This document shows, one piece after another, positions 1 through 64,000 of a stretch of DNA of 64,000 nucleotides. Where the stretch lies: NCBI GenBank assembly GCA_019359415.1, contig JAHHHH010000007.1, forward strand, positions 1 through 64,000. Direction: 5' to 3'. The notes beneath the pieces were generated by a model. That model was not told where the DNA came from. It did not search any database and saw only the letters and a list, made by a program, of their open reading frames with translations. The DNA comes from Iphinoe sp. HA4291-MV1. GTDB taxonomy: Bacteria; Cyanobacteriota; Cyanobacteriia; Cyanobacteriales; Nostocaceae. Numbering within the stretch: position 1 is the stretch's first letter; each line of letters starts with the position of its first letter. A program made the position numbers and the translations under genes.

Positions 1-6
1 AGAGAG

Positions 7-894
7 TCAAGCATGAACTTTGCTGGTAGGACTTTCACCTACATCTAACTGAGAGTTCAACTCTAATGAGTTGGGATAAGTATTTATGGACTGGATACCA
101 AGATTCCTTATCCAACGAATCGCACTTGCATGTTCATTCCGTTGCCTATTTACTCTCAAATGCTTCTTTGCATATCTTTGTCTTGCTTTGCGTCGTTGGT
201 TTTTACCTTTTTCTTTCTTGTATATCTGACGTTGAGCGTGTTTGATGGTTTTTTCAGCTTTTCTTAAAAAGCGTGGGTTCGGTTCATGATGCCCATTAGA
301 ATCAGAATAGAAATGTTCTAATCCTACATCTAGACCTACTTCACCATCAGCTATTCTTACCTCTGTTCCAACTTCAATATCAATAGCAAATTGACAGTAA
401 TAGCCGTCAGCTTTTCTAACTAATCGAACTCGTTTAATAGACTGAACAGGGTAGGTGTGAATATCCCACTTTCCTAATAATTTAACTTCACTAATACCTT
501 TTTTATCGATAAAGGTGATACGTCGTTTTGTAGGATGTAGTGACCATCCTGAAGTTTTATATTCAACCGAACGATTATCTTTTTGAAAACGTGGAAAACC
601 CTTCTTGCCAGGTTTCTTAGACTTGCAGTTACTGTAAAACCTATCTATAGAACTCCACGCTCTTTCGGTTGCAGACTGGCAAGCCATTGAATTTAAATCT
701 TTAACAAATTGAAATTCTTTTCGTAGTGCTGTTGAGTAATTGTTCAAAGCAATCTTGTTAATCTTTGCTTCGCAAGGTGCGTCCATCCAATATCTAATGG
801 CTTTATTTCGGATGAACTGAGTAGTTTTAATAGCTTCATCAATTGCTTGATATTGCTTTCGCTTACCCTTTACTTTGTACTCTAATACCAGCAC
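7..894 (-). pseudogene. tnpB: truncated TnpB-type nuclease of an IS200/IS605 (IS1341-like) element
   Basis: The N-terminal half is a clear TnpB: the opening VLEYKVKGKRKQYQAID, then IRNKAIRYW, the RuvC-I strand GLDVGLEHF and the basic stretch RQRYAKKHL. The best start is the GTG at 894, preceded by GGGAGGTGAT; an upstream in-frame ATG would add a hydrophobic stretch not usual in the family. The reading frame ends about 40 residues after the basic stretch. The RuvC-II glutamate, the CxxC zinc ribbon and the RuvC-III DRDxNAA block are all missing, so the protein is roughly 100 residues short of a usual TnpB and cannot cut. The odd tail (SLELNSQLDVGESPTS) could be the original C-terminus joined by an internal deletion; that is inference. 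Confidence 0.85.
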
Positions 895-961
895 TGCGTT
901 ATCACCTCCCTCGCTGTTTATGATATACTCCAATTGTAGAGTATATAATGGAGTATGACAA

Positions 962-1108
962 GTGAGTAGGCAGAAGAAAATGCAATTCAATGTTACCGAT
1001 GAAGAGTACGAAATACTAAAACAGTATGCTGAGGGTAAGAATCTTTCAATGGCAGAGATATTGAGAGATTACATCAAAACTTTGCGTAAACACGTCATCG
1101 CAGGGTAA
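962..1108 (+). CDS. small ribbon-helix-helix-like protein divergent from tnpB
   Basis: A 48-residue frame starts at GTG 962 (an ATG at 980 is the alternative) and ends with TAA at 1106-1108. The core reads MQFNVTDEEYEILKQYAEG, then LSMAEILRDYIKTLRK. This is one beta strand followed by two helices, the pattern of MetJ/Arc/CopG DNA-binding proteins. It is divergent from the tnpB remnant with only 67 bp between the two GTG starts, so both would share one control region. Small RHH genes of this kind often accompany IS200/IS605-type elements in cyanobacteria (from memory). A role as element regulator is inferred from position and fold only. Confidence 0.55.
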   Translation: MSRQKKMQFNVTDEEYEILKQYAEGKNLSMAEILRDYIKTLRKHVIAG

Positions 1109-1118
1109 ACCCTGCGTC

Positions 1119-1345
1119 GTGGCTTTCATGAGCCACTGCCGTGCGGGGGTTCCCCCCGTTGTTCGCGCAGCGTCTCCCTTAGGAGAGGCATGTGGCGTCC
1201 CCGGTCTAAAGCACGAAATTCGCAACTATGTTGCTGTTTCTCCGGGGTTTTCAGCCTACCCCTTATAAATGACAATTGCGAGAGTGCTGAGTCCTTCTCC
1301 TATCCCAGAGGCTGCTTCATGTGGACACGCTGCGCGTTCGCCAGT
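1119..1345. repeat. block of nested palindromic interspersed repeats
   Basis: The stretch between the RHH gene and the MFS fragment is made of hairpins: GTGGCT/AGCCAC at the left, CGGGGG/CCCCCG in the middle, then CCTTAGGAGAGG. The segment 1290-1330 recurs base for base at 26531-26571. Parts of the same family recur near 28830-28960. No gene is visible; the block appears to have replaced the 5' part of the MFS gene. Confidence 0.7.
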
Positions 1346-1362
1346 CGCTCATGGGGAGCCGG

Positions 1363-1875
1363 TGCGTTGCTTATCATTTCCAAAAAGGAGCCATAGCAAC
1401 TGAGCAAACGATTACCTTGCTTTATGCTATGGCTATGGGGGTTGATGCTGTAGCAGCGTTGATATTTGGGCGTCTTTTTGACCGCGCTGGCATTTCTATC
1501 CTCGCGATCGCCCTTGGCGGCTCCTTTCCTGCGGAACGCTACGCGAACAGGAGCATCGCAGTTTTCCTGTCATTAATGTTCGCCCCATTAGTCTTTTTAG
1601 GAAGTTCCAATCTTGCCCTTTTAGGAATGATTTTGTGGGGTATTGGAATGGGGGCGCAGGAATCAATTTTGAAAGCTGCTGTCGCTGGAATGGTACCAAT
1701 AGACAAACGAGCTTCTGCTTACGGTATCTTTAGCGCTGGCTATGGTTTGTCGTGGTTTTTGGGGAGTGCCTTGATGGGGATTTTATATGATCAATCAATC
1801 AGCTTATTGGTTGTGTTTTCAGTCGTCATCCAACTCGCTGCCATTCCTATTTTGTGGTTGGTAAGAAGGCACTGA
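1363..1875 (+). pseudogene. C-terminal remnant of an MFS transporter
   Basis: The frame encodes the last five or so membrane helices of a major facilitator protein. It contains the loop motif IFGRLFDRAGI, a glycine-rich helix (GIGMGAQESILKAAVAG) and the helix containing YGLSWFLGSALMG. The N-terminal half is absent: upstream of about 1363 the sequence becomes interspersed repeat. Inside the remnant, 16 residues (LGGSFPAERYANRSIA) interrupt a membrane helix exactly at a HIP1 octamer; removing them restores LAIAVFLSLMF. The substrate cannot be told. With half the transporter missing this is almost certainly inactive. Confidence 0.75.
1504..1559 (+). repeat. 48-bp in-frame insertion at a HIP1 site in the MFS remnant
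   Basis: GCGATCGC at 1504-1511 is followed after 48 bp by a second copy of its last five bases, ATCGC (1555-1559). The inserted DNA contains the arms CTCCTTTCCTG and CAGGAG around AACGCTACGCGAACAG. It adds exactly 16 codons without shifting the frame. Confidence 0.65.
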
Positions 1876-1881
1876 AAACTG

Positions 1882-2253
1882 TCATAGCCAATCTCGATAA
1901 GCCGATATTTCATTGACGCTAATTTCAAACGGTGTCCCCTTACCAAATGGAGGATAAACGCGGATTTTAGCGCTACTGGCAAACCGTTCCAGCCTATTTC
2001 CAATTGGTGGAATATTGCTGACTATATGCCAGTAAGTGACGAGATCAGGACAATCAATGACCAGCATGAGGTAGCCAGCATCTGTCGTGACATACCACTG
2101 ACAGCTAGACAACAATGCTCGTGTTATCTGGTCGCACGCTTCAAAAAAGCATCTACCAGTGGAATGTTCCAGTTGCGATCGCAGTATTTTATCAAGTTGC
2201 GTCGCCTCAGTTGAAGGTAAATCGTCTGGAGGAAGGAAGGGTTTGTTTTTCAT
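1882..2253 (-). CDS. hypothetical protein, 123 aa
   Basis: I do not recognise this protein. It is soluble, with no signal peptide or membrane segment; the C-terminal half (YLMLVIDCPDLVTYWHIV, then RVYPPFGKGTPFEISV) looks like alternating strands. It shares its strand with the next gene upstream (55 bp gap), so the two may be co-transcribed. Its stop lies 6 bp from the end of the convergent MFS remnant, so there is little room for separate terminators. Confidence 0.5.
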   Translation of the reverse strand: MKNKPFLPPDDLPSTEATQLDKILRSQLEHSTGRCFFEACDQITRALLSSCQWYVTTDAGYLMLVIDCPDLVTYWHIVSNIPPIGNRLERFASSAKIRVYPPFGKGTPFEISVNEISAYRDWL

Positions 2254-2308
2254 AGGAACCCCTTCAGGTTGCAGGTGAGTTTAAAGGAAATTGCGTTCAC
2301 GATTCTTC

Positions 2309-2644
2309 CTATGTTGTGACCCAATGCAAATCCAGCCACAAGCGCGGATACATGTGCTTGAGCTTCGACATTGGATCGCGCAACAGTCGTGTTGCATTCA
2401 GGAAGACTACCTGAATTAGCCCCATATTTTCTGCTATCTCTCTTAAAACTTCTTTGTACGCTTGCACATGAGGCATCATTTCCTCAGAGCAATAAATACC
2501 TATATATCGCAAGCGTTTAGGAGGTCGTCCCCAGTAAGAGGAGATAACTTTCACATAACAGTCGTCTAGTAATTCCCCTACTTTTGGGTAATAGTGCGTG
2601 ACGACCCTCATGAATTCTTGTGCTAGGATGTCTTCACTAATCAT
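2309..2644 (-). CDS. hypothetical protein, 111 aa, with repeated start region
   Basis: Unrecognised soluble protein with two conserved-looking blocks, SSYWGRPPKRLRYIGIYC and RLLRDPMSKLKHMYP. It lies 55 bp upstream of the 123-residue hypothetical on the same strand. Its ATG (2644) sits in the first of three 17-bp direct repeats, so ATG recurs at 2661 and 2678. Each upstream ATG opens a six-codon frame (MINSLS) whose TGA overlaps the next ATG as ATGA, an arrangement typical of coupled translation. Confidence 0.5.
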   Translation of the reverse strand: MISEDILAQEFMRVVTHYYPKVGELLDDCYVKVISSYWGRPPKRLRYIGIYCSEEMMPHVQAYKEVLREIAENMGLIQVVFLNATRLLRDPMSKLKHMYPRLWLDLHWVTT

Positions 2645-2688
2645 GACAAACTATTAATCATGACAAACTATTAATCATGACAAACTAT
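2639..2688. repeat. three tandem 17-bp repeats over a start codon
   Basis: The unit AATCATGACAAACTATT is repeated nearly three times. On the minus strand every unit carries an ATG, giving two mini-frames that chain into the start of the 111-residue gene through ATGA overlaps. Confidence 0.85.
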
Positions 2689-2811
2689 ATTTTTGTGGGG
2701 ATTGTCACATTATTTAATATAGCATAAGTTTGTTATCTTCATAAGACAAAAAATCCTAATTTTAGAATAAATTAGGATTTTGTATATCTGATATTTATTA
2801 ACTATCATTCC

Positions 2812-3123
2812 TTATCGTGAATGACGCTCTGCTACCAATACTTCTGCTACGAGAACTGGTAAATCAGTAAGGTCAATATATCCGTCAGAACCACGGATTG
2901 GTGAAATAAAAGTGTAATCTGGGTCGCACGCTCCGGTATCGTAAACTTCGATATACCACCTATCAGGAAATCCTGCGACAGCAAGTTCCACAATGTACCA
3001 ACTTTGACCAATCGGGCGAGAATTAACAATGACAAACCATTGTCTGTCCTCTTCCGAAATATTCCACTCAGCCATGAGAAATTCTAACGCTATTTGTCCC
3101 GCGTCGGTTGTAGTCAATAACAT
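2812..3123 (-). CDS. hypothetical protein, 103 aa
   Basis: Unrecognised. The sequence suggests a compact alpha-beta fold: helix (GQIALEFLMAEWNI), then strands WFVIVNSRPIGQSWYIVELAV and RWYIEVYDTG, then a C-terminal helix. It begins 3 bp after the upstream gene ends and is the last gene of a tight three-gene leftward cluster that also holds a membrane protein. The shape resembles small immunity-type proteins, but nothing specific supports that. Confidence 0.55.
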   Translation of the reverse strand: MLLTTTDAGQIALEFLMAEWNISEEDRQWFVIVNSRPIGQSWYIVELAVAGFPDRWYIEVYDTGACDPDYTFISPIRGSDGYIDLTDLPVLVAEVLVAERHSR

Positions 3124-3126
3124 TAT

Positions 3127-3396
3127 TTACTCCTTATTTGGAATATCCGGATACAATCCCAGTTGCTTAGATAACTCACGTGCAACATGGATTAAAAACT
3201 TTGCACCATCTTGATTATCTTGGTGTGCAAATCCGGTTGCCACTTGTAACATTGTCTGTATTAAACCAGCATCAATCAATTCTGGTTGAGCTTCTAAAAT
3301 TTCTGGTTCTTGACCATTGGGACAACGAAGGAGTTGGTCAATGAGATTGAAATACAAGTCTTGTCGTTGTTCTATCATAGTTAGTTTATTGTTCAA
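3127..3396 (-). CDS. stand-alone copy of the N-terminal region of cyanobacterial CHAT/TPR proteins
   Basis: The 89 residues match the opening I remember from cyanobacterial TPR-CHAT proteins: QRQDLYFNLIDQLLRCPNGQ, then ILEAQPELIDAGLIQTMLQV and a helix with ARELSKQLGL. Here the piece is a complete small gene rather than a prefix. Met1 and Met7 are both possible starts. The gene overlaps the upstream membrane-protein gene by 11 bp and is followed after 3 bp by the 103-residue gene, so the three form an operon. The family link is from memory; function is unknown. Confidence 0.6.
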   Translation of the reverse strand: MNNKLTMIEQRQDLYFNLIDQLLRCPNGQEPEILEAQPELIDAGLIQTMLQVATGFAHQDNQDGAKFLIHVARELSKQLGLYPDIPNKE

Positions 3397-3808
3397 TACC
3401 TTGTCGCCAAAGCTTTTCTAACATTTCTACTTGTTGCTGAAAAACAGTAGCACGATAAATTAGATATCTGTCATATAAAAGAATAAGTATTCCAAGAATA
3501 ATAGGAAATAACAAAAAGAACCATTGTAATATTTTGACAAATTGATCTGGTTTTGTCTTGAGGGATTGGTCTACAAAATTGGTGGCAGAAAATTCTACAT
3601 TAGATCTATCTTGAGACGATTTTATCTCTTCTTTGGGAGCTACTCCAACTTTATCTGTACAATTTTGACTCGGTTCACAAGCTAAATCCTTTGTTTGTAT
3701 TAGCTCTATATGTCGTTCCCACACTATGCTAAATATCATTAATCCTGGAGAAAGCAGCATGAAAGTAACTATACAAACTGTGAGTAATTGAACAAGCTTA
3801 AATTTCAT
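3386..3808 (-). CDS. two-helix membrane protein, 140 aa
   Basis: Two hydrophobic segments (about residues 7-28 and 93-111) enclose a polar loop with two cysteines (CEPSQNC), probably outside the cytoplasm. After the second helix a short amphipathic C-terminal helix (VFQQQVEMLEKLWRQ) could form a coiled coil. This is the first gene of the leftward operon with the CHAT-associated and 103-residue genes. No family recognised. Confidence 0.6.
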   Translation of the reverse strand: MKFKLVQLLTVCIVTFMLLSPGLMIFSIVWERHIELIQTKDLACEPSQNCTDKVGVAPKEEIKSSQDRSNVEFSATNFVDQSLKTKPDQFVKILQWFFLLFPIILGILILLYDRYLIYRATVFQQQVEMLEKLWRQGIEQ

Positions 3809-4517
3809 TTAGCTATCACGAAAAACTGTTAACTGCTAACTGTTAACTGTTAACTGTTTGAGGACTAAGCTATCACGCATATAATAATGCACACAGCTAT
3901 AAGCTGGATGACTTGCTATCACTAGTTTTCTTCCGGAGTGAATTTCTCCCGATTGCGAATGCGTGAATTGTTTAAGAAGTCCCCCCTCGTTCCTAGACTT
4001 ACGCCTAGAAGTTTTGGGGGGTAGAGGGGAATCTCTGCGTAAATCCTATATCTTTTATATCAGTTGTCTCAACGGAGGAGAGTTTATCCAGCCTGGATCA
4101 AAATTATTAAATTAATTATGGTTGTACTCAAAGTCTGTAATTCTTATTTAATAAGAGTTCCAAAAAAAAATTGGGGTAGAGGTGCTAGACTTTTCATGCT
4201 GGGGTACTAGTATTTACAAAATAGGGTTCTGGCATTTGTGTACTCAACATCAAACTTATATAGAGTTTGGTATTGACCAGTTTTTTTTGCTATTTTATTG
4301 AAAATAAAGCTTATACTCAAAAATTGTATGGTTATGCAAATATTTAGTTGAGTATTATGAAAATAAAGCAAGAGTTTCATAATTTTGAACTTTGTTCAAA
4401 GATAACAGAAGATTCGTCATTGTTGCCAAATAACCTAAAATTAACTAGAGTAACTTTTTTGAAATTCTATTTATGCACCCACTAGCTACAGCTTCATTTC
4501 TGATTAGGAGTTAATAT
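3809..4517. other. intergenic region with short repeats
   Basis: About 700 bp, AT-rich toward the right. It holds a run of TAACTGT heptamers (about 3828-3858) and a palindromic interspersed element around 3980-4035 (CCCCCC near the left, GGGGGG near the right). The last 400 bp contain no convincing frame and probably carry the cysK promoter. Nothing else seen. Confidence 0.5.
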
Positions 4518-5459
4518 ATGCGGATTGCTCATGACATTACAGAACTGATTGGAAGAACTCCTTTAGTTCAGCTAAACAAAATTCCTCAAGCTGAGGGGTG
4601 TATAAGCAAGATTGTTGTGAAGTTGGAAGGAATGAACCCAGCAGCTTCGGTGAAAGATCGCATTGCTATAAGTATGGTGAAGGCGGCTGAGGAAGAGGGG
4701 TTAATTCAGCCGGGAAAAAGCATTTTGGTTGAGCCTACGTCTGGTAATACAGGAATTGGACTAGCTATGGTGGCGGCGGCGCGTGGCTACCGTTTGATTT
4801 TGACAATGCCCGAAACTATGAGTTTGGAACGACGTGCTATGCTACGAGCATATGGTGCTTCTTTGGAATTGACACCCGAATTTGAGGGAATGCGGGGTGC
4901 TATTCGCAAAGCTGAAGAAATCGTCGCTAGCACTCCTGGTGCTTTTATGTTGCAACAATTCCGCAACTCAGCTAATCCCAAAATACACAGAGAAACCACA
5001 GCAGAGGAGATTTGGGCAGATACCGATGGACAAGTTGATATTGTGATTGCAGGTGTCGGTACTGGCGGAACAATTACTGGTGTTGCAGAAGTTCTCAAAA
5101 AGCGCAAACCCAGTTTTCAGGCGATCGCAGTAGAACCAAGTAACAGTTCTGTCCTTTCTGGAGGTCAGCCAGGACCGCATAAAATTCAAGGTATTGGTGC
5201 CGGATTTGTCCCAGAGGTTCTCCGCACGGACTTAGTCGATGAAGTGATAACCGTTAGTGATGAGCAAGCGATCGCCTTTGGACGACGGTTAGCTAGGGAA
5301 GAAGGTTTATTATCTGGTATATCCTCTGGTGCTGCTTTATATGCTGCGATTCAGGTTGCAAAACGCCCAGAAAACGCAAGTCGTTTAATCGTGATGATTC
5401 AACCTTCCTTTGGCGAACGTTATCTTAGCACTGCTATGTTTCAAAATTTACCATCGTAG
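4518..5459 (+). CDS. cysK: cysteine synthase (O-acetylserine sulfhydrylase)
   Basis: PLP enzyme that makes cysteine from O-acetylserine and sulfide in the cytosol. The N-terminal IGRTPLVQL, the PLP lysine K46 in NPAASVKDR, the phosphate or substrate loop TSGNTGIG (74-81) and the PLP-phosphate loop [10 protein letters not shown] are all present, and 313 residues is the normal length. The ATG follows TTAGGAG at good spacing. The C-terminal [12 protein letters not shown] departs slightly from the usual SGERYLST but keeps the motif. No sulfur genes adjoin it; the SGNH gene downstream is unrelated. The subtype (CysK versus CysM or a paralogue) is not settled. Confidence 0.93.
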
Positions 5460-5605
5460 CCTGTTCATGTAGAGTGAGAAGAGGCGTATCAAGCTTTATT
5501 CAAATATCTTTTCTAGAGAACAAATACACTCACGCGCCAAATCTATTTTGGTGCGTTTTATTTTCTGGGTGTATTTTTATCCTTCTATGTATGCGCTTTT
5601 TTTAT

Positions 5606-6403
5606 ATGCAAGGTGATTTTAGAAACAACAAAAAGAATTTCTTCAAGCTGCTAGCTGTATTTGCTGTGGTTTTGGTTATTGTTGCATGTTCTTCCCTTTT
5701 TTCTGAGAAAAAGTCTGCAGTATTTTTTGGGGATAGCATTACAGCAGGTAACGGTGTCAGTGTCACTGAACGCTGGTCATATCTAGTTGCTCAATCGGTA
5801 GGAATGAGGGAAATTAATGAAGGTATTAGTGCAACGGTTCTGCAAAATACTAGTCCTGTGTTAGCTGATAATGGTCGCGATCGCATAGCGCGCCTTGTGC
5901 CCGAGGCACTTCGTGCCTCCCCTGAATGGATTTCAGGGAGCCAGTCGGAGACTGGCTGGGCACATACAGGCGATCGCGTATATAACCTCACGAAATATTC
6001 TCCTCGCAAAATTTACATACTTTACGGGTTTAATGATCTTCGATATAACGGTGCTAAATTCAGTGTCGCCAACTTCGAAAACGACTTGCGAGAAATCCTT
6101 GCCATTCTTATAAATCAAGCCAGCGTTTCACCCAAAGATATCACTATTGGTTCTCCTCCATATATGGACCCAACTTATTATAGTAATTCTGATTTTGCTC
6201 CGTTTAATGCTGGTTCAATCGTCAAGCATCAAGCATATATTCAAGCTACACACAAAATTGCTCAAGAATATAAATGCAAGTGGGCTAATGTGTATCAGGC
6301 AATGATTGACAATGGCAGTAATCGATTGCTGCAATCAGACCATATCCATCCCAATATCCCTGGTCACTCTGTCATCGCTGACTCCATGCTCAATGCAAAT
6401 TGA
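5606..6403 (+). CDS. SGNH/GDSL-family hydrolase lipoprotein with an in-frame repeat
   Basis: Secreted esterase or lipase-like hydrolase of the SGNH fold. Visible blocks are the serine block FFGDSITAG, the asparagine block YGFNDLR and the Asp-His block SDHIHPN. From the ATG at 5606 the protein starts with a lysine-rich n-region, a hydrophobic core and the lipobox IVAC, giving a 27-residue lipoprotein signal; the frame stays open to 5474, but the longer form would bury the signal. Between the serine and asparagine blocks sits a 31-residue insertion encoded by a HIP1-bounded repeat (5877-5977). The substrate is unknown. No strong ribosome-binding site marks either start. Confidence 0.75.
   Translation: MQGDFRNNKKNFFKLLAVFAVVLVIVACSSLFSEKKSAVFFGDSITAGNGVSVTERWSYLVAQSVGMREINEGISATVLQNTSPVLADNGRDRIARLVPEALRASPEWISGSQSETGWAHTGDRVYNLTKYSPRKIYILYGFNDLRYNGAKFSVANFENDLREILAILINQASVSPKDITIGSPPYMDPTYYSNSDFAPFNAGSIVKHQAYIQATHKIAQEYKCKWANVYQAMIDNGSNRLLQSDHIHPNIPGHSVIADSMLNAN
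5877..5977 (+). repeat. 93-bp cloverleaf repeat between two HIP1 octamers, read in frame
   Basis: GCGATCGC occurs at 5877-5884 and again exactly 93 bp later. Between them lies an outer stem TGTGCCC/GGGCACA enclosing three hairpins: GAGGCAC-TTC-GTGCCTC, CCCTGAA/TTCAGGG and CCAGTC-GGA-GACTGG. The insert reads as VPEALRASPE, then SGSQSETGWAHTGDR. A nearly identical element, read in the same frame, is at 11438-11538. Confidence 0.9.
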
Positions 6404-6531
6404 ATCAGTCTTACGTGAAGTCATTATTCAACCAAGCGTCGCACAGGAGTTCATTCTGACTCCTGGCTCCTGACTCCTGAATTCTTACTTGGTAAAATGG
6501 AAATTAGAAAATAAAAATCGTGGAGATAAAC

Positions 6532-6795
6532 ATGATTGTCAAAGTAACAGATGATGGAAAACTAGAAATCCCACCAGAATTGTTAGAAAAACTAAAGCCA
6601 TTGACTGAATATGAAGTGTCAGTTACAGAAGATGAAATCGTGTTCACAAAAATTCGTCAACCACTGACACTAAAAGAATTAAGAAGACGAGTCAAACAAG
6701 CAGGTTTAGACCCTGAACAACTTACATTGGAAGAAATTAGTCAAATAGTCAAGGAAGTACGACAAGAACTTTGGACTCCACGGCTGTCCAAATGA
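6532..6795 (+). CDS. orphan AbrB/MazE-like antitoxin-type DNA-binding protein
   Basis: The first 45 residues form a SpoVT/AbrB-like swapped-hairpin domain (VKVTDDGKLEIPPELLEKL, then YEVSVTEDEIVFTKI). The C-terminal 40 residues are helical and charged (LTLKELRRRVKQAGL, LEEISQIVKEVRQELW), as in VapB or MazE antitoxins that bind a toxin with their tail. The ATG at 6532 has GGAG six bases upstream; the GTG at 6520 is less likely. No toxin follows: 63 bp of palindromic repeat separate it from a convergent gene. It may regulate a distant PIN toxin or only itself. Confidence 0.7.
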   Translation: MIVKVTDDGKLEIPPELLEKLKPLTEYEVSVTEDEIVFTKIRQPLTLKELRRRVKQAGLDPEQLTLEEISQIVKEVRQELWTPRLSK

Positions 6796-6858
6796 GCGCG
6801 TTCGCGTAGCGTGTCCCTTTGGGACTCAGCGCAATATTTGGGCAGCCGTGGGAGGATG

Positions 6859-7638
6859 TCAAACCAAGTATCTAGTATTCGGGACGATGGTAAAGAAAGC
6901 ATACTCATACCATGCAGTCCAAATAAAACTGCGAATCCATCGCTGACGCTTTTCAGTATTTAATTCATAGTCGAACGCTCCCTGTGAAATATCAATAGAA
7001 GATAAGTGGGATTCACAACCACAACCATGCTGGTAAGTCAAACCGTATTTGGAAGCAATACTTTGTATCTTCATCTGCACAGCGAACACTTTTCCAGCAT
7101 GAAGTACTGCATCCCAAGAACGCTTATGTTCTCTATCACGCGGATCAAACCGTAAAGCTCGTTCTTCAAAAACGCTATCTCGGTAAATGGGAGCAAGATG
7201 GACTTGATAAAAGCTGGCGGGAAGTTCATAACCGAACTCATCAAACAACTCTAGACAAATGCGAGCGACTTTCACTTCGTTAGAGCCATCTGCTCCCTTT
7301 GACTCAAATTCATGCAGAATTGCTTGAAAATCTGGATATCTCTCAACCTTAAAGTCTTGTCCGTAAAACTCAAGTGTCTCCCGCGCCAACAAGCCGAACA
7401 ATTCACTAAACGATGGTTTGAGGTGAGCTAGTTCCGAGCGTTCGTTGAATAAGTCAACGTCTCCCTGTTCCAACTTGTATTGAAACAACTGCGCCATCTC
7501 TACATAACTCTGTGGATTTGCCAGTCCAACACCAGCTTGTCCTACAGCAATATCTTGCCACACCTTTGGCAATTGAGAAATATGAACTGCATTTTCTCCA
7601 ACGATGATTTGAACTTGAGGAGCATCGAGAACAAACAT
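6859..7638 (-). CDS. hypothetical protein, 259 aa
   Basis: Unrecognised soluble protein. It has a helical middle (SFSELFGLLARETLEFYG) and, near the C-terminus, a cluster YQHGCGCESH that could bind a metal or be redox-active. The aromatic tail (WIRSFIWTAWYEYAFFTIV) is strongly hydrophobic but short for a membrane helix. The ATG at 7638 is chosen because GGAG lies seven bases upstream; an in-frame TTG at 7644 is less likely. It stands alone between a convergent antitoxin gene and a co-directional DUF3598-like gene. Confidence 0.55.
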   Translation of the reverse strand: MFVLDAPQVQIIVGENAVHISQLPKVWQDIAVGQAGVGLANPQSYVEMAQLFQYKLEQGDVDLFNERSELAHLKPSFSELFGLLARETLEFYGQDFKVERYPDFQAILHEFESKGADGSNEVKVARICLELFDEFGYELPASFYQVHLAPIYRDSVFEERALRFDPRDREHKRSWDAVLHAGKVFAVQMKIQSIASKYGLTYQHGCGCESHLSSIDISQGAFDYELNTEKRQRWIRSFIWTAWYEYAFFTIVPNTRYLV

Positions 7639-7760
7639 AAGCAAACTCCAAAGTAATATCCGCAGTTGAGTTTACCTTGAGTGGGTAGTTGCGGTATGGT
7701 GGGTGTCACCCATCACCGGGATATCAGCTCTATTTAGAATTAATGAGATTACTAAAGAGA

Positions 7761-8531
7761 CTATAGTTCCAGCGTCAACGCCGAAAAATTTCCAGATTCG
7801 TCATACTTGACAAGCAATTGTTGCATCTCGGAGGTTTTCACTAACCAATTAACTGCCATAGTAAAGGAAGTACCAACACTCACTTTGCCAGGATAACTTA
7901 TAGAAACTCCGTCAGGCAAAAAGAAAGTTTTGTTTCCTTCGCATTCCCAATGTAGCTGAGTCGCTACAGACGCAGAAATCTTTAAATCAGGAGTTATAGT
8001 TACAGCAGTTCCTTGCCAATGACCGCTTAAATCTCGTCTTGATAATTGATTAATTTCATTTGACCAGTATTGACTAGGAAAACCAGTAGCATCTTCGCGA
8101 ATATTTGCCGTTCTGAACAAACTACCACAATCGTCATAAATTATGCTTACACTATGTCTTAATTCCTCATATTTAAAAAATAATTCAACAGCAAAATACG
8201 AGCCTGTTTTTAACTTGGTTGAAACCCAAGCAGCATGACCTGATTCAAAGAAAATCCCCCGCATCGATTCATTTTGGGGATGGAAAAGTCCATCAGATAA
8301 ACTATTTGAGAGTTGATGAAATTCCCAACTTTTTTCTAACTTTCTACCATCACTGTATGTGTAGTGATTCGTTTGAACAATTTCGGTTTTCGGTGGATTA
8401 CTCCGAAAGCTTCTGAGACTTTGAAACGATTCTGTTACTTCACCTTGAGGAGAATATCTTGTCCAAATCCCATGCCAGTCACGCAAATGATTAATAGTAA
8501 AATTTTTCCAATTTTGTTCTTTTAAATCCAT
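7761..8531 (-). CDS. DUF3598-like (lipocalin-type) protein
   Basis: The N-terminus (NWKNFTINHL, then WHGIWTRYSPQGEV and FQSLRSFRSN) matches what I recall of the cyanobacterial DUF3598 family. The rest is rich in alternating strands ending in repeated GxW-like turns (DLSGHWQGTA), consistent with a lipocalin-like barrel related to CpcS-type proteins. There is no signal peptide, so it is cytosolic. The ligand is unknown. It is divergent from hupW; the 70 bp between them must hold both promoters. Confidence 0.65.
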   Translation of the reverse strand: MDLKEQNWKNFTINHLRDWHGIWTRYSPQGEVTESFQSLRSFRSNPPKTEIVQTNHYTYSDGRKLEKSWEFHQLSNSLSDGLFHPQNESMRGIFFESGHAAWVSTKLKTGSYFAVELFFKYEELRHSVSIIYDDCGSLFRTANIREDATGFPSQYWSNEINQLSRRDLSGHWQGTAVTITPDLKISASVATQLHWECEGNKTFFLPDGVSISYPGKVSVGTSFTMAVNWLVKTSEMQQLLVKYDESGNFSALTLEL

Positions 8532-8601
8532 AAAATATACAATTTTGTGTCTACGGTAGTGTAATACGCAATTGTTTAACTATTAGCCCTGAGCCGCTAA
8601 A

Positions 8602-9069
8602 ATGCTCACAATCATTGGTTGCGGAAATCTCAATCGCAGTGATGACGCCGTAGGCGTACTCATTGCCCAACGCTTACAACAGTATCTTACCCAATATCCT
8701 CTTCCTCATGTGCGAGTTTATGATTGTGGCACTGCAGGAATGGAAGTGATGTTTCAAGCAAGAGGTAGTAAACAGTTAATTATTATTGATGCAAGTTCAA
8801 CAGGTTCTGAATCAGGGGCTGTATTTAAAGTTCCTGGGAAAGAACTTGAAGCTCTGCCGGAACCTAGTTATAATTTGCATGATTTTCGTTGGGATCATGC
8901 TTTAGTTGCTGGCAGAAAAATCTTTAAAGAAGATTTTCCCGGAGAAGTGACGGTGTACTTGATTGAAGCAGAAAATCTTGGTTTTGGACTGGAATTAAGT
9001 CCCGTTGTTCAACACTCTGCTGACTTAGTTTTTGAAGAAATAACGACAATTATAGGAGGGAACGCTTAA
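8602..9069 (+). CDS. hupW: hydrogenase maturation protease (HupW/HoxW type, peptidase M52)
   Basis: Endopeptidase that removes the C-terminal tail of the NiFe-hydrogenase large subunit after nickel insertion. Characteristic blocks are GCGNLNRSDDAVGV at the N-terminus, YDCGTAGMEVMFQA, the strand QLIIIDAS and SYNLHDFRWDHAL, with the acidic and histidine residues that bind nickel in this family. At 155 residues it is full length. It resembles HupW (uptake hydrogenase) more than HoxW from memory. No hydrogenase structural gene lies in the window. A strong hairpin terminator follows about 110 bp downstream. Confidence 0.85.
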   Translation: MLTIIGCGNLNRSDDAVGVLIAQRLQQYLTQYPLPHVRVYDCGTAGMEVMFQARGSKQLIIIDASSTGSESGAVFKVPGKELEALPEPSYNLHDFRWDHALVAGRKIFKEDFPGEVTVYLIEAENLGFGLELSPVVQHSADLVFEEITTIIGGNA

Positions 9070-9177
9070 CAGGGAGCAGAGAACTCTTAACAGGCTTGAA
9101 AGTCTCTTGGTGTCCGTGTTTTCTCATTAGTTCATGTCCTAATCTACCTGGCAACTGCTATTTTAGACAATGGTAAG

Positions 9178-9202
9178 AAAAGCACGGCATTGCCGTGCTT
9201 TT
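9178..9202. terminator. bidirectional hairpin terminator
   Basis: AAAAGCACGGCA pairs perfectly with TGCCGTGCTTTT, with A and T runs on both sides. It can serve hupW on the plus strand and the hypothetical gene that ends at 9339 on the minus strand. Confidence 0.8.
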
Positions 9203-9338
9203 ACGGAAAAAGAACAAGCACATCACTAACTTAATATACGTAACTTACCTGACTGATAAAACCAGCCTTGAGGTTGATTTCGGTGGAAATACTTGGAAAC
9301 TTAATCCGTCAGTTCTTCATTATTTAAATTTCAGTCAG

Positions 9339-10226
9339 TTAAATTTCAGCTGATGCTCGCTCAATCAATCGACGTGCTAAAGTTTGCGTACCTGTATGTT
9401 CATAGTAATTCGTCGATACATCTAGGAACGCGGCTAGGTAATCTAACTTATCATCAGCAAAGTCAACAAAATTTTGCAAGTTGTTGGCGACCTTTTGTGG
9501 TGTTAAATTGTTTGAGGCAACAAGACCACTCATCCAACCACTCACTGAGTTGAAGCTTTCACCAAGAAAGTTCAGTTTGCTACTGGAATTGTTACCTGGA
9601 ATTTCTTCTCTAATATTCTCAAAGGTTGAGTTTTGCTCTAACTCCTGAGGACTTGTCTGATTAATTCTAGATAGTGCACTACTGATGAAGTCGGGACCTA
9701 GGGGTATTAAACCATCAAAGCAAACTAACGCAGCCATGCGGATGAACGACTCACCGCTGTATTCACCCAAAGACGCGACAAAATCTCCAATACTGTCTCC
9801 GGGAATACCGTTAATTTGGCAGAAGGCTACTAACTCAGCAACTAATTTCAAGCACAAGTCTATGGTTTGCGCTTTCTCAGCTTTGGGAGTGACTCGATTT
9901 AAAAAACCCAAAAGAGGAACTTTCTCACCCACTTTGTTAGCAAAAGCGGCTGCACCAAGTGCTTTATCTGTGCTGTCAACAGTTTGATAGAGCCACATAG
10001 CTCGTTGGTATCCCTGAGAGCGATCGTTGTAGAGATAAATCGCTCGTTCGCCAATTTGCTGAATGAGTTCTTCGTCGGTTTCACCAGTCACAGTTTTGAT
10101 AGTGTTGACAAAGCCAACCACATTTTGCCACTCACCAGGAGCGATAAAATCGAGCGATCGCAATGCAGAAGTGGTCAAGTTGTTGGTTGGTAGTTCATCA
10201 ACTAGCTCAAAAATTGATTTGCTCAC
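9339..10226 (-). CDS. conserved hypothetical protein, 295 aa
   Basis: I do not recognise a named family. The protein is almost entirely helical, soluble and moderately acidic: an N-terminal GEWQNVVGFVNTIKTVTG, a middle with VPLLGFLNRVTPKAEKAQ and LCLKLVAELVAFCQ, then a low-complexity serine and asparagine linker (about 200-225) and a C-terminal helix pair (NNLQNFVDFADDKLDYLAAF). It reads like an intact, well-conserved cyanobacterial protein. Nearest neighbours are hupW (convergent) and a lipoprotein gene on the same strand 80 bp upstream. Confidence 0.6.
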   Translation of the reverse strand: MSKSIFELVDELPTNNLTTSALRSLDFIAPGEWQNVVGFVNTIKTVTGETDEELIQQIGERAIYLYNDRSQGYQRAMWLYQTVDSTDKALGAAAFANKVGEKVPLLGFLNRVTPKAEKAQTIDLCLKLVAELVAFCQINGIPGDSIGDFVASLGEYSGESFIRMAALVCFDGLIPLGPDFISSALSRINQTSPQELEQNSTFENIREEIPGNNSSSKLNFLGESFNSVSGWMSGLVASNNLTPQKVANNLQNFVDFADDKLDYLAAFLDVSTNYYEHTGTQTLARRLIERASAEI

Positions 10227-10305
10227 AGTAGACTCCTAAATTGTTTTTTGGTGACTCAAGATTCTAGTTGCTAAATTGCTAGTTGCTAATTGTCTTTTTT
10301 TTTAG

Positions 10306-10836
10306 TTATTGAGCTTTAGCTAGTCGTGTCAGACCATTAAGGTTAAATTTCTTTAACCAAGCTTCGCGATCAGCCTCTGTAAACGACGGATCACGAGATT
10401 GCACTTTCACTTGATAGCGATCGCCAACTAAAATAGCAGTGCCAGTACTGCCCTGGCTAACAGCTGGATATCCAGCTATTGTCTTTGGGCTGTTCACGAA
10501 TTTTGCCGCTGGGTTTGTCGCACCTTTGACTGCTTGTGTATCAGAAATTGAAAGTACAGCCAGATCTTTGCCGTCTTGTTTCAACTTCGCTTCAGCAAAG
10601 CCTTTTTTCTCTTGGGTGTAGACGCGCTGATAGCCAGCTTGAGGGCTTGGGAAGAATTTGTTAAATTCGCTACCTTGGGTTGCATTTCTCGCAACCGCTT
10701 GATCACTTCTTTTTTGGCTGCTTTCTTGTTGTACCTGGTCAAAACGTCCAGGAGTCTTCGGCGCACAGGCTGTTGTAAATAATAACAAACATAACAACAA
10801 AGCTGCTAAAATTCTCCGGACACGGGGGAAAAACAT
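10306..10836 (-). CDS. hypothetical lipoprotein
   Basis: From the ATG at 10836 (GAGG eight bases upstream) the protein has the n-region MFFPRVRR, a leucine-rich core and the lipobox TTAC, so it should be lipid-anchored at the outer face of the plasma membrane or in the outer membrane. An in-frame upstream ATG would add ten polar residues. The mature part has a charged linker and then a small strand-rich domain (QRVYTQEKKGFAEAKL, DLAVLSISDTQ, ILVGDRYQVKVQSRD), with a final amphipathic helix. The family is not named to my knowledge. Confidence 0.7.
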   Translation of the reverse strand: MFFPRVRRILAALLLCLLLFTTACAPKTPGRFDQVQQESSQKRSDQAVARNATQGSEFNKFFPSPQAGYQRVYTQEKKGFAEAKLKQDGKDLAVLSISDTQAVKGATNPAAKFVNSPKTIAGYPAVSQGSTGTAILVGDRYQVKVQSRDPSFTEADREAWLKKFNLNGLTRLAKAQ

Positions 10837-10912
10837 GTTGGGTTCCTCACTTGTTTTGGCTAACACCTAGAAAATTTACTTTTTAATAACTTTTTTGTGC
10901 AAATACCGATGA

Positions 10913-11662
10913 CTAACGACTACGGTAAGCAATGACAGCATAGAACGGATCTGCTCCTGTGACACCCATCCACTGTAGGAAATTGGGAAGAGTTGACTGA
11001 CGAGCAATCACCTCAACAGGTGTGAATCCTGGAACAGCGGAGAAATAACTTTTTACCAATTCCACTCTACTGGCTTCTGTACCCTCTCGCCACGCTTGAA
11101 TTGCCTTTTCAAAAAACATGCGGTTAGAAAAGCTGACAATTGCTACGCCATCGGGTTTGAGGATGCGGTGAATTTCTGAAAAAACCGCTTCTGGATATTG
11201 CAAATACTGTATTGAAACGCAATTGAGAACAGCATCAAAATCTTGGTCTTTGAGGGGTAGCTGAGGATTTTCGTTGAGATCTTGCACAAAGTAATGATTT
11301 AACTGAGGATTTTGTGCCAGTTCCTCTGCATTGAGTCCGTGTCCTTCAACATGGGCAAAAGATATCTCTTCTGGCAGATGCGATACCCAACTGCTCATCA
11401 TGTCTAAAATGCGGGTGTTGGGTTTGAGGCGCGCTATGCGATCGCCCGTATGTGCCCAGCCAGTCTCCGACTGGCTCCCTGAACTTCGTTCAGGGGAGGC
11501 ACGAAGTGCCTCGGGCACAGGGCGCGCTATGCGATCGCGATATAAGTCTGTCAGCTGTTGAATAAAACCTTCGTCCACATGAGTGACGAAGCGGGGATAT
11601 TCATAGAAGAGCTTGTCATCTGTACTATCTAGCTTAGTGCGTTCCTCTGGTTTCAGCGGCAT
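10913..11662 (-). CDS. class I SAM-dependent methyltransferase with an in-frame repeat
   Basis: Methyltransf_11-type domain. The first strand is RILDMMSSWVSHLP, where the usual GxGxG is replaced by a serine-rich turn; then come HVEGHGLNAEEL, FDAVLNCVSIQYL and the post-motif III HRILKPDGVAIVSF. The acceptor is unknown. Residues about 42-73 are a 31-residue insertion (VPEALRASPE, SGSQSETGWAHTGDR) encoded by a HIP1-bounded repeat; without it LTDLYRDR joins LKPNTRIL directly. The insertion sits before the SAM fold, where it might be tolerated. The frame is open throughout, so the gene may still be functional. Confidence 0.8.
   Translation of the reverse strand: MPLKPEERTKLDSTDDKLFYEYPRFVTHVDEGFIQQLTDLYRDRIARPVPEALRASPERSSGSQSETGWAHTGDRIARLKPNTRILDMMSSWVSHLPEEISFAHVEGHGLNAEELAQNPQLNHYFVQDLNENPQLPLKDQDFDAVLNCVSIQYLQYPEAVFSEIHRILKPDGVAIVSFSNRMFFEKAIQAWREGTEASRVELVKSYFSAVPGFTPVEVIARQSTLPNFLQWMGVTGADPFYAVIAYRSR
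11438..11538 (-). repeat. second 93-bp cloverleaf repeat between HIP1 octamers
   Basis: GCGATCGC at 11438-11445 and 11531-11538 are again exactly 93 bp apart. Read on the minus strand the insert matches the 5877 copy except for a handful of bases. The middle hairpin differs but still pairs (CCCTGAAC-GAA-GTTCAGGG here). A short extra ATAGCGCGC follows the second octamer. Confidence 0.9.
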
Positions 11663-11773
11663 AAGTGTCTTTTAAAAATAAGTTTTTCCAAAGTTTTGTC
11701 AATTTTGATTCCGTTTGACAGAAACAATTGATATACCACCATACGTATTCTAAAAAGAGACACAAAAATATTA

Positions 11774-13564
11774 ATGAGCCAAAAGAAGAATTTGGCTGGT
11801 CACCATTCGATGTTATACAAACTACAATTTCTTCATCCAATTAGGCTCTCCATCGGCTTTTTACGTACATTCCCTCACGTAACATTGCTACTTTGGACAC
11901 TCCCATTACTGCTGTTCAGTTCTGGGGAGAGTAGCCTGATGGCTCACGATGAAGGGCTTTACGCTTGGCGATCGCGCTTCATGATAGAGACTGGTGATTG
12001 GATACATCCTTGGACAACTCCTCATCATAAAACTCCTGGTCCCTATTGGTTAATTGCCAGTTGCTACACATTGTTTGGCGTCAGTGAAGCGAGTGGGCGA
12101 TTGCCAAGTATGATTACTGGTATCCTGAGCGTACTACTTGTCTATGAAATAGGCAAAATTATCCTTGGGAAAAAACTTGCTTGGCTTGCTGCTGCGATTT
12201 TGAGTGTAGAATTTCTCTGGTTGCAATATTGTCGTTTAGGCACGCCAGATGTGCCTGTAGTTTTCCTAGTCCTTTTAGCTATTTGGTCTTTACTGAAAGC
12301 GGAATTACACCCCAAAAATCTCTTTGCTTGGTGCTTTATAGCCGGTTTTAGTTTTGGCTTGGGCTTTTTAATCAGAAGCTTTATGGTTTTTGTCCCAATG
12401 ATAGCTTTGCTACCCTATCTCATATGGGAGCATCGCCGTCACCATCATCTTGCAAACCCAATGTTGTATTTCGGGTTTGTGGTAGGGTTAATTCCCACTT
12501 TTATCTGGCTGTGGCTCAGCTGGTTACGATACGGTAATGCTAGTTTTGGTCAATTAATAAACTTTGTGCTCAAATTAGGGTCTGGTGAACGCGGTCACAA
12601 TGGATTAGAGTTTTATTTCTGGAATCTACCTATCAAAGCGTTTCCTTGGCTTTTTTTCAGTCTTTTAGGCTTATTTTTGCTCATTCGTCGTCCTCTTGGT
12701 CGCTACCAACTGGTATTAGTTGGCTATCCTCTCATTTTGTTTGCGGAACTAAGTTTTTTCTCCACTCGTTTATCCCACTACAGTCTTTTCCTGTATCCAT
12801 TCATCGCTTTGCTTGCTGCTGTGGGGTTAAATTGGCTGAGTGCAGAGATGAGAGGGCAATGGGCAATGGGCAATGGGCAATGGGCAATGGGCAAGGGGCA
12901 ATGGGTAATGGGCAATGGGCAATGGGTAATGGGCAATGGGCAATGGGTAATGGGCAAGGCTCGACGATTCCCAATTCCCAATTCCCAATTCCCAATTCCC
13001 ATCTCATCTCCCTCTTCGTTTGTTCGGAATCTGAGTTATACCTTTAGTATATTAGGTGTTTTGCTTACCGTAGTGGGAATTGTCGCTTTTGTTTGGGGTG
13101 ATGCGCAAATCAATAAGTACACTACCGTAGCATTGGTATCAGGAGTCAGTTGGTTAATATTACCTTTAATGTGGATTGGTCGTTACCAATTGGGCAAAAA
13201 GTTTCTGACTTCTCGTTACTGGTTGGCGGGTTGGTTAGTCCCTGTTTGGATATCTTTGGCTGCTGCTGGTAGCATTGGCTTTTTAGGCGACTACAACCCT
13301 GATGTCAAAGCTTTTATCCAACAAAGTGCGATCGCTCAAGTTTTACATTCATCTCCTATTAACTTTGTAGACATCAGAGGTAAATCTGATGTGTTACTCA
13401 AATTCTACACTCCCCACCACGGCAAGCGAGTGCAGCAAGTTTCCCAATTGCCAGCCTCAAGTTATGCTTGGGTTTCTGGCAAACAAATGGCTAACTTATC
13501 TCAGCCTCATCAAGTTCTCGGTACTGTACAAAGTGTGAGTTTAATACGAGTTCTTGATAAGTAG
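11774..13564 (+). CDS. GT39/ArnT-like polyprenyl-phosphate glycosyltransferase with an embedded tandem repeat
   Basis: Integral membrane GT-C glycosyltransferase that would move a sugar from a lipid carrier to a periplasmic acceptor. The first loop carries the acidic motif [14 protein letters not shown], followed by [18 protein letters not shown], typical of the ArnT/PMT family. About ten membrane helices follow. Residues about 361-415 are encoded by GGGCAAT-type heptamers ([12 protein letters not shown]), then by ATTCCCA heptamers (IPNSQFPIP); these lie in a loop between helices. Five sets of three heptamers keep the frame. The start ATG at 11774 is 111 bp from the divergent methyltransferase. 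The acceptor is unknown. Confidence 0.8.
12854..13002 (+). repeat. heptanucleotide tandem repeats inside a coding gene
   Basis: About 15 GGGCAAT-like units (12854-12958) are followed by about five ATTCCCA units (12968-13002), which are roughly the reverse complement. Gain or loss of one unit shifts the reading frame; three units keep it. The two blocks could also pair as a hairpin. Confidence 0.9.
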
Positions 13565-13659
13565 CGATTTTTCAGCACCGTTGATTTAGCAATGCTTTCA
13601 GCCATTTTAGTACTTTTGTATGGGGAAAGTCCAGATTAAACTCAGGACTATACCTCACC

Positions 13660-14502
13660 TCATTTACTTTCAAAATCTATCTCTATTTGCTTTTCTGTTA
13701 CAGAATTATCCTCTTCACTAGTTAATTCAATAGTTGGCATATCCATTCTTTCTTTAAGATGTTCAGTAAATGCTTGTATAAAGCGTTGAAGTTCTGCTCG
13801 ATTTGGTATTACGTTTCTTTCTCCTCCATCTCCAAGTAAAAAAAACTTTCTACTTACTTGAGAAGCTTCAACAATTGTTAAATCCATCTCTTTTCTAAGA
13901 GCTACTTGAACAGAGAAGCAATGTGGATTTCCTCTATTCATTAATTGCCCTCTACCCAACCAATCAAAAAACTCGGATTGAGAGATTCTAATTTTTGAAT
14001 TAATTGTAGAAAGAGGTAATACAGTCTGATTTCTTCCTAATTTGTAAAATGGTTGCCTGGGATAAGGTTCATCAGAAAGTTTGATTTTTCCTTGTTCAAG
14101 CAAGTAACCAACTGCTATATCTGAGCGTTCAGATGGAGTCTTAAAAGAAACTTCTCCACCTTCCCAAATCGGATAAGTTCCAAAAGGAACACGCACTTCA
14201 GTAAAAACATTTAGTTTGGGATATGGTTCACACAGTTTAATTACCAAGTTTATGAGATAGTCTTGCATAAGAGCAGCGGTTAAATTTCGTGATAAATTTT
14301 GATTGAAATCAAACATCTGCTTATTAGCACTATCTCCCAGCCAGTTATATCTTTCAACAAAAGCTTCTAACCCATCTATAGGATTAGCATTGGTAAAAAT
14401 ATTATACGATGACTTAGTTTCTTCAAGAATATCAGCTAGTAGTTTTTGAGCCTCAGAATTACTAGCCCTAAAATCATTAATATACTGGTACAAAAACTTC
14501 AT
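13660..14502 (-). CDS. candidate type II restriction endonuclease
   Basis: The 280-residue protein follows a C5-cytosine methyltransferase gene by 31 bp on the same strand, the standard layout of a type II restriction-modification pair. I cannot name the enzyme family. Possible catalytic elements are FTEVRVPFG and SERSDIAVGYLLEQGK, an acidic pair near a lysine as in PD-(D/E)xK nucleases, but the spacing is not decisive. There is no signal peptide or membrane segment. Methylation by the partner would protect the host. The specificity cannot be read from sequence. Confidence 0.6.
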   Translation of the reverse strand: MKFLYQYINDFRASNSEAQKLLADILEETKSSYNIFTNANPIDGLEAFVERYNWLGDSANKQMFDFNQNLSRNLTAALMQDYLINLVIKLCEPYPKLNVFTEVRVPFGTYPIWEGGEVSFKTPSERSDIAVGYLLEQGKIKLSDEPYPRQPFYKLGRNQTVLPLSTINSKIRISQSEFFDWLGRGQLMNRGNPHCFSVQVALRKEMDLTIVEASQVSRKFFLLGDGGERNVIPNRAELQRFIQAFTEHLKERMDMPTIELTSEEDNSVTEKQIEIDFESK

Positions 14503-14533
14503 TTACTAAAGTAGTCCCAAAATTTAGAGATAG

Positions 14534-15808
14534 CTATTTAGTAATCAAAGGTTTAGAAGTGAAATCTATAACCTGTTTGGAATTATCATTTTTTATTTCG
14601 TCTTCTCTACAACTTTTCTCTAAAGCTTTTAGTAATTCATTTCCTATTGCTTTGGCAAGAAGTGGTGGAACAGCATTTCCTACTTGAGAATATTGAGGTA
14701 GTTCAGAGTTACGTTTTTTATTACCTTTACCGCCGCCGCCAGATGCCCTTGCTCCTAGGAATTCAAAAGTATCGTCAAATGATTGAAGACGAGCCATTTC
14801 ACGAACAGTAAGAATTCTGTGTCTTTCATAATGAACAAAATCATCAGGTAAGGTAACAACAGTAAAAGAAGGTTGGTCGGGGTGTAAACGTACACACCAC
14901 TTTTTTGAAGAATGTAAATGTGCTTCCCAGAGTGCTTTTGGAATAGAATCTAACCCTTTGCCTTGCTCAATCATCGCAAACCTTGCAATAACTTCGGGCG
15001 TATGCTTGGCTGCTTCATGATTTTTTAGTTCATTATCTGTACGTTCTATTCCTAGCTTCAAGAACAGTCTTCCACGTCTACTTTCCTCTTGGTATTTACA
15101 AGTAGGAGGATAATTCATTTCATAACTACCAGTAGTTTCCCAAGTTCTCAAGAAAGCTAAGTCCCCGATCGCCTCTTTTACTGTAATATATTGATCAAGA
15201 TAACTTGGAGTTATATGTTTTATTGGAGGCACATCCTCTCGATGCCCAATAAAAAGGATACGCTCTCTCAACTGAGGTACTCCAAAATCAGCAGCATTGA
15301 TTTGTATAGGTCCACTAACACTATATTTAACAGGTTTAAGACTAGAAACTTCATTATGGATTCGTTGAATAGTTTTCCCTCCATACATTGTTGCTAATCC
15401 TGGTACATTTTCCATAACAAAGTATTTGGGATTGAGTACTTGTATAACTTTTAAATATGAGAGAAATAAATCGTTACGAGAATCTTCTTCATTTCTTTTT
15501 CCGAATACTGAAAAACCCTGACAAGGTGGACCTCCCACTACTACATCAACAGTTGTTTGACCAATATGTTTTTTAATTATATTTGTAAGATTTTCTAGAA
15601 AAGATATAGAACGAATATCTTCTAACAGAAAAGAATAATCTATTCCTAATTGCTTACAAAATCTGTGTTCATGTGTTAAGCGAGCATTTGGATGTACATC
15701 ACTTGCAGCAATTAATTTAAAATGACTTGTGCCATGACTAGCTAATAACAACCCTTCAGTAAATCCTCCTGCACCAGCAAATAAGTCTAAAAATGTATAT
15801 TTAGGCAT
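14534..15808 (-). CDS. DNA (cytosine-5-)-methyltransferase
   Basis: All core C5-methyltransferase motifs are visible in order: I FLDLFAGAGGFTEGL (SAM binding), IV GGPPCQGFSVFGKR with the catalytic cysteine, VI in VMENVPG, VIII QLRERILFIGHR, the target-recognition region, IX RILTVREMARLQSF and X YSQVGNAVPPLLAKAIG. At 424 residues it is full length. A glycine-rich GASGGGGKGNKKRN lies between IX and X, and the C-terminus is a charged tail. The adjacent downstream gene is the likely cognate endonuclease, so this is probably the modification half of a restriction system rather than an orphan Dcm. Confidence 0.93.
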   Translation of the reverse strand: MPKYTFLDLFAGAGGFTEGLLLASHGTSHFKLIAASDVHPNARLTHEHRFCKQLGIDYSFLLEDIRSISFLENLTNIIKKHIGQTTVDVVVGGPPCQGFSVFGKRNEEDSRNDLFLSYLKVIQVLNPKYFVMENVPGLATMYGGKTIQRIHNEVSSLKPVKYSVSGPIQINAADFGVPQLRERILFIGHREDVPPIKHITPSYLDQYITVKEAIGDLAFLRTWETTGSYEMNYPPTCKYQEESRRGRLFLKLGIERTDNELKNHEAAKHTPEVIARFAMIEQGKGLDSIPKALWEAHLHSSKKWCVRLHPDQPSFTVVTLPDDFVHYERHRILTVREMARLQSFDDTFEFLGARASGGGGKGNKKRNSELPQYSQVGNAVPPLLAKAIGNELLKALEKSCREDEIKNDNSKQVIDFTSKPLITK

Positions 15809-16199
15809 AGCAAATTCGTAGGTTGTATAAGACAGTGTTCTAGATGTTTAAGTTAGAATTTGATATCAACCCATCTTGGATTATATGGTCAAAATATCTC
15901 TTTACAAGATGGGGAATTTTTGTACTAATCCGATTTAGAAGCTTACAAGCCTGATTGTATCGTACTTTTCTTGGTGTCACGCCCCTAGATTAGACCTCTT
16001 GCAAAAGTCAATTTTTTAAATCTAAAAATAGATAAATTATCTGCGTCGAGGGTGCGTACCCCTTTGGGGAAGCAAGCTGCGGTTCCAAACACCCTAAAAT
16101 CGGATTTGTGCAAGAAATCTATTAATTGCTCCCCACGCGGGGAGCGGTTGTACGACTCCTATCCCCGAAATCGAGGACAAAACATATCGTTTATCGTTA
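15809..16199. other. intergenic region, repeat-rich, no gene seen
   Basis: The first part should hold the methyltransferase promoter. The right part contains interspersed repeats (GCGTCGAG...GCGGTTCCAAA, recurring near 27378-27405, and a GCTCCCCACGCGGGGAGC palindrome near 16130). Frames here on the plus strand look like chance openings. Confidence 0.5.
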
Positions 16200-16604
16200 T
16201 CAAATTTCTGCTGGCGCAGGCTCCCAAACTTCTCCATACTTTTCTCGTAGAGTATGCCATGTCTCTACCTGTCCAGGTTCATATTCTCCTGGTTTACCCC
16301 ATTGTAGAAATAAACTCAACGCTGGCTCCTGTTTGTCATCTAAAAACCGGATGGCATAGGTGGTAAAGTTACCTCGCTTGGCTTCACCAGTTTCAAATTT
16401 CACCTGTGTAATTTGATCCATATTCAAGTGAAACTCAAAACCTTCGGTGTGCATATTGGCATATTTACCCTTAGGGAGTTCTGCATAAAACAGTTTTTCT
16501 AGCTTACCACGTGCTTCCAAAACAGCGGCGCTGCTCGTTACAATGAGACGCAATGTTCCCAAAGTTTCACAAGCTTCCAAAAATTCTTTAAGTGTTTTAG
16601 TCAT
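16200..16604 (-). CDS. ChuX/HutX-like heme-utilisation family protein (tentative)
   Basis: The 134-residue soluble protein reads as an intact conserved cyanobacterial gene. Its core (VTSSAAVLEARGKLEKLFY, then GFEFHLNMDQITQVKFETG and YAIRFLDDKQEPALSLFLQWG) alternates strands like one half of the ChuX/HutX heme-carrier fold, and I recall close relatives labelled that way. A heme role is therefore family-based and uncertain; no heme transport genes adjoin. It lies 52 bp downstream of phoH on the same strand, separated by degenerate AGTCATT heptamers. Confidence 0.5.
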   Translation of the reverse strand: MTKTLKEFLEACETLGTLRLIVTSSAAVLEARGKLEKLFYAELPKGKYANMHTEGFEFHLNMDQITQVKFETGEAKRGNFTTYAIRFLDDKQEPALSLFLQWGKPGEYEPGQVETWHTLREKYGEVWEPAPAEI

Positions 16605-16656
16605 GAGTCATTCATCATTAATTACTAGTCATTAGTCATTTTTTCATGACCAAGGA

Positions 16657-17610
16657 CTATTTTTCATATTGTTCGTATGCAGCGACTATGCGCTGAACAA
16701 GGGGATGGCGTACAACATCTTTTTGAGAGAATTCACAAAAGGCTATGTCTTCAACATGTTTTAGAACTTGTAAAGCGACTGTTAATCCAGATTGTTGGTT
16801 GGCTGGTAAGTCGGTTTGTGTCATATCACCTGTAATCACCATACGGGAATGGAAACCCAAACGAGTTAAAACCATTTTTATTTGAGCTGGTGTGGTGTTT
16901 TGAGCCTCATCGACGATGACAAAAGCGTTGTTGAGTGTCCGTCCCCGCATATACGCCAAGGGAGCAACTTCAATGACGCCTCTTTCCATCAATGATGGGA
17001 CTTTTTCTGGATCAATAAATTCGTTGATAGCATCGTAGAGTGGACGCAAATAGGGGTTAACTTTTTGCTGCAAGTCTCCTGGCAAAAAACCAAGTCTTTC
17101 GCCAGCTTCAACAGCAGGACGAGTTAAAATCACCCGTTCAAATTGGTTGGCGAGGAGTGCTTGTACGGCGACGACAACTGCGAGGAAAGTCTTACCAGTA
17201 CCTGCAGGACCTGTACAAAAAGTTAAATCCCGCTTGCGTAGCGCTTCGATATACTGTCTTTGTCGGAAGGTTTTGGCGCGGACTTCCTCACCTTTACGCG
17301 TTCGAGCAAGAACATCCCGTTGTAAATCTTGCAGTTCCTCTTCACGATGGGTATCTAAGGCATGACGAGCTGTTAATATATCTGTACTAGAGATACTATT
17401 GCCTTTACTCCAAAGGTCTTCAAGCGATCGCACCAATCGACTAGCTAAGTCAATTTGCTTTTCTGTGCCCGAAATATACAGTTCTTGTCCCCGCAGAACT
17501 ATAGTAGCTCCTGTTTGTCGCGCCAAAGTTTTGAGATTTTCTTCCCCTTCCCCTGCTAGTGCGATCGCACTTGGAATGTTGGGCATTTCAATAGTTAAGG
17601 CACCTGCCAT
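16657..17610 (-). CDS. phoH: PhoH-family ATPase
   Basis: Cytosolic PhoH-like P-loop ATPase, a family linked to RNA metabolism. Residues about 15-80 resemble a KH-like RNA-binding region (LKTLARQTGATIVLRGQEL). The ATPase core has Walker A GPAGTGKT, RPAVEAGERLGFLPGDL, Walker B AFVIVDEAQN, and SRMVITGDMTQTDLP. At 317 residues it is the usual length. In several cyanobacteria I recall the order ffh, rpsP, KH gene, phoH; here rpsU, a tnpB remnant and repeats lie between the KH gene and phoH. A remote link to phosphate starvation is not supported by anything here. Confidence 0.93.
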   Translation of the reverse strand: MAGALTIEMPNIPSAIALAGEGEENLKTLARQTGATIVLRGQELYISGTEKQIDLASRLVRSLEDLWSKGNSISSTDILTARHALDTHREEELQDLQRDVLARTRKGEEVRAKTFRQRQYIEALRKRDLTFCTGPAGTGKTFLAVVVAVQALLANQFERVILTRPAVEAGERLGFLPGDLQQKVNPYLRPLYDAINEFIDPEKVPSLMERGVIEVAPLAYMRGRTLNNAFVIVDEAQNTTPAQIKMVLTRLGFHSRMVITGDMTQTDLPANQQSGLTVALQVLKHVEDIAFCEFSQKDVVRHPLVQRIVAAYEQYEK

Positions 17611-17875
17611 AATAAGTTCAAAATTCGCTCATTCAAAGTTCAAAATTAAAAATCCAATTCCCCATGCCCAATTCCCAATTCCCTGTTAAGCGTTCCCTGT
17701 TCCCTTTTAAATATTTACAACATTTGCGTCTAAATAAGACTTGGTTAGGGAAAATAGAGACGCGATTCTGCGCATCTCTATTTTGGCTTGGTTTGATTTA
17801 TAACTGCTTTCAAACCTTTACTTGAACACCTAGCTTGCACTGGTTAACCGCTATAACTAAAGACATTGCTTTGAT
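17611..17875. other. intergenic region with heptamer repeats
   Basis: Short runs of TTCAAAA, ATTCCCA and GTTCCCT-type heptamers lie at 17619-17705. A hairpin AGAGACGCGATTCTGCGCATCTCT (about 17755-17780) ends in TTTTGG and is a possible terminator for rpsU. No gene seen. Confidence 0.45.
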
Positions 17876-18052
17876 TTAGTAGCGACCACCTTTGCGTGCG
17901 GCTTCCGCTTTGCGCTTACGACGCAGACTGGGTTTTTCGTATCTTTCCCGGCGCTTGACTTCGGATAAAATTCCAGCTTTTTGAATTTTCTTTTTAAAAC
18001 GCCTTAATGCCGAGTCAATTGACTCATTCTCACCCAAACGGACTTCAGCCAC
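17876..18052 (-). CDS. rpsU: 30S ribosomal protein S21
   Basis: Small basic ribosomal protein of the 30S platform, near the anti-Shine-Dalgarno region. The sequence [18 protein letters not shown] is the S21 signature, followed by [17 protein letters not shown] and the arginine-lysine tail. GTG at 18052 is chosen as start because GGAGGTGGAA lies just upstream and it gives the usual 58 residues; a longer open frame upstream has no homology that I recognise. Confidence 0.93.
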
Positions 18053-18241
18053 TCCCTGGTTCCACCTCCTTACAGAGATTATCTGAGTTATGTACAACCG
18101 TTATATAATTCCTACCCAAAGTTACCCACTATTGGAAATCTCTACCTTTGGGCTTCGATTAATTCCTGCTTCTCAAGCGCGGAGACGCTCCGCGAACATC
18201 CTGGTAGTGTCGGCACTATCCAGTCCACAGGCATTCACCAC

Positions 18242-18654
18242 CTAACTGGCGGATACGTACAAATGTTTCAGATTGATTGCTGCGTTTAGGTCACGGTCAA
18301 TGACGAAACCGCAGTGACCACACTCAAACACTCGCTCTTTCAAGGTCAGTGTTTCTTTTTTTGTTCCACAGTTGGAGCAAGCCTTGGAACTTGGAAACCA
18401 GCGGTCAACTACAACAAGCTTGGAACCGTAGAGTTCACATTTGTAGGTTAGCTGGCGACGAAACTCATAAAATCCCATATCCTGGATACTTTTCGCGCTT
18501 TTTATGGTTAGCCAACATGCCCGATACGTTGAGGTCTTCAATCACTACTGTGCCGTGGTTCTTGGCAAGCAGAGTCGTGAGTTTGTGCAACGTATCTTTG
18601 CGGATGTTGGTTATTTTTCTGTGCAACCTAGCAATCTTGATTTGGGTCTTTTTC
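18242..18654 (-). pseudogene. tnpB: frameshifted C-terminal remnant of a TnpB nuclease
   Basis: Two frames together encode the last third of a TnpB. Upstream is IKIARLHRKITNIRKDT, then the RuvC-II block GTVVIEDLNVSGMLANH. After a one-base slip in AACCATAAAAAGC comes SIQDMGFYEFRRQL, the zinc ribbon CSNCGTKKETL...CGHCG and the RuvC-III block DRDLNAAINL. The N-terminal two thirds are missing and the 3' end decays into palindromic repeats (GCGGAGACGCTCCGC). This is unrelated in sequence to the tnpB fragment at the window start. It sits between rpsU and the KH-protein gene and probably separated the old ffh-to-phoH cluster. Confidence 0.85.
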
Positions 18655-18799
18655 CCTCACCCTTACCCTCTCCCAAAGGGAGAAGGGTTGAGGATGAGGG
18701 CAATTCATTCTTAGATTCAGCAACGCCCAAATCTGGTCACTTTTCACCTTTTCTTGTGAGAGAAGGTTGAGGTATCAAGCATGCACGAAAGGATAAAAG

Positions 18800-18989
18800 C
18801 TGCTATATAAATCCTAGACAAGTCTAGACACTTTACTTCTTACTTCATAGGGAGCATGGGAGCGGTTATCCCTCAGTAAGCTTTCACGCCTTAGTCAGGC
18901 GCGATACGCCACATGCTTCTCCTTGCCCAGACGCGCAAGGGACAAGCCGGGAAACTAAGCGTCGAGCAGTGGCTCAAGTTAATTGCTCA
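18800..18989. repeat. structured repeat, copy A (190 bp)
   Basis: Near-identical to the segment at 19971-20183. It contains stems AGCATG/CATGCT, GCGCGATACGC-type loops and CCTTG-CCCAGACGCG-CAAGG, and ends AGTGGCTCAAGTTAATTGCTCA. No frame spans it. The pairing is kept between copies despite base changes, so it may be an RNA-like structure or an element end. It lies 70 bp beyond the stop of the KH-protein gene. Confidence 0.75.
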
Positions 18990-19059
18990 ATGACTCTTTA
19001 TTTCACTTCATACGATCTTTACACTTGAGACTTGACTTGGCATCATATCTCATTTAAAC

Positions 19060-19491
19060 CTAGCGGTAGCGTGATCTAGCAATAGGTTTGTGTCCATTTC
19101 CACGTCTTTCTCTGGGTTTTGGCGGCGGTAATCGCTCTTCCCCGTCGTCATCAAAAGACAAGCCATCCCGACTACCAGCAGTGCTGCCATAGATGTCCAG
19201 GTACACTGAGTGTCCAGTTGCTGCTGCTGCTGCGGCAACCACGGTGCGAATCGCCTGAATATTGCGTCCACCCCGACCAAACACTTTTCCTTTATCTGAG
19301 CTTTCAAAGGCAATGCGAATCCAAGCACGGTTGCGAGTGTAAGACATTTCACAATCGACACTCAAGGACTCTGGAGAATCTAAAAACGGTTGTATTAAAA
19401 ACCGTACCAGTTCAACGTAGTCAGGACTGGTTGTGGAGGATTTTGTTCCGATTTTATGATGAGGCTTTTGCACTGACCTGTTCAAAGACAT
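19060..19491 (-). CDS. KH-domain RNA-binding protein (KhpA/YlqC type)
   Basis: Small KH protein with the nucleic-acid-binding GxxG loop in [16 protein letters not shown]. The N-terminal part ([19 protein letters not shown], then LSVDCEMS) is typical of the KhpA group; the tail is basic and disordered ([15 protein letters not shown]). The start at 19491 ([10 protein letters not shown]) matches relatives I recall and overlaps the end of rpsP by 38 bp, implying coupled translation; the open frame extends further but without homology. The order ffh, rpsP, KH suits a translation or RNA-processing operon. The gene may bind 16S rRNA precursor, by analogy only. Confidence 0.88.
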
Positions 19492-19714
19492 TGGCTTTTT
19501 GCAGGATGCGACGTACGGTATCAGTCGGTTGCGCACCCTGTTGTAGTCGCTTGACGATACTGGGAACATCCAGTCGTACTTCGTCAGTTCTGGGGTTATA
19601 AAAACCCAGTTCTTCTAGAGGACGACCATCGCGGCGAGCGAGGCTGTGAATAGCGATTATGCGGTAACTCGCTTCCCGCTTTTTACCGTATCGCTTCAAG
19701 CGCAGTTTAATCAT
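19454..19714 (-). CDS. rpsP: 30S ribosomal protein S16
   Basis: The 86-residue protein starts [20 protein letters not shown] and carries [16 protein letters not shown], the S16 signature. It binds 16S rRNA in the 30S body. The gene is on the same strand as ffh and the KH gene; it overlaps the KH gene start. The 470 bp between it and ffh contain a 213-bp structured repeat and a short hairpin near 19850-19870, so it may have its own promoter. Confidence 0.95.
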
Positions 19715-19970
19715 GGTTAAGAAATCATTCTCCTGTTTCTAGGAATCCGTTTGCAGTTAATTTATTGGGAAGTTACATGAGCGTGAAATTTCCCGAAGAC
19801 AGTTCCAAGGGCAATGTTAGTCCTGGTGAAAACAGTCTATCTATATTATGTAGGCTCCTCCCATTGGGTAGGCGGCTGAACTTGGTGATGCTAAAATAAG
19901 CATTTTAGCACTTGCTAAGTGTCAGGTGTTAGTTGCTATCTGTTATTTGTGAGTGACAACCAATCACTAA

Positions 19971-20183
19971 CTGCTATATAAATCCTAGACAAGTCTAGAC
20001 ACTTTACTTCTTACTTCATAGGGAGCATGGGAGCGGTTATCCCGCGCTAACGCGCCGCTGCGCTAACAGTAAGCTTTCACGCCTTAGCCAGGCGCGATAC
20101 GCCACATGCTTGTTCCTTGCCCAGACGCGCAAGGAACAAGCCGGGAAACTAAGCGTCGAGCAGTGGCTCAAGTTAATTGCTCA
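19971..20183. repeat. structured repeat, copy B (213 bp)
   Basis: Second copy of the 18800 element. It differs mainly by a 23-bp net insertion (CGCGCTAACGCGCCGCTGCGC) after GGTTATCCC and by a better-paired stem, GTTCCTTG-CCCAGACGCG-CAAGGAAC. It ends 3 bp before the ffh stop codon. Confidence 0.75.
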
Positions 20184-20186
20184 TAA

Positions 20187-21641
20187 CTAAAGCGTACCGA
20201 AGCCTTTCTTCTTTTTGTCTTTCTTCGGCTTCTTTTTTGAGCCAGCACCACCAGTGTAACCTCGCCAACCAGGGGGAGCTGGACGGTTACCAGCAGCGGC
20301 GGGGCTATCCATCCCACCAAACATTCCTGGCATACCAGGGAAGCGCCCTTGACCCATTTGCTGCATCATATTACGCATTCTTTGGAAGTCACTCACCAGT
20401 TTACTGACATCTGTCTCCTTATAGCCAGCTCCATTAGCGATGCGCCGCCGCCTACTAGGAGAACTTGCCAGCAAATCTGGGTTTTGGCGCTCTTGACGCG
20501 TCATGGAATTAATCATCGCTTCACAGCGCTTCAGCTGGGTTTCTCCTTGCCTGAGTTGGTCATCTGACAGCTTGTTCATCCCAGGAATGAGTTTGATGAT
20601 GCCTCCCAGCGAACCCATGTTCTTGAGCAAGCGCATTTGCTTGAGAAAGTCGGTAAAGTCGAAGTTCGCTGCTAGGATTTTCTCCTGCATTTTCTGGGCA
20701 TCGGCAAGGTCAATTTCTTCCTGAGCCTTTTCTACCAAGGTCAGAACATCGCCCATCCCTAAAATGCGCGATGCCATACGCTCAGGATAAAACGGTTGTA
20801 AAGCCTCAACCTTTTCACCCACACCGACAAACTTAATAGGTGCTCCTGAGATATGCCGCACAGACAGTGCTGCCCCACCCCGGCTATCGCCATCCAACTT
20901 CGTGAGAATTGCACCAGTGATCCCAATCTGTTCATGGAAAGTACGGGTCAGATTGGCGGCTTCTTGACCAGTCATAGCGTCCACCACCAAGAGAGTTTCA
21001 TGGGGTTGAACAGTTTCTTTGATGCCGGCTAATTCCGCCATCATGTCTTCATCAATTTGTAAGCGACCCGCAGTATCAATAATGACTGTATCAATACCTT
21101 CTGCTTTGCCATGTTCCACGCCCTGTCGCGCAATTTCAACTGGGTCAGCATCAGATCCTAGCTCAAAGACTGGCACGTCAATTTGTTTACCTAGCGTGAC
21201 CAGCTGGTCGATCGCTGCTGGACGATACACGTCTGTTGCTACCATTAAGCAGCTACGTTCTAATTTACGTAGATGCAAGGCTAACTTGGCAGTAGCAGTC
21301 GTTTTCCCAGTCCCTTGCAACCCTGCCATCAGGACAACTGTAGGAGACTGATCAGCTTGTGCTAAAGGAACATTCTCTTCCCCCATCACTTCTAAGAGTT
21401 CATCGTAGACAATTTTGATGAACTGTTGGTCGGGTCGTACGCCAGCGATGACCTCAGATCCCAGTGCCTTAGTTTCAACTTCGGTGACAAAATCTTTAAC
21501 TACCTGGAGATTAACATCTGCTTCCAAGAGAGCACGACGCACTTCCCGCAAAGCTTCTTCAATATTAGATTGGGAGATTTTATCTTGACCCCGGAGTTTT
21601 TTCCAGGCACCTTCTAAACGGTCAGCTAGTGCTTCAAACAT
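20187..21641 (-). CDS. ffh: signal recognition particle protein (SRP54)
   Basis: GTPase that binds signal sequences and SRP RNA and targets ribosomes to the membrane with FtsY. The N-domain is residues 1-90. The G domain has GLQGTGKTTATAKLA, DTAGRLQIDEDM and TKLDGDSRGGAAL. The methionine-rich M domain (about 325-440) contains SMTRQERQNPDLL and SRRRRIANGAG, followed by a glycine and lysine-rich tail. At 484 residues it is full length. It is the first gene of the leftward ffh-rpsP-KH cluster. Confidence 0.97.
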   Translation of the reverse strand: MFEALADRLEGAWKKLRGQDKISQSNIEEALREVRRALLEADVNLQVVKDFVTEVETKALGSEVIAGVRPDQQFIKIVYDELLEVMGEENVPLAQADQSPTVVLMAGLQGTGKTTATAKLALHLRKLERSCLMVATDVYRPAAIDQLVTLGKQIDVPVFELGSDADPVEIARQGVEHGKAEGIDTVIIDTAGRLQIDEDMMAELAGIKETVQPHETLLVVDAMTGQEAANLTRTFHEQIGITGAILTKLDGDSRGGAALSVRHISGAPIKFVGVGEKVEALQPFYPERMASRILGMGDVLTLVEKAQEEIDLADAQKMQEKILAANFDFTDFLKQMRLLKNMGSLGGIIKLIPGMNKLSDDQLRQGETQLKRCEAMINSMTRQERQNPDLLASSPSRRRRIANGAGYKETDVSKLVSDFQRMRNMMQQMGQGRFPGMPGMFGGMDSPAAAGNRPAPPGWRGYTGGAGSKKKPKKDKKKKGFGTL

Positions 21642-21865
21642 AATGAGTTAAGTTACACCTTCGTTAGCCAGCAGAGTTTGCATGCGATATATATAGCTTA
21701 GTGTTTTTTAGTTTGACTGTAGAGAGAACTCAATCCTGATAACCTTAACTGCGATACGCGCTCTAACTCGTCTCAATCCGATCTAGGCGATTACCTGGTT
21801 ATTCTGCTGAGTTTGTCATGCCCGCCCTCTTGCCTTTTGCTTTTTTAGTCACTCAAAAGACTTTT

Positions 21866-23248
21866 TTAACTATTCATTAAATTTTCTATCTCACTAGCTT
21901 TTGTTGGCAATGCCGCAGTTAAAACTTCGCTACCTTCTTGTGTCACTAAAACATCATCCTCAATGCGAATTCCTCGTACGTCGGCAAACTGAGATAATCG
22001 CTCCCAATTCACCACATTCCCATATTTTGCTCGCCGATCGCCATCGTTTAAAATCGCTGGAACTTGATAAAATCCTGGCTCAATTGTGACTAACATTCCT
22101 GGACGTAAAGGGCGATTTAAGCGCAGGTATCCCCAACCAAAGCGGTTGCTCCTTATACGTCCCTCATCATAACCTGCTAAATCTTCTCCCAAGTCTTCCA
22201 TATCATGGACATCTAAACCCAGTAAATGACCAATTCCGTGGGGAAAAAAGAGCGTATGGGCGTCCATTTCTACTAAGTCTTGCGAGTTTCCTTGCAAAAT
22301 GCCTAAGTTGACTAAACCTTCTGTAATGACAGTACAGGCGAGTAAATGTAAGTCTTGATACTCCACACCCGGGTGTATCTTAGCTATACAAGCATCATGA
22401 GCGGCTAGTACAATATCATAAATATCTCTTTGGGTAGGTGAAAACTTCCCACTAACAGACCAAGTGCGAGTGACATCAGCTGCCCAACCCATCTCGGTTT
22501 CTGCGCCAACATCAACAAGCAACAAGTCACCCGGTTGCAATGAGTGGTGATATTGCTCGTTGTGCAGAATTTCGCCGTGAACAGTCACAATACTGTTGTA
22601 GGATGTAGTCATGTTATTGGCGATCAAAACTTGCTCCATCGCTGCACGAACTTCTGCTTCAATTTGGGCATGAGTCGTAGCTGCCATACCAGCTTTGTGT
22701 GCCTCTACAGTCACGGCTGCAGCTTTTCGCAATTCAGTTAACGCACCCTCATCATGAATGAGGCGTAACGAGATCATTGCCTTCGCTAACTCCAAGTCGA
22801 TTTCTTGGGGTGGCTTTTGCGGCAAAACCCATCTGTTCAAAATTTGTGACTGTTGCGTCCAAGTGGCGGCGTCCTGCACAGCAATTGTTGCTGCCCCTTG
22901 TGTCCACAATTCCAATTCTGCCATTGGTCTTGCAGCGTCTGCTCCAATTCTCTGAGCAATCTCCTCACGCGTTGGCATTTCTCCATGCCAAAGGGCGCTT
23001 TCTGGTTGGGGATCATCCATGAAGAGTTCTAGCTTTCCTGCTGCAAGGCGAATTGCTGTGTTGGGCAATGGAAGTCCTGCAAAGTAGAGGAAATGACTGT
23101 TTGCTCGGAAGGGAAAGACATTTGCTGGATAGTTACGTGGACTGCTACTTCCTGACCAGAGAATGGCGGGAAAATCAATGAGGTTGGCTAGTCGTTGTCG
23201 GCGATCGCGTAGAGTCTCAATGAGAGAGTTAGAGGTTTTTTGTATCAT
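21866..23248 (-). CDS. pepP: Xaa-Pro aminopeptidase (peptidase M24B)
   Basis: Metallo-aminopeptidase that removes N-terminal residues before proline. The N-terminal creatinase-like domain (1-170) is followed by the pita-bread fold, with the five metal ligands in LLVDVGAET, AADVTRTW, HGIGHLLGLDVHD, TIEPGFY and GIRIEDDVLV. The start at 23248 (MIQKTSNSL) is preferred over the in-frame 23275 because the extra nine residues are hydrophobic and unlike the family. Cytosolic, no neighbours in an obvious operon. Confidence 0.9.
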   Translation of the reverse strand: MIQKTSNSLIETLRDRRQRLANLIDFPAILWSGSSSPRNYPANVFPFRANSHFLYFAGLPLPNTAIRLAAGKLELFMDDPQPESALWHGEMPTREEIAQRIGADAARPMAELELWTQGAATIAVQDAATWTQQSQILNRWVLPQKPPQEIDLELAKAMISLRLIHDEGALTELRKAAAVTVEAHKAGMAATTHAQIEAEVRAAMEQVLIANNMTTSYNSIVTVHGEILHNEQYHHSLQPGDLLLVDVGAETEMGWAADVTRTWSVSGKFSPTQRDIYDIVLAAHDACIAKIHPGVEYQDLHLLACTVITEGLVNLGILQGNSQDLVEMDAHTLFFPHGIGHLLGLDVHDMEDLGEDLAGYDEGRIRSNRFGWGYLRLNRPLRPGMLVTIEPGFYQVPAILNDGDRRAKYGNVVNWERLSQFADVRGIRIEDDVLVTQEGSEVLTAALPTKASEIENLMNS

Positions 23249-23400
23249 AATCTGGGAAATGAAAGCAAATGTCAAAAACTAGGGGTGTAGGGGAAATAAG
23301 AGCATGGGGGCTTGTACCCATCAGCAGTTAGGACCACCATGACATACTAGGACTTTGTAGACAGAGCCTAGTCATAATTTTGCTTAAGACACGATGGAAT

Positions 23401-23745
23401 TAAGACTAGCCCTTTCAAGGTGAGCATATGTACTATCATAATCTCTACCGCATTTCAGGCATCAGCGGGAATTACAGAAAAAATTTTTGGATGTAAATTA
23501 AGCGATCGCGATCGCTTAATTTACATAAAACTTACGCACCATCTGCCAGAAACCCGGTTTATTCGTTCGTATTTGGTTACTAAACAGACGATTTTTGGTA
23601 GAAACCGGGTTTCTTTGCGTAAGTCCTGTTACAGTCCAAAAATCAGGAGTTTAATACATAGATTTTTTATTCAATTCCAGACAATGCCTGAAATGCTTCA
23701 AAAATCGTGATAGTACATATGCTTACCTTGAAAGGGCTGGTCCTA
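23401..23745. mobile_element. 345-bp MITE with 38-bp terminal inverted repeats
   Basis: The ends 23401-23438 and 23708-23745 are inverted repeats over 38 bases with three mismatches, both starting with TA. Inside is a perfect 36-bp palindrome (23491-23526) built on two overlapping HIP1 octamers, and a GAAACCCGGTTT...AAACCGGGTTTC pair. No transposase frame exists. The TA ends suggest mobilisation by an IS630/Tc1-type transposase. Confidence 0.8.
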
Positions 23746-23877
23746 TATTCTTGTGGTGTTTTAATTTGCTGGCGGATGTAGCCACCCATATTGTTACCAT
23801 CGGCATAGATGTAGGCAACAAAACCTGAAGGGCTGCTAGCGTTGCCGAGTTCTCTGAGCGATCGCGTACACTGATAT
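23746..23877 (-). pseudogene. short remnant resembling a Cas10/Cmr2 palm segment
   Basis: The minus strand reads LRELGNASSPSGFVAYIYAD, then GNNMGGYIRQQIKTPQEYR, in one frame ending at the MITE. The strand-DGN-MG-helix pattern matches the first palm strand of Cas10-type proteins, which often read YADGNxMG. Only about 40 residues survive and no cas gene or CRISPR array is nearby. The assignment rests on that motif from memory; another cyclase or polymerase-like palm is possible. Confidence 0.35.
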
Positions 23878-23904
23878 TAACAAGCTTTCATCACCAAGCG
23901 GACA

Positions 23905-24250
23905 ATGCCAGAAAACCCGCAAGACCAGAACACTCCCCTGACGCTGGAGAACTTTTGGAAGATTCTTGATTCCAAACTCGTTAGTTTAGGAACTCCTGCA
24001 GTTTTGGTTGGAGTAGCGCTTGATTTCGCACGCAAATCAGAATGGCAAAATGCTGGGCTTTGTGTGGTAGCAGCTGTTGCTGTTTGGTTTGTCATTAAGA
24101 TTTGTAACAAAATCGCTCCACGCATTGACAAATTACTGGACTGGATGTTGGACAATGCTGAAATTCTACTTCAGAATCTGTGGGCAAAGCTGACTTCTGA
24201 TTTTGAAGGCAAATATTATGAACGACTGAAGTTTGACTGTCGAGAGTGTC
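23905..24250 (+). pseudogene. N-terminal piece of a NACHT-type STAND protein
   Basis: The frame encodes a charged start, two hydrophobic segments (SLGTPAVLVGVALDF and CVVAAVAVWFVIKIC) and ends AKLTSDFEGKYYERLKFDCRE. From memory, this last block precedes the NACHT ATPase in cyanobacterial STAND proteins. Directly after it the sequence becomes the left end of an IscB-type element with GACCCCCGACTTGAAGTCGG. The matching C-terminal half of the same gene resumes after the element at about 24670. Confidence 0.65.
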
Positions 24251-24485
24251 AACGACCCCCGACTTGAAGTCGGGGGCTTCCAGCCAGAAGCCCTAGTTGA
24301 CCAGACTTAGTACTCCCTTGTACTACGTTCAGAGCAAGCGTTAAAGTTCCTACCTACGGATGCGTAGCTAGTCTGTAGCTCTAGAAAATCAGGATTAAAC
24401 ATCTGTAATGGGTTAAGGAAGTGTCCTGATTAAAGTACCGACTCTGAACATTGTCGAAGCTAACTTTACCCGAAAGGAGGGACTT
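24251..24485 (+). ncRNA. omega-RNA / HEARO-like region upstream of an iscB fragment
   Basis: About 235 bp without a frame lie between the NACHT fragment and the iscB start. The region begins with a strong hairpin (CCCCCGACTTGAAGTCGGGGG) and ends CCCGAAAGGAGGGACTT-ATG. HEARO/omega-RNAs lie just 5' of iscB, are of this size, and end in the ribosome-binding site. The class is assigned from position and length; I have not matched the structure model. Confidence 0.6.
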
Positions 24486-25763
24486 ATGTCCAAAATATTC
24501 GTTATTGATTCAGAAAAACGACCTTTAAATCCAATACATCCAGCACAGGCAAGGCAATTATTACGAAACAAAAAAGCAGCAGTTTTTAAAAGATTTCCGT
24601 TTACTTTAATCTTGAAAGAATACGTCGGTGATTCTACGGTATTGCCACTACGATTAAAGATTGACCCTGATGAAAGCAACCGTTCTCTGTCTACAAGACG
24701 AGTCGATTTATACAAAGAGATTTGTCAGGTGTTGTTGGAAAAACGACGGCGTGCAAAAGAATTATCCGTTTCTCTTTATGCTGAACAGAAACTGATTGTT
24801 TTGCGTTCTTTGGCGCTGAAGTTGATGGAAGCAAATACCCAGGCGTTTACCTTGGATGAATCTTCTTCTCGTGACAAAACATTCAAGCAAGCCAAAACAC
24901 TGATTCAGCAAAAATTAGCCACATTTCCAAATCAAACACTCACCCCAAAAGACTTTATCACTAGAGATGATCAAGGTGTGCGGGAGTTATTGAGCCAAAG
25001 AGAACAAGAAGAAATTTATGAGTTTGCTCACAAAACATTTCAAGAATATTTAGCGGCTGTTGCCATCACGAAATTTAATCAACAAGAAAAAAAAGAACTC
25101 TTACAGAACGTATTCGCTGACGATAAAACACTCTCTTGGTGGCGAGAAACCATTCGTTTTTGTGCCGCGCAGACTGATGCAAGTGATATCATTCAGGCTG
25201 CCTTGAATTATGCAACAGTTCCCGTGCTCACGCTTGCCTATCAGTGCAAGCAAGAAGCGCAACAAATTTCTTCTGAAAGTGTGCGACAACAGCTAGAAAA
25301 GAAGTTTGAAGAAGGACTAAAGTCTGAGAAACTAGATGAATTTACTCTGGCGGCGGAAGTGAAGCTTGCTTACCGCCTAAATCAGTTGAATCATGATTTG
25401 ACAGAGAGTAACTCTGAAACAGAAAGCTCCTATGCGATTGATAGCAGCTACATCACTCATGCAGAATATCAACTCTTTTTGAATGAGACAAATTCTCCCA
25501 CCAACTCTCCCACCACTGTTGATAACAAAAGACAAGTTGAACAACCCATCACTAATTTAAGCTTTTGGAATGCTAATCGTTTTTGTGCTTGGCTGAGTTT
25601 GAGAACTCGTAAAGAATTGGGAGAACCAGGAATCTGCTACAAAGCAGCGACACAAACAGAACAGCAACAACATCCCTGCGAGAAAGATAAAGAGTACGCC
25701 GACAAAGGAGGAATTCGGCTAAGGCTCATCCGGTTTCAAGTACCAACTCCTACGCACAACTAG
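24486..25763 (+). pseudogene. iscB N-terminus fused in frame to a STAND ATPase C-terminal part
   Basis: Residues 1-60 are the IscB PLMP domain and start of RuvC-I: SKIFVIDSEKRPLNP, HPAQARQLLRNKKAAV, then PLRLKIDPDES. The expected RuvC remainder, bridge helix and HNH are absent. From about residue 64 the protein switches to the region after a NACHT ATPase: STRRVDLYKEICQVLLEKRR, YEFAHKTFQEYLAAVAITKF and WWRETIRFCAAQTDASDIIQ. After about residue 315 come features of a formylglycine-enzyme-like domain (SYITHAEYQLFLNE, FWNANRFCAWLS, GGIRLRLIR). The frame is open but neither parent activity can remain. A deletion from inside iscB into the host gene explains it. Downstream a frameshift separates a GUN4 domain. 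Confidence 0.75.
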
Positions 25764-26260
25764 CCTACTACCTTGCAGCAGGTGAGTGGAAAGAAGCTGA
25801 CGAGGAAACTGATAAAGTTATGCTTGAGGTGGCTGGGCGAGAAAAACAAGGTTACCTAGAATTGGAGGACATCCGACAATTTCCCTGTGAAGACTTGAGA
25901 ATCATTGACCAATTGTGGGTACAGTACAGTAACGGACACTTTGGCTTTAGTGTTCAGAAAAAGATTTACCTGGAGGTGGGTGGAAAGCTTTTAGAAGAAA
26001 ATCTCCAGAGAGCGCCTTGGGAAAAAGTCGTCGCTTCAACAAGACTCTACGCTCGTATACGTGGTAGAGTGAGAAATGATGAGTATGAAGCTTATGTGCG
26101 ATTTAGCGATCGCGTAGGATGGAGAGTGAATAACGACTGGATCAGCTACTCCAATGCAATTTTCGACACGACTTCACCTAAGGGACATCTCCCGATTGGG
26201 GGGGTGAGAGTGAGTGGTGAGGTGGGGAAGTGTTCTTTTTTCTGGCGTCGAGACTTGTAA
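25736..26260 (+). pseudogene. GUN4 domain, frameshifted 3' end of the same STAND gene
   Basis: In another frame from the preceding piece the sequence reads NSYAQLAYYLAAGEWKEADE, KVMLEVAGREKQGYLELEDI, PCEDLRIIDQLWVQYSNGHF and GFSVQKKIYLEVGG, a GUN4 domain complete up to DRVGWRVNNDWISYSNAIFD. GUN4 domains bind Mg-porphyrins in chlorophyll synthesis, but in cyanobacteria they also cap regulatory or STAND proteins, as here. It could be translated alone from ATG 25820 but would lose the first helix. Probably dead. Confidence 0.75.
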
Positions 26261-26682
26261 ACTGTAGCATTTAACAGTTCCAGAAGTTTGTAAATATTTG
26301 TTACTGCTTCCTTTTATACGAAATAATAAGCTTTTCAGCTTCTCGATACCTGGCACTGTGGGTTAAAGCTGATTAGGACGAAGGTTCTTGGCTTATCCTC
26401 AAAGGATAACTTTTCTCGGATGTCCTAAGATTTCTGTCCACTGCTATATCATCGGGAGCATCCCAATTTTGTAAAATTACCAAAAGGATAGATAGTCCGC
26501 AGCGAATGAAGCGGAGCGGAATGAAGCATAAGTCCTTCTCCTATCCCAGAGGCTGCTTCATGTGGACACGCGCAAGGGACGCAAAGTCTAGATATTGCGA
26601 TTGCTTCTCTTCTCTACGAGAGGCTGCGCGAACGCTGCGGACAAAATATGTTTTTAAACATTTGGGATGCTCCCATATCATC
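26261..26682. other. intergenic repeat mosaic
   Basis: No gene seen. The segment 26531-26571 is an exact copy of 1290-1330. Palindromic pieces of the same repeat families follow (CTCTACGAGAGGCTGCGCGAAC). The right edge is the target duplication of the 92-bp MITE. Confidence 0.6.
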
Positions 26683-26774
26683 CAATACTGCTCGGTTAAG
26701 CGAAAATGAGAAACCCGGTTTCTCCAAGAAACCGGGTTTCTGGCACCTCAACTATCGTTAACCGACAAGTATTG
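26683..26774. mobile_element. 92-bp MITE, copy 1, with 10-bp target duplication
   Basis: The ends CAATACTGCTCGGTTAA and TTAACCGACAAGTATTG are inverted repeats. The centre is the hairpin GAAACCCGGTTTCT/AGAAACCGGGTTTC. CCATATCATC flanks it on both sides (26673-26682 and 26775-26784). Confidence 0.9.
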
Positions 26775-26794
26775 CCATATCATCTTGGTATTCA

Positions 26795-27247
26795 TCACTT
26801 CATTAATGCCTGAAAGCCTGCTTGTACAAAATGCTGATCAAAAGTCAAAGCTTGAGTCACTTCTGCTTGGTTCATAACTATAAGTGAAATGCAATCAACC
26901 AAACCCCATGCTTTATCTTGGTACATTTTGTAGAGTATGAACGCTTGCTCGAATATTTGAGGAGTCAGTCGTACAATTTCTACCTCTTCTGAAGAAAAAA
27001 GTACTCAATGATTTCAACTGCCTTATCTTTATAACTACGTGCTAAAGCGTTACCAACTTCCAGCAATACTGCATCAGTTGTCAATAAAGGACATCCTTCC
27101 AATTCAATACTGCTCGGATAAGCAAAAATTAGAAACCCGGTTTCTTAAAGAAACCGGGTTTCTGGCACCTCAACTATTCTTAACCGAGCAGTATTGCCTT
27201 CCAATTTGTCGGCTAATTCATAAGCTTTTTGGTTATGAGATGCGCAT
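26795..27247 (-). pseudogene. PIN-domain (VapC-type) toxin gene broken by a MITE and a frameshift
   Basis: If the 92-bp MITE and one target duplication are removed, the minus strand reads SHNQKAYELADKLEG, CPLLTTDAVLLEVGNALARS, YKDKAVEIIEYFF, then after a one-base slip in a T6 run (26995-27000) EEVEIVRLTPQIFEQAF, DKAWGLVDCISLIVMNQ and LTFDQHFVQAGFQALM. This is a PIN ribonuclease with the central acidic residues in TDAVLLE and GLVDC and the C-terminal FDQHF. The first 20 or so residues, with the first catalytic Asp, have been replaced by repeat DNA. No antitoxin adjoins it. Confidence 0.8.
27105..27196. mobile_element. 92-bp MITE, copy 2, inserted in the PIN gene
   Basis: Same length and structure as the 26683 copy: CAATACTGCTCGGATAAG at one end, CTTAACCGAGCAGTATTG at the other, and a central AAACCCGGTTTC hairpin. 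CCTTCCAATT is duplicated at 27095-27104 and 27197-27206. Excision of element plus one duplication restores the PIN reading frame exactly. Confidence 0.93.
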
Positions 27248-27423
27248 CTTGGTAGAAGGGTCTAAAACCCCTCCCTTGTAGGGAGTCTTTAATTGGGAGG
27301 GGTGGGAATCCCGAACCTATTTCTCCCAACTGACTCGCAGTATTGCTGACTCCTGTATTCTTCTTCAACTGCGTTCATCTGCGTCGAGAATGCGGTTCCA
27401 AAACTAAATCAAAATTTTGCCAT

Positions 27424-28593
27424 CTACATCATCTTAGGTAAAATCACAGGACAAAAATTAGGCTGATCATTCACATCTTCCAACCGCGAAGTTTTTAACC
27501 TATCAAGCCACTTTTGCATATAAACTCGATTCGCTTTTTGCTCATCTGGATCTTGAGTATCCAATGGATTTGGCATAAGTCCCAAAATTGTCGCAGTCGT
27601 CACACAAAACATAGATTTTTGAAAACTTATGCAAATTTGAACTCGCAAATCATCTTCTCCTCGACGACTGCGACGATAAACTTCATGCAAATAATCTGGA
27701 AGATAATGACGCATATCCTGCATTAACAAAGTTGGAGGAATACCCGCACCGCCAATAGGTAAAGGATCAGCATACAAAGCGCCATATTGAAATCGAGTTT
27801 GATCTGGGGAAATCTGATAAGCTTGGGCATTATATGAAACTGTGCCATGAAAAGGCGTTCCCCGGAAGAAAACAGCTTCTACATAAGGAATTGCCGTATC
27901 TGCAAGAAAAGTCAAACCTACAGATTTGGGAATGATATCGTAAACTTTATCTCGAATTTTAACGGCGTAAGTAATAGGTTTGGTAGCATCTGCTACCAAA
28001 CCTGCTTTGATATGTTCTACAACATCAGGAATAGATTTTATTTCACCGTTATCGTAACGGTCTGATAAACTGAGGAACATATCAGCCATCACCCGCCAAA
28101 ATTGTCCTAAACCTGTAGAGTAAGCACTGACACGCAACTGTTCAGTTAAGAAATCAGGAAATAATTGATTAACTCCCTTAATGATGGGATTGTTTTTAAA
28201 TTTTGCTGCGATAACAGCTTGCGCTCTTTCTTCAAATTCTTCTGAATCTAAGTATTGATCCAATCCACCGCCACCATGCCATATCATAGCTCTCATGCAA
28301 TACTCGGCATATTCAAAATTAATTCTGTCATGCCACCAATGCCGTAGTAGTTTCTTAAAAGAAAAGTCTCCATTAAAGTATTTAAAAAATTGGAAGAATA
28401 CTAAAAATTGATGTTCAGCAACATATATTAGATTTTTTGAGTAGGCATCTAAAACGATACCATAACTTTTCAGAATGCCGACAACTTCTAGTAAGTTTTC
28501 TAGATTATCAGGAAGTAATGCTCCTCCTGATTCCAATCGCTCAATATACTCAGATAAGGGGTAATTAACGGGCTTATTTTTGATGTTTACCAT
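27424..28593 (-). CDS. cupB: CO2 hydration protein of an NDH-1MS-type complex
   Basis: Subunit that converts CO2 to bicarbonate at the thylakoid NDH-1 complex. The 389-residue length, blocks such as FFQFFKYFNGDFSFKKLLRH and YCMRAMIWHGGGGLDQYLDS, and the position right after ndhF and ndhD on the same strand identify a Cup/Chp protein. I choose CupB (ChpX) over CupA because CupA is longer and is usually followed by cupS, which is absent, and because I recall the order ndhF4-ndhD4-cupB beside ccm genes in Nostocales. It is soluble and docks on the membrane part. A 385-bp repeat-rich gap separates it from ndhD. Confidence 0.82.
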   Translation of the reverse strand: MVNIKNKPVNYPLSEYIERLESGGALLPDNLENLLEVVGILKSYGIVLDAYSKNLIYVAEHQFLVFFQFFKYFNGDFSFKKLLRHWWHDRINFEYAEYCMRAMIWHGGGGLDQYLDSEEFEERAQAVIAAKFKNNPIIKGVNQLFPDFLTEQLRVSAYSTGLGQFWRVMADMFLSLSDRYDNGEIKSIPDVVEHIKAGLVADATKPITYAVKIRDKVYDIIPKSVGLTFLADTAIPYVEAVFFRGTPFHGTVSYNAQAYQISPDQTRFQYGALYADPLPIGGAGIPPTLLMQDMRHYLPDYLHEVYRRSRRGEDDLRVQICISFQKSMFCVTTATILGLMPNPLDTQDPDEQKANRVYMQKWLDRLKTSRLEDVNDQPNFCPVILPKMM

Positions 28594-28978
28594 TGCGATT
28601 TCTCCGAAATACTTAAAATCTAGCAGTCCTATTTGAGTTGTAAATTGACTTCATCAGGCAGGGAACAGGGAACTTTTAACAGGGAACAGGAAAGAAGGTT
28701 CTTTGAGGTGTACCTAGCTTCGCAAAAATCAAATAGGAGTCCTATATATTAAAAGAAAATCTTAATTTGTAAGGTGGGCACTACCTAATTTCTTATGTCA
28801 TTGGTGAGCATTAGGCAGTGCCCAACGCCCTTCTCCCTTAGGAGAGGGAAAGCCGTCATTCGCGCTGGTCTCACCAGATGCTACAACGGGGGGAACCCCC
28901 CGAAGGTTTGATCGGAGGAAACCTCCGCTCAAACTTCTCTCCGCACCGCACTGGCTCCCCTACTGTAGTCTTGTTTGT
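28594..28978. repeat. repeat-rich gap inside the ndhF-ndhD-cupB cluster
   Basis: The left half has inverted arms near 28622-28637 and 28727-28741 (AGTCCTATTTG and its partner) and a short GGGAACA repeat. The right half is the palindromic family seen at 1119-1345 (CTTCTCCCTTAGGAGAGG, GGGGGGAACCCCCC, CGGAGGAAACCTCCG). These hairpins lie between co-directional genes and could reduce readthrough into cupB. Confidence 0.6.
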
Positions 28979-30490
28979 TTAACTTTTGCCTTTTTCTTGA
29001 ACAAATGACACCGTTACCATTGAGCTTGGTGTGTTAACCATCGCTGTCATTGTGGGTTCAGTCCAACGCACAAGCCAATTAGGTTGGACTCCAAAAATCA
29101 CAATCAGCACAGCTAAAACGACAGCAGGAATACGCTCTCCCCAAGAGACACGGGGTAAGTTGATAACTTGTGCAGACAAGCGCCCAAAAAAGGCACGATT
29201 CATGAGAATTAAGAAGTAAACAGCAGTTAAGCCTGGACCTATCATGCATAACAAGGTTTGCACTGGATAAACTGCGAAACTGCCCCGAAAAACGATGAAT
29301 TCGGCAATAAATCCCACCATTCCCGGTATACCAGCGCTTGCCATCACTCCCAACACCATCAAGCTTCCAATCACAGGCATACCTCGTTCTGGGTTAAGGA
29401 GTCCTTGAAGAACTTCTAAATCCCGACTTCCTGTTTTTTTATACACAATCCCTACCAGTAAAAATAGCAGGGCTGAAATTAATCCGTGACTAATCATTTG
29501 CATGATGCTTCCCAACACACTCAGAGGTGTAGCAACAGCAGCGGCTAAAAGCACATAGCCCATGTGTCCAATGGAACTGTATGCCACCATTTTTTTCATG
29601 TCGTTTTGGGCGATCGCACACGATGCACCATAAAGCACGCTCACCACTGCCCAAATTGCTAAACCGGGAGCTAGATAACTCCAACCATTCGGTAACAAGT
29701 TCATCCCAAACCGCAGTAAGCCGTAAGTTCCTAACTTCAACAGAACCCCAGCTAATAATATAGAAATTGGTGTGGAAGCCTCAACGTGAGCATCTGGTAA
29801 CCACGTATGCAGAGGAACTAGGGGAATTTTGATGCCAAAACCAATCAATATTCCCAACAGGAGTAAGATTTGTGTTCCCAAAGACAAAGACTTGGTATTC
29901 AAGGCGTCTAAAGCAAAGCTAGAAGCACCACTCAGCCAAACTACGCCAAGAAAACTTGCCAAAATGAACACCCCAGAAACAGCGGTGTAAATCAAAAATT
30001 TAGTCGCTGCATAGCCTCGCCGTTCACCACCCCAAATGGCAATCAGAAAATACAGAGGAATGAGTTCTATCTCGTAAAACAAGAAAAATAGCAGTAAATC
30101 CTGTGCGATGAAGGCTCCAGTTACCCCAGCGTTTAACAGCAAGAGCAAAGTGTAATAGAATCGAGGACGTGCAATATTTTCATCGCTGCTGTAGATGGCG
30201 ATGCAAGTCAACAAGCCATTTAACAGCAACAAGGGTAATGACAAACCATCTACCCCAAGATAGTAACTCAATCCTAAAGCATCTATCCAAGGTAAGAATT
30301 CCGTAAATTGTTGACTCACTTCTCCAGGGTTAAACTGGCTTGAAATGACCACAGTCCATAAGAAAGCGATACTCGCAACGACCAAAGCGACTTTACGAGA
30401 AAGTTTTGGTGTCATGCCAAAAGGCAAGAAACTGATGAAAGCCGCACCTAGCAACGGCACCAAAAGCAAAATACTGAGCATAGGGGACAA
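28979..30490 (-). CDS. ndhD4: NAD(P)H-quinone oxidoreductase subunit D4 (NDH-1MS' type)
   Basis: Antiporter-like membrane subunit of thylakoid NDH-1, with about 14 helices. Signature segments are FFLFYEIELIPLYFLIAIWG (the key helix with the conserved glutamate), PLHTWLPDAHVEASTPISIL and KKMVAYSSIGHMGYVLLAAA. At 503 residues it is normal. It starts 5 bp after ndhF ends, so the two are co-translated. The D4 assignment (low-affinity CO2-uptake complex) depends on the neighbouring cupB; D3 cannot be fully excluded. The complex couples electron flow to CO2 hydration. Confidence 0.85.
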   Translation of the reverse strand: MSPMLSILLLVPLLGAAFISFLPFGMTPKLSRKVALVVASIAFLWTVVISSQFNPGEVSQQFTEFLPWIDALGLSYYLGVDGLSLPLLLLNGLLTCIAIYSSDENIARPRFYYTLLLLLNAGVTGAFIAQDLLLFFLFYEIELIPLYFLIAIWGGERRGYAATKFLIYTAVSGVFILASFLGVVWLSGASSFALDALNTKSLSLGTQILLLLGILIGFGIKIPLVPLHTWLPDAHVEASTPISILLAGVLLKLGTYGLLRFGMNLLPNGWSYLAPGLAIWAVVSVLYGASCAIAQNDMKKMVAYSSIGHMGYVLLAAAVATPLSVLGSIMQMISHGLISALLFLLVGIVYKKTGSRDLEVLQGLLNPERGMPVIGSLMVLGVMASAGIPGMVGFIAEFIVFRGSFAVYPVQTLLCMIGPGLTAVYFLILMNRAFFGRLSAQVINLPRVSWGERIPAVVLAVLIVIFGVQPNWLVRWTEPTMTAMVNTPSSMVTVSFVQEKGKS

Positions 30491-30495
30491 GGGGA

Positions 30496-32352
30496 CTAGA
30501 ATAGGAACTTATTGAACAAGCCTGATGACCAGCTGACGAAAAAACCTAAGAGGCTAATGCCTATAAGGATGGTCAACATGTATCCTTGAGAGCGACCAGA
30601 AATGCTGTACTTTAAGGTTTGTCCACTAAAAATTGCTGCAAACCCAACTAAGTTAATTAGACCATCTACTAGATAGCGATCGCTCCAAGCAGAAATTTTA
30701 GAAAACAGCGCAACTGCACCAACGACTGTCACATGATAAAGTCGGTCAATGTAAAAGTCATAACCCAATAAGTCTTGCAAAAATCTCCAAGTGAGGACTC
30801 TGGATCTCGACCAAGCTTTGTGTAGGTAAATGCTAGACCCTATCCCTATCCCCAGCACTGTAGAGGATACTAACAACGTCATTACAATCCAATTTATACT
30901 TTCCCAATCGGGTAGCAGGTACCATTGTTGTAACATCAGGGGTAATAACAAAGTTATCACTGTCAGTGTTACAATTGGCAATGCCATCTGCCAACCAACT
31001 TCTGGGGCGCGACGGGTCTTTGGTTGTGGTTTACCCCAAAATATTAAGCGAAATAGGCGTGTCAAATTTAATGCTGTCAAACCGTTGACTAGTACTAAAA
31101 TGGCAACGACCCAAGGGCTAACAAAAGCCAAGCCATCAGCCCATCCTAACATTGCCCAAAAGCTCCCCAGTGGTAGTAGTGTTACCATTCCAGCGGAACC
31201 CACAACAAAAGCTGTGGTGGTTGCTGGCATCCTTGACCACAGACCGCCCATTTCTGTCAAGTCTTGAGTATTGGTAGTAAATATAACTGAGCCGGTACTC
31301 ATAAATAATAGGGCTTTGGCAATTCCATGAGTTAGCAGCAGCATCAAAGCAACTCCTCCTTGCTGCATCCCTACCGCTAAAAACACTAACCCCATATATG
31401 CACTGGTAGAATGAGAGAGCGCTCGTTTAATGTCAATTTGGGCGATCGACACTAACGATGCACCGACTGCCGTGACTGTACCCATGATTATCAAAGCATT
31501 TAATGCGACTGGCGACAGCGCTAAAATTGGTTGTAGTTTAAACAACACAAACGCCCCACCAGCCACCACCAAAGAGTTTCGCATCACTGAAGCTGGGTTG
31601 GGACCTTCCATTGCTTCATCTAACCACAAATGCAGCGGAAATTGAGCACATTTACCTGCAGGTCCTGCTATTAGCGCTAAACCTAGTAAAGTTGATGTTG
31701 TCTGGCTCAAGTTTGCCCTTTGTGCCCATTCATAAAGATTGGAAAAGTTCAAGCTACCTGCTATGGTGGCAAGTGTCACAACTCCCATCAGCAGCAACAA
31801 GTCTCCCACGCGCTTGGTTAAAAATGCATCTCGCGCTGCTGTGACTACTAACGGTTGAGCATACCAGAAACCCACCAGTAAGTAAGTTGAAAGAGTCAGC
31901 ATTTCCAAAAGGGCATAGCTGAGAAATAGGGAGTCACTGATGGCTAAACCACTCAACGCTGCTTCAAAAAACCCCATCAACGCAAAAAAACGCGCCAACG
32001 CCCAGTCCTTTTCCATGTAACCAAGGGCGTAAGTTAGTGCCAGTAAATTTAACCCTGTAATTAAAACTGTTGCCCCAACACTAACTGGCGAGACTTCTAA
32101 GGCAAAGGATAGATCAAAATCCACAGCTTTGAACCAGGTAATCAAAAAACTTTGTGGTTCTGTATTCCAAATATCAATGAATACAAATAGGCTGTGGACA
32201 AAAGCCAAAACCGTTGTCAACAAGTTGAAATAAACAGCTGGTCTTGGTCCTGTGCGCCGAATTAATCCCATTGCCCACGGCAAGGTGAAAAGCGCACCTA
32301 TTAATCCATAAAAAGGTATACACCAGCTTGTTAAAAAGAGAATCTGATTCAT
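30496..32352 (-). CDS. ndhF4: NAD(P)H-quinone oxidoreductase subunit F4
   Basis: The largest antiporter-like NDH-1 subunit, about 16 helices. It starts MNQILFLTSWCIPFYGLIGA, then RRTGPRPAVYFN, typical of the F3/F4 group of CO2-uptake complexes rather than respiratory NdhF1. It carries the helix AQFPLHLWLDEAMEGPNPAS and RALSHSTSAYMGLVFLAVG. AAGGA lies eight bases before the ATG. First gene of the ndhF4-ndhD4-cupB operon, divergent from the ccm operon across a 660-bp gap. Confidence 0.85.
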   Translation of the reverse strand: MNQILFLTSWCIPFYGLIGALFTLPWAMGLIRRTGPRPAVYFNLLTTVLAFVHSLFVFIDIWNTEPQSFLITWFKAVDFDLSFALEVSPVSVGATVLITGLNLLALTYALGYMEKDWALARFFALMGFFEAALSGLAISDSLFLSYALLEMLTLSTYLLVGFWYAQPLVVTAARDAFLTKRVGDLLLLMGVVTLATIAGSLNFSNLYEWAQRANLSQTTSTLLGLALIAGPAGKCAQFPLHLWLDEAMEGPNPASVMRNSLVVAGGAFVLFKLQPILALSPVALNALIIMGTVTAVGASLVSIAQIDIKRALSHSTSAYMGLVFLAVGMQQGGVALMLLLTHGIAKALLFMSTGSVIFTTNTQDLTEMGGLWSRMPATTTAFVVGSAGMVTLLPLGSFWAMLGWADGLAFVSPWVVAILVLVNGLTALNLTRLFRLIFWGKPQPKTRRAPEVGWQMALPIVTLTVITLLLPLMLQQWYLLPDWESINWIVMTLLVSSTVLGIGIGSSIYLHKAWSRSRVLTWRFLQDLLGYDFYIDRLYHVTVVGAVALFSKISAWSDRYLVDGLINLVGFAAIFSGQTLKYSISGRSQGYMLTILIGISLLGFFVSWSSGLFNKFLF

Positions 32353-33013
32353 TCAAACAGTCCTTGCTTGATAGTTCAGCTAAAGAATTATTGTTTACCT
32401 AATGGAATAAATTTGTTTAACTCTATGAGGAAAACCATTTATCTTCGATTATTTAAAAGTATTTTATAAGCATTTTTCTATTTATCTGTATCAACAAGAC
32501 AAGAAAAATTTAATCGATTCTATAAATTATTCTTCTTTCATCTTTACTTTTCCCTACTGAGAGCAATAGAATTCATAACTTAAAAACTCTAGTTTATAAG
32601 GCATATAATAAAAAATTATATATTTTATTTAGACTTTTATGACACAAACAGCAAAAAACGACGAAAGACTGTAGTAGAACTCATTAAGTTTTTCGCCATT
32701 CTTAAGGAATTGAATTTTTGTCTTTATGAACTTGTTTGAGCGAATGTTATAAAAAAATTATAAAGCAGAAGTGGCTGCTCTAGGAATCTGTGAAGTTCGG
32801 TTGACCAGAATTACTAGTATAAAATCGTATTAAGATTTTATAATTGGCTTGATTAAAAAGTATTATGGTAATTTATATTGTCAAGGACGCCAAGCTTTTC
32901 TATGCTTAATTTGGAGATACTTTTAAAGCTCAAGATGAGCATCCCCGTAAAAATTTTTCATTTCCCAGTATCCAAGACAGTACACATTACAATAATTTCG
33001 TGGGAGTTCTGCA
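32353..33013. promoter_or_regulatory. divergent control region between ndhF4 and ccmK2
   Basis: AT-rich stretch of 660 bp without a convincing frame, bounded by starts of two divergent carbon-concentrating operons. It must hold both promoters. Several short dyads of the TNA-N7/8-TNA kind are present but common in AT-rich DNA, so I do not assign a CcmR or CmpR site. Confidence 0.6.
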
Positions 33014-33322
33014 ATGCCAATTGCGGTTGGAATGATTGAAACAAAAGGGTTTCCGGCAGTAGTAGAAGCTGCTGATGCGATGGTGAAAGCCGCTCGCGTG
33101 ACTCTAGTAGGGTATGAAAAAATCGGTAGCGCTCGGGTGACTGTGATTGTCCGAGGAGACGTTTCTGAGGTGCAAGCTTCTGTTGCGGCTGGAGTGGAAG
33201 CAGCTAGAAGAGTGAACGGCGGTGAGGTGGTGTCCACTCACATCATTGCTCGTCCTCACGAAAACTTGGAATATGTATTGCCCATTCGTTACACCGAAGC
33301 TGTGGAGCAGTTCCGCACTTAG
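33014..33322 (+). CDS. ccmK2: carboxysome shell hexamer protein CcmK2
   Basis: 102-residue single BMC domain that forms hexamers tiling the beta-carboxysome facets. It begins [20 protein letters not shown], has [20 protein letters not shown], where KIGS lines the pore, and ends [20 protein letters not shown]. The ATG follows GGGAG. First gene of the ccm operon, naming by order and length as in Synechocystis (K2 short, K1 longer). Confidence 0.95.
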
Positions 33323-33469
33323 CAATTTTGGATTTTTCTAAATAAATCAAGCTTGCAACCGACAGCTGATTGCTTGAGTGCTTTAAAATCAAAATCTGAA
33401 ATTCTTGTCGGGGTTGCCTTCTTGTAGCTTTCCTTATGTTCAAATATTAAAAGCTAAGGATTAAAACTC

Positions 33470-33814
33470 ATGTCAATTGCAGTAGGAATGGTAGAAACTT
33501 TAGGGTTTCCAGCGGTAGTAGAAGCAGCAGATGCAATGGTAAAAGCTGCTCGTGTAACTTTAGTAGGCTACGAAAAAATTGGTAGCGGTCGCGTAACCGT
33601 AATTGTGCGGGGAGACGTTTCTGAAGTACAAGCTTCAGTTGCTGCCGGAGTTGAATCAGTGAAGCGAGTCAACGGTGGACAAGTGCTGTCTACCCACATC
33701 ATTGCTCGTCCTCATGAAAACCTGGAATACGTGCTGCCAATTCGTTATACAGAAGATGTAGAGCAATTCCGGGAGAATGTGAACGCAATTCGTCCCTTTG
33801 GCAGAAGACCATAG
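33470..33814 (+). CDS. ccmK1: carboxysome shell hexamer protein CcmK1
   Basis: 114-residue BMC protein about 90 percent identical by eye to the upstream CcmK2 but with a C-terminal extension ([14 protein letters not shown]), the usual difference between CcmK1 and CcmK2. The pore segment is KIGSGRVTV. The 147-bp gap to ccmK2 is free of repeats. ccmL follows after 6 bp, so K1 and L are translationally linked. K1 and K2 probably form mixed facets. Confidence 0.95.
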
Positions 33815-33820
33815 CGTGTC

Positions 33821-34120
33821 ATGCAAATTGCCAAAGTTCGCGGCACAGTAGTCAGCACTCAAAAAGACCCAAGTCTTAGAGGTGTCAAACTACTGCTGTT
33901 GCAATTCGTAGATGAAGAAGGACGCGTTCTACCAAAATACGAGGTGGCAGCTGATATTGTGGGTGCGGGAGTGGATGAGTGGGTACTTGTTAGTCGCGGT
34001 AGTGCTGCCCGTCAAATTTTGGGTAACGAACAACGTCCACTAGACGCAGCAGTGGTGGCAATAATTGATACAGTCCGTGTTGAAGACCGCCTGATTTACA
34101 GCAAAAAAGACCAGTTATAG
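33821..34120 (+). CDS. ccmL: carboxysome vertex pentamer protein CcmL
   Basis: 99-residue EutN/CcmL-type protein forming the pentamers at the twelve shell vertices. It starts MQIAKVRGTVVSTQKDPSL and has VAADIVGAGVDEWVLVSRGSAARQ, the conserved core of the family, ending with VVAIIDTVRVEDRLIYSK. It follows ccmK1 by 6 bp. A palindromic repeat separates it from ccmM. Confidence 0.95.
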   Translation: MQIAKVRGTVVSTQKDPSLRGVKLLLLQFVDEEGRVLPKYEVAADIVGAGVDEWVLVSRGSAARQILGNEQRPLDAAVVAIIDTVRVEDRLIYSKKDQL

Positions 34121-34149
34121 ATAGTCATTGGTCATTAGGAGCCATTGCG

Positions 34150-34215
34150 TTGCGGTGAATCCAGCGCTGCAGGAGGGTAACCCTGCAGCACTGGTCTAGT
34201 CGCCCATGCCTGTGG
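34150..34215. repeat. palindromic interspersed repeat between ccmL and ccmM
   Basis: CCAGCGCTGCAGG-AGGGTAA-CCCTGCAGCACTGG forms a long hairpin. A related unit is at 62231-62260 (CCAGCACTGCAGGCGGG). It sits inside an operon, so its hairpin would be in the transcript between ccmL and ccmM. Confidence 0.7.
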
Positions 34216-34272
34216 CAACGCTCTTGCAACAGAACTGGTCTCACATAAAGATAACAGAGGAGGAACTTAGCG

Positions 34273-36273
34273 ATGGCAATCCGCAACACGGCAGCACCCC
34301 CAACCCCGTGGTCAAAGAGTTTAGCTGAGCCGAAAATCCATGAAACTGCGTTTGTACATTCTTTTTCCAACATCATTGGAGATGTACTGGTAGGTGCAAA
34401 TGTAATCGTTGCTCCAGGGACTTCGATTAGAGCAGATGAAGGTACACCCTTTCATATAAGTGAAAACACCAACATTCAAGATGGTGTAGTAATTCATGGG
34501 TTAGAGCAAGGTCGAATTATTGGTGACGACCAAAATGAGTACTCAGTATGGATTGGTAGCAATGCATCCATCACTCACATGGCGCTCATTCACGGACCAG
34601 CTTATGTTGGGGATGATTGCTTCATTGGTTTTCGCTCTACAGTGTTTAACGCTAGGGTGGGAGCAGGTTGCATTGTGATGATGCATGCTCTTATTCAAGA
34701 TGTCGAAATTCCTCCGGGCAAATATGTACCCTCTGGAGCAATAATTACAAATCAGCAGCAAGCCGATCGCCTGCCAGATGTGCAAGCACAGGATAATCAC
34801 TTTGCTCATCATGTCGTTGGAATTAATCAGGCATTACGCTCTGGTTATCTCTGTGCTGCGGATAGTAAGTGTATAAATACTATTCGGGATGAATTAGATA
34901 AATCTTATACAAGCAATGGTTTTAATGAGTTTGAAAGGAGTCATGACGTGGCGAGCAGTAGATTGGGCGCTGAAACAGTAGAACAAGTACGTTATCTATT
35001 AGATCAAGGGTATAAGATTGGTACAGAACATGTAGACCAACGGCGGTTCCGCACCGGCTCTTGGCAAAGTTGTACACCAATAGAAGCAAGATCAGTTGGT
35101 GAGGCGATCGCAGCTTTGGAAGATTGTCTAACAGGTCATGCTGGCGAGTATGTTCGTCTATTCGGCATTGACCCCAAGGGTAAACGGCGCGTGCTGGAAA
35201 CCATTATCCAACGCCCGGATGGAGTCGTACAAGCGCCTGCTAACTTCAGACCTCCTACCAATAGAACAAACAGAAGCTACAACGGTAATGGTTACAGCAA
35301 TGGTAGTGGTAGTGGTAAACTCAGCGCTGAAACTGTAGACCAAGTACAACAACTTCTGGCAGGTGGTTACAAAATTGGTACAGAACACGTAGATGAGCGT
35401 CGCTTCCGTACAGGTTCGTGGCAAAGCTGCCAGCCTATTGAAGCAACTTCCACAAAAGAAGTTGTTGCCGCATTGGAAGAATGTATAGACAATCATGAAG
35501 GCGAGTACGTACGCTTAATTGGTATTGACCCCAAAGTAAAACGGCGTGTGTTAGAAAGCATTATCCAACGCCCTAACGGTTCAGTCACCTCATCTGGCGG
35601 TTCTAAGTCTGTAGCTAGTGGCGTGGGAGCGAATTCCTCTGCAAGACCAACAGCAACCAGTACTCACCTCAATTCCGAGGTAGTAGAACAGCTACAGCAA
35701 CTCATCAATGGAGGGTATAAAATTAGCGCCGAACACGTAGACCAACGACGTTTTCGCACAGGTTCGTGGTCAAGCTGTGGGCAAATTCAGGCTAATTCTG
35801 CACAACAAGCCGCAGCAGCATTAGAAAGCTATCTAAATGAATACCAAGGGGAGTATGTGCGGCTCATTGGTATTGACCCTAAAGCTAAGCGTCGCGTGTT
35901 AGAAACAATTATCCAACGTCCTAACGATCCAGTCACCTCATCTGGCAATTCTAACTCTGTAGCGAGTGACGTGGCGGCAAATTCCTCTGCAAGACCAACA
36001 GCAACCAGTACCCGCCTCAGTTCCGAAGTCATAGAACAGCTAAAGCAACTCATCAATAGTGGATATAAAATTAGCGCCGAACACGTAGATCAGCGACGGT
36101 TCCGTACAGGTTCTTGGTCGAACTGTGGGCAAATTCAGGCTAATTCTGCACAACAAGCCGCAGCAGCATTAGAAGCGTATCTAAACGAATACCAAGGGGA
36201 GTATGTGCGACTCATTGGTATTGACCCTAAAGGCAAGCGTCGCGTATTGGAAACAATTATCCAACGGCCATAA
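34273..36273 (+). CDS. ccmM: carboxysome scaffold CcmM: gamma-carbonic anhydrase plus four RbcS-like repeats
   Basis: CcmM links Rubisco molecules and the shell. Residues 1-210 form a left-handed beta-helix gamma-carbonic anhydrase ([16 protein letters not shown] and related hexapeptides) with the cysteine pair C194/C200 in [10 protein letters not shown] that stabilises the active enzyme in relatives lacking CcaA. Four SSUL repeats follow, at about 231-315, 350-434, 467-551 and 583-666, each with KI(G/S)(T/A)[12 protein letters not shown] and GIDPK-KRRVLE. Repeats 1 and 2 have two cysteines each (redox pair positions); repeats 3 and 4 have one. Repeats 3 and 4 with their linker repeat at 348 bp and are nearly identical. 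An internal GTG start at 34948 should give the short form. Confidence 0.97.
34935..34950 (+). promoter_or_regulatory. internal ribosome-binding site and GTG start of the short CcmM form
   Basis: AAGGAG at 34935-34940 is seven bases before GTG 34948-34950, which is in frame as Val226 just ahead of the first RbcS-like repeat. The short Rubisco-binding form of CcmM in other cyanobacteria arises by internal translation at this point. Confidence 0.8.
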
Positions 36274-36298
36274 GGTAAAGGGACAAGGGGACAAATCA

Positions 36299-36358
36299 AG
36301 TCAAAAGTCAAAAGTCAAAAGTCAAAAGTCAAAAGTCAAAAGTCAAAAGTCAAAAGAA
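36299..36358 (+). repeat. AGTCAAA heptamer tandem repeat between ccmM and ccmN
   Basis: About eight copies of AAGTCAA, uninterrupted, followed by a poly-A-rich tail and TTTTTACTTTTTACT. It is the short tandemly repeated repetitive type known from Nostocales. It lengthens the ccmM-ccmN spacer to 176 bp. Confidence 0.92.
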
Positions 36359-36449
36359 AGAATTTTTACTTTTTACTCGGTTCTTTTTACTTGTTAATCC
36401 CCCACTCCCTCACTCCTTCCTAATTCAAAGGCTTCCGAGGTTACATATC

Positions 36450-37136
36450 ATGTTTGTGCCGCCACTGCGCCCAAGTTATGACTTTGATTCCTATATAAGT
36501 GGCGAGGTGATAATTCATCCAAGTGCAGTACTTGCACCAGGTGTGATACTCCAAGCGGCTCCAAACAGCAAAATAATCATTGGTTCAGGGGTCTGTGTTG
36601 GTATGGGGTCAATTCTCCAAGTCCATGAAGGAACCCTAGAGGTAGAAGCAGGAGCAAACCTGGGAGCCGGTGTTTTGATGATTGGTAAAGGCAAAATTGG
36701 GGCAAATGCTTGTATTGGAGCAGCAACGACAATTTTCAATTGTTCTGTTGAGCCGGGACTTGTTGTCGCTGCTGGCTCGGTTCTAGGAGATACAAGTCGG
36801 CGTATTTCTGAGTCTTTTACGCCAACTGAAGAAACAACCCAGTCACAATCATCCACAAGTGACTCCACTTCCAGTAGTACAGAGTCGGAAAATGGGACAG
36901 GGGCAAGGGGACAAGGGGACAAGGGGGAGCAGGGGAGCAGGGGAGCAGGGGAGACTGTAAGCTCTAATTCTCCTCAGCCTACCTCCTCATCCCCCTCATC
37001 CCCCCCAGCCCCTACCCAGGACTCTCAAATTGGTACCTACATTTACGGGCAAGAAAGCATACAAAAGCTTTTGGTTACGTTATTTCCCCATAAGCAATCC
37101 TTGAATAAACCTACATCTGACGGTCAGCCTGAATAA
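36450..37136 (+). CDS. ccmN: carboxysome assembly protein CcmN with a repeat-expanded linker
   Basis: CcmN bridges CcmM and the shell. The N-terminal 125 residues are hexapeptide repeats (GVCVGMGSILQVHEG, ACIGAATTIFN). The C-terminal helix YIYGQESIQKLLVTLFPHK is the encapsulation peptide that docks on CcmK. Between them lies a disordered serine and threonine linker; about 20 residues (GARGQGDKGEQGSRGAGE) come from a short tandem repeat of GGGGACAA and GGGGAGCA units at 36893-36955. The linker length probably tolerates this. Confidence 0.93.
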   Translation: MFVPPLRPSYDFDSYISGEVIIHPSAVLAPGVILQAAPNSKIIIGSGVCVGMGSILQVHEGTLEVEAGANLGAGVLMIGKGKIGANACIGAATTIFNCSVEPGLVVAAGSVLGDTSRRISESFTPTEETTQSQSSTSDSTSSSTESENGTGARGQGDKGEQGSRGAGETVSSNSPQPTSSSPSSPPAPTQDSQIGTYIYGQESIQKLLVTLFPHKQSLNKPTSDGQPE

Positions 37137-37201
37137 GTGTTAATTGTTAAGTTGTCAGCAATTAAAGAGCAACTAACAATTAAGTACCCTGGAGAACTAA
37201 A

Positions 37202-37975
37202 ATGGAGGCATACAATCAACGGTCTGTAAGTACACAACAGGCATCGTACCGTCGAGATATCCTTAAGAATAGTGCTTTAGGATTGGTGTCTACCCGCAGT
37301 TTTCCAGCAATGGTTGGTACAGCGGATACGATGCTCAAATCTGCTGGAGTTCACCTCATTGGATATGAAAAAATTGGCAGTGGTCACTGTACTGCTGTTG
37401 TTAGAGGTGCGATCGCTGATGTACGTCTGGCGGTAGAGTCTGGAGTTCAAGTTGCCGAACAAATCGGTCAATTAGTTTCTAGTTTGGTGATTCCGCGTCC
37501 TTATCCTAACCTAGAAGTTGTGCTGCCTATCAACAGCCGCCTCAGTGCACTTGCTGACGACAGCAATTACAACCGTCTGAGCAACCAAGCAATTGGTTTG
37601 GTAGAAACGCGAGGATTTCCGGCATTGGTGGGAGCTGCTGATGCGATGCTGAAAGCCGCCGATGTTCAATTAGCAGCGTACGAAAAAATTGGTGCAGGTT
37701 TGTGTACAGCCATTATTCGCGGCTCCGTGGCAAATGTGGTGGTAGCAGTGGAAGCTGGTATGAACGAGGCAGAACGTATTGGGGAATTGAACGCAGTGAT
37801 GGTAATTCCAAGACCATTAGAGGAATTGGAGCACACTTTGCCAGTTGCAAGTTGTTGGATAGAAGAACGTCAACCGTTAAAGTTGCCAGTCAGCATCAAG
37901 GAGCAAGTCGCAGAAACAGAGCTAGTGCAATTGCCAGATTTAACCAGGTTACCTCTAAAAATAACCGAAGAATAA
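37202..37975 (+). CDS. ccmO: carboxysome shell protein CcmO (tandem BMC)
   Basis: Two BMC domains in tandem (about 25-120 and 130-215), each with a GLV(S/E)TR(S/G)FPA opening and YEKIG(S/A)G pore loop, so three copies make a pseudohexamer. Domain 2 is followed by a 40-residue tail (LPVSIKEQVAETELVQL). It is required for carboxysome formation in other beta-cyanobacteria. Here ccmO is in the main ccm operon after ccmN; in many species it is elsewhere. Confidence 0.93.
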   Translation: MEAYNQRSVSTQQASYRRDILKNSALGLVSTRSFPAMVGTADTMLKSAGVHLIGYEKIGSGHCTAVVRGAIADVRLAVESGVQVAEQIGQLVSSLVIPRPYPNLEVVLPINSRLSALADDSNYNRLSNQAIGLVETRGFPALVGAADAMLKAADVQLAAYEKIGAGLCTAIIRGSVANVVVAVEAGMNEAERIGELNAVMVIPRPLEELEHTLPVASCWIEERQPLKLPVSIKEQVAETELVQLPDLTRLPLKITEE

Positions 37976-38148
37976 CGCTTGTGCTTCCTTTGCATAAGGA
38001 GCAGTGTCCAAGCGGATTTTCGCATCAAGCAGTTTACTGAGTCAACAAGGTCTTAATCTTGTATTAAGCTTTCTGTCATTATTGCATTTAACGTTAGACA
38101 ATAATGCTACACATCCAGTTCCAGCGATATCACCATAAACTGTATATT

Positions 38149-38763
38149 ATGCGAATTTTTAATTCTCCTGCACCCTCAGAAACACAAACACGCGTGCGCA
38201 TTCTAGATGCGGCAAAGCGGCTGTTTGCCTCTCAAGGATTTGATGGCACAACCACCCGTGACTTGGCACAAGCAGCAGGAGTTGCTGAAGGCACCCTGTT
38301 TCGTCATTTTCCCAATAAAAAGGCGATTTTGATAGAGATTGCAACTCAAGGTTGGGTGGAGATTCTGACAGATTTACTCACAGAATTGAGTGAAATGGGC
38401 AGTTATAAAGCTGTTGCTCAGGTTATGCGTCGCCGGATGTGGAATATGCATAAAAACGCCGACTTAATGCGGATTTGTTTTATGGAGGCACAGTTTCACC
38501 CAGACTTGCGCGATCGCATCCAGTCTGAAGTGATTGCCAAAATGACTGATGTTGCCGAGGCATTCTTTCAAACCGCAATGGACAAAGGAATCTATCGTCG
38601 GACGGATGCTAAACTTGTCGCAAAGGTATTCTTGGGAATGTTTGCGATTGCAGGCTTTTCCGACAACACCCTGATGGAACCAAACGCCTCACCCCAACAA
38701 ATGCAAGAAATGGCAGAAGGACTGGCTGATATCTTCCTAAATGGAGTCTTGGCAAAAGAGTAA
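38149..38763 (+). CDS. TetR/AcrR-family transcriptional regulator
   Basis: The N-terminal helix-turn-helix RVRILDAAKRLFASQGFDGT, then TTRDLAQAAGVAEGTLFRHF, is standard TetR. The C-terminal ligand domain is helical (GSYKAVAQVMRRRMWNMHK, VAKVFLGMFAIAGFS). The start at 38149 is chosen because homology begins there; an upstream ATG would add 15 residues. It follows ccmO on the same strand by about 170 bp. A role in carbon control is possible from position but not shown; the ligand is unknown. Confidence 0.85.
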   Translation: MRIFNSPAPSETQTRVRILDAAKRLFASQGFDGTTTRDLAQAAGVAEGTLFRHFPNKKAILIEIATQGWVEILTDLLTELSEMGSYKAVAQVMRRRMWNMHKNADLMRICFMEAQFHPDLRDRIQSEVIAKMTDVAEAFFQTAMDKGIYRRTDAKLVAKVFLGMFAIAGFSDNTLMEPNASPQQMQEMAEGLADIFLNGVLAKE

Positions 38764-38890
38764 GTTTTTGTCCTTTGTCCTTCGTATCAATAACAAATAG
38801 CAAATGACCAAATCCAAAATCTAAAATTTAAAATCTAATATCTCCTTTGCTTGTTGACTCCACTGCTTAACTTGCTCAATCGAAAGTCTC

Positions 38891-39106
38891 TTGGAAAAAC
38901 TATCACTTATTAAAGACTTTCGCGCTTCAAGAGGGAGGCGCTATCCCTTGTGGTTAATCCTACTGTTAGTATTAATGGGAACGATGAGTGGTTGTATAGG
39001 CTACCAAGCTCTCGAAGATTTTGCCTGTCGTCATCATCCAGCATTGGTACAACAGTTACAGTTAAAAGCAACAAGTTTTCCATCTGACTCCACTTTTCGA
39101 CGAGTG
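38891..39106 (+). pseudogene. N-terminal fragment of an ISAs1-type (H-repeat) transposase
   Basis: About 72 residues: KDFRASRGRRYPLWLILLLV, then GYQALEDFACRHHPAL and FPSDSTFRRVI, the DDE_Tnp_1-associated N-terminal domain. There is no ATG at the expected start and the DDE catalytic domain is missing; the frame runs into an inverted-repeat element at about 39107. Dead remnant. Confidence 0.75.
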
Positions 39107-39412
39107 ATATCATGTCCGGTTAATTGCTTATAAATCCCGCACAACCCTACCCCGGTTTTGTCTTGCGCCAAAACCGCCCCTCCCCTTACTAACGGGAGGG
39201 GATTAAGGGGTGGGGTGCAGATATTGCGGGAATCACAACTAATCAACCGGACATGATATTACCAATGCTTTTAACCTCACCCTCGCTTTAGGGTGCGCTA
39301 AAATCTTTCCCTCTCCTTCAAGAAGAGGGATGAAGGAGAGGGATGCCCGACAGGGCTCTTTGAGGTTCTGCGGGATTTATAAGCAATTAAGCGAACTTGA
39401 TATTATCTAGTG
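39107..39412. repeat. nested inverted-repeat element
   Basis: TATCATGTCCGGTT (about 39109-39122) is inverted at about 39246-39259 as AACCGGACATGATA. Outside and overlapping this, TTAATTGCTTATAAATCCCGC (39119-39139) is inverted at 39371-39391. So two elements share or interlock their ends. The interior has gene-free CCCCTCCCCTTA-type repeats. No transposase is visible. Confidence 0.7.
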
Positions 39413-39462
39413 TTAAATTTCATACTTAGTACTGGCAAAAAAGCACATTATTGCCCAGAAAT

Positions 39463-41688
39463 CTAATCAACTTTTTCCAACCGCACCACCGCATTATAAT
39501 CTGGCACTCCTTCACGCGATCGCTTACTCCTATCTAACAGCACATTCCCTTCTGGCCAATGTATTTGTAAGTTTCTAGACTGAATGGGTGCTATGTAAAC
39601 CCGTCCCTTGTACTCGCCCAAATCATTCTTCAGAACGACTGCATCGCCATCTTTTAATTCCAGTTGTGCTGCATCCGCCTCATTGATCAACACCGCTTCT
39701 CGCACTGCCCCAGTAATAGCATCCTTGCGCTCTTGTACCATACTATTAAACTGCTTGCCCCGACGCGTTGCGACTAGAAAACAACCATTCGGTAATTCTC
39801 GCTCTCGACGAGACACCACTGCAAAGTGAGCTTTCCCATCCAAAGTTGGAAAATTCCAGCCAAAGCACAGATGTGAGCTACCATACTGAAACTGGTCACC
39901 TGCTTCCTTGAGGTGTTGAATACCAGCGTATTGTGGAACGACTTGAGCAATTTCTTCTCGTATAGCAGCAGTGTTCGCGAAAGCGAGCTTGTCTGCTAAA
40001 TCTGGACGCACCCGCCTTGCCAATTCCATAAACACTTCCCACTCTGGGCGCGCCTCCCCAATGCGCGAACCTGGAATTTCTGGACTAAAAATGACTCGGC
40101 GTTCGGTGCTGGTTTCTGTCACTCCCCCTGGTATCTCGTAGCGAGTTGTCGCAGGTAACAACACGACTGTGTCTGCTGCTTCCACAAGCATTTGGCTAGA
40201 GAGAACAATGTCCATATGTACTCGCAAGGGAACCTGCTTCAGAGCATCTTCTACATAATCTGGTTCCGGCAAAACTTCCAAGAAATTCCCCCCTACGGAG
40301 AACAGCACGTCTAACTGTCCTTCATATGCTGCATGAATCATTTCTGGAGCAATTAAACCCTTGGTTATTGGCACATCAAAGCCCCAAAGTTTACTCAATT
40401 TGTCAGCATTTTCTGAGATAATAGGTTTACCCCCCGGAAAAACTGTGGCGTAGCATCCCATCTCTGCACCACCCTGTACCCCAGAGTGACCGCGAATTGG
40501 CATCAAACCGCATCCTTCCCGACCGACGAAACCTTTGGTCAAAGCTAAGTTAATAATAGCTCTCACATTGTCTTCGCCATACTCGTGCTGGGTAATGCCC
40601 ATGCTCCAAACAAATACAGCTTTCTTTGCTTCCCCAACCATTTTGGCAAAGGCATACATTTCCTCGCGCTCAGCTCCCGAAAGCTGCTCAAACTCTTCCC
40701 AAGATTGCGTTTCAAGGAAGGTTTTGAGTTCATCAAATCCAGCGGTGTAGCGGTTAACAAACGACTGGTCTACCCAGCCGTTGGCAATCATATGCTTGAT
40801 TGTACCATTTAAAAATGCCATGTCTCCGCCCATGTTTACTAAAAAGAAATCTTCAGCAAACTTGGTGCCAAACAAGGCACTTTCTGGAATTGAGGGAACC
40901 CAGTATCGCTCCATTCCTGGTTCGCGATAGGTATTAATCACGACGATTCTTGTACCTGCCTTCTTGGCGTAGTGCAGATACTTAACCGTAACAGGTTGAT
41001 TATTTGCGACGTTTGAACCAATAAAAACTAATAAATCTGTGCCAATCCAGTCTTTGTAAGAGCAGGTGGTTGCAGCTGCACCTATTGCACCCTTAAGACC
41101 AGCCGTACTAGGAGAATGACAGATACGAGCGGCGTTGTCAACGTTGTTGGTTCCGATCGCTCGCACAGCTTTCTGAGTGGCGTAGTATGTTTCGTTGACG
41201 GTGCCTCTGCTGGTAATGTAGAAGCTTAAGCGCTCTGGTGTAGTGGTACGAATGTGATCAGCGATCGCATCCATTGCTTCATTCCAACTCACTTGACGAA
41301 AGCCTTTTTCTCCACCCTGGCGGATCATTGGGTAAGGAAGCCGTCCCAACTCGCGTAATTCAGCACTCGTTTTCGTTTGCAACTGGGAGACATCCGCCAA
41401 GATTGCAGGATCAAAAGCTGGCATTGTGTTCATCTGCAAAAGCCGTAACCGGACATTGCACAGATGAATTCCCTCTACTGTCCAATCTTTCATCCCGGTT
41501 GTTCCCAAAGCGCAACCATCACAAACACCCTTGTTAAGAATGTTCCACGCATAAGGTAACTTGTGACGAGATAGCCAAATGGCACGAAAGACTTCCCAGT
41601 AGTTATTTGGATATTGCTCGCCAATTCCAAATGGCTTCCAACTCGCCCAATGTAAGGGTGTCCAATGCTTTTTTGGTTTAGGTAACAT
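39463..41688 (-). CDS. FdhF/YdeP-family molybdopterin oxidoreductase
   Basis: 741-residue member of the DMSO-reductase superfamily, closest to the YdeP/FdhF-like group. The N-terminal cysteines in GVCDGCALGTTGMKDW could bind an iron-sulfur cluster; then come TSRGTVNETYYATQKAVRAI, ICHSPSTAGLKGAIG and LVFIGSNVANNQPV of the molybdopterin domains, and a C-terminal barrel (LFSVGGNFLEV earlier, EAVLINEADAAQLELKDGDA late). It is cytosolic, as there is no Tat signal. The substrate is not known; the formate dehydrogenase label is by family only. moaE lies far away at 62.8 kb. Confidence 0.85.
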   Translation of the reverse strand: MLPKPKKHWTPLHWASWKPFGIGEQYPNNYWEVFRAIWLSRHKLPYAWNILNKGVCDGCALGTTGMKDWTVEGIHLCNVRLRLLQMNTMPAFDPAILADVSQLQTKTSAELRELGRLPYPMIRQGGEKGFRQVSWNEAMDAIADHIRTTTPERLSFYITSRGTVNETYYATQKAVRAIGTNNVDNAARICHSPSTAGLKGAIGAAATTCSYKDWIGTDLLVFIGSNVANNQPVTVKYLHYAKKAGTRIVVINTYREPGMERYWVPSIPESALFGTKFAEDFFLVNMGGDMAFLNGTIKHMIANGWVDQSFVNRYTAGFDELKTFLETQSWEEFEQLSGAEREEMYAFAKMVGEAKKAVFVWSMGITQHEYGEDNVRAIINLALTKGFVGREGCGLMPIRGHSGVQGGAEMGCYATVFPGGKPIISENADKLSKLWGFDVPITKGLIAPEMIHAAYEGQLDVLFSVGGNFLEVLPEPDYVEDALKQVPLRVHMDIVLSSQMLVEAADTVVLLPATTRYEIPGGVTETSTERRVIFSPEIPGSRIGEARPEWEVFMELARRVRPDLADKLAFANTAAIREEIAQVVPQYAGIQHLKEAGDQFQYGSSHLCFGWNFPTLDGKAHFAVVSRRERELPNGCFLVATRRGKQFNSMVQERKDAITGAVREAVLINEADAAQLELKDGDAVVLKNDLGEYKGRVYIAPIQSRNLQIHWPEGNVLLDRSKRSREGVPDYNAVVRLEKVD

Positions 41689-41818
41689 AAACGTTTTCCA
41701 TTACAATTATGGTATCACAAGTGACGGTGTCTAAAGACACTTAAATGGCCTTTAAAATAAGAAATTATCTTAAACCAATGAATTAGGTAATTATGCCAAC
41801 CTACTATACGACTTCGTA

Positions 41819-43468
41819 ATGAACAAGCAAATGCAATCAGTAACGTTGGAATTCCCTTACGATCCAGAACCTCTTAATTCTCCTTTTTACATTGCACGTC
41901 CTCCGCTTGAAGAACAAACGTATCAAGAAATCTCCAGAATAGGGAGCGTTGTCCGAATACAAGCTCCTCACAAGATGGGTAAAACCTCTCTGATACTGCG
42001 CCTGCTAGATTATGCTCAGCAATCTGGTTTCCATACAGTATACATAGATTTTCAGCTGGCAGAAGAGGCGATTTTTATTTCCTTAGACAAATTTTTGCGT
42101 TGGTTTTGTGCTAACACTAGTCAGCAGTTGCACCTAACACCAATGCTAGATAACTATTGGGATGAGGATGTTGGCAAAAAGGTTAGTTGTACACTTTATT
42201 TTCAAAATTATTTGCTTAAGAACATAAACAATCCTCTAGTCTTGGTTTTGGATAAAGTTGATCAGATTTTTGAGTATTCCTCAATTGCTCAAGAATTTTT
42301 CTCTTTACTGCGCTCATGGCATGAACAAGCAAAACATAATATTCTTTGGCAAAAACTCCGATTAGTCGTCGTTCACTCTACAGAAATTTATACGACTCTC
42401 AATATTAATCAATCTCCTTTTAATGTCGGACTAGCAATTCAATTACCTGAGTTTAGTTTAGAGCAGATTCAAGACTTAGCACAGCGTTATGGACTCAATT
42501 GGACAGGTGACGTGGGGCAAAAAAATGCTCAAGCACTACAAGCAATAGTGGGAGGACATCCCTATTTAGTGAGACTGGCAATTTATCACCTTGCTAACTC
42601 TCCAGAAAAAAGTTTAGAGCAGCTATTAGGTGAAGCAACTACCATTACTGGAATTTATAGCGTTTACTTGCGGAGAAAACTAGCAACTTTGCAGCAGAAT
42701 CCTAAATTGGTAACAGCATTTAAACAGGTTATAACTGCAGATGATAGCGTGGAATTAGACTGCATACTTGCGTACAAGTTAGAAGGTATGGGGTTGATAA
42801 AATTGGATGGTAATCAGTATACTATTGCCTGTGAGTTGTATCGACGCTATTTTTCTCTTCAAGACCTTAAAGGACAGACTTGGCAAGAGCAAATCGAACA
42901 GTTACAAAGACAAGTTCAAGAGTTACAGCGTTTGTCTTATACGGATGAACTGACTCAACTTGCCAATAGGCGATACTTTAACATCTACCTAAAGCAACAG
43001 TGGCAAAGGTTAGCAGATGAAAGAAGTCCTTTGTCAATTATTTTGGTGGAAATTGATTATTTCAGAATTTACAGTAGCACTCATGGTCAAGAAGCTGGAG
43101 ATAAATGTTTGTGTCTAGTCGCTGATGTTATCCGTGAGGTTGTAAATAATAACTCTCATCAAGGATTGCCGGTTCGTTATAAAGAGACAGAATTTGCTGC
43201 CATTTTGCCGCATACAACAACTGGTTCGGCTTTTTCGATTGCTGAACTCATCCGCAAAGGAGTCAAAGCATTGGCTCTTGCCCATGATGAGACACTCTAC
43301 GGTCTTCCAGCACCTGTGCTTACTGTCAGTTTAGCAATTGCTTGCACAATTGTGCACAAAAAAGACTCTCCAAGCGTTCTAGTGAATGCTGCTTCTGAAG
43401 CACTTGAGCAGTCGTCAGTACAAAATGAGCGCGATCGCACTTTTATCAGCAAAACCTTTAATTACTAG
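41819..43468 (+). CDS. AAA-like ATPase fused to a degenerate GGDEF domain
   Basis: Residues 1-340 are the cyanobacterial AAA-like domain: FYIARPPLEEQTYQEI, Walker A APHKMGKTSLILRLL, LVLVLDKVDQIFEY as Walker B and a winged-helix end (RRKLATLQQNPKLV). A short coiled coil (WQEQIEQLQRQVQELQRL) leads to a GGDEF domain (YTDELTQLANRRYFNIYL, IILVEIDYFRIYSSTHGQEAG). The active-site loop reads KETEF instead of GG(D/E)EF, so cyclic-di-GMP synthesis is unlikely; it may bind nucleotide or a partner. Free-standing gene between divergent fdhF and a convergent membrane-protein gene. In cyanobacteria such AAA domains are signal-coupled modules of unknown output. Confidence 0.8.
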   Translation: MNKQMQSVTLEFPYDPEPLNSPFYIARPPLEEQTYQEISRIGSVVRIQAPHKMGKTSLILRLLDYAQQSGFHTVYIDFQLAEEAIFISLDKFLRWFCANTSQQLHLTPMLDNYWDEDVGKKVSCTLYFQNYLLKNINNPLVLVLDKVDQIFEYSSIAQEFFSLLRSWHEQAKHNILWQKLRLVVVHSTEIYTTLNINQSPFNVGLAIQLPEFSLEQIQDLAQRYGLNWTGDVGQKNAQALQAIVGGHPYLVRLAIYHLANSPEKSLEQLLGEATTITGIYSVYLRRKLATLQQNPKLVTAFKQVITADDSVELDCILAYKLEGMGLIKLDGNQYTIACELYRRYFSLQDLKGQTWQEQIEQLQRQVQELQRLSYTDELTQLANRRYFNIYLKQQWQRLADERSPLSIILVEIDYFRIYSSTHGQEAGDKCLCLVADVIREVVNNNSHQGLPVRYKETEFAAILPHTTTGSAFSIAELIRKGVKALALAHDETLYGLPAPVLTVSLAIACTIVHKKDSPSVLVNAASEALEQSSVQNERDRTFISKTFNY

Positions 43469-43652
43469 TTTGAAAACCCTTACTGGGAGTGACTTTCAGA
43501 CTGACACACCACCACGCTCTATAGAAGAATCTACCCCATTTAGAGCGAGAGCGGATTTCAGGTATTATTTGATACAAGTATAATACAGCAACAATAATCC
43601 TCTGTAATCCGATTTGGTTGTGGGGGATGACTGAGGAGTATGTTTGCTAGGT

Positions 43653-45410
43653 TTATTGCTGTAGTGCATGAGTAATACAGTCTGCTTCCAGCACAACCAT
43701 ACTCTTAGTCTCGAACACAGAACAGCGTTTTGTTAGCATTACTAGTGCCGGAACTGTTCCCTGTTCCAAGCTGGTTAAAGCCTCTGTAAACGCTGGCTGA
43801 AAACTTCTAAGCCAACTTTTGCCGCTCAAATAATCTGGTGTAAACGCTACGCGATCCAACAACCAGAAAGTTATCCCATACTTCTGAATCAACTGTCGTG
43901 CTGCTAATAAGTCCGGACTGTATTGAGCATGAATCAAATCAATGCTTCGTTGGTGAATCTGGCGGTAGTAACCTAGATGGAAGGGAAGCGCGTATTCTTT
44001 ACCGACTAAAATAGATCGTTGGGCAAACGTCGGGATATTATTTGCTTCATCAGACAGGGTAGCAATAAGAATGTTTTTCGGTTGTCTCTGAAAAAATTTA
44101 TACAAAGCTGACTCGTTAGACACTCTATAATTCGTTCTTGGAAAGCCATTTGAAAAATTAGGAAACAACACGAGTGTTGCTCCTAATATTACCATTGATA
44201 CTAAGACCCAGAATCTTTTTCTTCGAAGACTGGATTCTGTCATTTGCTCACAAGCCCGAAAGAGTGCATCCAGTATTAGGGTCAACATTATTCCAGCAGC
44301 AAGCGCCATGACAATTCGCAAAGTATGACTTGTATATCGGGTAGGAAAAAACAGTTTTAGTAGCAAAGCATGAGATGCAAAAAATAGACACAAGGATACC
44401 AACACGATTTGAGATAAAACTGTAACCTCGTTTTTGATCTTCTTAACCAATGGGAAGCAAGACACATTTTGCAGCACTACTGGCAAGAACAACCCAACCC
44501 AAATCAAAGGAGGTAATAACGGTGGCAGTATACCACTATGTTGTCCAATTAGCCAAAACCTCCAAAAGTTGTCGTCAAAAAAAGGATGTCGTCCTCCCGA
44601 CCAGAACTCCGGCATTGCTCTGGCTTGTGTAGCGGTGACAAGTGGATTAAACTCAGAGGAAGCTAAGGCATAGGGCAGGATTGCGAGAAAGCCTAACCCC
44701 AAAGCAGCTACACACAACAATAAACTACTGTGCTTCTGCTTAAGCTGGGGTGACCAACACTTCCAGTCCCATAACCGTAGGAACAAAATTCCTTCTGAAA
44801 TAAATACAAGTACAGGATAAATAAGCCCTTGCAGAACGAGTGTTACGCACACGGCTAGCCAAGATCTACGTAGCATATAGTACAAAAATGCTAAAAACAA
44901 TGGATATACAAAAGATCTAGGTGTGGCAGAAACCAAATCATCCTGGAACCAAAGACTTTGATTTAGGAGGAATGTAGCGATAAATCCAGCCATGGGCACT
45001 GGAAAAATCTGGAGGCAAACGCCAAAACAGTAGGCGGTGGCAATCAAGCTCAATATGATTGGTAAGATTTTACTAAGTAAAAGTGGATCAATATCTAGAC
45101 TTGCCATCAACTGGTAAACAGTAGTAAATCCAGGTGGTGTGATGGATTTAAAGTAATCTGCAATCAAATCATGAGGCAGTAATTCTGGATCTATAAACCG
45201 CTGCATCCAAAACACATACTCCCGCGCATCATCCTGGACAACGTATTCATTTCTGACAGTTTTCAGAAGCCCTAAAATACCATAAAAAAATGCAAACGAT
45301 AGACTCAGACCAAACCAAAATATAACTGATGTAGAGGTTCTGAAGTGTTCAGAAGCTGATGGTTTGTCTATCGGAGCAGTAAAAAATCTATGCAGACGTG
45401 AGACTAGCAT
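43653..45410 (-). CDS. multi-span membrane protein, candidate GT-C-type glycosyltransferase
   Basis: 585 residues with about ten membrane helices. After the first helix a loop has VVQDDAREYVFWMQRF, an acidic pair placed as in GT-C glycosyltransferases that use lipid-linked sugars. Then PGFTTVYQLMASLDIDP. The C-terminal 130 residues are soluble (LIATLSDEANNIPTFAQRSI, KYGITFWLLDRV). I cannot assign a family with confidence. The C-terminal region reads like that of large mannosyl or oligosaccharyl transferases. It stands alone. Confidence 0.6.
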   Translation of the reverse strand: MLVSRLHRFFTAPIDKPSASEHFRTSTSVIFWFGLSLSFAFFYGILGLLKTVRNEYVVQDDAREYVFWMQRFIDPELLPHDLIADYFKSITPPGFTTVYQLMASLDIDPLLLSKILPIILSLIATAYCFGVCLQIFPVPMAGFIATFLLNQSLWFQDDLVSATPRSFVYPLFLAFLYYMLRRSWLAVCVTLVLQGLIYPVLVFISEGILFLRLWDWKCWSPQLKQKHSSLLLCVAALGLGFLAILPYALASSEFNPLVTATQARAMPEFWSGGRHPFFDDNFWRFWLIGQHSGILPPLLPPLIWVGLFLPVVLQNVSCFPLVKKIKNEVTVLSQIVLVSLCLFFASHALLLKLFFPTRYTSHTLRIVMALAAGIMLTLILDALFRACEQMTESSLRRKRFWVLVSMVILGATLVLFPNFSNGFPRTNYRVSNESALYKFFQRQPKNILIATLSDEANNIPTFAQRSILVGKEYALPFHLGYYRQIHQRSIDLIHAQYSPDLLAARQLIQKYGITFWLLDRVAFTPDYLSGKSWLRSFQPAFTEALTSLEQGTVPALVMLTKRCSVFETKSMVVLEADCITHALQQ

Positions 45411-45925
45411 TATCTGTTGCTTATCGTTTCAAGAAATGTTTTAGCAAAAGCACAATTAAACTCCCCAATAGTACCCAATTGACACTCCCCTGACTACGTG
45501 AATATCGCGCTACGCGCTCATCATCATGACTAAAGAACAAAAAACAAAGTTGAGCGCCTTCCCCTGCTTTCGGCATGCTACCGCGAACGCGCCTACGGTT
45601 CTCGCACACGGGCGCGCCTCTGAGACTGACGAGTTCCCTGTTCCCTGTTCCCTGTTCCCTCTTAAGTGAGTTAGACGGCTATAAAAGAGCAAAAAGCTTG
45701 CTTGCTAAGAATTTGAGAAATTGAATAGATAAAACGATGACAATAATTTATTGAGAATGAGCGAAAAAGGTACAGAAAAACTTATCAAGAAGTGTTTAAC
45801 ACAAAATGGGTGGAAAAGCAATTAAGAAACTGTATTATGAGATAGCTGAGTATAATTGTCTTGGGAAAGACATGCGCTAGGCTGGGCATAGCTACCATAA
45901 CAGACGGAAGTCTTGAGGAAAAATT
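45411..45925. other. intergenic region upstream of the aldolase gene
   Basis: Left half is palindromic repeat (GCGCTACGCGCTC, CGCGAACGCGCC) and GTTCCCT heptamers at 45632-45661. A 62-residue frame on the minus strand here has a hydrophobic end but is made mostly of repeat. The right 230 bp are AT-rich and should hold the aldolase promoter. Confidence 0.5.
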
Positions 45926-47008
45926 ATGACTGCCACTTTATCTACACCAGGTTCTATCGAGTCCCTGCTAGGCAAAGAAGCAGAAGACTTGCTCACCTAC
46001 AAAGCAAAAGTTTCTAAGGATTTGTTACATCTACCAGGACCAGACTTTGTGGATCGAGTCTGGCTGAGTAGCGATCGCAATCCCCAAGTTTTGCGTAATC
46101 TCCAAACACTTTACTCTATTGGACGGTTGGCAAATACCGGATATCTCTCTATTCTTCCTGTAGACCAAGGGATTGAACATTCAGCAGGTGCGTCATTTGC
46201 GCCCAATCCCATTTACTTTGACCCAGAAAATATTGTCAAGCTAGCAATAGAAGCAGGCTGCAATGCTGTTGCTACAACATTAGGAGTTTTAGGGTCAGTT
46301 TCACGCAAGTATGCTCACAAAATTCCCTTCATAGTCAAACTCAACCACAACGAACTGCTGACTTACCCTAATCAATTTGACCAGGTTTTGTTTGCTTCAG
46401 TTGAACAAGCTTGGAATTTAGGGGCTGTGGCTGTGGGAGCAACTATTTATTTTGGCTCAGAGTATTCAACCAGGCAAATTCAGGAAATCAGCCAAGCCTT
46501 CAAACGCGCCCATGACTTGGGGATGGTGACTATTCTCTGGTGCTATCTGCGGAATAACGCCTTCAAGCAAGACAAAGACTATCACGTTGCTGCTGATCTC
46601 ACAGGACAGGCGAATCATTTAGGCGTGACAATTGAAGCTGATATCATTAAACAAAAATTGCCAGAAAATAACAACGGTTACGGAGCAGTAGCCAAGGCGA
46701 CTGGTAAGAGTTACGGTAAAACCAATGAACGGGTTTACACAGACTTGACAACTGACCACCCAATTGATTTAACTCGTTACCAGGTACTCAATTGCTACTG
46801 TGGACGTGCAGGGCTAATCAACTCTGGTGGGGCGTCTGGAAAAAATGACTTTGCAGAAGCTGTTCGGACTGCGGTGATTAACAAACGCGCTGGCGGAACA
46901 GGATTAATTTCTGGGCGTAAGACATTTCAGCGTCCGTTCGAGGAAGGAGTGAAATTGTTCCACGCTATTCAGGATGTTTACTTGTCTAGTGAAGTTGCGA
47001 TCGCTTAA
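45926..47008 (+). CDS. fructose-bisphosphate aldolase class I
   Basis: Class I (Schiff-base) aldolase of the FbaB/DhnA type, cleaving fructose-1,6-bisphosphate in glycolysis and the Calvin cycle without metal. Visible are [17 protein letters not shown], the sequence [14 protein letters not shown] with a conserved lysine, [17 protein letters not shown] and a C-terminal phosphate-binding [15 protein letters not shown]. 360 residues is a normal length. The ATG follows TTGAGGAAAAATT. A strong terminator is 60 bp downstream, so it is a single-gene unit. Cyanobacteria often carry both class I and class II enzymes. Confidence 0.92.
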
Positions 47009-47067
47009 AACTGATCCTCCAAACTTCCTCTTAGCAAGTAATGCAAAGAACCTTGTCATTATTTTAT

Positions 47068-47095
47068 AGGATGGGCGTTTCGCCCGTCCTTTTTG
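47068..47095 (+). terminator. intrinsic terminator of the aldolase gene
   Basis: AGGATGGGCG-TTT-CGCCCGTCCT followed by TTTTT. The stem is nine to ten pairs with one G-T pair. Confidence 0.85.
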
Positions 47096-47124
47096 TCAAG
47101 TAGAGCGACTTCTATTGCCCTACT

Positions 47125-47205
47125 TTTTATAGACTACTTGACACTCCTCATCCCTTTAGGCATGAGGATTCTTGCTTCATCCGTCCTCCCTAGGTACTCA
47201 AATGC
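47125..47205 (-). other. possible orphan right end / omega-RNA end of an IS200/IS605 element
   Basis: Read on the minus strand: GAAGCAAGAATCCTCATGCC, TAAAGGGATGAGGAGTGTCA, AG. A short GAATCC-hairpin-GGAGTGTCAA pattern is what I recall at the 3' end of many tnpB elements, where the guide-RNA scaffold lies. No tnpB frame is next to it. The rest of the gap to clcA (to 47486) shows nothing. Confidence 0.35.
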
Positions 47206-47486
47206 AACAAACCGGCACAGTACAAGCTGGCATTTTTTCATGTTTAGGACTTATATACACCTGAATATAAATATCCTTCGTTAGGGACACCGATTTTTCC
47301 TGCAATCCTAACAATGTAACAAGGTTTAGTTAAAGCCAGCAACTTATCTTTTATGCTTGGTGTCGCAAACATTTATTGAATTGGCAGAACATACACAATG
47401 TACTTGTCTGGTTGCTAAATGATCACTCACAATGAAATGTAAGACATAAAAATTTAAATTTTTTATTAGATTTACTACTCCACTCA

Positions 47487-49388
47487 ATGACTCTTCTGCC
47501 TTCAAGTGAACTGAGGAAGGTGGTGGAACAACCTGCTATTACCACTCCTTCCGCTTGTTTGACTCATCTGCTTAACCGTTTTCAACGATCCCCAGAAACT
47601 GTTGTGCTGCTATTAGCCGTCCTTATAGGTGGTGGCAGTGGAATGGGTGTTGTGACCTTTCACTATTTGATCGAGCTGATTCACCGCCTGATGCTAGAAA
47701 ATTTTATGGGTGCCATTGGTGCTTGGGGTGCTTGGACTCTAGCGTGTGTCCCCATCTTTGGTGGACTCATTGTTGGACTGATGCGCTGGCGCACTCAAGA
47801 CTTTGGTCCTGGACTTTCAACTCTCATCGCCGCATCCCAAGGAGGAGAGATAAAGCAACCATTACGACCAGTGACAAAGATGCTGGCAGCATCAGTATCT
47901 TTAGGGAGTGGTGCCTCTTTAGGACCAGAGGGACCAAGTGTAGAAATTGGCGCAAATTTTGGTATACTGCTGTCTGTTGTTTTACAGGTCTCTCAAGAAC
48001 GACAGCGATTACTTTTGGGTGCTGGTGCTGCGGCTGGTTTAGCTGCAGGGTTTAATGCCCCTATCGCCGGAGTTTTCTTTGCTTTAGAGGTTGTGCTGGG
48101 CGCGACATCCTTTGCCACTTCTGCAGTAAGTGTGGTGTTGCTTGCAGCAGTCGTTGCGGCATTAATTGCTCAAATTGGTTTGGGTGCACAGCCTGCCTTT
48201 ACCTTACCTGTTTATCAAGTCCGCAGTCCTCTTGAATTACCACTTTATGTTGGCTTGGGTTTGGGAGCCAGCTTAGTTTCCCTCACTTATACCCAATTAA
48301 TTCGTTTGGTAAAAGCCTGCTTTGATGGGCAAATACCCTATTTGCAATGGCTAGGTCGTATAAGTGAGCCTATTCATCCGATTATTGGTGGAACCATTGT
48401 TGGCATTGTTGCTTTATACTTCCCTCAAATTTTAGGTATTGGTTACGGCACTGTGGAAGCGATGCTTCAGGATGTGAAGTTTTCCCTACACTTGTTACTT
48501 GTGCTGTTGGTGGTAAAGCTCTTCATGAGCGCTGTCAGTGCTGGTAGTGGTTTTGTTGGCGGTCTATTTGCACCAGCCATGTTTTTAGGTGCTTCTTTTG
48601 GAGCAGCTTATGCAAAAATTTTGGCAGGCATAGCACCTGCGATCGCAGAACTTATGGCTGCTCCTCCAGCTTACGCAATGGTGGGGATGGCAGCAGTTTT
48701 AGCTGCGAGTGTCAGAGCTCCATTAACAGCGATTTTATTGTTATTTGAATTAACGCGAGACTATCGCATTGTTTTACCGTTAATGGCAGCAGTGGGTTTG
48801 AGTGTTTGGCTTGTAGAGCGAATTAAACCAACTTCTAACTCTAATTCAAACCTACAGCAAATTGGTCTTTCTGAGTTGAAAGACGAACAAGCTGAAATTT
48901 TGCAGCAAATTTTGGTAGAAGATGCTATGTATTCTTGTCCAAAAAAGCTGCTAGCAACCATGAAGGTGATAGAAGCAGCTTTGGAAATGACTGGTGACCT
49001 CTGTCGGAGTGCTTTAGTTATTGATGAAGCAGGGCAATTAATCGGTATCGTTTCTTTAGAAGATGTCAACCGTGCTCTTTCGCTTTGGGAAAAATACCCA
49101 AATTCATCAAGCGAAATTCAGGCTAACACAGCCCATCAAACACTCATGGACATCTGTACCACTGATATTCTCTATGCATTGCAAGATGAACCTCTAGCCG
49201 AAGCTTTAGACCGCATGGCTCTTAGAGGTTTACATCAGTTACCTGTGGTAGCCCGAGACAACCAAGAGCATATTTTAGGTTTACTAGAAAGAGAGCAAAT
49301 TGCCTTAACCTGCAACGTAGCTGTAACGCGCAGAGCACTTCGCCACTACTTACCAGTGACTTACAAAACAGGTGTCAGCAGTCAATAA
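47487..49388 (+). CDS. ClC-family chloride channel or antiporter with CBS pair
   Basis: Membrane part (about 30-445) has the ClC selectivity motifs in order: GGGSGMGVVTFHY, GPEGPSVEIGANFG (with the gating glutamate), APIAGVFFALEV, GGLFAPAMFLGASFG. The soluble C-terminus has two CBS motifs (MYSCPKKLLATMKVIEAAL and ALDRMALRGLHQLPVV), which may bind adenine nucleotides. The gating Glu suggests H+/Cl- exchange as in EcClcA, but this is inference. 633 residues, full length. It converges with the abrB gene. Confidence 0.9.
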   Translation: MTLLPSSELRKVVEQPAITTPSACLTHLLNRFQRSPETVVLLLAVLIGGGSGMGVVTFHYLIELIHRLMLENFMGAIGAWGAWTLACVPIFGGLIVGLMRWRTQDFGPGLSTLIAASQGGEIKQPLRPVTKMLAASVSLGSGASLGPEGPSVEIGANFGILLSVVLQVSQERQRLLLGAGAAAGLAAGFNAPIAGVFFALEVVLGATSFATSAVSVVLLAAVVAALIAQIGLGAQPAFTLPVYQVRSPLELPLYVGLGLGASLVSLTYTQLIRLVKACFDGQIPYLQWLGRISEPIHPIIGGTIVGIVALYFPQILGIGYGTVEAMLQDVKFSLHLLLVLLVVKLFMSAVSAGSGFVGGLFAPAMFLGASFGAAYAKILAGIAPAIAELMAAPPAYAMVGMAAVLAASVRAPLTAILLLFELTRDYRIVLPLMAAVGLSVWLVERIKPTSNSNSNLQQIGLSELKDEQAEILQQILVEDAMYSCPKKLLATMKVIEAALEMTGDLCRSALVIDEAGQLIGIVSLEDVNRALSLWEKYPNSSSEIQANTAHQTLMDICTTDILYALQDEPLAEALDRMALRGLHQLPVVARDNQEHILGLLEREQIALTCNVAVTRRALRHYLPVTYKTGVSSQ

Positions 49389-49457
49389 CCAACAGTCAAA
49401 AGTCATTAGTCAACAGCTTTGCAGTCTAATGACTAATGACTAATGACTAATGACTAT
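49389..49457. terminator. heptamer-built hairpin between convergent clc and abrB genes
   Basis: AGTCATTAGTCA on the left faces TGACTAATGACT on the right across GCTTTGCAG. The inverted heptamers can form a long hairpin and may serve as a bidirectional terminator. Confidence 0.45.
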
Positions 49458-49874
49458 CTACACAGCTACTTCTGCTAGCTCAAGTTCTTCTCTCTCGTCT
49501 GAGTCTACTTGTCTCAGACGAATGTGCTTTTTGCCCAAAGTAATGATAAACTCGTCTCCTGGTTTAAGATTCATTTGTTTCGTATAGGCTGAACCTATCA
49601 ATAAGTTACCGTTTGATTGCACGCTAATTCTATAGCTTGCACTGCGTCCACCCCGACCATTTGCACTAGGAGCACTGTCTAACTGAATGCCCTCAGCATC
49701 AATGAGAGCATTTAAAAATTTCATCATGTTGACACGCTCTATACCATTTTTGGTTACGGTGTAGTAGCCACACTGTTTGGCTTTTTCTTCCTTGCTTAGG
49801 TTTTCTAGCTCTTTGACTTTCCTGAGCAGATCTTCACCGACTAGGGGTTCAATTTTTTTATGTTTAGCCATCAA
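49458..49874 (-). CDS. cyAbrB-family transcriptional regulator
   Basis: 138 residues. The N-terminal helix pair (KIEPLVGEDLLRKVKELENL, then KAKQCGYYTVTKNGIERVNM) and the C-terminal swapped-hairpin DNA-binding domain (SYRISVQSNGNLLIGSAYTK, QMNLKPGDEFIITLGKKHI) are those of the cyanobacterial AbrB group (CalA/CalB, Sll0359/Sll0822). These regulate carbon and nitrogen genes, including hydrogenase and CO2-uptake genes. The paralogue is not settled. The location of DNA-binding at the C-terminus is typical. 565 bp of upstream DNA separate it from the Rrf2 gene. Confidence 0.88.
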   Translation of the reverse strand: MMAKHKKIEPLVGEDLLRKVKELENLSKEEKAKQCGYYTVTKNGIERVNMMKFLNALIDAEGIQLDSAPSANGRGGRSASYRISVQSNGNLLIGSAYTKQMNLKPGDEFIITLGKKHIRLRQVDSDEREELELAEVAV

Positions 49875-50440
49875 CTTAATTCAAAAACGAATGGTCAAAT
49901 GCAATGAATCGATTTTATTTTAGCTGAGGTTATGCTATTGCGATCACCATCATTTATTTTTATTTTGTGCTGTTGCCAAGTATATTACACCCACAGAGCA
50001 GAATTTTGTCTCTTATTACCAATATTGCCAATACAATATATCTTAAAGAAGACAGGCAATGGTGATAACTATAGTTTGTCTGTTTGTAAATGACCAAAAA
50101 AGGATGAAGGATAAAGTAAGAGGAAACAAGTCCTCGATTGAACCGTAGAGAAAATTCGAGAGTGCAGTATCCTTATTTCACCCCGGATTCATCGTACTGG
50201 ATAATTCATACTTTACACTTCCGGTTTGCTGGTGACTACTATACCGCATTTGTTGAAGTTCCATAAAGCATACCTAAAAAAGTTACCTACTTACTAAATT
50301 TGATCATTAGCACACAGAATGATAAGCAAAACTGATCATTAGTCATTAGTCATTAGTCATTAGTCATTAGTTATTGGTCAGGCAACAGCAAGCAGTGAAC
50401 AATGAACAGTAAACAGTGATAACTGATTGCGCTTATCAAA
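49875..50440. other. divergent intergenic region with AGTCATT repeats
   Basis: Contains about five tandem AGTCATT units (50338-50373) just before the Rrf2 gene and a GAACAATGAACAGT-type minor repeat. No gene seen; both flanking genes are regulators whose promoters lie here. Confidence 0.55.
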
Positions 50441-50884
50441 ATGAAACTAACAACTAGAGGACACTACAGTGTGAAAGCGTTGCTCGATTTGAGTTTACAA
50501 CCTGAATACGGTCCTGTTTCCACCAAGACAATAGCCTCTCGTCAAGATATCCCAGCTCCTTACTTAGAAAAACTGCTTATAGAAATGCGTCGTGCTGGAT
50601 TAGTAAAATCAATTCGTGGTAGCATCGGTGGATACCAGCTGGCTCGAGAACCTGCACAAATCTCTCTGGGGGAAGTTTTAGAAGCAGTAGGAGAAACTAT
50701 TGAACCTTTACCCCATCACCAAGCTTCCCCAACACAAGCAGAAGATTGGGTAACATTTGGTCTTTGGCAAAGGCTGCACCAAAAGCTCAAAGAAGCTTTG
50801 TACAGTATTACCTTGGCAGACCTTTATTACGACGCTCGTAGTTGGCAAGCTTCTCTTGGGGAAGAAGCAAATTTTATTGTTTAG
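50441..50884 (+). CDS. Rrf2-family transcriptional regulator without cluster cysteines
   Basis: The winged helix MKLTTRGHYSVKALLDLSLQ, SRQDIPAPYLEKLLIEMRRA and SIRGSIGGYQLAREPAQISL is typical Rrf2, as in IscR or NsrR. The three cysteines that bind an iron-sulfur cluster in those proteins are missing: the loop reads IEPLPHHQASPTQAEDW and the protein has no cysteine in that part. It could sense another ligand or be cluster-free. 147 residues, normal. The stop codon lies in the first unit of a long AGTCATT repeat. Confidence 0.85.
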   Translation: MKLTTRGHYSVKALLDLSLQPEYGPVSTKTIASRQDIPAPYLEKLLIEMRRAGLVKSIRGSIGGYQLAREPAQISLGEVLEAVGETIEPLPHHQASPTQAEDWVTFGLWQRLHQKLKEALYSITLADLYYDARSWQASLGEEANFIV

Positions 50885-50975
50885 TCATTAGTCATTAGTC
50901 ATTAGTCATTAGTCATTAGTCATTAGTCATTAGTCATTAGTCATTAGTCATTAGTCATTAGTCATTAGTCATTAG
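50882..50975 (+). repeat. AGTCATT heptamer tandem repeat, about 13 units
   Basis: Uninterrupted ATTAGTC units; the TAG stop of the Rrf2 gene is the first TAG of the array. It is the longest such array in the window. Confidence 0.95.
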
Positions 50976-51228
50976 CTTAAGACACATGACCCACGATTGC
51001 CCTGCATAGCACTGCGCTTTGCGCAATCATCTTAAATTCGCGAGCGTGAGAAATTCAAAAAAAAGAAAGGATATAAGCTCCCAACTTATGGTATGGATAC
51101 GCAAAAAGATTCAAGCCGAGACGCAAAGCGCTCTGCTTGAGGCATCTTTGTTTCAAGTCCGTAATTTTAGTTATGGAGTCTTTAATTTTGAATTTATAAT
51201 TTTGAATCTTGAATTAAGCGGAAGGGGG

Positions 51229-52257
51229 TTGACCTCTGCTGTTGTCTTGATCATCGCTGCCACTTTAGATTACTTAATTGGCGATCCGTGGGGTTGGCCT
51301 CATCCAGTACGAGTTATGGGGTGGGCAATTTCTCGCTTGACCAAATTTGCTCTCACATATTGTCAAAATTCCTTAACACAACGTCTTGCTGGAATAATTC
51401 TGGGTATTATCCTAATAATTGGTAGCGGCTTTATGAGCTACCTACTTATTCAAAGTGCTAGATTGCTGCATCCATTTTTGGGAGTCACGTTAGAAAGTCT
51501 TCTCCTAGCTAGCTGTTTTGCTCTTAAAAGTTTGAGAGTAGCAGCCCAAACAGTTTTACAACCATTAATAGCAGGACATATTGTAGATGCCCGTTCTACT
51601 TTAAGTCACTACGTTGGACGAGATACAGAAAATTTAACAGAACCAGAAATTTTACGAGCCGTTCTAGAAACAGTAACAGAAAATGCCACCGATGGAGTTA
51701 TGGCTCCTCTTTTTTATGCGATTATTGGTGCGTTTATCCCAGTTGTTGGTCCAACTCCCCTGGCTTTGGCATATAAAGCCAGCAGTACTCTTGATTCTAT
51801 GGTGGGCTATCGAGAAAAGCCCTATACATATTTAGGATGGTTTAGTGCGCGGTTGGAAGATTGTTTGACTTGGATTCCTTGTCGGTTAACTGTGATGACT
51901 CTGGGACTTCTATCGGGAAGACCTTTGCATACTTGGCGAATTTGTCGTCGGGATGCTGTTTGTGACCCTAGTCCGAACTCCGGCTGGAGTGAGTGCGCCT
52001 ATGCTGCTATTTTGGGCGTGCAGGTGGGAGGTACAAATTGGTATCGTGGGGTAGCAAAACACAAACCTCTGCTGGGAGACGCCATCCATCCCATCACTCC
52101 AAATTGCATTTATCAAGCTTTGCAACTCACTCGATATTGCTTTTGGGTGTGGTTAGGAGTTGCAATACTTCTACTACTGGTCACAAATAAGTCAGCCCCC
52201 TTGGAGAATTTTAAAGACTTCATATTCCCTACGGGAGAAATTAAAATTGTTTTTTAA
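51229..52257 (+). CDS. cbiB: adenosylcobinamide-phosphate synthase
   Basis: CobD/CbiB membrane enzyme attaching aminopropanol phosphate to adenosylcobyric acid in cobalamin synthesis. The core reads DYLIGDPWGWPHPVRVMGWA, LSHYVGRDTENL, VTENATDGVMAPLFYAIIGA and KASSTLDSMVGYREKPY. TTG at 51229 with GGAAGGGGG just before is the likely start, giving 342 residues; the frame extends 70 codons upstream, but this part is repeat-like (TTTGAATTTATAATTTTGAA) and unlike the family. The C-terminal tail is slightly extended. It follows the Rrf2 regulator, which may or may not control it. Confidence 0.88.
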   Translation: MTSAVVLIIAATLDYLIGDPWGWPHPVRVMGWAISRLTKFALTYCQNSLTQRLAGIILGIILIIGSGFMSYLLIQSARLLHPFLGVTLESLLLASCFALKSLRVAAQTVLQPLIAGHIVDARSTLSHYVGRDTENLTEPEILRAVLETVTENATDGVMAPLFYAIIGAFIPVVGPTPLALAYKASSTLDSMVGYREKPYTYLGWFSARLEDCLTWIPCRLTVMTLGLLSGRPLHTWRICRRDAVCDPSPNSGWSECAYAAILGVQVGGTNWYRGVAKHKPLLGDAIHPITPNCIYQALQLTRYCFWVWLGVAILLLLVTNKSAPLENFKDFIFPTGEIKIVF

Positions 52258-52432
52258 ATTTTGAACTTTGAATGCGTGAATTTGAGCGCAACGAGAGTCA
52301 TGATGGAAATAGGGGATTGAGAATGGTTTTGTTGTTAATAGCCAATGGTTAGTCGAATATTCTACTAACCACTAATCATTGCCAGTCACAATAACCCATT
52401 AACCATAACTCGTTGTTCAGGGGTATCGGTTT

Positions 52433-52981
52433 ATGACTGTGTCTATCGAAGCCAAAGTGGTTGAGATTCTCTCACCTAAAGAACTCCGTCGTACTGTGAA
52501 TCGTCTTGCGTCTCAAATCGTAGAAAAAACGCGTGATTTGTCTCAACTGGTACTATTAGGTGTTTATACTCGTGGTGTACCTCTAGCCCAGTTACTGACG
52601 CGTCAAATTGAGGCGCTTGAAGGTATACCTATAGCGATGGGAGCCTTGGATATCACATTCTATCGTGATGATCTCGACCAAATTGGGTTGCGGACTCCTG
52701 CAAAAACCGACATCCCTTTTGATTTAACGGGGAAAACTGTTGTCCTAGTTGATGATGTCATTTACAAAGGACGGACAATTCGTGCTGCTTTGAATGCGGT
52801 GAACGAGTATGGGAGACCAGAGGTCATTCGTTTAGCCGTGCTGGTAGATAGAGGTCATCGTGAATTGCCAATTCATCCAGATTTTGTTGGTAAGCAACTA
52901 CTCACCGCAAAAGAAGAGATTGTCAAAGTTTACTTAGACAATTGGGATGGACGTGATGCAGTGGAGTTGATTGGGGATTAG
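52433..52981 (+). CDS. pyrR: PyrR bifunctional regulator/uracil phosphoribosyltransferase
   Basis: PRPP-binding protein of the type I phosphoribosyltransferase fold. It has [30 protein letters not shown] and the PRPP loop [18 protein letters not shown], then [15 protein letters not shown], all strongly conserved in PyrR. In Bacillus it attenuates pyr mRNA; in cyanobacteria the regulatory role is not established. 182 residues. No pyr gene lies next to it, and I saw no anti-antiterminator. Confidence 0.92.
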
Positions 52982-53214
52982 TGCAGAATAGGGGCAATGG
53001 GCAATGCTCGATTCCCATTTCCTACTCCCTTCGGTGGTGTAAGATTACCGATGTAATTTCTTCTCCCCTGCACAAGGCACCGGGTGCACCTGAAGCTGCC
53101 TAAACGGTAATCTACCCTACGGGTTCTCCTACGGAGTACGGGTGGGAAAGGAGTAGTTCCCAATTTCTAATTCCCAATTCCCAATACCTATTGCCCAATT
53201 CCCAACTTTATCTT
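52982..53214. repeat. mixed repeats between convergent genes
   Basis: GGTGGTGTAAGATTACCG, ACCCTACGGGTTCTCCTACGG and TTCCCAA heptamers (53157-53205). No gene. Hairpins here may act as terminators. Confidence 0.5.
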
Positions 53215-53604
53215 TCACCGCATAATTGGACTGGCGTGATGATGCACGAGATACCACTTACCGCCAAGAAGCTCAAATATATTCGTAGCGATTGATTTTG
53301 CTTCTAGTCTTCTGCCATTAACGATTTGAAGGACATTTTCTACAAGTAAGACGTAAGCTGTATTATCACGAACTTCTGTATTCACTATCTCCGTGTTTAT
53401 CTCAATATAAGCAGTATTTTTGAAAATGTTAACCCAGGAGGAACGAATTTCCTTCCAACCGCGTAACACATTCCATCCGGGATGAACACAAAAACTGCCA
53501 GTTCCTTGAGACCAGACAGTACTCATTGCCTCGATATCTTTTTTTTCAAAAGCCCGATAAAAAGCGGCGTTGACAGCTAAAACTTCAGAAGATTGGTTGG
53601 TCAT
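53215..53604 (-). CDS. SnoaL-like / NTF2-fold protein
   Basis: 129 residues with the cone-shaped NTF2 fold pattern: helix AVNAAFYRAFEKKDIEAMST, then VWSQGTGSFCVHPGWNVLRG, the helix GWKEIRSSWVNIF and a long sheet (TEIVNTEVRDNTAYVLLVEN, KSIATNIFELLGGKWYLVHH). The pocket histidines of the C-terminus are typical of the SnoaL_3 group. The reaction or ligand is unknown. Same strand as the two-component genes but 100 bp downstream of them. Confidence 0.8.
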   Translation of the reverse strand: MTNQSSEVLAVNAAFYRAFEKKDIEAMSTVWSQGTGSFCVHPGWNVLRGWKEIRSSWVNIFKNTAYIEINTEIVNTEVRDNTAYVLLVENVLQIVNGRRLEAKSIATNIFELLGGKWYLVHHHASPIMR

Positions 53605-53708
53605 TATTCCTTGTAGAGATTGGGAATAGAGAATATTATTTGTTAGCTGTTAGGAGTTAGCCGTCAGAAACTACGACTAACTACTAACTATTAACGACTC
53701 TCCTTATT

Positions 53709-55601
53709 TTAATTCCCACTTTTGACAGTACTAATAGTTTGCAATAACTGTTTTGCAGTGTACGGCTTAGATAAAAAGGCTTTCACACCCATATTATTGA
53801 CTGCATTCACCTTTTCACTAGAAGCAAGTCCACTAACGGCAATAATTTTGACTGCAGGATTAATTTTTTGTAAGGTCCTGATTGTGGTTATTCCATCCAT
53901 AGAAGGCATGACCATATCTGTCAAAACCACCGAGATTTCATTCTGATGTTCTGCATAAAGAGCGATCGCTTCAATACCATCGCTAGCAGTTATCGCTTTG
54001 TAATTATAGCTTTCAAGAGATGTTTTCGTAACATCTCGAATTGAATCTTCGTCATCCACAACCAAAATCAATTCTCCATTACCGCTTGGTAATTCCGACT
54101 CTTGTTCTTCTGGAGTTTCCGTTGCTTCTTGTGCTGGTAAATACACGTTAAATTGGCTGCCTTTCCCTACCTCACTATACACGTTAACAAAACCACCGTG
54201 GCTTTTAATAATGCCAAGTACAGTAGAAAGACCAAGTCCTGTTCCTTTGCCTGGCTCTTTCGTCGTAAAAAATGGTTCAAAAATGCGGTCTATAATTTCC
54301 TGTGGAATACCAACTCCAGTATCAGTAACAGTAATCACAATATACGAACCCAATCGAGCATCAAGATACATCTTGGCGTAATTTTTATCAACGATGAAAT
54401 TTTCAGCCGAGATTGTTAATTTCCCGCCATTAGGCATGGCATCACGAGCATTAACGCACAAATTTATGAGAACTTGATGCAATTGGGTAATATCACCTAA
54501 AACTGTCCAAAGATTTGGTGCTATCTGAGTGAAAAATTCAATAGATTTGGGAAATGTTTCTTTAACAACTTGCTGAATTTCTCTAATTAAATGCTTTAAT
54601 TGCAAGAGAGTGCGATCGCCTTCAATCCCGCGAGTAAAAGACAGCACTTGCTTAACCAAATTTGCTCCTCGTTTAGCATTGGATATCAATATTGGTAGCA
54701 GTCGTTTGCTTCGCGCATCATGCAATTGCGATTCTAAAAGTTGTGCTGTCATTAAAATGGGTGCAAGTACGTTGTTGAGGTCGTGAGCAATACCGCTAGC
54801 TAAAGTTCCAATGCTTTCCAAACGCTGAGCACGGAAAAATTGTGTTTCTAATTCTTTTTTTTGTGTGATATCAGTATTAACTACAAGAATTGATTGTCCT
54901 TTTTTATCGAATTCGCGCACTAGTGTCCAGCGACTTTCGACGATAATTTCTTTCCCAAGTTTTGTTCGTTGATGTAGTTCGCCCTCCCAGGAACAATTTT
55001 GCAATAAAGTATTAAGAGCTTCGGGAAATTGTGCTAGATCTTTTTCATTCCAAAGTTCTGATGTTTTCTTGCCAATCGCTTCAGCTGCCTTCCAACCATA
55101 TAGTCGTTCTGCTGCTTTATTCCAAAATAAAATTCTATTTTTTAAATCGCGTACAAAAATGGCATCGGTGGCAACATCAAGTAGTGCGGCGTGTTCGCGA
55201 ATTTTCTGTTCTGCTCGCTTGCGCTCAATTGCGTAACGAATAGAACGTTCTAGCAAAGGAGAAGTCAACTGACTTTTTTCTAGATAATCTGCTGCACCTG
55301 CTTTCATTGCCTCAATGTCTATTTCTCTATCTCCCTTTCCTGTCAGTAAAATGATTGGGGAAGAGCAGCCTTTGGTAATTGCTTCACGTAACAAATCCAG
55401 TCCGTTACTCGCACCCAAACGATAATCTACAAGATAGACATCGTATTGATTCTTAACAATTGCATCCATTGCTGCTTGATAACTATTTATCCATTCCAAC
55501 TCACCACCAGCGACTTGAAATTCACCGAACCAATCACGAGTTAAAACGTAGTCATCTTCGTCATCATCAATAAGAAGAACTTTGAATAGGCTTTCTTCCA
55601 T
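53709..55601 (-). CDS. hybrid histidine kinase (REC-PAS-HisKA-HATPase-REC)
   Basis: Soluble hybrid kinase. From the ATG at 55601: REC 1 (VLLIDDDEDDYVLTRDWF, YLVDYRLGASNGLDLL), PAS (FVRDLKNRILFWNKAAERLY), HisKA with H273 in [15 protein letters not shown], HATPase (INLCVNARDAMPNGGKL, VTDTGVGIPQEIIDRIFEPF) and a C-terminal REC (LILVVDDEDSIRDVTKT, VVLTDMVMPSMDG). The open frame continues upstream into the response-regulator gene, so the start is chosen at MEESLFKV, 16 bp after that gene ends. Probably accepts signal from the upstream REC partner. No membrane span; sensing is intracellular. Confidence 0.88.
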   Translation of the reverse strand: MEESLFKVLLIDDDEDDYVLTRDWFGEFQVAGGELEWINSYQAAMDAIVKNQYDVYLVDYRLGASNGLDLLREAITKGCSSPIILLTGKGDREIDIEAMKAGAADYLEKSQLTSPLLERSIRYAIERKRAEQKIREHAALLDVATDAIFVRDLKNRILFWNKAAERLYGWKAAEAIGKKTSELWNEKDLAQFPEALNTLLQNCSWEGELHQRTKLGKEIIVESRWTLVREFDKKGQSILVVNTDITQKKELETQFFRAQRLESIGTLASGIAHDLNNVLAPILMTAQLLESQLHDARSKRLLPILISNAKRGANLVKQVLSFTRGIEGDRTLLQLKHLIREIQQVVKETFPKSIEFFTQIAPNLWTVLGDITQLHQVLINLCVNARDAMPNGGKLTISAENFIVDKNYAKMYLDARLGSYIVITVTDTGVGIPQEIIDRIFEPFFTTKEPGKGTGLGLSTVLGIIKSHGGFVNVYSEVGKGSQFNVYLPAQEATETPEEQESELPSGNGELILVVDDEDSIRDVTKTSLESYNYKAITASDGIEAIALYAEHQNEISVVLTDMVMPSMDGITTIRTLQKINPAVKIIAVSGLASSEKVNAVNNMGVKAFLSKPYTAKQLLQTISTVKSGN

Positions 55602-55617
55602 TTCTGCCTCCCTTTGC

Positions 55618-56064
55618 TTATAGTGGCAGTTCCACGACGTCAAACCAGTACTTTCCTATTGTTCTCATGACTTCCACCAAGGATACGAAGGTCACAGGTT
55701 TGATAATGAATGAGTTCGCACCCAAATCGTAACTGCTATAAACATCTTCTTCTGCCTTGGAGGTTGTCAGAATAACAACAGGAATCTGTCTCAAACGTGG
55801 ATCAGCTTTAATCTCTCTGAGCGCCTCACGACCATCTTTTTTGGGCATATTTAAATCTAATAAAATTAAATTTGGTCGTGGTGCACTGCTTTTGCCGGCA
55901 TACATACCACGATGATAAAGATAATCCATTAACTCTTCACCATCCTTAACGATGTGTAGTTCGTTTGCCAATCGACTTTCTGCCAACGCCTCGCGAGTTA
56001 ACATACAGTCATCCTCATCATCATCAGCCATCAAAATTGTGACGGTTGTTTGCCGACCCTTCAC
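55618..56064 (-). CDS. Rcp1-like single-domain response regulator
   Basis: CheY-like domain of the Rcp1 group: ILMADDDEDDCMLTREAL, LILLDLNMPKKDGREALREI (phosphorylated Asp) and VVILTTSKAEEDVYSSYDLG, then a C-terminal dimer helix. The GTG at 56064 with AAGGAG upstream gives 149 residues; the longer frame has no homology. Rcp1 partners are phytochrome-like kinases, and the adjacent 1100-residue kinase has a phytochrome-type H-box, so they are a likely pair. Confidence 0.88.
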   Translation of the reverse strand: MKGRQTTVTILMADDDEDDCMLTREALAESRLANELHIVKDGEELMDYLYHRGMYAGKSSAPRPNLILLDLNMPKKDGREALREIKADPRLRQIPVVILTTSKAEEDVYSSYDLGANSFIIKPVTFVSLVEVMRTIGKYWFDVVELPL

Positions 56065-56192
56065 TCTGCATTTTCTCCTTTGCGTTGGTTTTAGGATTAA
56101 TTGATTATTAAATTGCAACAAATAATGGAGTCAGGTTGTCAAATCCTCGACAACCTCTGGGGGTATAATAAACCCTTTTGAGGAAGAGCATA

Positions 56193-59100
56193 TTATGCTA
56201 GAGAATGAATTGGCAGTATGACAACAAATCTCGACCCTTGCCCTAGTGTACTTTCGGCTGAGATGCTCCCATTGTGACGTTCAACAATTTTCCGGCAAAT
56301 AGCTAAACCTATACCGGTCCCTTCATATTCGCTGCGACCATGCAGGCGTTGAAAAACGTTGAAGATGCGGTCAAGATACTTTTTGTCAAAGCCAATGCCA
56401 TTATCTTCTACAATAATTTGACAAAATTCTATAGTATCTTGACGGTTGAGTGACTGACTGTAGACTTTAACAATAGGTGGTTCCTCTTGACGGTGGAATT
56501 TCAAAGCGTTGCCGATAAGGTTTTGTAATAATTGACGCATCTGGAGCGGATCGGCGTGAATGATCGGTAACTCGCCTACTTCCACATACGCCCCGGTTTG
56601 TTGGATACGTACTTCCAAATCAGACAATACCTCTTGTGTGACTTGTGTCAAATCCACTGGTACAAAAGGTAGCCCTCTAGTGGTCACTCGCGAAAGTGCT
56701 AACAAATCTTCAATCAAAGCCTGCATTCTACGAGCTGCATTCTGCATCCGTTCTAGGTAATCAAGCCCTTGTTCAGTTAAAACATTACCATAAGTAGCTT
56801 TTAATCGCTCGCCAAATGTTTTAACCTTACGCAATGGCTCTTGCAAATCGTGAGAGGCGATAAAGGCAAATTGTTGCAGTTCTTCATTAGAACGGGTTAA
56901 TTCTTGTCGTTGACGAGTTTCTTGTTCTAGGAGTTGAGCTTGAGCAAGGGCAATGCCTATCTGATTCGCCAGATGTCGCAAAAGCTCTGTTTCCCAGCTC
57001 GTCCACTCGCGAGGTTGAGTACACTGATGGGCAAGGAGTAGCCCCCAAAGTTGATTTTTCAGGAGAATAGGGACAATAAGGTTAGATATGACACTAAGTT
57101 TTTGCAGAAATTCCACGTAACAAGGCGTAATGTCACTCTGCTCAATATCCCTAACGGCACTAATTCGCCCTTGGCGGTATTTTTGGATGTATTCTTCGGC
57201 AAAGCAAGGGTCATAGAGGTTCTGTCCGAGAACGGCAGGTACGCCGGGAACCACAGCCTCTTGCACCACTGTTCCAGAACCATCTGGAAGTAGGCGAAAA
57301 ATGAGGACACGATCAGCTTGCAGCAGCTTTTGCATCTCTGTGACGGTAGTTTGCAGAATTTCATCAATTTGTAAGGACTGACGAATTTTTAGAGTGACAT
57401 CGGCAAACAATTGCGATCGCAGGTTCTGGCGCTGTAGTTCTTCTTGAACCCGCTTGCGCTCAGAAATGTCCATCATCGCCCCAATCATCCGCACTGGCTT
57501 GCCTGTGTTGTCATGAACGACATAGCCCCGCTCAAAGATGTAGGCATAAGAACCGTCTGTGCGGCGAAAGCGGTATTCATTCGACCAAAATTGTTGATTG
57601 CTGTCGATCACAGCATGAATGTCAGAAACAATTCTCCCCCTATCTTCTGAGTGTATATGCTCATGCCACCAATTTACCTCACTTTTGACTTCCTCTGTTG
57701 AATAACCAAACAGAGTCTGCATGTTGTCATTCCACCACACCTGATCTATTAGTAAATCCCAATCCCAAACAGCATCATTAGTGGCACGAGCGAGTATCTG
57801 AAAACGCTCTTCGCTTTCTTGCAGTTTTTCGTCTGCCAGCTTGCGTTCAGTAATATCTGTATGAGAGCCTGCCATCCGTACGACTGTCCCTTCATCATCC
57901 CACAGTGCTTGACCTCGATCCAAAATCCATTTGTAGCTACCGTCCTGACACCGGACTCGATACTCACTGATGTAAAAAGGCGTTTTCTTGGCAAAGTGGT
58001 CTTGAATGACTTGTGTTACTCTGGTTACATCATTTGGATGTACACGGCTCATCCATTCATCCAAATGATTGGCAATCTCATGCTCAGAGTAACCGAGCAT
58101 TTCCTTCCAGTGAGTCGAGAAGAAGACTTCATTAGTTTTCACGTTCCAGTCCCAAATACCATCATTATTGCCCCGTAAAGCTAACTCAGAGCGTTGCTCA
58201 CTTTCTCTAAGAGCATCTTCGACTCTCTGACGCTCAATGGCTGTAGCCAGGACATAGGCAATACCTTGCAAAAAATAAATGTCATCTTTGCTGAAGGTAC
58301 GCGGTGTGGTTGTGTGTACACCCAAAACGCCAAATGGACGCTCTTTTCCATGAATAACGACTGACAAACCGCTAATCACTTGATGCTTCTGTAGCAACGG
58401 AGGTCCTGTAAACCGAGTTTCTGTGCGTAAATCTGTAACCACTACTGGTTCGTTAGAAAGCAGGGTATAGCCAGCTTGAGAATCTTTTCCAGCACCGACA
58501 GTTGCACATCCTACAAGCCCTGGCTGCCAACCCACTCCTGCCCGTAGTAGTAAGCTATTACCATCGCTTAGGAGTTCTAAAACCTTGCAATACTCTACCT
58601 TAAGGCTTTGAGCAACGAGGGTAACAGTTTCGTGCATGAGTGTGGTTAAGTCTATACCAGCTAGCGCCAGTTGACTGAGTTCTGCGACAAGTCCCTGTCT
58701 GTTAGCATAAACTTCTAACGCCTCATCCGCTTGTTTGCGTTTAGTGATGTCCATCCCTATCCCAGTCATCCGCACCACTACCCCAGAGGAATCACGAAAG
58801 ACAACACCTTTGCTTGCTATCCAACAAATCATACCGTTGTGTCGAACAATACGAAATTCGATGTCGTACTCTGCTCCTTCTTGGAGAGTCTGCATTGTCG
58901 AACGGTGAACGAAGTCTCTGTCTTGCGGATGAACGTGTTCAAGAAAAGCTTCATAGGTAGAATTTTTCAAGCCAAAGAGTGCCTTGAGGTTATCCGACCA
59001 AGTCAATTTGTTATTTAAGATGTCCCAGTCCCAGGTACTCATGTTGGCTGCTTCTAATGCTATCACCAGTTGCGCCTCCCGACTCTGCGCCTGCTCCTTT

Positions 59101-59495
59101 TGCTGTCGCAATTTCTGCATGGCGTAACGGGCTTCCAAAAGACGACGCACTCTTTGACGCAAGACTTGCCACTCAATTGGCTTGGTAATGTAATCAATGG
59201 CACCAACAGCAAAAGCTCGCTCCACTGATACCAAATCGTTAAGACTAGTAATCATTAAAACAGGTACTTCCGTACCGCCAGGGAGTGTTTGCAATTGAGT
59301 GCAGCAGGTAAAGCCATTCATTGTTGGCATCAGGGCATCCAGCAGTACTATATCTGGATGTAGTTTCATATACGATTCTAATGCTTGCTCACCATTTATT
59401 GCCTCTGCTACCTGATACCCTTCTTGTTGTAGTAAACTCCGTAGTTGTAACCGTGTTAAAGCGTCATCGTCTACAACCAGAATTAAATTAGTCAT
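56193..59495 (-). CDS. multidomain histidine kinase with a candidate DXCF cyanobacteriochrome GAF
   Basis: 1100-residue soluble kinase. Order: REC (1-125; LILVVDDDALTRLQLRSLL), PAS (~140-260), GAF without bilin cysteine (~270-430), PAS (~435-555), PAS (~560-680), GAF (~690-865), HisKA with H882 in FIASHDLQEPLRKVKTFG, HATPase (~985-1098). The second GAF has C764 in LYDPCFAEEY and C792 in ITPCYVEFLQ, 28 residues apart, exactly the spacing of the two cysteines in DXCF cyanobacteriochromes. The usual CH is CY here. Bilin binding is therefore plausible but not proven. The H-box is of the phytochrome type, and the Rcp1-like gene follows in the operon. Confidence 0.9.
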   Translation of the reverse strand: MTNLILVVDDDALTRLQLRSLLQQEGYQVAEAINGEQALESYMKLHPDIVLLDALMPTMNGFTCCTQLQTLPGGTEVPVLMITSLNDLVSVERAFAVGAIDYITKPIEWQVLRQRVRRLLEARYAMQKLRQQKEQAQSREAQLVIALEAANMSTWDWDILNNKLTWSDNLKALFGLKNSTYEAFLEHVHPQDRDFVHRSTMQTLQEGAEYDIEFRIVRHNGMICWIASKGVVFRDSSGVVVRMTGIGMDITKRKQADEALEVYANRQGLVAELSQLALAGIDLTTLMHETVTLVAQSLKVEYCKVLELLSDGNSLLLRAGVGWQPGLVGCATVGAGKDSQAGYTLLSNEPVVVTDLRTETRFTGPPLLQKHQVISGLSVVIHGKERPFGVLGVHTTTPRTFSKDDIYFLQGIAYVLATAIERQRVEDALRESEQRSELALRGNNDGIWDWNVKTNEVFFSTHWKEMLGYSEHEIANHLDEWMSRVHPNDVTRVTQVIQDHFAKKTPFYISEYRVRCQDGSYKWILDRGQALWDDEGTVVRMAGSHTDITERKLADEKLQESEERFQILARATNDAVWDWDLLIDQVWWNDNMQTLFGYSTEEVKSEVNWWHEHIHSEDRGRIVSDIHAVIDSNQQFWSNEYRFRRTDGSYAYIFERGYVVHDNTGKPVRMIGAMMDISERKRVQEELQRQNLRSQLFADVTLKIRQSLQIDEILQTTVTEMQKLLQADRVLIFRLLPDGSGTVVQEAVVPGVPAVLGQNLYDPCFAEEYIQKYRQGRISAVRDIEQSDITPCYVEFLQKLSVISNLIVPILLKNQLWGLLLAHQCTQPREWTSWETELLRHLANQIGIALAQAQLLEQETRQRQELTRSNEELQQFAFIASHDLQEPLRKVKTFGERLKATYGNVLTEQGLDYLERMQNAARRMQALIEDLLALSRVTTRGLPFVPVDLTQVTQEVLSDLEVRIQQTGAYVEVGELPIIHADPLQMRQLLQNLIGNALKFHRQEEPPIVKVYSQSLNRQDTIEFCQIIVEDNGIGFDKKYLDRIFNVFQRLHGRSEYEGTGIGLAICRKIVERHNGSISAESTLGQGSRFVVILPIHSLA

Positions 59496-59592
59496 TAGTT
59501 ATTTGTTATGAGTTATTTATTATGAGTTATTTGTTATTTTCTCTCATCTTTTCCGACTTCGACTCCTAACTGTTCCTAATGACTAGAAATAT

Positions 59593-62124
59593 CTAATGAC
59601 TAGAAATCACTGAATGCAAAGTTTTTAGTAACTCCTGTGCTGTATAGGGCTTAGGTAAAAATGCTATTAACTCAGAGGCTTTGTCTAATGGTGCCTGTTC
59701 GCTTGTTGCTAGTCCACTGACAGCAACAATACGCAGCAGCGGGTTCATTTTGTGCAAGGTGCTGATGGTAGTGACTCCATCCATATCTGGCATGATCATA
59801 TCGATAATTGCCGCACTTATTTTATCTTTATGTTGGGCGTAGAGTGCGACTGCTTCTATGCCATCACTCGCAGTGATTACTTTATAATTATTCTTTTCTA
59901 AAGAAACTTTTGTAATTTCTCTGACAGCGGGTTCGTCATCTACAACCAAAATCCATTCTCCATATCCTGTCAGTATTTCTAGATCTTCCATGAACTGCGT
60001 CGCTGCTGTATTGACTACTGGTAGGTAGACTTGAAATTTTGTGCCCTTGCCGACGCTACTAGATACAGTCACAAATCCACCATGACCTTTAATAATACCC
60101 ATGACTGTTGACAGTCCAAGTCCGGTCCCTTTACCAAACTCCTTAGTTGTAAAAAATGGTTCAAAAATTTTATCTAATCGTTCGCTGGGGATGCCAATTC
60201 CCGTATCAGAAACTGTGAGGACAATATAATGACCAACTTTAGCATCATGATACATCTTGGCAAAGTTTTCATCAATGAAAACGTTCTTGGCAGAAATTCT
60301 TAAAGTTCCGCCATTCGTCATGGCATCACGCGCATTGAGACACAGATTCATCAACACTTGATGAATTTGTGTGCTATCACCACATATAGGTAATAAATTT
60401 GACTGAATTTCAGTTTGGACAACTATTGATTTGGGAAAAGTTTGTTCGACAATTTGCTTCATTTCTGAAATCAAGTACTTCAATTGAAGTAAGGTGCAAT
60501 CACGTCTGGCGATCGCCCCAGAGGGAGTATCGCCCACAAAGGCGCGATCGCTTGACCAATCGCCTTCAATTCCTCTTGCAAATGACAGCACTTGTTTTAC
60601 TAAATTTGCACCGTGTTTGGCATTTTTTTCTATTATTGCCAGCATTTGCCTACTTTGCTCATCATAGCATTTTGCTTTGAGCATTTGTACTGACATCAAA
60701 ATTGGAGACAGCAAATTATTCAAATCGTGAGCAATACCACTTGTAAGAGTGCCTATATTCTCCATACGCTGACTGCGTAAAAATTGCTTTTCTAGTTGCT
60801 TTTTCTGTGTGATATCAGTATCAATGACAAGGATAGATTTCGGTTGAAAATGCTCATCACGTACTAGTGTCCAACGACTTTCAACGATAATTTCTTTGCC
60901 AGATTTAGTTATTTTCTGCAACTCACCTTGCCATGAGCCAGACTCCAGTACATTTTTGTAAATCTCGTGTTGCGGCAAGATTTCGTTATCGAAAATTTCC
61001 TCTGCCTTTTTACCTAGTATTTCCTCTGCCTTCCAGCCGTAAAGATTCTCAGCATTTTTATTCCACAGTAAAATTTTCTGACTCAAATCACGCACAATAA
61101 TTGCATCTGTGGTGACATCAAGTAATGCCGTGTGTTCACGGTTTTGCTGTTCTGCCAGCTTGCGTGCAGTGATATCTTCAAAAATATATAACCGCGCAAA
61201 ATATTGGTCATTTTCATCTCGAATGCGTCTGGAAAACCGCTTGATAGTGCGACCATCATTCAAGAAAATTTCGTCCTCACATAGACAGGTTTCACTTGGA
61301 GTAGATTGACAAGAGATAAAAGGAGAAACTTCTGTAAATTGGTAGCACTTGTTCATAACATCCTGATGTTTTAATTTACCGCATTCAATTTGCTCTTTTA
61401 GGTGTTCAATGCCCCAAATTTCACAAAAGTGTTCATTGACATAGAGAATATTACCAGTACAGTGATCAACAACGTAAAATGCCAGTGGAGAGATGCCAGT
61501 CATTGAGTGCAAAAGTGCTTCTTTCCAACACAATTCCTCTTCTGCTTGCTTACGCTCAGTACTACAGAAGGTTGATTCGCTCTGCTGTAGTGCTTCTTGT
61601 ACTTTCTGATATTCTGTTATACTAGTGACCTGTGTGAAATTTCGGCGTAATTCCAGTTGTTTCATAACTAAGCGGCTAATTGCTTTGAGCGACTCTACCT
61701 GTTCAGGGTTGATTTTCCTCGGTACGTGATCAACAACACACACAGTCCCTATCGCTTGTCCTTCTGGTGTTATTAGAGGAACTCCAGCATAAAATCTTGC
61801 ATAAGGGGCAGAGGTTACTACAGGACTAGTGGCAAACCGTTCATGACTCAAAGTATCAGGAATGATCAAAACATCACGTTGTTGGATACAAAGGGGACAG
61901 AACCCAATATCTACAGGCATTTCTTCGGCATTCAACCCCACTTTGGCTTTGAACCGCTGACGGTTAGCGTCTATCAAATTTATTAATGCAATAGGTGTAG
62001 CGCAAATCTGGGCAGCTAGGAATGCCAAATCGTCAAATGCTTGTTCTGGTGAGGTGTCGAGAATCTGATATTGATGGAAAGCCACAAGCCTTGCTGCTTC
62101 ATTGTTAGCCAATAGAGGGTTCAT
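59593..62124 (-). CDS. hybrid histidine kinase (GAF-PAS-PAS-HisKA-HATPase-REC) with a repeat insertion
   Basis: 843 residues from the ATG at 62124 (AGGA upstream). N-terminal GAF ([40 protein letters not shown]), two PAS domains, HisKA ([20 protein letters not shown]), HATPase ([37 protein letters not shown]) and REC ([30 protein letters not shown]). The kinase core is paralogous to the 644-frame kinase at 53.7 kb; between GIEGD and TLLQLK it has 20 extra residues, which a HIP1-bounded repeat encodes (60499-60558). First gene of the leftward signalling cluster. Confidence 0.88.
60499..60558 (-). repeat. 60-bp in-frame insertion at a HIP1 site in a kinase gene
   Basis: The paralogue at 53.7 kb has GAAGGCGATCGCACTCTC here. 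In this gene the octamer is split by 60 bp with two HIP1 copies inside (GCGATCGC at about 60510 and 60543). The insert adds [20 protein letters not shown], ahead of the first turn of the histidine-kinase dimer linker after HisKA. Confidence 0.85.
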
Positions 62125-62770
62125 TATATCTTTTCCTGTAAAAATTGAATGATCGCTTGCCCTGATGTAATACACAGTTCTCCAGATTCTTCAATAAGGA
62201 AAGTTTTAACAGTGAACAGTGAGCCAGCACTGCAGGCGGGTTTCCCGCCGTAGGTGACGGGCGTTCCCGAAGGGTGAACAGTACTGATGACTGATGACTG
62301 ATTTAAGGTGGCGGCTTGAGAACACTGTCTACTGTAAGTCGATTTGCAACTGCCATGTACATTTGCTTTTTAATTTCCAAAAACCAGAGGTAGCTACTAA
62401 GGCAACCTCCAACTGGTAGTTCAGACTAGGAACTTACCTCTAGCCAAATCGGTGCCTTGCTGCACTTAGCTCAACTCAATCACGATTTAGATTCTCCAAA
62501 CGAGTTATCAGACAACTTAGAATCACTTCACTATAGTAATATGTCTAAAGGAGGATGACAATTTATTTAAAAAACACGTGAAATTACGTATAATCCATAA
62601 AATTTACATGGCTGTTGGTATTCTTTTTTTAGAATTGAACTTGGAATACTTCACTAGAAAGCTGAAGAGTGCGTTTGCAAAATGTAATAATACCTGCATC
62701 AAGCAAGTATAGAAAGTAAAGATTATCAATAGACTTGTTTGTAAATTGATGTAAAATATAGACGCGGTAA
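62125..62770. other. divergent intergenic region
   Basis: Left part: palindromic repeat CCAGCACTGCAGGCGGGTTTCCCGCC (62231-62256), of the family between ccmL and ccmM, then a GATGACT repeat. Middle and right: AT-rich, no convincing frame. Promoters for the kinase cluster and moaE must lie here. Confidence 0.5.
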
Positions 62771-62797
62771 GTGTATAAATCCCTTACAGGGATGGAA

Positions 62798-63298
62798 ATG
62801 ACTAAGATGAACTTGGGTCCCATGGCTTCAGTTACCTCTCCCATTAAGCCGAAAGCTGAAGATAGCTTTGCAATTAGCTTTGCGCCATTATCTGTTGAGG
62901 AGATTTATGCCAAAGCGGATGACTCAGCAAACGGCGCAGTTGTGGTTATGAGTGGGATGGTTCGCAATCAAACAGATGGTAAACCTGTGATTGCCCTAGA
63001 ATATCAAGCTTACGAGCCTATGGCAATGCGGGTATTTTATCAAATTGCTGCTGATATTCGTCAAAAATGGTCTATTGTGAACCGCGTAGTCATTTATCAT
63101 CGTATTGGGCGGTTGCAAGTTGGTGAAATCAGCGTTTTAGTTGCTGTGGGTTGTCCCCATCGTTCGGAAGCGTTTGAAGCTTGTCGGTATGCGATAGATA
63201 CTCTCAAACACAATGCCCCTATTTGGAAAAAAGAACATTGGACAGATGGTTCAAGTAGCTGGGTAAGTATTGGTGCTTGTGAAGTTCAAGGTTGTTGA
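62798..63298 (+). CDS. moaE: molybdopterin synthase large subunit MoaE
   Basis: MoaE builds the dithiolene of molybdopterin with thiocarboxylated MoaD. It has FAISFAPLSVEEIYAKADDS, GAVVVMSGMVRNQTDGKPVI, LEYQAYEPMAMRVFYQIAAD, VGCPHRSEAFEACRYAIDTL and the active-site KHNAPIWKKEHWTDGSSSWV with its lysines. Several in-frame starts exist; 62798 has AGGG at fitting distance, while 62771, 62792, 62807 and 62822 are alternatives. The N-terminal 20 residues are non-conserved. No other moa gene is close. Confidence 0.9.
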   Translation: MTKMNLGPMASVTSPIKPKAEDSFAISFAPLSVEEIYAKADDSANGAVVVMSGMVRNQTDGKPVIALEYQAYEPMAMRVFYQIAADIRQKWSIVNRVVIYHRIGRLQVGEISVLVAVGCPHRSEAFEACRYAIDTLKHNAPIWKKEHWTDGSSSWVSIGACEVQGC

Positions 63299-63466
63299 TT
63301 ATTCACAATTAGCAATTAATCACTAACAATTAACTTATAACTTCTTTGCACTTATTTACAAATTTGGGAGTGATGTATTTCGGTTTGTAACTATTTGCTG
63401 ATTCCAAAAGATTATTCCTTTAGACTGGTCTCCAATAGAAATAGAAAACTTTTGGGATATAAACAT

Positions 63467-63796
63467 ATGGATTCAGTAAATTTAGTTTGTCATGACTTTT
63501 TTGTGCTTCTTTCCTTCATAGCTTGCATTACTGGTCTATTGTTACTATGGGAGCGTAAGCAGGAAAGGAATAAAGCAGAAGAAGCAGAAGAAACAGAGAA
63601 AATTCTGTTTAGGATGAGCTTTTCTTACTGGCTAGTTTACTGTGTTGCTTTTGCTATCCAAAAAATTGTTTTACCCGACTGGGAAACTATAATGATGACT
63701 TTAAAAATAACGGCGGCACTGTCATATTTTTTAACATTTTCTTGCATCATCAGTTTGCCACTACACAAATTGGCAGTACGTCAAGTTGAAGATTAG
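63467..63796 (+). CDS. small membrane protein, 109 aa
   Basis: Three hydrophobic segments (FVLLSFIACITGLLLLW, SYWLVYCVAFAIQKIVL and ITAALSYFLTFSCIISLPL) separated by an acidic, glutamate-rich loop. ATG 63467 is the likely start; the frame upstream is open from a TTG at 63395 but unlike a protein start. No family recognised. It follows moaE on the same strand. Confidence 0.5.
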   Translation: MDSVNLVCHDFFVLLSFIACITGLLLLWERKQERNKAEEAEETEKILFRMSFSYWLVYCVAFAIQKIVLPDWETIMMTLKITAALSYFLTFSCIISLPLHKLAVRQVED

Positions 63797-63858
63797 TTAT
63801 GGAATTGGGAATGGGGAATTGGGCATTGGGCAACGGGAATTGGGCAATGGGCAATAGG
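63797..63858 (+). repeat. GGGAATT/GGGCAAT heptamer tandem repeat
   Basis: Eight to nine degenerate units of GGGAATT and GGGCAAT. The remaining 140 bp to the window end show no gene. Confidence 0.8.
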
Positions 63859-64000
63859 GTGAAATTTTTTCATTGGAACTGCCTGAACCTGAGCCATCAA
63901 GTCTTTCCGCTCATCTTGCTCAATGCTTAAATTTTAGACTAGTTAGGAGTGCGAAACCCAAAAGCCTTAACCTGTCACCAATGAAATCCGTTCAATAATC

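Follow-up and report, generated by a model that had tools for sequence, protein, structure and literature searches.

A HIP1-flanked cloverleaf repeat read in frame within an SGNH hydrolase gene of Iphinoe sp. HA4291-MV1

The element in the window

The window, that is, the whole stretch of DNA analysed, comprises 64,000 nucleotides of Iphinoe sp. HA4291-MV1 (contig JAHHHH010000007.1, positions 1 to 64,000). It holds a gene for an SGNH/GDSL hydrolase (5591..6403, plus strand, start chosen by eye), the protein of which matches PF13472 at 2.2e-17 and is read in frame through a cloverleaf element of the 93-bp type at 5877..5977 (plus strand). The element is marked out by empty sites (L061-L063), by DNA search and by a covariance model, and is flanked by HIP1, an octamer present in massive excess in the genomes of many cyanobacteria, where its role is unsettled. 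The window has 35 HIP1 octamers, about one per 1.8 kb, against 0.24 expected from shuffles. The two that bound the element, GCGATCGC at 5877..5884 and its counterpart at 5970..5977, start exactly 93 bp apart, as an earlier note on this DNA had stated; the unit is thus 93 bp with one HIP1 counted, and the cloverleaf between the octamers is 85 bp.

An outer stem TGTGCCC/GGGCACA holding three perfect hairpins had also been described, and positions and fold z-scores bear this out. The 5' arm of the stem lies at 5896..5902 and the 3' arm at 5958..5964, and between them stand hairpin 1 (GAGGCAC-TTC-GTGCCTC, 5903..5919), hairpin 2 (CCCTGAA-TGGAT-TTCAGGG, 5920..5938) and hairpin 3 (AGCCAGTC-GGA-GACTGGCT, 5939..5957), with perfect arms of 7, 7 and 8 bp, all on the plus strand and all recovered in an alignment of 13 copies as well as in the DNA fold. 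To these the DNA fold adds a mini-hairpin after the left HIP1, CGC-ATA-GCG (5882..5890, plus strand), which appears elsewhere in the family in the compensatory form GGC-TTC-GCC. Folded as RNA the element reaches -60.8 kcal/mol (z -6.9), and as single-stranded DNA about -39 kcal/mol for either strand (z -8.75 and -8.71), values equalled by none of 200 shuffles in each case. In the single-stranded DNA fold the outer halves of the octamers, GCGAT of the left and ATCGC of the right, pair with each other. Rfam gave no match at the element in the window, and none up to E 0.1 in six loci that hold copies.

DNA search revealed a second copy in the window, 95% identical and translated in the same reading frame (YRDRIARPVPEALRASPERSSGSQSETGWAHTGDRIAR), at 11438..11538 on the minus strand. 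Its host is a methyltransferase stop-to-stop ORF (10916..11671, minus strand), of which relatives at 87-88% identity are without the element. This copy (L002) has nine additional bases 3' of its right HIP1 that are absent from four relatives (L165, L152, L166, L167), as though the right end had received a copy of the left one.

Orthologues of the hydrolase gene

The earlier note had the element adding 31 codons, in frame, between the serine and asparagine blocks of the enzyme. The hydrolase ORF does continue through it without a break, and alignment places 31 residues (IARLVPEALRASPEWISGSQSETGWAHTGDR) between what we take to be the GDS and GFND blocks. The gene had no match at E 1e-10 in the seven other genomes of the genus; in an order-wide draw of 291 genomes, orthologues were found in three genomes of one genus belonging to another family. 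These proteins are 49-50% identical and align on both sides of the segment, at residues to 99 and from 132 onward, with NNGRDR-YQQ facing NGRDR-IARLVPEALRASPEWISGSQSETGWAHTGDR-VYN of the window, and their DNA at the insertion point reads GGTCGCGATCGCTATCAG, a single HIP1. The figure of 31 codons therefore stands for the unit between the HIP1 octamers but not for the net gap against the orthologues, which is 30 codons because one further codon differs in a diverged stretch just downstream.

Alignment with relatives had been proposed together with two outcomes that would tell against a mobile element, namely unrelated DNA at the same place or a segment as old as the SGNH family. Both were looked for in these relatives and neither was found, the segment being absent and the HIP1 single in all three orthologues, so the segment does not belong to the SGNH fold from of old. 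That it might do so has next to no probability: nothing in favour of this was found, it is refuted by the empty sites, and the same DNA occurs in unrelated genes. The plainest reading of these sequences is that a 93-bp unit would have joined an existing HIP1, leaving HIP1 on both sides. An AlphaFold model of the SGNH protein, built from four sequences, was set aside (mean pLDDT 54.9, with the blocks of the insert at about 24-33).

Size and range of the family

Judged from sequence, the element is a member of a dispersed family. DNA search placed copies at seven places in its own genome, 11438-11538 of the window among them, and, over 193 genomes of the taxonomic family, in each of the eight that belong to the genus and in two from a second genus. 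A covariance model over the genome copies, as the earlier note had suggested, was built from 13 copies and gave 4 to 30 matches per genome in all eight, opposite-strand repeats included; a second model (R2), from 34 longer copies, matched in three of three second-genus genomes, and the copies used in the two models share one fold. The working set of 86 copies takes the best strand per matching locus from 87 fetched loci scanned with the model (L017 gave no match), 82 of them from the genus, with its eight genomes, and 4 from the second genus; ten weaker matches of the first model lie outside it. At full sensitivity the second model matched in 17 of 40 family genomes, representing 16 of 39 genera with the genus itself included, so that the 3 of 195 genomes found in an order-wide draw under strict filters understate the range. 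In 14 hits viewed from beyond the two genera, the right end is mostly preserved, and some of the hits have degenerated.

Within the set, HIP1-to-HIP1 spacing is mostly 92-132 bp, with short forms of 50, 63 and 78. A CCTTGG-like type, which is a rough class, is mostly 95, 107 or 121 bp and has a left end two bases longer; it is without the triplet that follows the left HIP1 in other copies, where it varies (GTA, ATA, GAA, GGA, TTC and others). Set beside a classical MITE, which shares terminal inverted repeats with a parent transposon, the element has ends that pair with each other. By two end patterns, no autonomous form or parent transposon was found in the one genome scanned, the near-complete G003, in which all left-end matches except 1282145 and 1436372 were viewed and one unmatched right end lies inside an ankyrin-repeat gene. 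A mini-form with 50-bp spacing (L007), consisting of the outer arms and a single hairpin, was seen where an ORF for a DDE transposase (PF13358) ends.

HIP1 as the probable usual target

Empty sites were sought for 26 of the 86 copies by searching the eight genomes of the genus with the flanks joined through one HIP1; 14 of these sites were ORF sites chosen for read-through. For at least 20 of the 26, another genome matched straight through the junction and had no element there, between flanks up to 99% identical, while two (L069, L078) had another insert at the junction, one (L075) an unclean gap, and three (L004, L038, L077) no empty match among the matches listed for the eight genomes. Junctions were read base by base at 18 of the 20 (L072 and L073 were left out), and at 14 of the 18 at least one empty relative has an exact HIP1; a further junction (L107) has one mismatch (GCGATTGC), another (L103) a word with two mismatches, and at the last two (L006, L084) a HIP1-like word is absent from the empty relative viewed. 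In the copies themselves the left octamer is exact in 40 of 86 and reads GCGATGGC in 20, and the right is exact in 58; both ends are exact in 30 copies, a number that rises to 64 when one mismatch is allowed.

At the L069 and L078 sites, exactly 27 bp stand between GCG and ATCGC in other species. A dumbbell of the pattern GCGAT-AAGCC-nnn-GGCTT-G-ACGC-nnn-GCGT-ATCGC was accordingly counted at up to three mismatches and occurs 9 to 64 times per genome of the genus, against none for a reversed control; it does not occur in the 64-kb window. The 27-bp inserts fit the published description of SDR5, with which they are tentatively equated on that description. SDR5 is said to be 21-27 nt long and to belong with the small dispersed repeats of Nostoc treated by Elhai et al. 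2008. SDR5 reportedly inserts between HIP1 nucleotides 3 and 4 (PMC4390886). Insertion at that position also describes the cloverleaf at 14 of the 18 junctions and in the SGNH gene, and fails at two (L006, L084), with the exact base at which it enters ambiguous because HIP1 is duplicated. The earlier note knew of no equivalent linked to HIP1; as a general statement this is, given SDR5 and the 27-bp inserts at two of the same HIP1 sites, too strong. Since closely related species have the same HIP1 empty, with a 27-bp insert or with a cloverleaf, HIP1-directed insertion becomes directly testable.

HIP1 could alternatively act as a small recombination site, at which a circle with one HIP1 would join a chromosomal HIP1 to give two, and excision would leave one. 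The presence of one HIP1 without the element and two with it fits this, as do the different inserts at the same HIP1 between species and the end octamers of the orthologous copies L076 and L082, which differ jointly, with GCGATCGC at both ends of one and GCGTTCGC at both ends of the other. Eight bases are, however, short for homologous recombination, and the left octamer is often altered, and such recombination is held to be unlikely as the explanation. A cloverleaf was also observed at the same place of the same glycosidase gene in three species (L012, L074, L083) and in two subtypes, which by comparison of these copies is repeated insertion or replacement at one HIP1.

Copies within protein genes

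In-frame read-through, scored in ORFs that run 250 codons or more from stop to stop, was found for 23 of the 86 copies at 18 distinct sites, and the copies add peptides of 21-43 residues. Hosts with Pfam support include, besides the SGNH hydrolase and the methyltransferase, proteins of the alpha-amylase type, a protein kinase, an M16 peptidase, a phosphodiester glycosidase, a P450, amidohydrolases, a glycosyltransferase, a DUF3598 protein, a HAD protein, a solute-binding protein, a histidine kinase and a prephenate dehydrogenase; two host ORFs (L069, L089) gave no Pfam match. In six the insert falls within the Pfam-matched stretch: SGNH, M16 (L010), P450 (L036), solute-binding (L100), HAD (L099) and DUF3598 (L075).

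Spacing from HIP1 to HIP1 could be scored in 75 of the 86 copies, a HIP1-like word with at most two mismatches being required at both ends; the 11 unscored copies are L004, L005, L015, L023, L106, L111, L112, L120, L121, L122 and L123, of which L004 and L111 are through-reading. All 21 scoreable through-reading copies have a spacing divisible by three, compared with 24 of the 54 others (Fisher 2.4e-6), a test with some circularity in it, since reading through an insert all but requires an intact frame. Among the 30 copies with exact HIP1 at both ends, 14 are in this register, and none of the 19 copies of CCTTGG-like type lies in a through-ORF. At ten of ten ORF sites where the viewed empty relative is open, the frame stays open with the element in place (L002, L006, L036, L070, L089, L097, L099, L100, L103, L115); the share of harmless insertions is not derivable from these, because read-through was the ground on which the sites were selected. 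Insertion is not harmless in every case: three 107-bp copies interrupt genes whose counterparts in relatives are open (199, 715 and 376 codons), namely a PsiE-family gene (L080), a gene for a TIR/AAA protein (L081) and one for a histidine kinase (L096).

On a different account, the element would function as a structured RNA, or as a peptide module under selection. This is recommended by a decayed copy 5' of an acyl carrier protein gene, kept at one orthologous place in five genera, but the five acyl-carrier copies pair poorly, Rfam holds no match, and the three gene-interrupting copies speak against it. No single peptide is conserved, because the inserts are read in several frames and in both orientations. 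This account is given very little probability, and there is no need to suppose that the host protein gains from the insert.

The in-frame copies invite comparison with the palindromic elements of Rickettsia, for which we know of no HIP1 target and which the earlier note had put forward as the nearest parallel, aptly so as an analogy. Those are dispersed palindromic repeats of about 100-150 bp that often lie in frame inside unrelated protein genes (PMC10969869). Residence in frame in unrelated protein genes is likewise what the 23 copies at 18 sites display, while the cloverleaf differs in its phylum and in its flipping loops (see below), the two being compared by description only. The family is a case, in bacteria other than Rickettsia, of a mobile repeat that has many times over lengthened proteins, conserved enzymes included, by 21 to 43 residues.

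Conserved pairing and apparent exchange of hairpins

Stem sequence varies among copies and pairing is maintained. In the alignment of 13 copies, 97.6% of cells are paired, with two of five measures not clearly above shuffles (double changes, 60 of 500; further pair types, 500 of 500). For the 34 longer copies 95.2% of cells are paired, against 33-49% in slid controls, with double changes in 29 of 38 pairs (231 cells) and a covariation score of 0.504 against 0.159 when shuffled; of 1274 cells, 1196 are Watson-Crick, 17 are G-U and 61 are unpaired. The mini-hairpin by the left HIP1 also covaries (C-G in 21, G-C in 9, unpaired in 4). These counts are not independent events, because the copies are related and hairpins have apparently been exchanged as units.

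Loops were compared across 200 perfect hairpins, each 6 bp or longer, that the 86 copies supplied; these were grouped by inner stem, and groups of at least four were counted. A reverse-complement partner on the same stem exists for 129 of 160 loops, whereas a complement partner exists for 10 of 160 and a plain-reverse partner for 0 of 146. Flips of this kind are seen between orthologous copies with flanks 90-97% identical (L070/L079, L020/L025, L094/L109), and orthologous copies may also differ by whole hairpins (three in L075, one in L118). The flipping loops may be regarded as a record of hairpin DNA handling in the cell. A nested 24-bp insert of two small hairpins within a cloverleaf hairpin loop was further observed in L020/L025, L070/L079, L016, L027, L028, L029, L076 and L085, and is a difference between the orthologous copies of the first two pairs. 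Hairpin loops, and not HIP1 alone, thus seem to receive small dumbbells.

These data bear on two further accounts of how the element arises. The first is an RNA intermediate, in which a transcript would fold, be reverse transcribed and be joined at HIP1; Elhai et al. 2008 reportedly suggested an RNA intermediate for the SDR repeats, the fold is strong and conserved, and gene-borne copies occur in both orientations. G-U pairs are, however, the usual half-way step in the evolution of RNA helices and are nearly absent here, both DNA strands fold equally well, and whole loops found in both orientations point to DNA, so that a passage through RNA is considered unlikely. The second is local growth without transposition, a HIP1 hairpin expanding by template switching and its hairpins spreading by gene conversion. 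Double changes and flips can be obtained by hairpin-templated copying without transposition, some such copying is required for the loops to flip, and both the differences by whole hairpins between orthologues and the nested 24-bp inserts agree with it. Near-identical 93-bp units nevertheless stand at unrelated sites (L001/L002 at 95%, L010 at 92%), and whole units are present or absent between flanks up to 99% identical, which makes growth in place quite improbable as the origin of the family.

Proposed movement of the element and its relation to known repeats

The window element probably belongs to a dispersed DNA repeat that is non-autonomous and usually targets HIP1. Such a repeat would move, and be remodelled, as folded single-stranded DNA or as a cruciform, handling that we infer because both strands fold equally, G-U pairs are near absent and loops turn whole. 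A putative enzyme supplied in trans would join it into HIP1 at about GCG^ATCGC. Insertions that shift the frame of a gene would mostly be lost, and copies of a length divisible by three with an open frame would survive as additions of 21-43 residues at places where the protein tolerates them. Beyond this, and more tentatively, HIP1 might be where a whole guild of DNA elements built of hairpins, from dumbbells of 27 bp to cloverleaves of 132 bp, lands throughout the genome. Such elements would travel as folded single strands, exchange and invert their hairpins and add new peptides to proteins, and HIP1 would have a recombinational role; this wider reading is possible rather than probable.

SDR5 and the small dispersed repeats of Nostoc are like the cloverleaf in being HIP1-inserted, dispersed, hairpin-built and cyanobacterial. 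The cloverleaf differs in length, being 93-132 bp when intact and in a register of three as against a reported 21-27, in its outer stem with exchangeable hairpins, in its different ends and stem sequences, and in having many copies read as protein. REP/REPIN sequences with RAYT provide a further likeness, being short single-strand hairpins for which a Y1 transposase acting in trans is the probable agent of movement (PMC3733652); in contrast to REP, the cloverleaf has no fixed GTAG tag at the foot of a hairpin, and the triplet after its left HIP1 varies. The RU elements of enterobacteria are described as small mobile repeats within genes that carry open frames (PMC2759123), belong to another lineage and are likened to the cloverleaf by description only. 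A literature search over titles and the starts of abstracts, with thin coverage of subscription journals, gave no HIP1-linked cloverleaf and no HIP1-linked in-frame protein inserts, a weak negative. A HIP1-targeted mini-repeat is thus already known as a kind, and a large flipping cloverleaf with in-frame protein inserts looks new.

Other features

The decayed cloverleaf just upstream of the acyl carrier protein gene was seen at its one orthologous place in L205, L206, L209, L212 and L215, one from each of the five genera. In the surrounding loci (L217-L221), PF00550 was matched in L217 and L219, with genes for a beta-ketoacyl synthase and a transketolase beyond. This copy is old and retained, and has perhaps been taken over as a leader. 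Elsewhere in the window, a HEARO RNA (RF02033), the RNA of an HNH-endonuclease-linked element, lies at 24248-24469 on the plus strand (159 bits, E 9e-34).
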